Part shown: positions 1 through 33,145 of the stretch, piece after piece
Position numbering within the stretch: position 1 is the first letter of the stretch
Layout: each line of letters starts with the position of its first letter
Assembly (NCBI GenBank): GCA_938020445.1
Contig: CALIIC010000081.1
Coordinates: 1 to 33,145, forward strand
Direction: 5' to 3'
Length of the DNA: 33,145 nt
Source: an uncultured Flavobacteriaceae bacterium
GTDB lineage: Bacteria > Bacteroidota > Bacteroidia > Flavobacteriales > Flavobacteriaceae
The notes under the pieces: generated by a model
Databases searched by the model: none
Told to the model about the DNA's origin: nothing
Seen by the model: only the letters and a program-made list of their open reading frames with translations
Position numbers and translations under genes: made by a program

Positions 1-60
1 AAACACTAGTTTGCTCCCAAGCCGTTCATAGTTAAAGCGTTGGTTATAATTAAAGGTGAA

Positions 61-381
61 ATGAATAAATTAGATTACAGTATATCATTGAGAGAAAAAG
101 GTCTTTCATCTGAGGAAATGAAAAAGAAAATGAAAGAGAAGGGATTTGAGGATTCTCATATAGCGTATTATTTAAAAAAATCGGATGAAATTTTTCTAAA
201 TCAGCACATTGGCTACAAAAGATCTAAATCCAAGGGAAAATATAAGAATGCAATCAAAATGACAGCCCTAGTACTTAGTCTTATGCTATTGATTAGTGTC
301 GTTTTTGGATATACATCGATGGGTTTGTTAGGACTATTCCTTGTTTGGACCATAGTTGGGTATAGCGCCTACAGAAAATGA
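61..381 (+). CDS. small hypothetical membrane protein
   Basis: No family recognised. The 106-residue product has a charged, Lys/Glu-rich helical N-terminal half (about residues 8-62) and two closely spaced hydrophobic segments (about 64-83 and 87-103) ending in a short basic tail, so it probably sits in the inner membrane with the charged part in the cytoplasm. An upstream in-frame TTG at 40 would add seven residues, but the ATG at 61 follows a purine-rich AAAGGTGAA and gives the more usual start. It is the first gene on the plus strand here and lies about 100 bp before the arylamine acetyltransferase, with no obvious functional link. Confidence 0.55.
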   Translation: MNKLDYSISLREKGLSSEEMKKKMKEKGFEDSHIAYYLKKSDEIFLNQHIGYKRSKSKGKYKNAIKMTALVLSLMLLISVVFGYTSMGLLGLFLVWTIVGYSAYRK

Positions 382-485
382 TGCCCGGGACTAATTTAGA
401 AACCCTAGTAACAAACGTAAAAATTACTTACCTCCGCGCTTTTCATACGGCACTTGTTTAATAACTCGTAAAGTGTACCAAACAA

Positions 486-1292
486 ATGAAAGATTTTGAA
501 ATAGATAGTTACTTAGCCAGAATACAGCTAAACGATTGCAACAACGGTCTGGAAGATTTGATAACCTTGCAGCAATATCATATGCAACACATTCCTTTTG
601 AGAATTTAGATGTGGTTGCGGGCAGAGCCATTGATTTGGACTACGAACATCTTTTTAATAAAATTATTTCGTCAAAACGGGGTGGGTATTGTTTTGAACT
701 CAATTTGTTGTATTCCAAATTATTAAAGGCCTTGGGCTTTAGCCCCATACCGATTTTGGGAAGGGTGTGGTTACGAGATCCAGAAAAAACACCCCCACGA
801 AATCATTTGGCACATTTGGTAACACTAGAAAATGAACTATTCATAACCGATGTTGGTTTTGGGGGTGTCACCACCAGAGTCCCATTACCTATTAACAGCA
901 CATCCGATGTGAACGACCGGGATGGTTTTGTAAGAATAGTACCTTTTGAAAATCATCAATATATGCTGCAGCGAAAAATTGGGCATACATGGGTAAACCA
1001 ATACAGCTTTGAGAATGTAAAAATTAGTGAAGAAGATATACAGATAGCCAACTATTATATGTCGACAAATCCGAAATCACATTTCTACCACAATAATTTC
1101 ATTGGAAAATTTACCAAAAATGGTCGAATAGGTCTTTTTAATACCCAAATGTCCACAAGACAAGGCCTTGACATCGTGGAAAAAAAAGAAATACCCTATG
1201 GCGAAGAATGGATCGAAACATTGAAAAATGATTTTAATCTAATGGCAAATTTTTCTGAAAAAGAACTTGAACGCTTATTTGGAAAGAAGTGA
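486..1292 (+). CDS. arylamine N-acetyltransferase (NAT family)
   Basis: Transfers acetyl from acetyl-CoA to arylamines or related amines in the cytoplasm; the physiological substrate in this lineage is unknown. The family Cys-His-Asp triad is visible: Cys69 in the RGGYCFELN motif, His107 in the PPRNHLAH segment and Asp122 in the ITDVGFGG segment. These are the same positions as in the classical Salmonella enzyme. Length (268 residues) is normal for bacterial NATs. The N-terminal helical part carries the family-like HIPFENLD segment (about 35-42). ATG start; the gene stands alone with a 279-bp non-coding stretch downstream in which I see no further gene. Triad and length make the assignment firm; the specific substrate is not. 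Confidence 0.92.
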   Translation: MKDFEIDSYLARIQLNDCNNGLEDLITLQQYHMQHIPFENLDVVAGRAIDLDYEHLFNKIISSKRGGYCFELNLLYSKLLKALGFSPIPILGRVWLRDPEKTPPRNHLAHLVTLENELFITDVGFGGVTTRVPLPINSTSDVNDRDGFVRIVPFENHQYMLQRKIGHTWVNQYSFENVKISEEDIQIANYYMSTNPKSHFYHNNFIGKFTKNGRIGLFNTQMSTRQGLDIVEKKEIPYGEEWIETLKNDFNLMANFSEKELERLFGKK

Positions 1293-1571
1293 ACACGAAC
1301 CAAATCATCGCTTTTGGGTTTCTTTGGAACTAGCAGCCCCGCACTACTAAAAATCAGGATAATAGCTTCATCTTACATGAAGTTTATTCGAAAGATGAGC
1401 AGATTTTCATGAACCTACCGTTCTAATAATCAATGATAAGCCATGTAATTTACCGAAAAGAGACTATCGGATTGAAACCTAAAAAGTAGTATCTTACTTC
1501 CACCAAAAAAAAAATCCTTCATAGGGGAAGTTTTCATTGGTATTTCATCAAACCATCAAAAAACAACCGAC

Positions 1572-3026
1572 ATGATCAAAAAAATCGCCCTATTTATTTT
1601 ACTCCTTCCCTTGGCAAACTTTGGCCAAGACTGCGACTGTACATCGAATTTCAACTGGGTTAAGACCACTTTTGAAGAAAATGATGCAGGTTTCGCTTAT
1701 GCCGTAGAGAACAAAGGAAAATCTGCATATGAAAGCCACAATGAACTATTTCTGAAACGGGCCAAAGAGCATACCGACCCACTTGAATGCAATGGTATGC
1801 TCTATGAATGGCTTACTTTTTTCCGTTCGGGGCATATTGCCATTAGAGGCCTTGAAAACCAAACGAGCAGTAATTCAGGCGATAAGGTCGCCCCAAGTGA
1901 TGATATGATACGTGCGCAATACAAAGACAGCGAACGCCTTACTGTAGACCTTGAAGAATTCAAACAATACCTTGCAACTAAAAAAGAAAAAGACTATGAG
2001 GGCATATGGGTATCAGAGCCCTATACCATCGGCATCAAAAAAGACGGTGATTCTTATAAAGGTTTTATCATCGCTGCCGACGGGGTGTATTGGACCCCTG
2101 GCCAGATCAAACTCAAAATCAAGGATGATGGCAGCGCTACCTTTTATATGCGAGACCATTCCGCTCAAAATTTTGATCGAGCCGAATTTATCGGAAAGAA
2201 CTACCTGCAGTTGGGCTTTGTGACTTTAAAGAGAGTCGATTCTAAAACGAAAGACACCCCCGAAGTAGAACGGTATTTTAAGGCGATTTCCGCTGAGAAT
2301 CCGTATTTCGAAAAAATAGATGCCCAAACAACCCTGCTGCGTATCCCAAGATTTTGGGGCTCGGAAAGGAAAAAAATAGACAGTGTCATCAATGCCAACA
2401 GGGACCAAATTCTGGCCACGCCAAATCTGATCATCGACCTTAGAAACAATGGTGGCGGAAGTGATAGCAGTTTTCAGCAGCTCTTACCTATTTTATATAC
2501 GAACCCTATTCGCACTGTTGGGGTAGAACTGCTTTCTACTCCTCTAAACAACCAACGAATGCTCGATTTTATCAATAAGGAAGAATATGGTTTTGATGAA
2601 GATGGGAAAAAGTGGGCCCAAGAGTCCTATGACAAACTTTCCAAACAGTTGGGGAAATTTGTAGATCTTGATTCAACGATGGTTTCTATCGACACCTATG
2701 ATACGATTCACCCGCTTCCCAAAAACATTGGTATCATCATCAATGAAAATAACGGGAGTACCACCGAGCAGTTTCTGTTGGCCGCGAAACAAAGTAAAAA
2801 GGTAAAATTATTCGGTACTACGACCACTGGGGTATTGGATATTTCGAATATGTATTTTGTGAAATCGCCCTGTGAAGAATTTGAACTGGGATACAGTTTG
2901 TCTAAAAGTATGCGCATTCCCGAAATGACTATTGATGACAAAGGTATTCAGCCCGATTACTATATTGCAAAAGACATTCCAAAGTACCAGTGGATTGATT
3001 TTGTTACCAACATACTTAAAGAATAA
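1572..3026 (+). CDS. secreted S41-family (tail-specific protease-like) peptidase
   Basis: A 484-residue exported protein with an N-terminal signal peptide (Lys-rich start, hydrophobic core to about residue 17, likely cleavage near Gln19). The C-terminal half resembles the S41/Ctp peptidase fold: an NLIIDLRNNGGG strand-turn (about 285-296), then IGIIINENNGSTTEQF with the presumed nucleophile Ser396 three residues before Glu399, followed by an FGTTTTG segment (about 414-420). The middle (about 140-225) is a beta-rich region of unknown role. No clear PDZ domain is visible, so it is closer to the short Bacteroidota S41 proteins than to CtpA. The periplasmic or surface substrate is unknown. ATG start; the 279-bp upstream gap presumably holds its promoter. 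Confidence 0.85.
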   Translation: MIKKIALFILLLPLANFGQDCDCTSNFNWVKTTFEENDAGFAYAVENKGKSAYESHNELFLKRAKEHTDPLECNGMLYEWLTFFRSGHIAIRGLENQTSSNSGDKVAPSDDMIRAQYKDSERLTVDLEEFKQYLATKKEKDYEGIWVSEPYTIGIKKDGDSYKGFIIAADGVYWTPGQIKLKIKDDGSATFYMRDHSAQNFDRAEFIGKNYLQLGFVTLKRVDSKTKDTPEVERYFKAISAENPYFEKIDAQTTLLRIPRFWGSERKKIDSVINANRDQILATPNLIIDLRNNGGGSDSSFQQLLPILYTNPIRTVGVELLSTPLNNQRMLDFINKEEYGFDEDGKKWAQESYDKLSKQLGKFVDLDSTMVSIDTYDTIHPLPKNIGIIINENNGSTTEQFLLAAKQSKKVKLFGTTTTGVLDISNMYFVKSPCEEFELGYSLSKSMRIPEMTIDDKGIQPDYYIAKDIPKYQWIDFVTNILKE

Positions 3027-3048
3027 AACCCGTTTGAATACGCTTTAA

Positions 3049-3595
3049 ATGAGTCAAGAAATCGAAATACCCTTAAGCAAAAACAAACTGTTTCTTGGGA
3101 TTGCGGCTTCCCTCCTATTTGTAGTGCTAGGGGTTGGTTCCTAGTGGACACCCAATACTTTCAAAATCATCCGATGCGATTTTTCGCAATCCTTTGGTAC
3201 CTCAAATCGTAGGGGTCGTTTCTATTCTATTCTTTGGTATCACAGGAATCTACGGAATTAAAAAGGTGTTGGATAAAAAAATGGGGGTTGTCATTGATCA
3301 ATATGGGATTACGGACCATTCAAGCGGTACCAGTGTAGGCCTGATCGAATGGGCAGATATTACTTCAATAGATGTACATACCATCATGTCTACCAAGTTT
3401 CTATTGCTGCATGTCAAAGATTCCGAGAAATATATCGAAAAAGCAAGGAATAAGATACAGGCCAGCCTGATGCGCACAAATATGAAAACGTATCGCACGC
3501 CGCTTTCAGTCAACTCAAATACCCTAAAGTGTAATTTTGAAACCCTAGAAAATGAGGTGAGAAGTGCATTTGAAAAACACAAAAACATTTCGTAA
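3049..3595 (+). pseudogene. STM3941-like membrane protein gene, two frameshifts
   Basis: The ATG at 3049 opens a reading frame for MSQEIEIPLSKNKLFLGIAA and a membrane helix, which stops at a TAG near 3142. A second frame continues the expected sequence (WFLVDTQYFQNHPMRFF) from about 3136 to 3183. A third frame then carries RNPLVPQIVGVV through a second membrane helix to the stop at 3593-3595. Each switch is explained by one missing base, in the GGGGTT run near 3131-3137 and in the T-run near 3180-3185. Repaired, it would encode about 182 residues like flavobacterial STM3941-type proteins: two N-terminal membrane helices, then a soluble PH-like part ending in SVNSNTLKCNFETL. The last frame alone could give 153 residues from TTG 3134, but its first 20 residues would be out of register. 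Either a recent pseudogene or homopolymer sequencing errors. Confidence 0.7.
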
Positions 3596-3695
3596 AGAGC
3601 TACCCCTATTTTCTTCGTCCCAGTTTTAAGCTACTGGCACCAAGCCTACCCGTATTCTTCAAAACCCTATTTTTTTACTTTTTTTTCTTCCTAGA

Positions 3696-3724
3696 TGCAA
3701 CTATCCTAAATTCGCATTGTCTTT
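3696..3724 (+). promoter_or_regulatory. putative ECF sigma promoter upstream of the sigma gene
   Basis: TGCAAC at 3696-3701, a 17-base spacer, then GTCT at 3719-3722 (context ATTGTCT). The same two boxes at the same spacing occur before the outer-membrane gene at 6049. A GCAAC -35 box with a GTCT/TCTA -10 box is the general form of ECF-type promoters. The predicted transcription start near 3729 lies about 43 bases before the TTG start of the sigma gene, which would make the sigma factor autoregulated. Inferred from sequence similarity only. Confidence 0.5.
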
Positions 3725-3771
3725 AGAAGAGCAATTAAGTAGTTGACAAGGTTTTAACCAAGCAGAATTTA

Positions 3772-4311
3772 TTGGAAACCAATATTCGTTTTACGCACCA
3801 AGCACTTGTAGAAAAATGCAAGACCGGCCATCGCAGCTCACAATATGAGTTGTATACGCTCTATGTGGATGCCATGTACAATATTGGTATGCGCATGCTC
3901 GGAAACAAAGAAGACGCGGAAGATGTTGTTCAGGAAAGTTTTGTAGATGCTTTTAAAAACCTGGCCAGTTTTAAGTATGACAGCACGTTCGGGGCATGGC
4001 TCAAACGCATCGTCATCAACAAAAGCATCAACTATTTAAAGGCAAAACGAATTCCGATCGTACCAATGGACACCCATGAATTTCATTTGGCAGCAGAGGA
4101 AGTAGATGAAATGGAAGCCGTCGATATCAAGAAAGTGAAAGTGGGTATCGAACAACTTCCTTTGGGATACAAACAAATCATCAACCTGTATCTGGTTGAG
4201 GGATACGATCATATCGAAATCGGAACGGTATTGGGTATTAGTACCTCTACTTCCAAATCGCAGTATCATCGTGCAAAGAAAAAATTAGTTGAAATTATAA
4301 AGACGTTATAA
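3772..4311 (+). CDS. ECF-type RNA polymerase sigma factor
   Basis: A 179-residue sigma-70 family factor with only regions 2 and 4, as expected for ECF sigmas. Region 2 (about 21-85) shows the helical YELYTLYVDAMYNIGMRML segment and the GNKEDAEDVVQESFVDAFKNL motif that binds core polymerase and the -10 element. Region 4 (about 127-175) shows LPLGYKQIINLYLVEGYDHIE followed by a helix-turn-helix reading LGISTSTSKSQYHRAKKKL, which contacts the -35 box. The start is TTG: the frame has no ATG between the upstream stop at 3736-3738 and residue 30 or so, and TTG gives the normal N-terminus. Its stop overlaps the anti-sigma start by one base (TAATG), implying translational coupling. A promoter-like site 50-76 bases upstream suggests autoregulation. 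Confidence 0.92.
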   Translation: METNIRFTHQALVEKCKTGHRSSQYELYTLYVDAMYNIGMRMLGNKEDAEDVVQESFVDAFKNLASFKYDSTFGAWLKRIVINKSINYLKAKRIPIVPMDTHEFHLAAEEVDEMEAVDIKKVKVGIEQLPLGYKQIINLYLVEGYDHIEIGTVLGISTSTSKSQYHRAKKKLVEIIKTL

Positions 4312-4844
4312 TGGACAATTTTGAAAAACACATTCGAGCACATCAAAACGAATTTGATGAACACACGGCCGATAAGGCCGGGCTCTGGGCAAAAATCGAA
4401 GCCGAACTTGCCCCACCGAAGGTAATACCCCTTTGGAAATCTGGTGGTTTTAAGATTGCGGCCAGTATGCTCTTATTGGTAGGGCTGGGTATTATTATAG
4501 GCTTTTTCGCCTTGAATGTCTCTTCCGAACCAACGCAACTAGTTGATCAAGAGCTCGTAGATATCGATATGCACTATAAAAGTTTGGTGTCACACCAGGT
4601 AAGGCTTGTACAAAATCACCCAAACCTTTCAGAAGAAGACAAGGCCGAATTTCTTGGATTTATAGACGAATTGGATCAAGAATATGAATTGCTGCGATTG
4701 GAAATGAACAAAAACTTAGACAATGAAATGGTCTTGGAGGCAATCGTAAAGAATTACAAAAAACGAATAGAACTAATTGAGAATTTGTTGAATCAAATCA
4801 ACAAATCCAAAACAATAGATGAAGATTATGGATACACTTTGTAA
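4311..4844 (+). CDS. putative membrane anti-sigma factor
   Basis: A 177-residue protein translated from the overlapping stop/start of the sigma gene. The N-terminal 45 residues are soluble and charged and would be cytoplasmic. One hydrophobic helix follows (about 47-70, AASMLLLVGLGIIIGFF), then a Glu/Asp/Leu-rich helical region (about 75-170) with coiled-coil character that would lie in the periplasm. No zinc-binding anti-sigma motif (HxxxCxxC) is present, so function is inferred from topology and from the fixed sigma/anti-sigma gene order. Its 3' end overlaps the next gene by 26 bases (or 17 if that gene starts at 4828), consistent with one transcript for all three genes. Confidence 0.75.
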   Translation: MDNFEKHIRAHQNEFDEHTADKAGLWAKIEAELAPPKVIPLWKSGGFKIAASMLLLVGLGIIIGFFALNVSSEPTQLVDQELVDIDMHYKSLVSHQVRLVQNHPNLSEEDKAEFLGFIDELDQEYELLRLEMNKNLDNEMVLEAIVKNYKKRIELIENLLNQINKSKTIDEDYGYTL

Positions 4845-5919
4845 AAAGCTGCTGCTGCTCATATGTGCAGTAGTGTTGGGGAGTAGCCTGAACGCGCAGG
4901 AAAACGTATCGAAAACGATTACCAAAGAGTTTGACCTAACCAATAAAGGGGAACTGCATCTGGTAAACAAATACGGAAACATTGCCATAAATGGGTGGAG
5001 CAAAAATAGCTTATCGGTTTCGGTGAAGGTGACGGTTACCCATAAGAAAAAAGAATATGCCGAGAATCTCCTTAGCAGAATCGATGCTGTAGACAATGAG
5101 TTAAACGATTTGATTTCTATCACCTCGGTAATTTCCGATAAGAGTACCGGCTTTTTTGCAAAGTACTTTAGCAAGGTGAACCCCTTCGATTTTGACCGTA
5201 GTAATGTACAAATCGATTATACTATTTACTTGCCCCGAAATGCAGAAATAGACATTACCAATGTGTTCGGTGACCTGGTCATTGAAGATTGGACCGGAAA
5301 GTTAAAAGGTGAAATTCAGCATGGTGATGTGTGGATCAACGAAGATTTGAATACGACCGATCTTGACTTGAAATATGGAAAATTAAGGGCCAAATCAATT
5401 AATTACGGTACCATTCGTCTTAAAAATGGAAGCCTTGATATGAACAGTGCAAAAGACCTACGTATCAATAGTTCAGGGTCTAATATCGCCATTGACAAGG
5501 TAGCATCGCTAGAAGTGTATTCGAGTAAAGACGTCATTCAAATAGAAGCATTGGGATCTGTTTACGGGGAATTGAAGTTTTCCGAAATGCAATTACAGGA
5601 AGTAAACGGAGCGATTAAAATGACGATGCGGATTGCCGATTTTAAGGTAGCGCACCTTACGAATATAGCCCCTGTGATTGATTTAAAACAAGAGTCTTCG
5701 GAAATTAGCCTCAATATAGCTGATTTAGATTTCAACTTTAAGGCTACGCTTGAACAGGGTTTATTACGTATCCCTAAATCGTTTAAGAACGTGAACACTA
5801 AAATGATCGATAAAGGAAAACGGATTCGTGAGATTAGTGCAACCTATGGTAGCAAAGGCTCCGGAAGCATTGTGATCACAGGAAAAAAAGGAGTGGTGTT
5901 GTTAAAAGAATTGAAATGA
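4819..5919 (+). CDS. exported DUF4097-like beta-rich protein
   Basis: Third gene of the sigma operon. A signal peptide (CKKLLLLICAVVLGSSLNAQ, cleavage about residue 27) leads into a beta-strand-rich 340-residue body. It opens with an EFDLTNKGELHLVNKYGNIAI segment and repeats short strand-turn units such as NVFGDLVIEDWTG and KYGKLRAKSINYGTI, the pattern of DUF4097/GIN-type putative adhesins that fold as a right-handed beta-helix. Start could be ATG 4819 or ATG 4828; the second gives a cleaner signal peptide, and both overlap the anti-sigma gene. Location is periplasm or cell surface; no catalytic motif is seen. Its position behind an anti-sigma gene suggests an envelope-stress or surface-remodelling role, which is inference. 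Confidence 0.7.
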   Translation: MKIMDTLCKKLLLLICAVVLGSSLNAQENVSKTITKEFDLTNKGELHLVNKYGNIAINGWSKNSLSVSVKVTVTHKKKEYAENLLSRIDAVDNELNDLISITSVISDKSTGFFAKYFSKVNPFDFDRSNVQIDYTIYLPRNAEIDITNVFGDLVIEDWTGKLKGEIQHGDVWINEDLNTTDLDLKYGKLRAKSINYGTIRLKNGSLDMNSAKDLRINSSGSNIAIDKVASLEVYSSKDVIQIEALGSVYGELKFSEMQLQEVNGAIKMTMRIADFKVAHLTNIAPVIDLKQESSEISLNIADLDFNFKATLEQGLLRIPKSFKNVNTKMIDKGKRIREISATYGSKGSGSIVITGKKGVVLLKELK

Positions 5920-5993
5920 AAAGCGCAAACATGTAGGTTTTAGATTGAAGGTCAAATAAATTTGGTCCTTATTTGTTAAAATCAAAGCAAGGG

Positions 5994-6022
5994 TGCAACC
6001 TTCTCTCTTTTCGATTGTCTAT
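5994..6022 (+). promoter_or_regulatory. putative ECF sigma promoter upstream of outer-membrane gene
   Basis: TGCAAC at 5994-5999, a 17-base spacer, then GTCT at 6017-6020 (context ATTGTCTATTAGA). Box sequence, the ATT preceding the second box and the spacing all match the site at 3696 before the sigma gene. Transcription from it would start near 6027, about 22 bases before the ATG at 6049, a tight and plausible leader. Likely target of the sigma factor encoded at 3772; unproven. Confidence 0.5.
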
Positions 6023-6048
6023 TAGAGTAATCAATTAAAAAAGTAAAA

Positions 6049-6726
6049 ATGAAATATCAATCACTAGTAATGGGTTTGTTGTTAGGCATCTCATTGCAGC
6101 AAAGCTACGCACAAGATGCGACAGCCGACGAACAGGAGGATTATGTGGAGTTCAATGACCGGAAAAACATAGTACATGGTGTTTACCTTGGAATCACTAC
6201 TGCCTATGGAGAAATTGACGGACAAGACACCTACCAGGGTGGAATAAAACTGGCGTATGTAGCCAACCAGCAATTTGAAGTAGGGTTCGTGGGGAACGTT
6301 TTCTATTCCGACCAGGATCGTTTCAACCCAAGTCTTTCTCGTGACGAAGACCTTGTAGGGGCGTATATGGGCCTGCACCTAGAACCCATTTTGTTCAGTA
6401 AACGAAAAGTGAACCTTTCCTTTCCTATTTTGATCGCTGCCGGTGGTATCGGAGCGATTGGTGATGATTTCAATGACGATGATTTTGAGGAAGAATTTGA
6501 TGAAGACGATGTGGATGCCATATTCGTCTTGGAACCAGGGGTTAGCGCTCTTTTTAACATCTCAAGATACCTGCAACTGGAAGCTGGCATAAAATATCGT
6601 TTTTCGAGCAGCTTTGATATTGCTACGACCCCAGTTGATCGAATCAATGGTTTTTCGGCCGGAATCGGTGTCAAAGTCGGGGTTTTTAACCTTGGTAGAA
6701 ATCGGTACAAAAAGAACGTACAATAA
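6049..6726 (+). CDS. outer-membrane beta-barrel-like protein with acidic loop
   Basis: A 225-residue exported protein: signal peptide to about residue 22 (LGISLQQSYAQ), then alternating hydrophobic/polar strands rich in Gly and aromatic residues (for example VYLGITTAYGEI, IKLAYVANQQFEVGFVGNVF, LQLEAGIKYRFSSSF, FSAGIGVKVGVF). This is typical of small outer-membrane barrels. Residues 139-157 form a striking acidic stretch in which most positions are Asp or Glu; it would be an extracellular or periplasmic loop and might bind divalent cations. It is preceded by the second TGCAAC-N17-GTCT site, so it may be an effector of the upstream ECF sigma factor. No specific family name can be given. Confidence 0.75.
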   Translation: MKYQSLVMGLLLGISLQQSYAQDATADEQEDYVEFNDRKNIVHGVYLGITTAYGEIDGQDTYQGGIKLAYVANQQFEVGFVGNVFYSDQDRFNPSLSRDEDLVGAYMGLHLEPILFSKRKVNLSFPILIAAGGIGAIGDDFNDDDFEEEFDEDDVDAIFVLEPGVSALFNISRYLQLEAGIKYRFSSSFDIATTPVDRINGFSAGIGVKVGVFNLGRNRYKKNVQ

Positions 6727-6802
6727 GTGTGCGAGCCCTGGATTTTCATATGACCCATTTTTACCCCATAATAAAGATTAAAAATACTCCGAGGCTTGTA
6801 AA

Positions 6803-6916
6803 CCTTCATTTAGCTATTTCGGCGAGCAAAGGCCTCGAAACGATATGTTATTTTCTTTTCGAATGCCTTGCGGGCTTCTCCACGCCTTCACGTAGCTGTT
6901 TCGGCGGACGAAGGCC
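6803..6916 (+). repeat. two diverged direct copies of a ~32-bp element
   Basis: Copy 1 at 6803-6834 and copy 2 at 6885-6916 agree at 26 of 32 positions and begin 82 bases apart; the conserved core reads TAGCT-N-TTTCGGCG followed by AAGGCC. In copy 2 the ends are complementary (GCCTTC 6884-6889 with GAAGGC 6910-6915), so each unit can fold as a hairpin. The sequence is more GC-rich than its surroundings and codes for nothing convincing. It resembles a dispersed intergenic REP- or MITE-like element. The rest of the 6727-7189 gap holds only the doubtful small frame at 6944. Confidence 0.45.
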
Positions 6917-6943
6917 CCAAGATAATTTACTTAAAAAGACAAC

Positions 6944-7144
6944 ATGAAAAATAGAGAGAATTATTTCAGTGCTATGGGCCATACTGCCCTACGTACTCGG
7001 CATGTATTTATTGAAAACGATCAGGTTTTTTTAAAAAAATCACAGAACAGCAATGAAGAATTCTTTTTGGAACAAGAAGAATGGTGCCCAATCAATTTTC
7101 AATGGATACCTATCTTTCAATTAAACGACCAAATATTACCCTAA
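6944..7144 (+). CDS. doubtful small hypothetical protein
   Basis: A 66-residue frame starting at an ATG 27 bases after the second repeat copy and ending 45 bases before the GIN lipoprotein gene. It has no signal peptide, no membrane segment and no motif I recognise; the C-terminal half is aromatic-rich (EEWCPINFQWIPIFQ). It is the only plausible gene in an otherwise empty stretch. It could be a chance frame or a fragment of a decayed gene. Confidence 0.25.
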   Translation: MKNRENYFSAMGHTALRTRHVFIENDQVFLKKSQNSNEEFFLEQEEWCPINFQWIPIFQLNDQILP

Positions 7145-7189
7145 ATACGCTTCTTGTAGTGCTCGCTCCTAACACTAAAACACATCAAA

Positions 7190-7912
7190 ATGAAAACGAT
7201 TAGAACATTCATATTCGTGCTATTGATCAGCGGCCTGCTCAGTTCTTGTTACAAAGATACCGTGCGCGTTTCTGGAGAGGTAGTAACAGAAGAGTTAAAC
7301 CTTACTGGTTATTCCGAGCTGAAGGTCTCAGATGCCTTCAACGTATTTGTCACCTTTTCGGATACCGAGGAAAAAATAGCGATTGAAGCCAATGACGACA
7401 TTCAAGAATTCATCATTGTCGAAAAAAAGAACGAAAAATTAATCATACGACTTAAGAACTATACCAATATTAAAGGGAATGCCACCTTAAACGTATTCAT
7501 TACCTCTAAGAGTTTAACCGCTTTCGATATTTCCGGGGCGGCAGAGGTTACTCTTGAAAACGAACTATCGATGCGGCATGTTGCCATTGAGCTTTCCGGT
7601 TCCTCGAACTTTAAAGGGGAATTGTTGGTAAACCAACTTGAATTAAGATCTACCGGAGCGTCAAATGCTGACCTATATGGTACGGCGGATCGCGCAAATG
7701 TAAGACTTTCCGGAAGCAGTGAATTACGTGATTTTGATTTGGAAATTAAAACCCTCGACATCAATATGTCCGGAGCAAGCGATGCGTATCTCTCTATCGC
7801 AGAAACAATCGATGTTATCGCGGCAGGGGCAAGCAATTTAACCTATAAGGGAAATGCCACAATTGGCACAAAGCGATTGAGCGGTTCTTCACAACTCATA
7901 AGAAAAGAGTGA
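7190..7912 (+). CDS. GIN-domain (DUF2807) lipoprotein, putative adhesin
   Basis: A 240-residue exported lipoprotein: hydrophobic signal then the lipobox LLSSC with acylated Cys20. The body is a beta-helix built of short rungs. A turn motif [S/T/A]-G-[A/S]-[A/S]-[E/N/D/Q] appears seven times (residues 115, 136, 155, 174, 194, 212 and 231), spaced 18-21 residues, alternating SGSS and GAS forms. This regular pattern is characteristic of the DUF2807 putative auto-transporter adhesin head domain common in Bacteroidota. Probably anchored in the outer membrane; ligand unknown. It lies in the same block as the ECF sigma genes and the DUF4097-like protein but has no visible ECF site of its own. It ends six bases before a strong terminator. 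Confidence 0.85.
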   Translation: MKTIRTFIFVLLISGLLSSCYKDTVRVSGEVVTEELNLTGYSELKVSDAFNVFVTFSDTEEKIAIEANDDIQEFIIVEKKNEKLIIRLKNYTNIKGNATLNVFITSKSLTAFDISGAAEVTLENELSMRHVAIELSGSSNFKGELLVNQLELRSTGASNADLYGTADRANVRLSGSSELRDFDLEIKTLDINMSGASDAYLSIAETIDVIAAGASNLTYKGNATIGTKRLSGSSQLIRKE

Positions 7913-7917
7913 TCTTA

Positions 7918-7958
7918 ATAAACAAAGCCCTTTCTTTAGGTAGTAGGGCTTTGTTTAT
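7918..7958. terminator. bidirectional intrinsic terminator
   Basis: A perfect 14-bp inverted repeat (7918-7931 with 7945-7958, arm AGGGCTTTGTTTAT) around a 13-base loop. It lies between the convergent ends of the GIN lipoprotein gene (stop at 7912) and hisIE (stop at 7982). T-rich sequence follows the stem on the plus strand (TGTATATATTTT), and the A-rich left arm gives T residues on the minus strand. It would end both the plus-strand unit and the his operon. Confidence 0.85.
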
Positions 7959-7981
7959 GTGTATATATTTTAAAGCAACTC

Positions 7982-8578
7982 CTAGTGCCTGCTTTTGAGT
8001 ACTCTTTCAATATCCTTTAATTGAAAACCCTTTGCCTGAAGCAAAATAAGGTAGTGAAATAGCAGGTCGGCACTTTCATCTAAAAAAAGTTCATCATTTG
8101 AATCTTTCGCCTCAATCACCACTTCAACAGCTTCTTCCCCAACTTTCTGAGCGATTTTGTTGATGCCCTTTTCAAAAAGGGAAGCTACGTAGGAGGAACT
8201 GCCATCTGCTGCGGCCCGACGTTGGGCAATGGTGTTTTCCAACTTAGAGAGAAATCCAAAAGAAGCTTCATTGGTCTGGCCCCAACAGGTATCCGTTCCC
8301 GTATGACATGTAGGGCCTTCAGGACGCACCATGGCCAGAAGGGTGTCTTGATCACAGTCATTTTGAATGGATTCTAAGTGCAGAAAATTACCGCTTTCCT
8401 CCCCTTTGGTCCATAAACGTTGTTTCGTACGACTGTAAAAAGTGACTTTTTTGGTTTCCTGGGTTTTTGTAAATGCCTCTTGATTCATATACCCCAACAT
8501 CAGCACATTTTTGGTAACTGCATCTTGTACGATTACCGGGACCAATCCGTCTTTATTTTTCGTGAAATCTATTTCCAT
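7982..8578 (-). CDS. hisIE: bifunctional phosphoribosyl-AMP cyclohydrolase / phosphoribosyl-ATP pyrophosphohydrolase
   Basis: Catalyses steps 2 and 3 of histidine synthesis: PR-ATP is hydrolysed to PR-AMP by the HisE part, and the purine ring is then opened by the HisI part. HisI (about 1-105) shows WTKGE (56-60), the NDCDQD metal cluster (Asp74, Cys75, Asp76, Asp78) and zinc ligands Cys91 and Cys98 in GPTCHTGTDTCWG. HisE (about 108-198) shows KVGEEAVEVVIEA with Glu148 and Glu149, and DESADLLFH with Glu168 and Asp171. The 198-residue fused form is usual in Bacteroidota and enterics. It is the last gene of the his operon, 35 bases after a GNAT gene and ahead of the shared terminator. Confidence 0.97.
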   Translation of the reverse strand: MEIDFTKNKDGLVPVIVQDAVTKNVLMLGYMNQEAFTKTQETKKVTFYSRTKQRLWTKGEESGNFLHLESIQNDCDQDTLLAMVRPEGPTCHTGTDTCWGQTNEASFGFLSKLENTIAQRRAAADGSSSYVASLFEKGINKIAQKVGEEAVEVVIEAKDSNDELFLDESADLLFHYLILLQAKGFQLKDIERVLKSRH

Positions 8579-8613
8579 GATACTATTTGTTCTAAGTGAA
8601 CTCAGTTATTATT

Positions 8614-9195
8614 TTAATTCAACCGTAAAAAATACATCGGAAACCCCAATGATTCCTCTTTACCATATACGCGAAAGCCAAACTTCTGATACAGCTTTAA
8701 ATTATAGTCAGATACCGTATCAATTATCACAGGCAACTTATTGTCCGAAAAATCATCAAATACCTGCATGATCAAACGAGGAGCGGTAACACCCCCTTTG
8801 TACTCGCTCTTTACACCAAAAATCAAAGGGCGAATGTGGTGTTCGGTCGGGTGATTGCCTTTTACCAGTTTTTGCCGTCTCAACACCTTGAAAATACGTT
8901 CTATACCGATGCATTGAAAGGCCAACCCTATCGTTGATTTTAACATACGTGCGGTCATTCGTTCTTTATGCGGGTAATTGATCAACAAACAGCACGCACG
9001 ATTATCGGATAGGAATACTTCTCCCGAACTCATCGCTTTTTCAAACAAATACCCCATTAATACGTGCATCCTGGCCAAACGTTTTCCGTCTTGCTTTACC
9101 ACGAAATTTATTGAGTTATCCTCATTATTAGGAGCGAACGCGGTAACTAAGATACTTACCACCAATGCTTTATCTTCCCGAACTGCCCTTATCAA
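8614..9195 (-). CDS. GNAT-like N-acyltransferase inside his operon
   Basis: A 193-residue protein with a degenerate GNAT fold. A beta strand (LIFGVKS, about 124-130) precedes a motif-A-like loop (EYKGGVTAPRLIMQVF, about 131-146) that would hold the pyrophosphate of acetyl-CoA. The C-terminal YNLKLYQKFGFRVYG (about 164-178) is the typical GNAT motif-B end. The start must be TTG at 9195: no ATG occurs in frame until residue 43, and TTG gives the usual IRAVREDK beginning. It lies 11 bases after hisF and 35 before hisIE, so it must be cotranscribed. Substrate unknown. Confidence 0.7.
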   Translation of the reverse strand: MIRAVREDKALVVSILVTAFAPNNEDNSINFVVKQDGKRLARMHVLMGYLFEKAMSSGEVFLSDNRACCLLINYPHKERMTARMLKSTIGLAFQCIGIERIFKVLRRQKLVKGNHPTEHHIRPLIFGVKSEYKGGVTAPRLIMQVFDDFSDNKLPVIIDTVSDYNLKLYQKFGFRVYGKEESLGFPMYFLRLN

Positions 9196-9206
9196 TTTTT
9201 TATCTA

Positions 9207-9962
9207 TTAAATTCGAACGGCAATCCCGTTTCTTTTTAAATCTTGTTTTAACTCGCCAATACCAATTTCCTTAAAATGAAAAACGCTCGCCGCAAGCGCC
9301 GCATCCGCTTTCCCCTGCGTAAAGGTATCGCAAAAATGTTGCATATTTCCAGCACCACCGGAAGCAATGATCGGAATGTTTAATTCGGTCGAAAGCTGGG
9401 CCAATGCTTCATTCGCAAAGCCATCCTTAGTACCATCATTATCCATTGAAGTGAATAATATTTCACCGGCCCCTCGTTGTTCAACTTCCTTTGCCCATTC
9501 GAACAAATCTAATTCAGTGGGTACTTTTCCTCCAACCAAATGTACCACCCATTTTTCCCCTACCCGTTTTGCGTCAATTGCTACCACAATACACTGGGAA
9601 CCGAATTTGGCAACTAGGTCATTGATCAATTGCGGGTTTTTTACTGCCGAAGAATTAATAGATACCTTGTCGGCCCCATTTTGCAATAGGATATCGACAT
9701 CCTCAACAGAGGAAATACCTCCGCCAACAGTGAAAGGGATATTCACTTTTTCAGCGACACGGTATACCAGGTCTGCCAAGGTTTTACGCTTTTGTTCCGT
9801 TGCGGAAATATCCAGGAACACCAATTCATCGGCTCCTTCCCTACTATAAATTTCCGCAAGTTCCACGGGGTCTCCGGCATCCCTTAAATCTACAAAGTTC
9901 ACCCCTTTTACAGTACGCCCATCTTTGATATCCAAACAGGGAATAATTCTTTTTGCAAGCAT
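9207..9962 (-). CDS. hisF: imidazole glycerol phosphate synthase cyclase subunit HisF
   Basis: Cyclase half of the HisH-HisF enzyme: takes ammonia made by HisH and converts PRFAR to imidazole glycerol phosphate plus AICAR. It is a (beta/alpha)8 barrel of normal length (251 residues). The two catalytic aspartates are at family positions, Asp11 ([13 protein letters not shown]) and Asp130 (VVAIDAKR). Phosphate-binding segments FTVGGGI (77-83) and IIASGGAG near the C-terminus are present. It is separated from hisA by the DinB and NIPSNAP genes rather than adjacent to it as in many his operons. Confidence 0.98.
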
Positions 9963-9989
9963 TTTTTTTTAATTATAATTCAAAGGAAT

Positions 9990-10295
9990 TCAGTTAAAAA
10001 TTGGTTTCATAAAAGAGCGTTCATAACTTACAATGCACCTGGTTTTTAGCGCGTATTCATAGGCGTCCTTACATTCATCGTCCGTTGCACTCGCTTTACG
10101 GTAGTCTTCATAGGCTGCCAAGGAATCAAAACTAAAAAGTGCGGTAGCAATATTATTGGCTCCTTCATGCGGTAGAAAATAGCCGTGATGCGTTCCACCG
10201 AACTTGTTGACCAATGGGATCCATAACTTTGCATATTGTTCAAATTCTACCAATTTATACGGATCAATTGTATATGTAAGATAGCATGTAATCAT
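9990..10295 (-). CDS. NIPSNAP-family small protein
   Basis: A 101-residue protein with the ferredoxin-like alpha/beta pattern of NIPSNAP/ABM-type proteins: a first strand ITCYLTYTIDP, a helix around EFEQYAKLWIPLVNKFGG, then HHGYFLPHEGANNIATALFSF and DSLAAYEDYRKA, ending in a SYERSFMKPI strand. NIPSNAP proteins usually dimerise; enzymatic function is not established. The start ATG follows the DinB stop directly (TAAATG), so the two are translationally coupled. It is 27 bases before hisF. Why it sits in the his operon is unknown. Confidence 0.75.
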   Translation of the reverse strand: MITCYLTYTIDPYKLVEFEQYAKLWIPLVNKFGGTHHGYFLPHEGANNIATALFSFDSLAAYEDYRKASATDDECKDAYEYALKTRCIVSYERSFMKPIFN

Positions 10296-10817
10296 TTAGT
10301 CCAGTTTATTTTTTACCCGAAGGTCTACACCCTCATAAAACCCCAGGTCTTTATTTTTAAGCTGTTTTACCCAAAATGCGATTTGCCCTGTATGGTACGA
10401 ATAATGCTCCACCACATGCATAACGATTCCGATACCTGAGAATTGATACCCTTGTACTTCCCGTTTTTTAAGCAATTGTGCGGTACTTGCTCCTTTCATC
10501 ACTTGCTGTGCCCTACCGACCGTTTCTGAAAGCTTAAACAGAAGTGCGGCCTTGTCATATCCTGACTTTAGCGAGAACTCCTTATCGCGTTCGCGAATAT
10601 CAGCTGTTTCTCCCAAAGATGAAATAGCATATTGGGTAATGTTACCACATAAGTGAATTATTAAATTCGCAATACTGTTCAAAGAGTCGTTGGGGCGTTG
10701 CCATAGCTCTTCTTCGGATACATGCTCCAAACTTTTATAAATCATTCGGGTACTCTCATCCATTCGGTACCGTGCGTTCTCTACTATTTCCGAAATCAAT
10801 TTTTCCGTTGTATTCAT
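10296..10817 (-). CDS. DinB/DUF1572-like putative metal-dependent protein
   Basis: A 173-residue, mostly helical protein of the DinB/YfiT four-helix-bundle superfamily. Potential metal ligands are His55 ([10 protein letters not shown]) and the closely spaced His134, His138 and His142 ([18 protein letters not shown]), the usual three-to-four histidine arrangement. Family members include thiol-dependent S-transferases and hydrolases, but many have no known reaction. Its start overlaps the end of hisA by four bases and its stop abuts the NIPSNAP start, so it is a fully embedded his-operon gene. A DinB/NIPSNAP pair may act together; that is inference. Confidence 0.75.
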
Positions 10818-11590
10818 TTCCCCAGAATAAAGTCCTCCAATTGTTTTAATTGAATTCGGTTCTCATAGATAGCCTTCCCGATAATGGTTCCTTCACAACC
10901 GATTGCGGCTAGACGGGGCAATTCATCAAAACTAGAAATTCCCCCACTGGCAATAAGTTTTACACCCGGTACCAAGACATCTATTACACCACTTGGGCCG
11001 CCGGTAGTCTTGTTCACCGCTGTTTCCTTTATAATCTTCCTATACAGGTCAAAAGATGGGCCCTGTAGCATACCATCCTTACTTATATCGGTGCAGATGA
11101 TATACTCGACTCCCTTCTTTTGATACTTTTGGATAAATGGCACCAAGGCCTCTTTAGATTCTTCTTGCCAACCGGAAACGGCAATTTTTTCATCTAATGC
11201 ATCCGCACCTAAAATAATCTTACCAGCACCGTATTCATTGATCCAGGAAGTAAAAGTACGCTCATTCTTTACCGCAATACTCCCTCCCGTAATTTGATTT
11301 GCGCCACTTTCGAAAGCTATTCGCAAGTCATCATTGGTTTTAAGGCCTCCTCCAAAATCAATTTTCAAACTGGTTTTGGAAGCTATTTGCTCTAGTACTC
11401 GATGGTTTACAATGTGTTTTGATTTTGCCCCATCCAAATCTACCAGATGAAGGTAGTCGATACCATGCGCCTCAAACTCCTTGGCAACTTCCAACGGATG
11501 TTCGTTGTAAATCTTTTTTGTATCATAGTCACCTTTGGAAAGACGCACACATTTGCCATCTATGATATCTATTGCGGGTATTATTCTCAT
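10814..11590 (-). CDS. hisA: ProFAR isomerase HisA
   Basis: Fourth step of histidine synthesis: Amadori-type isomerisation of ProFAR to PRFAR. It is a (beta/alpha)8 barrel with the catalytic pair Asp8 ([15 protein letters not shown]) and Asp130 (LGADALD), plus phosphate loops DFGGGL (78-83) and IASGGIS (213-219). At 258 residues it is longer than usual: compared with typical HisA there appear to be about 15 extra residues at 191-208 (around [17 protein letters not shown]) just before the IASGG strand. Its 3' end overlaps the DinB gene by four bases. Confidence 0.96.
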
Positions 11591-11598
11591 TTTAATTT

Positions 11599-12024
11599 TT
11601 AAAGTAAAATTACACGGTCATTTGCCATCCAGAGTTCCGATTCTCCAACTTTATTGAAACCGAATTTTTCATACATACCATGGGCATCTTTTGTTTTTAA
11701 AGAAATCGTCTTTAAGTTTTTGACCACCTCATGGTTCATAATATGGGATACCAATTTTTTTCCATATCCCTTAGCTTGGTACGGTTCAAAAATAATCACG
11801 TCCATTAAGTTTCCAAAGACTACCCCGTCGGTAACCATGCGCGCAAACCCAATTTGCCCGTTGGTATCGGAATACAACCCAAAACACAACGAATTGGCTA
11901 TACATGTTTCAACCTGTTCTAGGGTCCGCTCTCGGCCCCAATACGAAACCGTACTGATATAATCATGTATTTTATCAACCGATAACAAGGCCTTGTCCGT
12001 CGAAATATAATAGTCGTCTCTCAT
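11599..12024 (-). CDS. GNAT N-acetyltransferase inside his operon
   Basis: A 141-residue GNAT protein. The acetyl-CoA pyrophosphate loop is clear in [18 protein letters not shown] (Q/R-x-x-G-x-G type), preceded by the beta-4 strand LMDVIIF. The C-terminal [15 protein letters not shown] is the standard motif-B region. Its ATG overlaps the hisH stop by one base (TAATG), so translation is coupled to hisH, and hisA follows after eight bases. Acceptor substrate unknown. Confidence 0.88.
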
Positions 12025-12605
12025 TACAGTGCTAAAAAATTAGTGAGGATTTTCTCGCCTATGGAACTACTCTTTTCGGGATGGAACTGGGTGCCATAAA
12101 AATTGTCTTTCCCCAAAGCGGCACTATAGGAAATCCCATATTCACAACTTGCAATTGTCGCCTCGGATAAAGGTGAAAAATAACTATGAACCAGATAAAT
12201 ATAGGCGTTGTTCTGCACCCCATTAAACAGGTCTGTTTTCAAATTTGAAATTTGGTTCCAGCCAATCTGTGGTACTTTCAATGCATTTGAAAAACGCTTC
12301 ACATCCACATCAAAAATACCGAGACCTTTCGTGCTGCCTTCTTCCGAGGAATTACACATCAATTGCATTCCCAGACAGATACCCAATACCGGTTGTTTTA
12401 AAGTAGGAATCAAGCTGTCTAAACCGCTTTCCCGCAATTTCTTCATGGCACTACTTGCTTCTCCGACTCCTGGAAAAATAACCTTGTCAGCCGCTTTTAT
12501 CTCGCTAACACCGTTTGTCAATGTTGCAGTATACCCTAAGCGTTGAATCGCAAACTTGATACTTTGAATGTTCCCGGCCCCGTAATTTATGATTGCTATA
12601 TTCAT
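12024..12605 (-). CDS. hisH: imidazole glycerol phosphate synthase glutaminase subunit HisH
   Basis: Class I glutamine amidotransferase that hydrolyses glutamine and channels ammonia to HisF. The triad is present: Cys77 in LGICLGMQLM, and His175 and Glu177 in GTQFHPEKSS. The oxyanion region PGVGEA lies at 45-50. Length (193 residues) is normal. ATG start; the 85-base gap to hisB contains a heptamer repeat. It overlaps the downstream GNAT gene by one base. Confidence 0.98.
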   Translation of the reverse strand: MNIAIINYGAGNIQSIKFAIQRLGYTATLTNGVSEIKAADKVIFPGVGEASSAMKKLRESGLDSLIPTLKQPVLGICLGMQLMCNSSEEGSTKGLGIFDVDVKRFSNALKVPQIGWNQISNLKTDLFNGVQNNAYIYLVHSYFSPLSEATIASCEYGISYSAALGKDNFYGTQFHPEKSSSIGEKILTNFLAL

Positions 12606-12616
12606 TTTTTAGTATT

Positions 12617-12644
12617 CAGTAGTCCGTAGTCAGTAGTCAGTCGT
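12617..12644 (-). repeat. four tandem heptamers between hisB and hisH
   Basis: Four consecutive 7-base units on the plus strand (CAGTAGT, CCGTAGT, CAGTAGT, CAGTCGT) fill much of the 85-base spacer, the longest internal gap in the his operon. It is a short, slightly decayed tandem repeat prone to slippage. No hairpin or coding potential is evident. Confidence 0.6.
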
Positions 12645-12690
12645 CAAAAAAAGGTCTTGACTTTGTACTAAATACTATATACTGGTTTCT

Positions 12691-13827
12691 TTAAAGCATT
12701 CCCTTCGTACTTGGTAACACCATTTTCTCAACATCACGCTTTACCGACATTTTGATGGATTTCGCAAAGGCCTTAAAAATGGCTTCGATTTTATGGTGTT
12801 CGTTCGTACCCGCTGCCTTGATATTTAAGTTTGCCTTCGCACCATCGGTAAATGATTTAAAGAAGTGGAAAAACATCTCGGTAGGCATCTCCCCAATTTT
12901 TTCTCGAGTAAATTCCGCATCCCAAACCAGCCAGTTACGACCTCCAAAATCTATGGCCACCTGTGCCAGACAATCATCCATAGGCAAACAAAAACCATAG
13001 CGTTCTATTCCCAGCTTATTCCCTAGCGCCTTATGAAACGTTTCTCCCAAGGCAATGGCCGTATCTTCAATGGTATGGTGTTCATCTACTTCCAAATCAC
13101 CCACCACCTTGATTTCAAGGTCCATTTGACCATGTCGTGCCAGTTGGTCTAACATATGATCAAAAAATGCCAAACCTGTCCCAATTTTGCTTTTACCCGT
13201 TCCATCGAGGTTGAGCTTGATTTGAATGTCCGTTTCGTTCGTTTTGCGGTGCATTTCCGCGGTACGATCTTGCAATTTTAAAAAGGTGTAGATGCTTTCC
13301 CAATCATTATTTTCCAGGGCGATGACACTGTCCAATGCTGTTCTATCCACAGTAATTTCACCGGTACCCAAATTCGTATTGTCATTGATAAATATCCCCT
13401 TGGAACCAAGGTTTTTGGCCAACTCCATATCGGTCAAGCGATCCCCGATCACAAAAGAGTTGTTTAAATCATACTCCGCGGAGAAATAGTCGGTCAAGAG
13501 TCCTGTTCCCGGTTTTCGAGTATCGGCATTTTCATGCGGAAACGTACGATCCAAGAAAACCTTGTCGAATACCACTCCCTCATTTTCGAAAGACCTGAGA
13601 ATAAAGTTGTGTACCGGCCAAAAGGTCTCTTCTGGGAAAACATCGGTTCCCAAGCCATCTTGGTTCGTAATCATTACCAGTTCATATTCGAGTTCTTTGG
13701 CTATTTTCCCTAAGAATGTAAAGGCTTTTGGGTAAAAAATCATTTTTTCAAAGGCATCGATCTGTTCATCTACCGTTTCTTTGATTAGGGTACCATCTCT
13801 ATCGATAAAAAGGACTTTCTTTTTCAT
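12691..13827 (-). CDS. hisB: bifunctional histidinol-phosphatase / imidazoleglycerol-phosphate dehydratase
   Basis: Catalyses the dehydration (step 6) and histidinol-phosphate dephosphorylation (step 8). The N-terminal HAD phosphatase domain (about 1-165) carries the nucleophile and acid Asp9 and Asp11 (FIDRDGTLI), TNQDGLG (54-60) and VIGDRLTD (126-133). The C-terminal IGPD domain (about 193-378) has the two metal motifs DEHHTIED (248-255) and NEHHKIEA (342-349). In enteric HisB a structural zinc is held by Cys93, His95, Cys101 and Cys103; here the aligned residues are Asp93, Thr95, Ala101 and Thr103, so the zinc loop is absent although RKP (104-106) is kept. Length (378) is close to the enteric enzyme. 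Confidence 0.97.
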
Positions 13828-13848
13828 TTGTAGTATTATAAAAGCAAT

Positions 13849-14823
13849 TTATACTTCGCTGTTTTCTTTATCTGTATCTTTTGAAACCACATTGGCAAGC
13901 TCTTTTGATCCGAAAAGGCGTTTTTTGAAGGCGGCAAATAAGGCTATCGCCCCCAATGCTATAAACTTCCATAGTTTTAAAAGTACCGCAAAGAAGCCAG
14001 CTTTTGCCAATACCTTTCCGGCAATCAATCCTCCAATTCCGTAAGCAGCCACATCATCCAAATCAGGATCAAATTCGGAGTATTTGTAGCCTTCATTGAA
14101 GGTGACGCTGTTCAAAATCGGATTCAAATTTTCCTTTACATCTTCCAAAACCTCTATATCACCAATTACATTGAGGTTCATATAGCCCTTTCTGCCCAAA
14201 ACCCTAATATTATAATTTAGCGTGTTTGTCTCTTCTCCTTCAAACAACAACTCTTTTGCCCAGTGAAGTTTCTTTGAGGACGCATCATAAAAGGGTTCGG
14301 ACGCCCAACCAATCAATTCGATCTCAGGATACCCAAGTCTTTTTCTTTCCGGGTTTGCGTCAAGTGCATCGTTCTTCATTTCGTCTAGCAGCTCATCATA
14401 ATCAATATCCTCTGCGTCGTCATCCTCGATATACCCCTCCTCTGAATAGGTAATCTCAATTCCATATGTAATTTCAACAGCCGATTCATCAATTTTAAGT
14501 AATAGTCCTACAACTGTTTTATCCACCGGGTTGCCCCAAATATCGGAAAGTACAGTCTGCGCCCCATTTTTCTCTAAAAACTTATAGCCCTCGGGAATAC
14601 TAATTTTTGCAATACCATTATTTAAATCTGCTTCATCATAGATATAGTCAAATGTACTTTCCAGGCTATCGGAATATTTCTGAAATGCCATATATTCCTG
14701 AATTACGGATGCATCTACACCTAGGCTATCCGCTAGAAATAATGCACGGTCTTCATCTTGTGCAAGCAAATAGGCACTCCCAAATACAAAAAGGAGTATA
14801 AAAATTATTGGTTGTTTCATCAT
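13849..14823 (-). CDS. DUF2167 membrane protein inside his operon
   Basis: A 324-residue exported membrane protein. A signal peptide (to about residue 21, ending YLLAQ) is followed by a soluble domain with the DUF2167-type sequence NGIAKISIPEGYKFLEKNGAQ and DIWGNP, and an acidic stretch (about 128-145). A later WASEPFYDASSKKLHWAKEL segment precedes the C-terminal hydrophobic region (about 257-295), which would anchor it with a Lys-rich tail. Function unknown. It sits seven bases after hisC and 21 before hisB, so it is cotranscribed. ATG-ATG start; either methionine is possible. Confidence 0.85.
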   Translation of the reverse strand: MMKQPIIFILLFVFGSAYLLAQDEDRALFLADSLGVDASVIQEYMAFQKYSDSLESTFDYIYDEADLNNGIAKISIPEGYKFLEKNGAQTVLSDIWGNPVDKTVVGLLLKIDESAVEITYGIEITYSEEGYIEDDDAEDIDYDELLDEMKNDALDANPERKRLGYPEIELIGWASEPFYDASSKKLHWAKELLFEGEETNTLNYNIRVLGRKGYMNLNVIGDIEVLEDVKENLNPILNSVTFNEGYKYSEFDPDLDDVAAYGIGGLIAGKVLAKAGFFAVLLKLWKFIALGAIALFAAFKKRLFGSKELANVVSKDTDKENSEV

Positions 14824-14830
14824 GGTTTGG

Positions 14831-15889
14831 TTATTTATTGGTATTTAGGTTTAAAGACTTCATAACCTCGATCAGTCGTATATTTTCGATAGTAGTTCCC
14901 ACCGTAAATCGGAGGGTATTTTCGCACAGGGCCTGATTGGTTCTATTACGAACTACCACTCCCTTTTTTAAAAGTTGCTGGTATCTCCTATTCGCGTCAT
15001 CTACCTTTGCCAAGACAAAATTGGTGTCTGATGGATAGACATTCACAACAAAAGGAATGGCGTTTAAAGCCTGTAAAAGTCGATTCTTTTCTGATACTAT
15101 TTCCTTGATTTCATTCGTTATCGCCTCACCATTCCCGAGCCGCTTTAGGGCTCTTTCTTGGGTTAGCCCATTTACATTATACGGAGGTTTTATCTTGTTC
15201 AAAACGGTAATAATTTCTGGGGAGGCGATACATATACCCAGGCGGATCCCTGCCAAACCGTATGCCTTGGACAGCGTTTGTGTCACTACCAGATTGGGGT
15301 ACATCGCTAATTTAGAAGTCCAACTCTTACCGAGCGAAAAATCGATATACGCCTCATCAATCACCACCAACCCTTTAAAATTTCCTAGCAGTTCTTCAAT
15401 CTTCTTTGCGTTAAAACTGTTTCCGGTCGGATTGTTCGGAGAACAGATAAAAACCATTTTAGTTTCAGTATCTATTCGCTTTAAAATCCCAGAAACATTG
15501 GGTTCAAAATCTTCCGTTAACAGTACTTCCCTGTTCTCAATGGCGTTGATGCCCGAAAGCACCTTATACATCCCATAAGTAGGTGGCAAGGTGATGACAT
15601 TGTCTTTTTGAGGTTCACAGAACGCCCGGAACAACAAATCCAATACCTCGTCGCTCCCATTCCCCAATAGGATATTCTCCACTTTTAACTGCTTTCTCTC
15701 CGCTAAAACCGTCTTTAGGTTGCGTTGTTGGGGGTCGGGATAGCGATTGACCCCATTTTCAAACGGATTCTCATTCGCATCTAGGAATACCATCTCGGAA
15801 CCATCGGAAACGTATTCGTCCCTGGCCGAGGAATACGGACGGAGCCCCTTTACATTTTTCCTGATGATATTTTCTAAATTAAAGCTCAT
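14831..15889 (-). CDS. hisC: histidinol-phosphate aminotransferase HisC
   Basis: PLP enzyme of step 7: transfers the amino group from glutamate to imidazole acetol phosphate. It is a fold-type I aminotransferase of normal length (352). Key sites are the PLP-lysine Lys208 in TLSKAYGLAGIRLG, SPNNPTGN (150-157) with the family Asn, Asp178 and Tyr181 in IDEAYIDF, the LDANENP substrate segment (36-42) and the GNGSDE phosphate loop (76-81). It is 41 bases after hisD. Confidence 0.97.
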   Translation of the reverse strand: MSFNLENIIRKNVKGLRPYSSARDEYVSDGSEMVFLDANENPFENGVNRYPDPQQRNLKTVLAERKQLKVENILLGNGSDEVLDLLFRAFCEPQKDNVITLPPTYGMYKVLSGINAIENREVLLTEDFEPNVSGILKRIDTETKMVFICSPNNPTGNSFNAKKIEELLGNFKGLVVIDEAYIDFSLGKSWTSKLAMYPNLVVTQTLSKAYGLAGIRLGICIASPEIITVLNKIKPPYNVNGLTQERALKRLGNGEAITNEIKEIVSEKNRLLQALNAIPFVVNVYPSDTNFVLAKVDDANRRYQQLLKKGVVVRNRTNQALCENTLRFTVGTTIENIRLIEVMKSLNLNTNK

Positions 15890-15930
15890 TGGTCTACATA
15901 TTGATGGTTCGTGGCTTTCAAAAAAACATT

Positions 15931-17220
15931 TTACTTCTCTGATAGACTTGTTAAACGCAAACTCACTGCATTCTTGTGGGCTTGCAAGCCTTCTGCTTCC
16001 GCCATTACCTCTATTGCCTTTCCTATGGTCTGAATACCCTCCTCCGATATTTTTTGAAACGTCATACTCTTCAAAAAACTGTCCAGATTAACACCGCTGT
16101 ATTGTTTGGCATATCCGTTCGTAGGCAGTGTATGATTGGTACCCGAAGCATAATCTCCAGCACTCTCTGGCGTATAGTTACCAATAAAAACCGAACCGGC
16201 ATTTTCAATATTGGAAATAAAGAACGCCTCGTTCTCAACACATACGATATAGTGCTCCGGACCATATTCGTTTATGAGCTCTACCGCTGTAGCGTCGTCC
16301 GCCACGAAAATCAACTTGCTGTTCTCGATTGCTTGTTGGGCAATTTCTTTGCGGGGTAACAGGGCAAGTTGCGCAGCCACTTCTTCTTCCACAGCCTCGA
16401 TCATTTTTTTGGAAGTAGACACTAAAATCACTTGACTATCCACTCCGTGTTCAGCCTGGCTTAATAAGTCGGAAGCAACAAAGGCCGCGTTTGCCGAATC
16501 ATCTGCTACTACCAACAATTCACTTGGGCCGGCGGGCATATCAATCGCTACCCCGTGCTTGGTCGCCAATTGCTTTGCAACCGTTACATATTGGTTCCCC
16601 GGGCCAAAAATTTTATATACTTTGGGAATCGACTCCGTACCAAAGGTCATTCCCGCAATTGCCTGAATACCTCCTACCTTATATATCTTGGTAATTCCAC
16701 AGAGGTTCGCTGTGTATAAAATCGCTGGATTAATAGTACCATCAGCTGCCGGTGGAGAGCACAATACCACTTCTTTGCAACCTGCAATTGCAGCGGGGAC
16801 TGCCAGCATTAGGATTGTGGAAAACAAGGGCGCCGTACCTCCCGGAATATAGAGCCCTACCTTTTGAATGGGTCTTTTTTCTTGCCAACACTGAACACCT
16901 ACGGCGGTGGTTACTTCTACCCTATCACTGCGTTGCGCCTCATGGAACGCTGTAATGTTCTGCTTGGCAAGGGCAATGGCATTTTTAAGTTCTTCGGAAA
17001 CCCGTTTTTTTGCCGTTGCAATCTCCTCCTCAGATATTACCAGTTCATCCAAAGAAATCCCATCGAATTTCTCCGTATATTTTTTCAACACAGCGTCCCC
17101 TTCGGCCCTCACTTCCTGAAAAATGGTATTCACAGTACCTTCGATATCAGAAACAGATTGGGTAGGACGTTTCAATACCGCCGCCCATGTTTCCCTAAGA
17201 GGATTATTTATCTTGTTCAT
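15931..17220 (-). CDS. hisD: histidinol dehydrogenase HisD
   Basis: Last two oxidations, histidinol to histidine, using two NAD+ and a catalytic zinc. The zinc ligands are recognisable at Gln255 and His258 (SQAEHGVDSQ), Asp356 (SAGDYASG) and His415 (GLQAHKNAVSLR). The catalytic Glu322-His323 pair lies in YGPEHYIV. Also present are the GGTAPLFST and FGPGNQYV nucleotide and substrate segments. Length (429) is standard. Its start lies two bases after the preceding GNAT gene. Confidence 0.98.
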   Translation of the reverse strand: MNKINNPLRETWAAVLKRPTQSVSDIEGTVNTIFQEVRAEGDAVLKKYTEKFDGISLDELVISEEEIATAKKRVSEELKNAIALAKQNITAFHEAQRSDRVEVTTAVGVQCWQEKRPIQKVGLYIPGGTAPLFSTILMLAVPAAIAGCKEVVLCSPPAADGTINPAILYTANLCGITKIYKVGGIQAIAGMTFGTESIPKVYKIFGPGNQYVTVAKQLATKHGVAIDMPAGPSELLVVADDSANAAFVASDLLSQAEHGVDSQVILVSTSKKMIEAVEEEVAAQLALLPRKEIAQQAIENSKLIFVADDATAVELINEYGPEHYIVCVENEAFFISNIENAGSVFIGNYTPESAGDYASGTNHTLPTNGYAKQYSGVNLDSFLKSMTFQKISEEGIQTIGKAIEVMAEAEGLQAHKNAVSLRLTSLSEK

Positions 17221-17222
17221 AT

Positions 17223-17645
17223 TTATAGTTCTTTCTGGTAGTGATACGCAACTTTTTTATATCCCTGCTGCTCCCAAAAACGCTGCCCAGCTTCATTTTT
17301 TACATAACAATTCAATTCCGACGCAACACAACCGATTGATTTCCCATAATCGAAAATCCAATTCATCAATCGCTTCCCGATTCCTTTCCCTTGGCATTCC
17401 GAAAGTAAGTACACATTATCGGGCTCTAGATGCTTCCCTACATAGTATTTGTTCAAAATCCATAATCCGGAAATTCCTATCAAACGCTCTTCATCAAAAA
17501 CACCCACACAGTGATAATTGTTCAACAACATCTCCTGAAGGCGTTCTTTGAGTACCGTCTCTGAAATAGCTGGATTTAAAGCTCTGAGCAAGGGAATTAT
17601 CGTTCCCATTCTGTCTTTTTCAATAAAGCGAAAAGTTGGTTCCAT
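17223..17645 (-). CDS. GNAT N-acetyltransferase inside his operon
   Basis: A 140-residue GNAT protein. Motif A is explicit in LLSECQGKGIGKRLMNWIF (about 80-98, Q-G-K-G-I-G), preceded by a short HLEPDNVYL strand, and motif B in NEAGQRFWEQQGYKKVAYHY (about 116-135). It lies between hisG (28 bases) and hisD (two bases), so it is coupled to the second enzyme gene. Similar in size and layout to the two other GNATs of the operon but distinct in sequence. Substrate unknown. Confidence 0.9.
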   Translation of the reverse strand: MEPTFRFIEKDRMGTIIPLLRALNPAISETVLKERLQEMLLNNYHCVGVFDEERLIGISGLWILNKYYVGKHLEPDNVYLLSECQGKGIGKRLMNWIFDYGKSIGCVASELNCYVKNEAGQRFWEQQGYKKVAYHYQKEL

Positions 17646-17673
17646 TTTTCCGAAGCTATATTGTTCTTAAAGA

Positions 17674-18531
17674 TTAAAGGACCATTTTTTCAATAGGACA
17701 TACAAGAATGCCTTCCGCGCCTGCTTGTTTTAACTCATCGATTACTTCCCAAAAAGTGTCTTTGTTAATAACGGTATGTACCGAGCTCCACCCATCTTCA
17801 GCAAGCGGTAAAACCGTTGGGCTTCGCATTCCCGGTAACAACTTCAAAATGGTATCTAGTTTTTCATTTGGGGCGTTCAGTAACACATACTTTGACTGTC
17901 GTGCCTTGAGGACCGACTGTATTCTAAACTGTAGTTTCTTTAATATCTCTTTTCGTTCTTCCGATATTTTTGGCGAAACTGCCAATACTGCCTCGCTACG
18001 AAGCATTACCTCTACTTCTTTTAGGTTGTTTTTAAAAAGGGTACTACCACTTGAAACAATATCACATATGGCATCTGCAAGGCCAATATTAGGCGCAATC
18101 TCAACAGATCCATTTATGATATGTAAATCTGCATTTACCCCTTTTTTCTTAAGGTATTGACGTACCGTATTGGGATAGGAGGTCGCGATGCGTTTTCCTT
18201 CAAAATCCTGAACGGATTGGTACACTACTCCTTTCGGGACTGCTAAGGATACCTTGCATTTTGAAAATCCCAATTTAGTAGCGATACTGATATCCTCTCC
18301 TTTTTCTATAAGGACGTTTTCCCCAATAATGGCGATATCTACCACGCCATCTCTCAAATACTGAGGAATATCACCGTTTCTGAGGTAAAACACCTCCAAA
18401 GGAAAATTACGGGAGGCTGCCTTTAACTGATCTTTTCCGTTATCGATCGAAATACCACAATTCTTAAGAATGGACAAGGACTCTTCATTGAGTCTTCCCG
18501 ATTTCTGTATGGCGATTCTAATTTTTGTCAT
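17674..18531 (-). CDS. hisG: ATP phosphoribosyltransferase HisG (long form)
   Basis: First and committed step: ATP plus PRPP gives N1-phosphoribosyl-ATP. The 285-residue length and a C-terminal ACT-like domain (about 215-285, ending QAGAEGILVCPIEKMVL) mark the long, histidine-inhibited form, which needs no HisZ. The PRPP loop ADAICDIVSSGSTL lies near residue 155, and the N-terminal RIAIQKSGRLNEES is typical. Immediately upstream are 53 bases, then an attenuator terminator and a His-codon leader peptide. A small hairpin (TCCTTC/GAAGGA, 18551-18567) also precedes the start. Confidence 0.98.
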   Translation of the reverse strand: MTKIRIAIQKSGRLNEESLSILKNCGISIDNGKDQLKAASRNFPLEVFYLRNGDIPQYLRDGVVDIAIIGENVLIEKGEDISIATKLGFSKCKVSLAVPKGVVYQSVQDFEGKRIATSYPNTVRQYLKKKGVNADLHIINGSVEIAPNIGLADAICDIVSSGSTLFKNNLKEVEVMLRSEAVLAVSPKISEERKEILKKLQFRIQSVLKARQSKYVLLNAPNEKLDTILKLLPGMRSPTVLPLAEDGWSSVHTVINKDTFWEVIDELKQAGAEGILVCPIEKMVL

Positions 18532-18580
18532 CTTGTTTCTTCTGATTTACTCCTTCCTATCGAAGGAACGGTATTTTTAT

Positions 18581-18614
18581 GAAATACAAAACCCGTTTGA
18601 TTTCTCAAACGGGT
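18581..18614 (-). terminator. his operon attenuator terminator (segments 3:4)
   Basis: On the minus strand ACCCGTTTGA (18605-18614), a GAAA tetraloop, then TCAAACGGGT (18591-18600): a perfect 10-bp stem followed by TTTGTATTTC. It lies between the leader peptide and hisG, where a terminator can only be conditional. The 5' arm is also complementary to an upstream segment (18649-18659), giving the alternative antiterminator. Confidence 0.88.
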
Positions 18615-18673
18615 CGTAAATTATGTTGTAGTACTACAATACACTTTTACCTCGCTTGAGCGCAGTGGTAAAA
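18605..18673 (-). promoter_or_regulatory. his attenuator: pause hairpin and antiterminator
   Basis: Two exclusive pairings on the minus strand. The 1:2 hairpin pairs TTTTACC (18667-18673) with GGTAAAA (18645-18651), with an inner GCG-type stem around 18653-18662. The 2:3 antiterminator pairs TCAAGCGAGGT (18649-18659) with the terminator arm ACCCGTTTGA (18605-18614), ten pairs with one bulged A and one G-U. A 14-base palindrome TTGTAGTACTACAA (18626-18639) can fold inside the 2:3 loop. Segment 1 lies on leader codons 10-12, so a ribosome stalled on the His codons just before would mask it and favour 2:3, allowing read-through into hisG. Confidence 0.8.
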
Positions 18674-18700
18674 ATGATGGTGTACATTGTTATTTCTCAT
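18647..18700 (-). CDS. hisL: histidine operon leader peptide
   Basis: A 17-residue frame, ATG at 18698-18700 and TAA at 18647-18649, reading MRNNNVHHHFYHCAQAR. Four of 17 codons are His (7, 8, 9 and 12). Its stop overlaps antiterminator segment 2. Shortage of charged His-tRNA would stall the ribosome at codons 7-9, block the pause hairpin and prevent termination; normal translation to the stop codon covers segment 2 and lets the terminator form. It was missed by length-based gene finding. The leader design is the classical attenuation logic known from enteric his operons, with different sequence. Confidence 0.88.
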   Translation of the reverse strand: MRNNNVHHHFYHCAQAR

Positions 18701-18787
18701 TATGATGTAAAAGTAAAACGTATTCTTGATTTATCAAAAGAATAGTTTCAAATTAAACAAAACTTTTGAAGTTGGTTAGGTTCCAAA

Positions 18788-19603
18788 TTAGTTGTTTCCT
18801 AATATCAACGGCAGTCCAGAATCTCCGCTACCTACTATAACCACTTTAGAATTAGGCGATTGAGACAATTTCAAAGTAGCATCAATGCCCTTGTCCTGTA
18901 AAATCTTATCAGTTAAGGAGGCACTTAGAATTCTATTTGCATCAGCTTTTCCTTGCGCTTCTATCGTTACTTTCTCAGCTTCTTTCTTAGCAGTTACCAA
19001 TCTAAACTCGTATTCCAAAGACTCTTGCTCTTGCTTTAATTTACGCTCAATTGCTGTCTTTATGGTCTCTGGCAAGGTTACATCACGCACCAAAACCTCA
19101 TTCAATTGCACATTTTGTTTGTCTAGAATCTTTTTGGTCTCCTCGAAGATTTCATCTTGAATGGCGTCTCTTTTACTTGAATACAATTGTTCTGGAGTAT
19201 AACGACCAACAACACTCCTCGCGGCACTGCGAATCGCCGGCTTAATAACCCGGTCTAAATAGCCTTCTCCTAAAGATTGGTGCAAATTCCCAAGTTCTTT
19301 ACGTATAGGTTGATACCAGGCCGATGCATCAATTTGAATTTCAAGTCCGTTTGAAGATAGCACTTTCATTTTTTCAAATAATTCTTGCTGTCTTACTTCA
19401 TATATAAATACCTTGTTCCAAGGGGCAACGATATGAAAGCCCTCCCCCATTGGCGGTTCATCTGTAACTACACCACCTCCAAAGGTTTTGTAGAGTACTC
19501 CCGCTTCACCGGAACCAATTGTGACCGCCGATTTTGAAATTAGTATCACCGTGGCAATCAAAATGAAGATGGCCGGAAGCGCAATTTTAGGTAATTTATC
19601 CAT
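18788..19603 (-). CDS. SPFH/prohibitin-family membrane protein
   Basis: A 271-residue prohibitin-like protein: one N-terminal membrane helix (about 8-28), then an SPFH domain (about 30-200) opening with IGSGEAGVLYKTFGGGV and continuing through GFHIVAPWNKVFIYEVRQQELFEKM. A charged coiled-coil follows (about 185-235, KLKQEQESLEYEFRLVTAKKEAEKV). SPFH proteins form large ring- or cage-like assemblies in the membrane that influence proteases and lipid domains. It follows the VWA gene by 12 bases and is probably cotranscribed with it. Confidence 0.93.
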   Translation of the reverse strand: MDKLPKIALPAIFILIATVILISKSAVTIGSGEAGVLYKTFGGGVVTDEPPMGEGFHIVAPWNKVFIYEVRQQELFEKMKVLSSNGLEIQIDASAWYQPIRKELGNLHQSLGEGYLDRVIKPAIRSAARSVVGRYTPEQLYSSKRDAIQDEIFEETKKILDKQNVQLNEVLVRDVTLPETIKTAIERKLKQEQESLEYEFRLVTAKKEAEKVTIEAQGKADANRILSASLTDKILQDKGIDATLKLSQSPNSKVVIVGSGDSGLPLILGNN

Positions 19604-19615
19604 GGATGTTTTGTT

Positions 19616-21637
19616 TTAAGTTAGTCCGTTATATTTACGAAGCAACCACTCAAGAGCGAGTGCCGCAACGATGATTCCCAAAAGGAATTTAAAATCTATC
19701 AAAGATACGATATTTTGTTCGCTTTTCTGGGTAGGAACAAAGCGTTCGGATCCAACCAAAGCCTGTATCAAATCATTCGTCTGTGCGGAAAAAAAGGAAT
19801 TTCCCTCTGTATTTTTTGCCAATCTGGACAGCTTCTTATAATCGGTAGACAAGAATTGCTGTTCCACATCAAAATCGAGCACCGTAAAACTGCCCGACTT
19901 GGACAACCCCTCATTTGTAACCTTTGCCGTAAAACTATAAGGGCCAGCGGGAATATCGGAGAAATCGGCCTCATAGTATCCTCCTTTCAATAACATAGGA
20001 ATCTCCCTTGTCATTCCGGTATCCTTGTTCTGTAATTGTACATTGATCGTTGCGTTCGTATCAAAAATAAAGGCTTCGTCAAAATAGGTAGCTGTTAATT
20101 TGGCTTCGTTGTTCCCTTGATAAACCGACTCATAATCTACCGTGAAACGCGCTTTGGGTTTGTTCGTAGACAGGTAGCGGATCAACTTGCCCATCAAGGC
20201 ATCAAAATTCTTAAAATCTTGCTGATTGCGGTAACTTTGCATACGCCATTTCCAGATATTTTCACCAAACAAAATAGCCTCTCGCTCCAAATCCGTGCCC
20301 AATACGGCCCACAAGGGTTGGTTTAACTCCACGCCTTTAATGCGTTGCCCCAATAATACTTCGTGCGATGTATTGATGATGATATCTCCTAAGTTGGTTG
20401 AAAGTGGCGGAAAGTCCGTGCTATCAAAATCATCCGTATTAAATATTGAAAAACCGCCATTTTGAACAGGACCTGTTTCCTCTGCCTGCTCATAACTGTT
20501 TTTCGTAAAGCTGTTTTGTATACGGTTTAAAAAGGCCCAATCTGTTTTTGGTCCGGTGATCGTAAATGTATTTGCCTTTTTTTGCTTTATATACTTGTAT
20601 AGGCTTGAGAAACTTGCCGTTGGCTGATACAAAATGAAAAGGTCTATTTCTTCTAAATCTGCGATCGAAGCAGTTGGTTTTCGAATTGATACAGCACGTT
20701 GTTTATTGCTTTCAATACTCTTTTTTAACGCACCAATATCAGGATGCATTATTTCTGAGACAATGGCAATATTGGTTTTTTCATCTATTACTTCAACAGC
20801 GGCGGTTCGTCGATTATTGGTCGTATTGCGCTCATTGGTCAAGCTTTCAACGGAAACCGAAATATTTTTGAGTCCCACAGAACCAGCTTCCAACAAGGTA
20901 TTGATCACGGTTGAGTTGTTCGTTTTAGACAGCCGTACCTCTTCCCGATACACTGCTTTACCATTCTCCGTTACGGTGACAGTCTTTGCTATAGTACCAT
21001 CACCTTCGTAATTAAGGTATACTTCTAGCGGGTACTTATTTTTTAAAAAAGCATACTTATTTACATTTAACTGCCCAATTCTCACATCTTCATAGGTGGT
21101 TGTATCACCAACTGCAAGGGTGTAAATAGGGGTATCGTTGCCTTTCATAAAGAATTCGTAATCTTCCCCTACAGTTTGGTTACCATCCGTAATCAATACG
21201 ACCGCTTTGTTGGTGCCGCCAGCGATAGACTGTACTGTATTCAATGCTTTAGAAACGTTCGTGTTTTTCTCCTTGAAACTCAAGCTATCATGCACGTTCA
21301 ATTGATTTCCGAAACTGTGGTATTGAATATTAAACTTATCCGACAAGGCAGAGGACGCTTTTATATGTTGTAAACGCTCCTTGGCTTCATCACCTTCTAT
21401 GGAAGTGGAGTTATCTACCAATACAAAGAGTGCTGCCTTTTCCAAAGTATAGGAATTCTTAGAAAACTCTGGATTGATTATTAGAAGGAATGCCCCAAAC
21501 CACGCAATAAAACGCAAAAAAGAGAGCCAAAGCCCGAGCTTTCCTCTCTTTTTTGATTTGTAATGATATTGAAACAGTACCAGACCTAACGCAACAATTG
21601 CCGCGAGGATTATTAAAAGTACCGTTTGTGTCTCCAT
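19616..21637 (-). CDS. membrane VWA-domain protein
   Basis: A 673-residue protein with two N-terminal membrane helices (about 5-23 and 36-54), a von Willebrand A-like domain with an intact metal site DNSTS (75-79, DxSxS) and ITDGN (149-153), and a long beta-rich extracytoplasmic region. A C-terminal membrane helix (about 648-666) ends in EWLLRKYNG. This layout matches Bacteroidota proteins annotated as VWA or glutamine-amidotransferase-like membrane proteins; a class I GATase-like fold in the middle (about 285-450) is possible, but I see no catalytic Cys. Function unknown. It lies 92 bases after fabG and directly before the SPFH gene. Confidence 0.82.
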   Translation of the reverse strand: METQTVLLIILAAIVALGLVLFQYHYKSKKRGKLGLWLSFLRFIAWFGAFLLIINPEFSKNSYTLEKAALFVLVDNSTSIEGDEAKERLQHIKASSALSDKFNIQYHSFGNQLNVHDSLSFKEKNTNVSKALNTVQSIAGGTNKAVVLITDGNQTVGEDYEFFMKGNDTPIYTLAVGDTTTYEDVRIGQLNVNKYAFLKNKYPLEVYLNYEGDGTIAKTVTVTENGKAVYREEVRLSKTNNSTVINTLLEAGSVGLKNISVSVESLTNERNTTNNRRTAAVEVIDEKTNIAIVSEIMHPDIGALKKSIESNKQRAVSIRKPTASIADLEEIDLFILYQPTASFSSLYKYIKQKKANTFTITGPKTDWAFLNRIQNSFTKNSYEQAEETGPVQNGGFSIFNTDDFDSTDFPPLSTNLGDIIINTSHEVLLGQRIKGVELNQPLWAVLGTDLEREAILFGENIWKWRMQSYRNQQDFKNFDALMGKLIRYLSTNKPKARFTVDYESVYQGNNEAKLTATYFDEAFIFDTNATINVQLQNKDTGMTREIPMLLKGGYYEADFSDIPAGPYSFTAKVTNEGLSKSGSFTVLDFDVEQQFLSTDYKKLSRLAKNTEGNSFFSAQTNDLIQALVGSERFVPTQKSEQNIVSLIDFKFLLGIIVAALALEWLLRKYNGLT

Positions 21638-21729
21638 AAAATCATCGTTTGTAGTGTACTTTTTTCGGCATCACCAGGCGTATGTAAAAAACATCCGTTT
21701 TACTATCTGGTCACCCCCCTTCTTTGCAA

Positions 21730-22476
21730 CTACGTCAACATACCTCCATCTACATTCAACACTTGCCCGGTAACATACCCGGATAAGTCCGATGCAAGAA
21801 ACAAACATGCATTGGCCACATCTTCCGGTTTTCCTCCGCGTTTCAACGGAATACCATCGCGCCAGCCCTGAACCACCTTCTCATCAAGCTTGTCGGTCAT
21901 TTCCGTTTCTATAAAACCGGGGGCAATTGCATTGCAACGAATGTTACGAGAACCCAATTCCAAAGCAACTGATTTTGTAAAACCGATCATTCCTGCCTTG
22001 GAGGCCGCATAATTTGCTTGCCCCGCATTCCCTTTTACCCCAACAACACTACTCATATTAATAATGGAACCTTGTCGTTGTTTTAGCATCGTACGTTGTA
22101 CTGCTTTGGTCATATTGAAAACCGACTTCAAATTAATTTCGATTACCGTGTCAAAATCTGCTTCTCCCATGCGCATCAGCAGATTGTCTTTGGTAATCCC
22201 GGCATTGTTGATCAATACATCGATTCCACCAAAATCTGCCAATACGTTTGCGACCAATTCCTCTGACTGTTCGTAGCTGGCGGCATTACTTTTGTAGGCT
22301 TTTGCCTTCACTCCTTTCGCACTAAGTTCGCTTTCTAACTGCAGAGCAGGCGCTTCACTAGCGCTATACGTAAAGGCAACATTCGCCCCATGATCTGCGA
22401 AAACCTGAGCTATTCCCATTCCTATACCTCTACTGGCACCGGTAATGATGACATTTTTTCCTTCCAATAATTTCAT
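21730..22476 (-). CDS. fabG: 3-oxoacyl-ACP reductase FabG
   Basis: NADPH-dependent reduction of 3-oxoacyl-ACP in fatty-acid elongation; cytoplasmic tetramer. A short-chain dehydrogenase with cofactor motif TGASRGIG (12-19), NNAG (90-93) and the catalytic tetrad Asn115, Ser143, Tyr156 and Lys160 (YAASKAG). The C-terminal GYVTGQVLNVDGGM is the classical FabG ending. 248 residues, normal length. It lies 30 bases behind the M16 protease gene, so probably in the same transcript. Confidence 0.95.
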   Translation of the reverse strand: MKLLEGKNVIITGASRGIGMGIAQVFADHGANVAFTYSASEAPALQLESELSAKGVKAKAYKSNAASYEQSEELVANVLADFGGIDVLINNAGITKDNLLMRMGEADFDTVIEINLKSVFNMTKAVQRTMLKQRQGSIINMSSVVGVKGNAGQANYAASKAGMIGFTKSVALELGSRNIRCNAIAPGFIETEMTDKLDEKVVQGWRDGIPLKRGGKPEDVANACLFLASDLSGYVTGQVLNVDGGMLT

Positions 22477-22506
22477 TCTATACTTCTTTGGTTGGTTATC
22501 TATTAA

Positions 22507-25473
22507 TTAAGACTTTATCGGTGCTGATTTCTCATAGTTGAAAAGTTCATCGATATCCATCTCCTGAATATCTCCAAGTTTTTTCAAGGCTTCGAAATCC
22601 ATATCTTTTTTGTTTCCGATGACCACTACGTTGTAATTTTCTCCTTTTATATTTTCATCAAAAAACGTTTTGAGGTCGGTCAGGGTCATACTCTTGATTG
22701 CGTTGTACAGCGCTTCCCTATTATCATTGTCAAATCCTTTTTTCTTTAGGCTTTCATAGCTCCAAAATATATTGGATTTGGTAATCCGCTGAGCGGCAAT
22801 TTTTTTCAAAGTTGCCTCCTTCGCCTGATTGAACTGTTCTTCCGCTTCTGGCATATTGGTCATCAAATCCATCATGGCATCCACAGCCTCTGGGAGTTTG
22901 TTTGCCTGCGTACCTACATAGGCCATGACATAGTCGGATTTGCCTATTTCACTTCCGGTACTATAGCTTGAAAAGGCAGAATAGGCCAAGGACTTGGACT
23001 CTCTGATCTCTTGAAAAACAATGGAAGATAAACCACTACCGAAATACGTATTGAACAACCTTGATACCGCCATTTTTTCAGCATTGAACTCCGCTCCCTT
23101 TGCCAATAACAGAATTTCGCTTTGCACCATATCATAATCCACATAATAAACATTACCACCAGTCTCTTTTTCTACATACACCTTTTTCTCCGGGTAATCT
23201 TTTAATTGATCCACGTTTACCTTATGGTGTTCGTCTAAAGAAGCAATCGCATTGTCCGCATCTTTCCCATAATAAAATATACGTTGTTTAAAGCCTTTTA
23301 AATCCTTGACAATTTCAACCAATTCTTGCGGGGTAATTGCCCTTAATTCGGACATGGAATAGATATCTCGCAATCGAGAATCCTCACCGTATTTACTATA
23401 ACTCATTAAACCGTTCCAAAAGATATTGCCTTTCTGTGTTTTGGCATCCTGACGGCCTTTTAGAATTTTGGCAACATACTTGTCATAGGATTCTTGATCC
23501 GGTACTGCAAAGCCCCAAAGGTGCTCTAACAGAGCTAATCCCTCATTAAGATTTTCCTTCAATCCCGATATACCTACATAGGTCTTATCATTGGCGGTGT
23601 TTACATAATAATCGATACCAAGCTTATAAAATTCTTGTTTCAACTCTTCTGGAGAATACCTATCAGTTCCCAAATAGTCTAAATAGCCTGCAGCGAGAGA
23701 GACCTTTCGATCGTGATCTTGCCCCATATCAAAAATGATGTTTAAATTAAAAATATCATTGTTGGGGTTTTCAATATGTGAAAAAGTAAGTCCGTTTTTC
23801 GTCTTTGTCTCGTTGATCGCAGCTTTGTAATCCACAAATTGTGGCCGCAAATCGGGTGCTTCCAATTCATTGAACTTTTTAAGGAAATCAGATTCTTTTC
23901 CGCGATTTAGTTCCACTGGGGTAATACCCGGGTTTTCAACTTTCACAATATTCGCATCTTCCCCTTTGATCTTGTGAACTTCCACATAGTTTTCTCCATA
24001 GATGGTGTTCGCAAAATCGATGACTTCCTGCTTGGTGATTTTGTTCATTTCATCTAACATAACCAGTCGATTGCTCCAGTCCTGAAAACCAATAAAGGCA
24101 TCTAAATACGCATAGGCAGTGGAAGATGCATTCTCGTATTCTCTAATTTTGGACAAACGGAGATCTTTGACCACCGCATCTAAAAGCCAATCATCAAACT
24201 CTCCTTTTTTTATCTTTTCAACCTGTGAAAGCAACAAATCCCGTACTTCATCCAAAGTTTGTCCTTGCTTTGGTGACCCGTACAAGAGGTGAAAACCATA
24301 ATCATTATTAAAATTGGTAAATGAAGAAGCATTTTGTACCAACTGTTTTTGATTGAGGTTTAAATCAATGAGCCCCGCATTGGAGTTGGCCAACATATAA
24401 TCGATCAAGGTTACTATGACCTCTTCCTTATCACCTTTACCCTTGGTTCTAAAGGCAACATATATTGATTCTGCGGTTGGGCCGTACACTTCTTTCTTCA
24501 CCGGTGCAGTGATAGCAGCTTCCGCGGGGAAAGTGGGATGCGTTACTTCTCCGCTCTCATAGCCACCAAAGGCATCGTTCACTTTTTTGATCGTCTCTTC
24601 AAAATCGATGTCCCCAACTAAAATAACCGCCATGTTATTTGGCACATAGTATGTGTCAAAATAGTTATGAATGGCTTCCATTGAAGGGTTTTTCAAATGT
24701 TCGGACTTTCCAATTGTACTTTGAGTTCCATAGGGGTGGTTTGGATACAGCCCTTCTAAAGTCGCGAAGTACTGTTTTCTTCCATCACTGTCCTGTCCGC
24801 GATTGAATTCTTCATAAACCGCCTCAAGTTCGGTGTGAAAAAGACGGAGCACCAATTGACTAAAACGCTCGCTTTCAACATTCAGCCATTTGTCCAATTC
24901 ATTGGCAGGAATCTTATTTACATACACGGTTTGTTCATTAGAAGTAAAGGCATTTGTTCCTTCCGCTCCCAACGAATTGACCATTTTATCGTACTCGTTC
25001 GCAATACTAATTTTAGAGGCTTCCAGCGATACAGAATCGATTTTTTTATATATCGCTTTCTTTTTTAGCGTATCCTGCTCAGCCTTGTGCGCTTCATATA
25101 AATCGGAAATTTCCTTTAGGAATACTTTTTCCTTTTCATAGTCTTGGGTGCCGATTTCATCGGTTCCTTTGAAGACCATATGCTCTAGGTAATGTGCCAG
25201 TCCCGTATTGTCTGCCGGATCGTACTTTGAGCCTGCCCTAACCGCAATTAATGTTTGAATCTTGGGCTCCTCCTCATTTTTCCCTAAATACACTTTAAGG
25301 CCATTTTCCAATGTATACAAGCGTAAACCGGTCGGGTCGTTGGCAACGGACTCATAGGTGAAACCATTACTATCCGTTTCGGTGTTCACCACCAAATCTT
25401 TGTCCTCATTTGCATTTTTACAAGCACCAAGCACTAGGGCGATGGCTAAAAAGGCATATCCAAGCTTTCTCAT
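22507..25473 (-). CDS. M16-family zinc metalloprotease lipoprotein
   Basis: A 988-residue exported protein with a lipobox LGAC (Cys18), so membrane-anchored. The inverted zinc motif HYLEH (His94, Glu97, His98) is present in the N-terminal M16 half, with the downstream third ligand expected in TELEAVYEEFNRG (Glu215-Glu222); an unusual charged helical insertion (about 118-150) separates them. The second half (about 500-970) repeats the M16 fold without the HxxEH motif, as in pitrilysin-type clam-shell peptidases. The probable role is degradation of short peptides in the periplasm. Upstream is a terminator that isolates it from sucD; downstream is fabG. Confidence 0.93.
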   Translation of the reverse strand: MRKLGYAFLAIALVLGACKNANEDKDLVVNTETDSNGFTYESVANDPTGLRLYTLENGLKVYLGKNEEEPKIQTLIAVRAGSKYDPADNTGLAHYLEHMVFKGTDEIGTQDYEKEKVFLKEISDLYEAHKAEQDTLKKKAIYKKIDSVSLEASKISIANEYDKMVNSLGAEGTNAFTSNEQTVYVNKIPANELDKWLNVESERFSQLVLRLFHTELEAVYEEFNRGQDSDGRKQYFATLEGLYPNHPYGTQSTIGKSEHLKNPSMEAIHNYFDTYYVPNNMAVILVGDIDFEETIKKVNDAFGGYESGEVTHPTFPAEAAITAPVKKEVYGPTAESIYVAFRTKGKGDKEEVIVTLIDYMLANSNAGLIDLNLNQKQLVQNASSFTNFNNDYGFHLLYGSPKQGQTLDEVRDLLLSQVEKIKKGEFDDWLLDAVVKDLRLSKIREYENASSTAYAYLDAFIGFQDWSNRLVMLDEMNKITKQEVIDFANTIYGENYVEVHKIKGEDANIVKVENPGITPVELNRGKESDFLKKFNELEAPDLRPQFVDYKAAINETKTKNGLTFSHIENPNNDIFNLNIIFDMGQDHDRKVSLAAGYLDYLGTDRYSPEELKQEFYKLGIDYYVNTANDKTYVGISGLKENLNEGLALLEHLWGFAVPDQESYDKYVAKILKGRQDAKTQKGNIFWNGLMSYSKYGEDSRLRDIYSMSELRAITPQELVEIVKDLKGFKQRIFYYGKDADNAIASLDEHHKVNVDQLKDYPEKKVYVEKETGGNVYYVDYDMVQSEILLLAKGAEFNAEKMAVSRLFNTYFGSGLSSIVFQEIRESKSLAYSAFSSYSTGSEIGKSDYVMAYVGTQANKLPEAVDAMMDLMTNMPEAEEQFNQAKEATLKKIAAQRITKSNIFWSYESLKKKGFDNDNREALYNAIKSMTLTDLKTFFDENIKGENYNVVVIGNKKDMDFEALKKLGDIQEMDIDELFNYEKSAPIKS

Positions 25474-25517
25474 ACTATTCTTTCTTTGTTTTTAATCAGT
25501 TTGTGGTCAGGTATTTT

Positions 25518-25566
25518 CGGTCTTTAAAAAGAAAATCCACCTGCCTAAATGTAAGGCCGATGGATT
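25518..25566 (-). terminator. intrinsic terminator after sucD
   Basis: Minus strand: AATCCA (25561-25566) pairs with TGGATT (25534-25539), with an inner GCCT/AGGC pairing, followed by a T-rich run TTTCTTTTT (25525-25533). It lies in the 136-bp gap between the sucD stop (25610) and the M16 start (25473), so it ends the lpx-efp-sucD transcript. Confidence 0.7.
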
Positions 25567-25609
25567 AAATTTTAAGACTTATTTGATAAACTTTAACACC
25601 GGGTATCGA

Positions 25610-26482
25610 TTATCCCATTACTTCTTTCACCTTCTTTCCAATTTCCGCTGGAGAATCGACCACATGAATACCATGCTCCCGCATAATCTTCTTTTTTGCC
25701 TGTGCGGTATCATCACTACCACCTACGATGGCGCCAGCATGTCCCATAGTTCTCCCTGCCGGTGCTGTTTCGCCTGCAATAAAACCAACAACAGGTTTTG
25801 TACTACCACTTTCTTTATACCATTTTGCGGCATCTGCTTCCAATTGTCCGCCAATTTCGCCGATCATTACAACGCATTCCGTTTCTGAGTCATTGATCAA
25901 TAATTCAACAGCCTCTTTCGTAGTAGTTCCAATAATAGGATCCCCCCCAATACCGATAGCCGTTGTGATACCCAATCCTTGACGTACCACTTGATCTGCA
26001 GCTTCATAGGTCAACGTACCCGATTTTGAGACGATACCAACATTCCCTTTTTTGAAAACAAATCCAGGCATGATACCAACCTTTGCTTCCCCGGGAGTAA
26101 TAACTCCAGGGCAATTTGGACCTACCAATCGGCAATCCATATTTTCAATATAATTGGATGCTTTTACCATATCGGCCACAGGAATACCTTCCGTAATGGT
26201 AATAATAACCTTAATTCCTGCGCTGGCAGCTTCCATAATGGCGTCTGCCGCAAATGCAGGTGGCACAAAAATAATCGTTGTATCGGCCCCTACTTTTTCA
26301 ACTGCCTCGGCAACCGTATTAAAAACAGGTTTGCCCAAGTGTTCTTGTCCACCTTTGCCCGGTGTAACTCCACCAACGATGTTCGTACCATATTCAATCA
26401 TTTGACCAGCGTGAAAGGTACCTTCACTTCCCGTGAAACCTTGAACTATTATTTTAGAGTTTTTATTGACTAGAACGCTCAT
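25610..26482 (-). CDS. sucD: succinyl-CoA synthetase (ADP-forming) alpha subunit
   Basis: TCA-cycle enzyme subunit that binds CoA and is phosphorylated on a histidine during succinyl-CoA to succinate conversion. An N-terminal CoA-binding Rossmann domain begins [14 protein letters not shown] (11-24), with GGVTPGKGG (37-45) and [10 protein letters not shown] (152-161). The active-site His248 lies in [11 protein letters not shown]. 290 residues, standard. The partner beta subunit gene sucC is not in this window; the gene instead ends the lpx operon, 90 bases after the LpxD-like gene. Confidence 0.96.
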
Positions 26483-26572
26483 TGTATAGGTAATTCGTTA
26501 ATTAATTAAATCTTTCTTTTTAATGCATCGCAAAAATATAGGTTTGAAAAGGATTTCTAAAACAATCGCCCT

Positions 26573-27505
26573 TTATTCTTCCAACCTTTTTATGATATCG
26601 GGTATCTTTTTGACGTAGGCCAGTTGTTTCAGCTTTTCACGCGACTCCTCAATGGGAGTGCCAAAATAACTTTTGCCGCCTTCTACTGATTTCGTAACGC
26701 CGGTCTGTCCCATGATTACGGCCTTTTTACCAATTGTAATACCACTATTGGTTCCTACTTGCCCCCAAATAGTGACTTCATCTTCTATAATCACGCAACC
26801 TGCAATTCCTGTTTGCGAAGCAATTAGGCACTTCTTCCCGATTACCGTATCATGTCCTACATGTACCTGATTATCGAGCTTTGTGCCCTCTTTAATCGTT
26901 GTATCGCCCGTAACTCCCTTGTCGATGGTGCACAAGGCACCGAGTTCCACATGGTCTTCCAGCACTACCCGTCCGCAGGAGATAAGCTTGTCAAAACCTG
27001 TTGAGCGGTTCTTATAATAGAATGCGTCTGCCCCTAAAATAGTTCCTGAGTGTATTGTTACATGGTCGCCAATAATGCAATTATCATAAATGACGACATT
27101 GGCGTGTATAAGACAATGTTCGCCAATCGTTACATTGTTTCCTATGAATACATTTGGCTGCACCACCGTTCCCTGACCTATCTTTGCCGAAGTAGCAATA
27201 GGGGTATCCGCTTTTTGAAAGGGACTGAAATGTTGGGATATCTTATTGAAATCACGAAATGGGTCATCAGAGATCAACAGTGCCTTCCCTTCGGGACAGG
27301 CAACTTTTTTATTGATCAAAACAATGGTCGCCTTGGAGGCCAACGCCTTGTCATAGTACTTTGGGTGGTCTACAAAAACAATATCACCCGCTTCTACAAC
27401 ATGAATTTCGTTCATTCCCAATACCGGAAAATCAGCTTCACCCACAAAATCACATTCGATGATCGAAGCAATTTCACTTAAGTGTTGAGGGGTCTGAAAT
27501 TTCAC
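26573..27505 (-). CDS. LpxD-like left-handed beta-helix acyltransferase (second copy)
   Basis: A 310-residue paralogue of the lpxD product encoded at 30365. It keeps the LpxD layout: an N-terminal uridine-binding-like domain (about 1-100), then hexapeptide repeats forming a left-handed beta-helix (about 105-270), and a C-terminal helix (KKIPDIIKRLEE). The likely general base is His218 in LDNQVHVGHDTVIG, matching His241 of the main copy (IQIAHNVEIG). Differences lie around the loop GADAFYYKN, where the main copy has GADGFGYAP. It may acylate a different sugar or use another acyl chain; unknown. Start is GTG at 27505. It lies 55 bases after efp. Confidence 0.85.
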   Translation of the reverse strand: MKFQTPQHLSEIASIIECDFVGEADFPVLGMNEIHVVEAGDIVFVDHPKYYDKALASKATIVLINKKVACPEGKALLISDDPFRDFNKISQHFSPFQKADTPIATSAKIGQGTVVQPNVFIGNNVTIGEHCLIHANVVIYDNCIIGDHVTIHSGTILGADAFYYKNRSTGFDKLISCGRVVLEDHVELGALCTIDKGVTGDTTIKEGTKLDNQVHVGHDTVIGKKCLIASQTGIAGCVIIEDEVTIWGQVGTNSGITIGKKAVIMGQTGVTKSVEGGKSYFGTPIEESREKLKQLAYVKKIPDIIKRLEE

Positions 27506-27560
27506 GTTGGTTCGTTCGTTAAAAGATTTTAAGGTAAAAAGAATGGAAGGAAGCTTACAT

Positions 27561-28127
27561 TTACTCCTTTACCCGTTCCATATAGGAACCACTGGCGGTA
27601 TCGACCTTTATTTTATCGCCCTCATTAATGAACAAGGGTACATTTACCTCGGCACCTGTTTCAACTTTCGCCGGTTTTGTAGCATTCGTGGCCGTATTTC
27701 CTTTTACCCCGGGTTCTGTATAAGATATTTCAAGAATAACACTTGCAGGCATGTCTACGGATAAGGGCATGCTATCCTCCGTATTGAACATAATCTTCAC
27801 AACTTCCCCTTCTTTCAAAAGTCCCGGAGCATCGAGCGCGCTTTCTTGCAAGGTTATTTGATTGTAATCATCAGTGTTCATAAAGTGATAGGTTTCCCCT
27901 TCGGCGTACAAATATTGATAGTTCCGAGTTTCTACTCGCACATCCACTATTTTATGACCTGCGGAAAACGTATTATCGATAACTTTTCCATTCGTAACAC
28001 TTTTCAGTTTCGTGCGCACAAAGGCAGGACCCTTGCCCGGTTTTACATGTAGAAATTCGATGATCTTGTAAATATCGTTGTTGTAACGGATACACAATCC
28101 TTTTCTAATATCTGATGTTGATGCCAT
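27561..28127 (-). CDS. efp: translation elongation factor P
   Basis: Relieves ribosome stalling at consecutive prolines by binding between the P and E sites. A three-domain beta protein of 188 residues with the KOW-like N-terminal domain. The modifiable lysine is Lys32 at the tip of VKPGKGPAF, corresponding to Lys34 of the E. coli factor. The C-terminal SYTEPGVKGNTATNATKPAKVETGAEVNVPLFI is the classical domain III signature. It is embedded between lpxA and the second LpxD gene, so it is coexpressed with lipid A synthesis. Confidence 0.97.
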   Translation of the reverse strand: MASTSDIRKGLCIRYNNDIYKIIEFLHVKPGKGPAFVRTKLKSVTNGKVIDNTFSAGHKIVDVRVETRNYQYLYAEGETYHFMNTDDYNQITLQESALDAPGLLKEGEVVKIMFNTEDSMPLSVDMPASVILEISYTEPGVKGNTATNATKPAKVETGAEVNVPLFINEGDKIKVDTASGSYMERVKE

Positions 28128-28180
28128 GGTTTTATTGTTTGACCGCCCTAGCGAATAAGACGATTTATGTTTGTTTATGG

Positions 28181-28966
28181 TTAGTTATTGCTAAAATACC
28201 CTTTCATGATTCCTCTTTGCGAATCTCTAATAAACTGAAGAATCTCGTCCCGTTCGGGAGTTGCCTCCATTTCCGCTTCTATTATTTGAACCGCTTGGGT
28301 ATTGTTGTAATTTTTTTGATACAAAATACGATAGATGTTCTGTACTTCCCGTATTTTCTCTGAAGCAAAACCGCGTCTTCGCAGTCCTACTGAATTGATT
28401 CCTACGTACGATAAGGGTTCACGGGCAGCCTTTACAAATGGCGGAACATCTTTCCTCACCAATGAGCCTCCTGTTACGAACGCATGTTGCCCTACAGAAA
28501 CAAATTGATGCACGGCAACGAGGCCGGCAAGGATGACATTGTCCCCGATCGTTACATGCCCCGCTAGGGTTGAGTTATTCGAAAAGATACAATTATCACC
28601 CACCAGGCAGTCATGCGCCACATGGCAATATGCCATTATAAGGCAGTTTTTACCAATAACGGTTTTATTTCTGTCCGAAGTACCCTTATGAATGGTGGCA
28701 CACTCACGAATGGTCGTCCCATTGCCAATGGTAACAGTGGTTTCTTCACCATCGTATTTTAAATCTTGCGGTGGTGCCGAAATAACGGCCCCAGGGAAAA
28801 TATTGCAATTTTTTCCGATGCGCGCGCCCTCCATAATGGTCACGTTGGAACCGATCCAAGTTCCATCACCGATGGTAACGTTGTTATGTATGGTTGTAAA
28901 GGGTTCTACAACTACGTTTTTGGCAATTTTAGCACCGGGGTGTATGTAGGCAAGGGGTTGATTCAT
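28181..28966 (-). CDS. lpxA: UDP-N-acetylglucosamine O-acyltransferase LpxA
   Basis: First step of lipid A synthesis: transfers a 3-hydroxyacyl chain from ACP to the 3-OH of UDP-GlcNAc. A hexapeptide-repeat beta-helix covers about 10-185, and the helical C-terminus includes the conserved GLRRRGFASEKIREVQNIYRI region. The catalytic His118 lies in YCHVAHDCLVG, aligning with His125 of E. coli LpxA. Length (261) is normal. It begins two bases after the lpxC-fabZ stop codon region, so it is translationally close-coupled. Confidence 0.97.
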   Translation of the reverse strand: MNQPLAYIHPGAKIAKNVVVEPFTTIHNNVTIGDGTWIGSNVTIMEGARIGKNCNIFPGAVISAPPQDLKYDGEETTVTIGNGTTIRECATIHKGTSDRNKTVIGKNCLIMAYCHVAHDCLVGDNCIFSNNSTLAGHVTIGDNVILAGLVAVHQFVSVGQHAFVTGGSLVRKDVPPFVKAAREPLSYVGINSVGLRRRGFASEKIREVQNIYRILYQKNYNNTQAVQIIEAEMEATPERDEILQFIRDSQRGIMKGYFSNN

Positions 28967-28967
28967 T

Positions 28968-30368
28968 TTATGTTCTTTTAACGATTTGCGCCATCATTTC
29001 CGCTTCGGAAACCAATTTGTCATTTGCATAGGCATAGGCCTGCATATGACAAATACCTCTTCGTATTGGGGATATCAAATCGCACTTAAATATTAATGTG
29101 TCTCCGGGAAGCACGGGGCGCTTGAATTTTACATTGTCTATTTTCATAAACAAGGTTAAATAGTTTTCCGGGTCTGGAACCGTACTCAAGACCAAAATAC
29201 CCCCTGTCTGTGCCATCGCCTCCACCTGCAAAACACCGGGCATTACCGGAGCTCCGGGAAAGTGTCCCACAAAAAAGGGTTCGTTCATGGTTACGTTTTT
29301 CATTCCTACCACATGCGACTTCGAAAGTTCCAAAATACGATCGATCAGCAAGAATGGCGGACGGTGCGGTAGCATCGCCATAATTTGATGAATATCCATC
29401 AAAGGCGGCTGACTTAAATCGAACTTGGGTACGCTATTTCGTTTTTCGACCTTTATCTTCTTAGACAGCTTCTTGGCAAATTGTGTATTCACAAAATGAC
29501 CTGGTTTATTGGCAATTACCTTGCCCCTTATTGGAGTGCCGATCAACGCCAAATCACCGATGACATCCAACAACTTGTGCCGTGCGGCCTCATTTGGTTG
29601 ATGCAAGGTAAGGTTGTCCAGGATACCGTTTGCTTTTACCGAAAGTTTCTCTTTTCCAAAGGCTTTCAATAGCTTTTTCATTGTGCTATCGGAAATGTCC
29701 TTGTCTACATATACGATGGCATTGTTCAGGTCACCACCTTTAATGAGTCCGTTTTCCAGCAACATTTCGAGTTCATGAAGAAAACTAAAGGTACGCGCAC
29801 TTGAAATCTCTTCCTTAAAATCGGACAAGCGTTCCAAAGTGGCATTTTGGGTCCCTAAGACTTTTGTCCCAAAGTCTACCATCGTTGTCACTTGGTACTC
29901 ATCTGCCGGGATGATGGTGATTTCACTTCCAGTTTCCTCATCCTTGTACGTAATAACTTCTTGAACTACGTATTCATCCCTGAAAGCTTCCTGTTCTACC
30001 GCACCAACAATTTCCAACGCTTCTACAAAGTATTTGGAAGACCCATCCATTATAGGAGGTTCGGGAGCATCTAGCTCTATCATCACATTGTCGATCCCCA
30101 TTCCTACCAAGGCGGCAAGCACATGTTCCGAAGTTTGGATTTTTACACCATTTTTCTCGAGATTGGTTCCTCGCTGGGTGTTTACGACATAGTTGGCATC
30201 GGCTTCAATAACCGGTTCTCCTTCCAAATCTACCCTTTTAAATTTATAGCCATGGTTTTGTCCAGCAGGAACAAATTTCATGGTCACGTCTTCACCGGTA
30301 TGAAGCCCTACTCCTTTCAGGATGACTTCTTTGGCGATGGTACGCTGTTTAATTTTTTCAATACTCAC
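28968..30368 (-). CDS. lpxC/fabZ: LpxC-FabZ fusion: UDP-3-O-acyl-GlcNAc deacetylase / 3-hydroxyacyl-ACP dehydratase
   Basis: Two enzymes in one 466-residue chain. LpxC (about 1-310) commits UDP-acyl-GlcNAc to lipid A by zinc-dependent deacetylation; zinc ligands His82 (TSEHVLAAL), His264 and Asp268 (RHKLLDVIGDLAL) are visible, with His291 in KPGHFVNTQFA as catalytic histidine. FabZ (about 322-466) dehydrates 3-hydroxyacyl-ACP; LPHRPPFLLIDRI (333-345), catalytic His369 in GHFPGAPVMPGVL and Glu383 in QVEAMAQ are present. The fusion is a hallmark of Bacteroidota and puts two enzymes competing for the 3-hydroxyacyl-ACP pool under one control. Start is GTG, overlapping the lpxD stop (GTGA). Confidence 0.97.
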   Translation of the reverse strand: MSIEKIKQRTIAKEVILKGVGLHTGEDVTMKFVPAGQNHGYKFKRVDLEGEPVIEADANYVVNTQRGTNLEKNGVKIQTSEHVLAALVGMGIDNVMIELDAPEPPIMDGSSKYFVEALEIVGAVEQEAFRDEYVVQEVITYKDEETGSEITIIPADEYQVTTMVDFGTKVLGTQNATLERLSDFKEEISSARTFSFLHELEMLLENGLIKGGDLNNAIVYVDKDISDSTMKKLLKAFGKEKLSVKANGILDNLTLHQPNEAARHKLLDVIGDLALIGTPIRGKVIANKPGHFVNTQFAKKLSKKIKVEKRNSVPKFDLSQPPLMDIHQIMAMLPHRPPFLLIDRILELSKSHVVGMKNVTMNEPFFVGHFPGAPVMPGVLQVEAMAQTGGILVLSTVPDPENYLTLFMKIDNVKFKRPVLPGDTLIFKCDLISPIRRGICHMQAYAYANDKLVSEAEMMAQIVKRT

Positions 30369-31387
30369 TGTTCAATTTTTTTTTCCAGTTCGTTTATTTT
30401 GTTTGTTATTTTCGGCAGGTTTTTAAAATGCACGTATGACTTATTGTAGTCACCATAGTTCAAAGCGGGAGACCCCTGTAATACTTCATCATCCTTTACG
30501 ATTCTTCCGATTCCCGATTGGGCCTGAATGCGCACCCGATCCCCAATGGTAATATGCCCTACGATCCCTACTTGACCGCCGATCATACAGTGCTTACCAA
30601 TCTTTGTAGATCCGGCAACACCGGTTTGAGCTGCAATAACGGTATGTTCACCAATTTCAACATTGTGTGCAATCTGTATTTGATTGTCTAGCTTCACACC
30701 CTTCCTTAAAACCGTAGATCCTAGCGTGGCACGATCAATAGTGGTACCCGCACCGATGTCGACATTGTCTTCTAAAATAACATTGCCCGTTTGAGGAATT
30801 TTTTTGAACTCCCCTGTTTTACTAGGTGCATATCCAAAGCCGTCGGCACCTACTACAGCACCACTATGGATGATGCAATTGTTGCCAATAATCGTCTCAG
30901 AGTAGATTTTTGCCCCGGCAAAAACAATTACATTGTTGCCAATTTGAACATTATCCCCCACGTAGGCATTGGGATATATTTTCACATTATCGCCCAATCG
31001 CACGTTATTTCCCAAATAGGAAAATGCGCCAAGGTACAACCCAGCGCCATGGGAAGCCGTTTCGGACATATATACAGGATTCTCAATACCTGTTTTATTA
31101 TTCTTTACTTGGTTATAGTACTCCAGCAATTTTGAAAACGATTCGTAGGCATCTTCTACTTTGATCAAGGCCGTATCCAAATCCTGTTCTGGAACAAAAT
31201 CTTTATTGACAATGGTAATCGACGCTTTGGTCGTATAAATATGGGAAGTGTATTTCGGATTCGCCAAAAAAGTAAGAGACCCCTGTTCCCCTTCTTCTAT
31301 CTTCGCTAATTTATGAACTGCAATGTCTGGATTTCCTTCCAGTTCACCCTCTAAAATTCCTGCAATTTGGCCAGCCGTAAAAATCAT
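30365..31387 (-). CDS. lpxD: UDP-3-O-(3-hydroxyacyl)glucosamine N-acyltransferase LpxD
   Basis: Third step of lipid A synthesis, adding the N-linked hydroxyacyl chain. A 340-residue protein with an N-terminal uridine-binding domain (about 1-100; SLTFLANPKYTSHIYTTKAS), a hexapeptide beta-helix (about 105-310) and a C-terminal coiled helix (KITNKINELEKKIEQ). Catalytic His241 in LDNQIQIAHNVEIG, with GADGFGYAP (180-188) and TTIDRATLG (215-223) as family signatures. It overlaps lpxC by four bases and follows the HD gene by 23. Confidence 0.97.
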   Translation of the reverse strand: MIFTAGQIAGILEGELEGNPDIAVHKLAKIEEGEQGSLTFLANPKYTSHIYTTKASITIVNKDFVPEQDLDTALIKVEDAYESFSKLLEYYNQVKNNKTGIENPVYMSETASHGAGLYLGAFSYLGNNVRLGDNVKIYPNAYVGDNVQIGNNVIVFAGAKIYSETIIGNNCIIHSGAVVGADGFGYAPSKTGEFKKIPQTGNVILEDNVDIGAGTTIDRATLGSTVLRKGVKLDNQIQIAHNVEIGEHTVIAAQTGVAGSTKIGKHCMIGGQVGIVGHITIGDRVRIQAQSGIGRIVKDDEVLQGSPALNYGDYNKSYVHFKNLPKITNKINELEKKIEQ

Positions 31388-31410
31388 GGGAACAAAAGTA
31401 ACAAAAATAG

Positions 31411-32652
31411 TTATAGTCTAGTTGAAACTCCTTCTTTGGGATAACATATATAGTATTTGGTTACCGTTTTAGAAAGGGCCTTTAGGTTTAAATGATCGGA
31501 TGCTTTCACCACATCGGTTAATTTTCCGCCACTCTTTAAAATCATGATACGTTGTTTATGAGGATCATAGGCCATATTCTTTATCTCACCGGAGAATACC
31601 AAATAAGAGACTTCCTTATCACTCAACCCATGCATTTTTTTTACCTCCAATAAGTGTTTGTCTATTTTATGCTGCTCAATTGGCTTGTTTTTCAACTTAA
31701 TGTGCAACAAATCCCTATGAAGCAAGCGCCTACATAGTTCCGATAGTACAAAGTCTTCATGATGCTGCCAGTCTTTTAAGGCCGCCATGACATCTACATC
31801 ATCCAACATGGAAAATCGATCTAAAATAGCCTCATCAAAATTGGCCTTTGTTATTTTATGGGTCAGAAAAAAAAGAAGGGTATCACTGCATGGCACCTCT
31901 CTTCCCTTTGACAACAACTCTTTAGCCCTTCTCAGGGAACCGATCAATAATTGTTCTGCCACTACCCCGGTCTTATGTAAGTACGCCTGCCAATACATAA
32001 AACGTCTGGCCATCAAAAATTTCTCTACGGAGTAAATACCCTTTTCCTCGATCACCAATTCGCGGTCTACCACATTCAACATACGAACAAGTCGCTCGGA
32101 ATTGATATTCCCTTCGGATACGCCCGTATAGAAACTATCACGCTTTAAATAATCCAGACGGTCCATGTCTAACTGGCTTGAAACCAACTGATTTAAAAAG
32201 GTTTTCGGATGTGTACCATTGAAAATAGCGATTGCCGTAGTTAAACTTCCGTTAAACTTCACGTTCAAGGCCTCCATAAAAAGGAGGGAAATATCCTCGT
32301 GTTGCACTGCCTCCACGATGCTGTGTTCCATGGCATGGGAAAAAGGCCCATGCCCAATATCGTGCAGTAAGATCGCTATGAGCAAGCCTTCCTCTTCCGT
32401 ATCGGTAATCACAACCGCTTTAGAACGAAGCAGTTGTATCGCCTGCTGCATCAAATGCATACTCCCCAGCGCATGGTGAAAACGGGTATGGTGCGCCCCG
32501 GGATATACCAAATAGGATAGTCCCATTTGGGAGATGCGACGCAATCGCTGAAAGTAAGGGTGACTGATAAGCTCGTAGAGGAGCGGATTGGGAATTCCAA
32601 TAAATCCGTAAATTGGATCATTGAAAATTTCGAGTTTTTTAGATACTGCCAA
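31411..32652 (-). CDS. HD-domain phosphohydrolase (dNTPase-like)
   Basis: A 413-residue HD-superfamily protein related to dGTP triphosphohydrolases. The metal site is explicit: HHTRFHHALG (54-63), LLHDIGHGPFSHAMEH (95-110) with His97-Asp98, and a later DMDRLDYLKRDSFYTG segment providing the last Asp. It may hydrolyse dNTPs or other nucleotides; in flavobacteria it is often found next to porX and the lpx genes. The start is TTG: the frame has no ATG back to the upstream stop, and TTG gives the conserved AVSKKLEIFNDPIYGFI beginning. First gene of the lpx transcript. Confidence 0.92.
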   Translation of the reverse strand: MAVSKKLEIFNDPIYGFIGIPNPLLYELISHPYFQRLRRISQMGLSYLVYPGAHHTRFHHALGSMHLMQQAIQLLRSKAVVITDTEEEGLLIAILLHDIGHGPFSHAMEHSIVEAVQHEDISLLFMEALNVKFNGSLTTAIAIFNGTHPKTFLNQLVSSQLDMDRLDYLKRDSFYTGVSEGNINSERLVRMLNVVDRELVIEEKGIYSVEKFLMARRFMYWQAYLHKTGVVAEQLLIGSLRRAKELLSKGREVPCSDTLLFFLTHKITKANFDEAILDRFSMLDDVDVMAALKDWQHHEDFVLSELCRRLLHRDLLHIKLKNKPIEQHKIDKHLLEVKKMHGLSDKEVSYLVFSGEIKNMAYDPHKQRIMILKSGGKLTDVVKASDHLNLKALSKTVTKYYICYPKEGVSTRL

Positions 32653-32929
32653 AATGTTGGACCGTTTTTTGAAGTCATAGCAAAGTTAGACAATATTGCC
32701 ATGATAGCGTGCTTTCCGTATTTTGAAATTGAAAAAACTGGAATCCTAAAAAGGTTCCTTTCGACCTCATTTCAAAACAACGACATTGGCCATGGGATGA
32801 TTTTAGCTAAAAAAGGCCGTTATACGAACGCAGTCTATTTTAAAAATTTCAACGTAGGTATCTAAGAATTTCCTGTCGACATAAATAACGGCACTTGAAC
32901 ATTAATTTCACACTTGAATCCATTAAAGA

Positions 32930-33145
32930 ATGAATAAAATATCAATCCTTTGGGCCGATGATGAAATCGACCTTTTAAAACCACACATCCTATTTTTAGA
33001 AGGCAAAAATTATGAAGTCGTACAATGCCGTAGTGGCCAAGAGGCCTTGGAAGCACTTCTTGAAAAGCGGGTCGATATTGTTTTTTTAGATGAAAATATG
33101 CCCGGTATCTCTGGGCTCGAGACCTTAAATGAAATAAAAGTGATG
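32930..33145 (+). CDS. porX: PorX-type response regulator, 5' part (cut by window end)
   Basis: The first 72 codons of a receiver domain, beginning MNKISILWADDEIDLLKPHI, the N-terminus typical of PorX. The acidic pair Asp10-Asp11 and the phospho-acceptor Asp54 (IVFLDENMPGISGLE) are present. PorX of type IX secretion (T9SS) bacteria has a receiver domain joined to a C-terminal PglZ/alkaline-phosphatase-like domain and acts with the histidine kinase PorY on T9SS gene expression and function; the rest lies beyond the window. It is divergent from the HD/lpx operon across about 277 bp with no other gene. Confidence 0.9.
   Translation, partial: MNKISILWADDEIDLLKPHILFLEGKNYEVVQCRSGQEALEALLEKRVDIVFLDENMPGISGLETLNEIKVM

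Follow-up and report, generated by a model that had tools for sequence, protein, structure and literature searches.

Upstream of the hisG gene of an uncultured Flavobacteriaceae bacterium we identified a region that very probably acts as a ribosome-mediated transcription attenuator, sensing charged tRNA-His in front of the his operon. In the window (the whole 33,145-nucleotide stretch of DNA that was analysed), this region lies on the minus strand, from 18700 to 18581, and reads as a leader, a pause hairpin, an antiterminator and a terminator, with the following features:

18647..18700, minus strand: leader peptide ORF, 17 codons MRNNNVHHHFYHCAQAR plus stop (from the sequence and the comparison of loci)
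18674..18682, minus strand: putative regulatory His codons 7-9, CAC CAT CAT (sequence and conserved position of the run)
18667..18676, minus strand: segment 1, 5' arm of the pause hairpin (covariation, folding by state)
18642..18660, minus strand: segment 2, which holds the leader stop codon; 18651-18642 pairs with segment 1 and 18660-18649 with segment 3 (alignment and folding)
18626..18639, minus strand: palindrome between segments 2 and 3 (a weakly conserved hairpin)
18604..18615, minus strand: segment 3, 5' arm of the terminator and partner of segment 2 (hairpin scan, alignment, folding)
18590..18600, minus strand: segment 4, 3' arm of the terminator, running into TTTTG (hairpin scan, covariation, folding)
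17674..18531, minus strand: hisG, the first structural gene (Pfam HisG and HisG_C)

The leader codons are ATG AGA AAT AAC AAT GTA CAC CAT CAT TTT TAC CAC TGC GCT CAA GCG AGG TAA, which translate into M R N N N V H H H F Y H C A Q A R and a stop. The pause hairpin has 10 bp, formed by 18676-18667 with 18651-18642. The antiterminator pairs CTCAAGCG.GGT (18660-18649) with ACCCGTTTGAG (18614-18604) through 11 pairs and one bulge, and the terminator is ACCCGTTTGA-GAAA-TCAAACGGGT, 10 perfect pairs of 18614-18605 with 18600-18591 closed by a GAAA loop and followed by TTTTG, a short T-run. The first-pass annotation had described a 17-residue leader, a pause hairpin, an antiterminator and a 10-bp terminator on this strand; all of them are where it had placed them, with the pause hairpin spanning codons 9-12.

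The downstream operon is indeed a his operon: among ten proteins scanned against Pfam, it codes for HisG, histidinol dehydrogenase, an aminotransferase, IGPD, a glutamine amidotransferase, a His_biosynth protein and PRA-CH/PRA-PH. Additional minus-strand ORFs lie within or at the end of the cluster (9990-10295, 10296-10817, 11599-12024, 13849-14823 and 8614-9195), of which the first encodes a NIPSNAP-domain protein and the last has no Pfam match. Among the best 80 matches of the window hisG, the named relatives include Pseudozobellia, Pelagihabitans and Maribacter, all of them Flavobacteriaceae.

We found hisG in 42 of 60 relatives and in 211 of 249 genomes of the family of the window, and assembled 134 upstream regions (L001-L134; 30, 24 and 80 loci from successive genome sets). 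One of these, L132, was left out since its contig ends inside the leader, which leaves 133 complete loci, 132 from the family and one (L030) from another family of the order. The hisG start codons are mechanical choices, except for 11 loci where they were set by hand. A leader fitting a fixed definition (ATG plus HHH, or HH with at least four His) is present in 127 of the 133 loci, compared with 4 of 665 dinucleotide-preserving shuffles and none of 133 reverse strands. Overall, a His-rich leader precedes hisG in every complete locus, starting with ATG in 131 and with GTG in two (L060, L062). The longest His run is of one residue in a single locus (L028, HTH), two in 7, three in 69, four in 54, and five and six in one each, such that at least two consecutive His are found in 132 leaders and at least three in 125. 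In 120 of the 131 ATG-started leaders codon 7 is the first of the run, codons 7-9 being the common core, and further His after the run, comparable to His12 of the window, occur in 62 of 133 leaders, mostly two codons past it. A ribosome stalled as far along as His12 would begin to cover segment 2.

A terminator-like hairpin also lies upstream of hisG in all 133 loci. Moreover, a search of 120 genomes with the pattern made of segments 2 and 3 gave a single occurrence in each of 61 of them, and none in the reversed control. The arrangement of leader and hairpin before hisG is not due to chance. Conservation of the His codons and stems in related genomes, on which the first-pass annotation had made its reading depend, is borne out.

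Covariation was assessed in an alignment (A1) of 76 sequences, consisting of the window (L001) and 75 loci that carry an anchored fifth segment, described below, 10-24 nt from hisG. The pause hairpin (1:2) scores 0.240 against 0.153 when shuffled, with slid registers reaching at most 0.135, and 6 of its 8 pairs show double changes, a number reached by none of 500 shuffles. The terminator (3:4) scores 0.128 against 0.083, with slides at 0.069 or below and 98.5% of cells paired. In the antiterminator (2:3), 97.7% of cells are paired and the register is sharp, but only 3 cells have double changes, and complementarity is the same within and across genomes; because this helix hardly varies, its covariation support is thin. 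The expectation that the stems covary across flavobacterial hisG upstream regions thus holds for 1:2 and 3:4, with 2:3 nearly invariant. Together with the presence in the window, and the retention in relatives, of all the features visible in the sequence, this supports the earlier proposal of a ribosome-mediated His attenuator.

Some divergent loci are informative. In L088 the terminator sequence differs, and segments 2, 3, 4 and 5 have all changed in step; its antiterminator is compensated, scoring 20 with its own segment 2 versus 8 with a foreign one. Three other loci with different terminators, L017, L090 and L089, give no clear compensated antiterminator (own scores of 12, 12 and 11 versus foreign scores of 11, 7 and 13), and the 2:3 pairing that a simple scan detects in them is limited to five contiguous pairs. 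In L030 and L107 a foreign segment 2 scores as well as the own one, and compensation is not clear. Finally, in L021, L023 and L036 the leader ORF stops three codons early with segment 2 otherwise in place, which indicates that it is the RNA that is kept, and not the end of the peptide.

The first-pass annotation also pointed to an extra 14-base palindrome in the 2:3 loop. It is present (18639-18626), and scores 15.6 within genomes versus 14.0 across genomes in 128 loci. In A1, 74% of its cells are paired, and its covariation score is reached by 1 of 500 shuffles, but 194 of 500 reach its number of double-changed pairs. As a new feature of the attenuator, the palindrome is weakly supported and we do not retain it.

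Folding of the window RNA in different states gives the structures expected of a switch. With no ribosome, 1:2 forms, and so does 3:4 once it has been made. Masking of segment 1 before segment 4 is made gives 2:3 as the fold of lowest energy (-17.5 kcal/mol), and when segment 2 is masked, 3:4 forms. The mutual exclusivity claimed at first is thus confirmed, segments 2 and 3 being shared and each masked state giving the expected structure. In the presence of segment 4, masking of segment 1 does not prevent 3:4 from being the most stable fold (-25.8). Since 3:4 beats 2:3 as soon as segment 4 exists, the switch must be kinetic, with 2:3 formed first by order of synthesis. Codon positions and masked folds also fit in their geometry: a stall at the His run covers segment 1 and frees segment 2, and a ribosome at the stop codon covers segment 2, given a footprint size assumed from general knowledge.

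From sequence, conservation and pairing, we infer the following course of translation and regulation. Transcription would start a few nucleotides before the leader ATG, and ribosomes would load at this nearly leaderless start without a Shine-Dalgarno (SD) site. When histidine is plentiful, the ribosome would reach the stop codon within segment 2 and mask it, 3:4 would fold as it does in the corresponding masked state, and transcription would presumably terminate near 18588. When histidine is short, a ribosome stalled at codons 7-9 would mask segment 1, such that 2:3 could pair before segment 4 is made and the his operon would be transcribed. In the absence of translation, 1:2 would form and transcription would terminate too.

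This reading has to be weighed against simpler ones. The hairpin could merely terminate the upstream Band_7 gene, the short ORF being incidental. In fact it lies on the same strand, about 170 nt downstream of this gene (which ends at 18788), and might stop read-through as a side effect; however, a plain terminator would predict neither a His run at codon 7, nor a covarying 1:2 helix, nor an overlapping antiterminator, and we regard this explanation as very improbable. Slightly less probable still is a leader that binds a metabolite or a protein (a riboswitch or a T-box) and is not read by ribosomes. A structured 5' element upstream of a biosynthetic operon is what such a system would look like, but none of 4227 Rfam families matches the window at cut-off, T-box included, and the His codons, their frame and their placement relative to segment 2 are all conserved. 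Matching leaders elsewhere (Trp runs before trpE, Phe/Tyr before pheA, Ile/Val/Leu before ilvD) argue in the same direction. Just as improbable is a purely translational attenuation, in which leader ribosomes would govern initiation at hisG and not termination: a fifth segment found 10-24 nt before hisG in 60 of 133 loci could add a translational layer, but the terminator-like hairpin is universal in these loci and the window itself has no fifth segment. We therefore retain ribosome-mediated attenuation of transcription.

Concerning initiation on the leader, we searched for the promoter consensus TTTG ... TAnnTTTG (as quoted in PMC7366714), and predict two boxes in the window:

18735..18738, minus strand: predicted promoter -33 box TTTG, 19 nt upstream of the -7-like box (sequence only)
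18708..18715, minus strand: predicted promoter -7 box TACTTTTA, ending 7 nt before the leader ATG, with one mismatch

In the near relative L002, the corresponding -7-like box is TACTTTTG. With the window box this close to the ATG, the leader is probably near-leaderless: the box position predicts a start within a few nucleotides of the ATG, which makes the leader a candidate for the leaderless class. However, a simpler box scan ranks first TACGTTTT (18722-18715), which ends 14 nt before the ATG, 7 nt further upstream, and would give a slightly longer UTR. The 5' UTR in the clade of the window is thus probably only a few nucleotides, at most about a dozen. A TAnnTTT[GA] box ending 4-9 nt before the leader start is found in 58 of the 133 loci, versus 5.4 expected from shuffles; in the remaining 75, a WTTTG motif ends 17-19 nt before the start in 44, a raw count without shuffled control. 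SD-like 4-mers occur upstream of the leader in only 4 of 133 loci. The first-pass annotation was right that the leader has no SD site and would rely on SD-independent initiation, and its view can be refined to a leader with probably almost no 5' UTR. In related species leaderless mRNAs are a minority, 5.5% being reported for F. psychrophilum (PMC9723704).

The most interesting part of the system lies outside the window's own sequence: a covarying fifth segment in its relatives. Many loci carry, directly upstream of hisG, a sequence complementary to the terminator loop and the upper part of the 5' arm, for example GTTTGAGTAAATC with GATTTACTCAAAC or GTTTGAGACAATC with GATTGTTTCAAAC. Defined by at least four of six loop pairs and an end 10-24 nt from the hisG start, segment 5 is present in 60 of the 133 loci. 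Complementarity is 17.97 within genomes versus 15.35 across genomes (sd 0.17); it starts sharply at GTTTGAG, and the CCC below is spared.

A GTTTGA core exists in 127 of the 133 loci, of which 95 are over the anchor threshold, and 91 of the 133 were anchored in a loop-pair test. In the 95 loci, positions 7, 8 and 10 from the start of GTTTGAG, which are mostly in the loop, pair in 76, 74 and 73% of cases with the own segment versus 43, 43 and 45% when swapped; for position 9 the values are 76% and 65%. When distinct loop/partner pairs are counted once (66 from the 91 loci), the own mean is 3.88 out of 6 versus 2.80 when permuted, with a maximum of 3.21 in 2000 permutations, and a register control on these 66 pairs peaks solely at zero. 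In A1, the whole helix (3L:5) scores 0.313 versus 0.194 shuffled, with slides at 0.073 or below. Here columns 112-118 are selected for pairing, because the A1 loci were chosen by the position of segment 5. The unselected columns 119-125, with six pairs, give 0.380 versus 0.141 shuffled (sd 0.016, 0/500) and slides at 0.059 or below, the highest score among the helices tested in A1. Pairs changed on both sides number 4 in these columns, which is not above shuffles (351/500).

Complementarity of this kind is equal to cross-genome and shuffled controls upstream of pheA (26 loci), trpE (28) and ilvD (19), and a general occurrence of segment 5 in flavobacterial attenuators is thus not supported; the same absence of excess indicates that the method does not create the signal. 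In the window, there is no segment 5: the best duplex has 13 points and ends 44 nt from hisG. A separate hairpin (18568-18551, minus strand) lies between the terminator and hisG, where relatives have segment 5. Segment 5 is present in 60 loci and a near-leaderless start in 58, but both in only 10, counts that ignore relatedness. Outside the family, inspection by eye reveals a similar element with GTCTGAGTAA in L272 and L274, from one genus of another family of the order, and in L277, from elsewhere in the phylum; the partner in L272 shows the matching change (TTACTCAGAC).

Hiding of the hisG start codon by segment 5 is seen in the folds of L020, L025 and L079 (around TTTACTCA and TGAGTAAA), but is not general, because hisG starts differently in L014, L015, L029 and L133. 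Among 12 loci with segment 5, the best fold keeps the terminator 3:4 in 8, and the segment 5 hairpin wins in 4 (L014, L097, L118 and L133), hence a simple cis switch displacing the terminator is not general either. Since the base of the terminator stem is spared, we favour a pairing of segment 5 with the opened top of the standing hairpin, which would be either a pseudoknot-like contact in cis or a contact in trans by the terminated leader RNA. As segment 5 ends 10-24 nt ahead of the start codon, it may control initiation at hisG. A templated-mutation origin would be another explanation for the inverted repeat that segment 5 forms.

We tentatively propose, as a scenario with somewhat less than an even chance of being right, that the his attenuator was ancestrally a five-segment one (inferred without a tree), in which a 13-nt segment ties the terminator, its CCC:GGG base spared, to initiation at hisG. 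This would happen in cis, through a refolded read-through leader setting the translation of hisG, or in trans, through terminated leader RNA that silences residual hisG mRNA loop first, and would amount to a control by histidine of transcription as well as translation. In the clade of the window the segment would have been lost, with a near-leaderless leader instead.

Beyond the family, a His leader by the same fixed definition is present in 20 of 22 loci at the level of the order or class and in 13 of 29 at the level of the phylum, one of the latter (L299) having a long ORF and being doubtful; the corresponding nulls are 10 of 800 shuffles and 0 of 40 reverse strands. L277 (genome G420, same phylum but placed outside the class) has a flavobacterial-type his leader (MNLLQLHHHRHHHTCSQARW) and segment 5, and its HisG is 61% identical to that of the window. 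Either horizontal transfer or mis-binning would account for this locus.

Within the family, leaders with terminator-like hairpins are found upstream of pheA in 26 of 30 loci (L135-L164, Phe/Tyr runs), of trpE in 28 of 30 (L165-L194, Trp-Trp-Trp) and of ilvD in 19 of 30 (L225-L254, Ile/Val/Leu runs), the last figure being less certain than that for trpE as the ilvD motif is loose. The genome of the window contributes its own pheA and ilvD upstream regions (L146 and L248); its pheA leader is MIKQYFYNGSYFYFFFRSEAGLS, with a terminator that the hairpin scan did not pick out. Attenuation thus looks like a general amino-acid control in Flavobacteriaceae. The first-pass annotation, which held that textbook attenuators come mostly from Proteobacteria and Firmicutes, overstated their rarity elsewhere, given that His, Phe, Trp and, less surely, Ile/Val/Leu leaders are common in this family. 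Vitreschak et al. 2004 reportedly also list Bacteroidetes/Chlorobi.

For ribosome-mediated attenuation to work, translation must keep up with transcription already at the first codons. That such attenuation is conserved in Flavobacteriaceae, for His and apparently also for Phe, Trp and Ile/Val/Leu, makes a close coupling of transcription and translation likely at leader peptides, despite the absence of SD-based initiation, and these attenuators are ready-made reporters for measuring such coupling. A near-leaderless leader, in turn, would offer a test of how the ribosomes of these Bacteroidota initiate at 5' ends. If functional, the fifth segment would connect the terminator of an attenuator to initiation at the first gene as well.

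Strong clues to leader-peptide attenuation before amino-acid operons have been described in F. psychrophilum, and conserved structured elements without Rfam match were reported in 2021 before hisG and pheA in flavobacteria (PMC9723704). The hisG element of that study precedes the same gene in a member of the Flavobacteriaceae, is conserved in other genera and has no Rfam match; leader-peptide attenuation was proposed there for amino-acid operons. The passages of that study compared here present the element without its anatomy, a covariation test, a near-leaderless start or a fifth segment, some of which its supplementary tables may contain. Within the passages of open PMC papers covered by a search not specific to the fifth segment, we found neither this segment nor a near-leaderless his leader of Bacteroidota mentioned. 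Since both attenuation and the hisG element are already in print, the attenuator is not a new discovery; the window holds one more representative of a known type, from a lineage already described as having it.

Three or four consecutive His are present in 123 of the 133 flavobacterial loci, and the enteric his leader has more consecutive His than these leaders. The Rfam histidine operon leader (RF00514) has no covariance-model match at gathering score over the whole window; the window leader would thus work like the enteric one while lying outside that sequence family. With the E. coli his leader the system shares tandem His codons and alternative antiterminator and terminator structures (PMC9413887), and differs in the lack of an Rfam match at cut-off and of an SD site, and in a predicted 5' UTR of a few nucleotides. 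Predicted His attenuators of the Bacillus cereus group, Peptostreptococcaceae and Erysipelotrichales share three to five consecutive His codons and alternative hairpins, but belong to a different phylum, the likeness being by description and not by sequence (PMC9413887). The Bacteroid-trp motif RF01692 is a candidate cis-regulatory RNA of Bacteroidetes that carries a trp name (PMC2864571). It has no match in the window.

Precedents also exist for the leaderless start. The mycobacterial polycysteine leaderless sORFs of Canestrari 2020 are said to provide amino-acid-responsive attenuation by a leaderless short ORF, and differ from the present case in the amino acid, cysteine, and in belonging to Actinobacteria. 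In Sinorhizobium meliloti, the leader ATG is the very start of the rnTrpL/peTrpL attenuator transcript, which after termination serves as an sRNA with a trans effect on a different trp mRNA (PMC7298713). This system is alphaproteobacterial and concerns Trp, and is thus a precedent for two aspects only, a leaderless leader ORF and a role in trans (PMC7298713).
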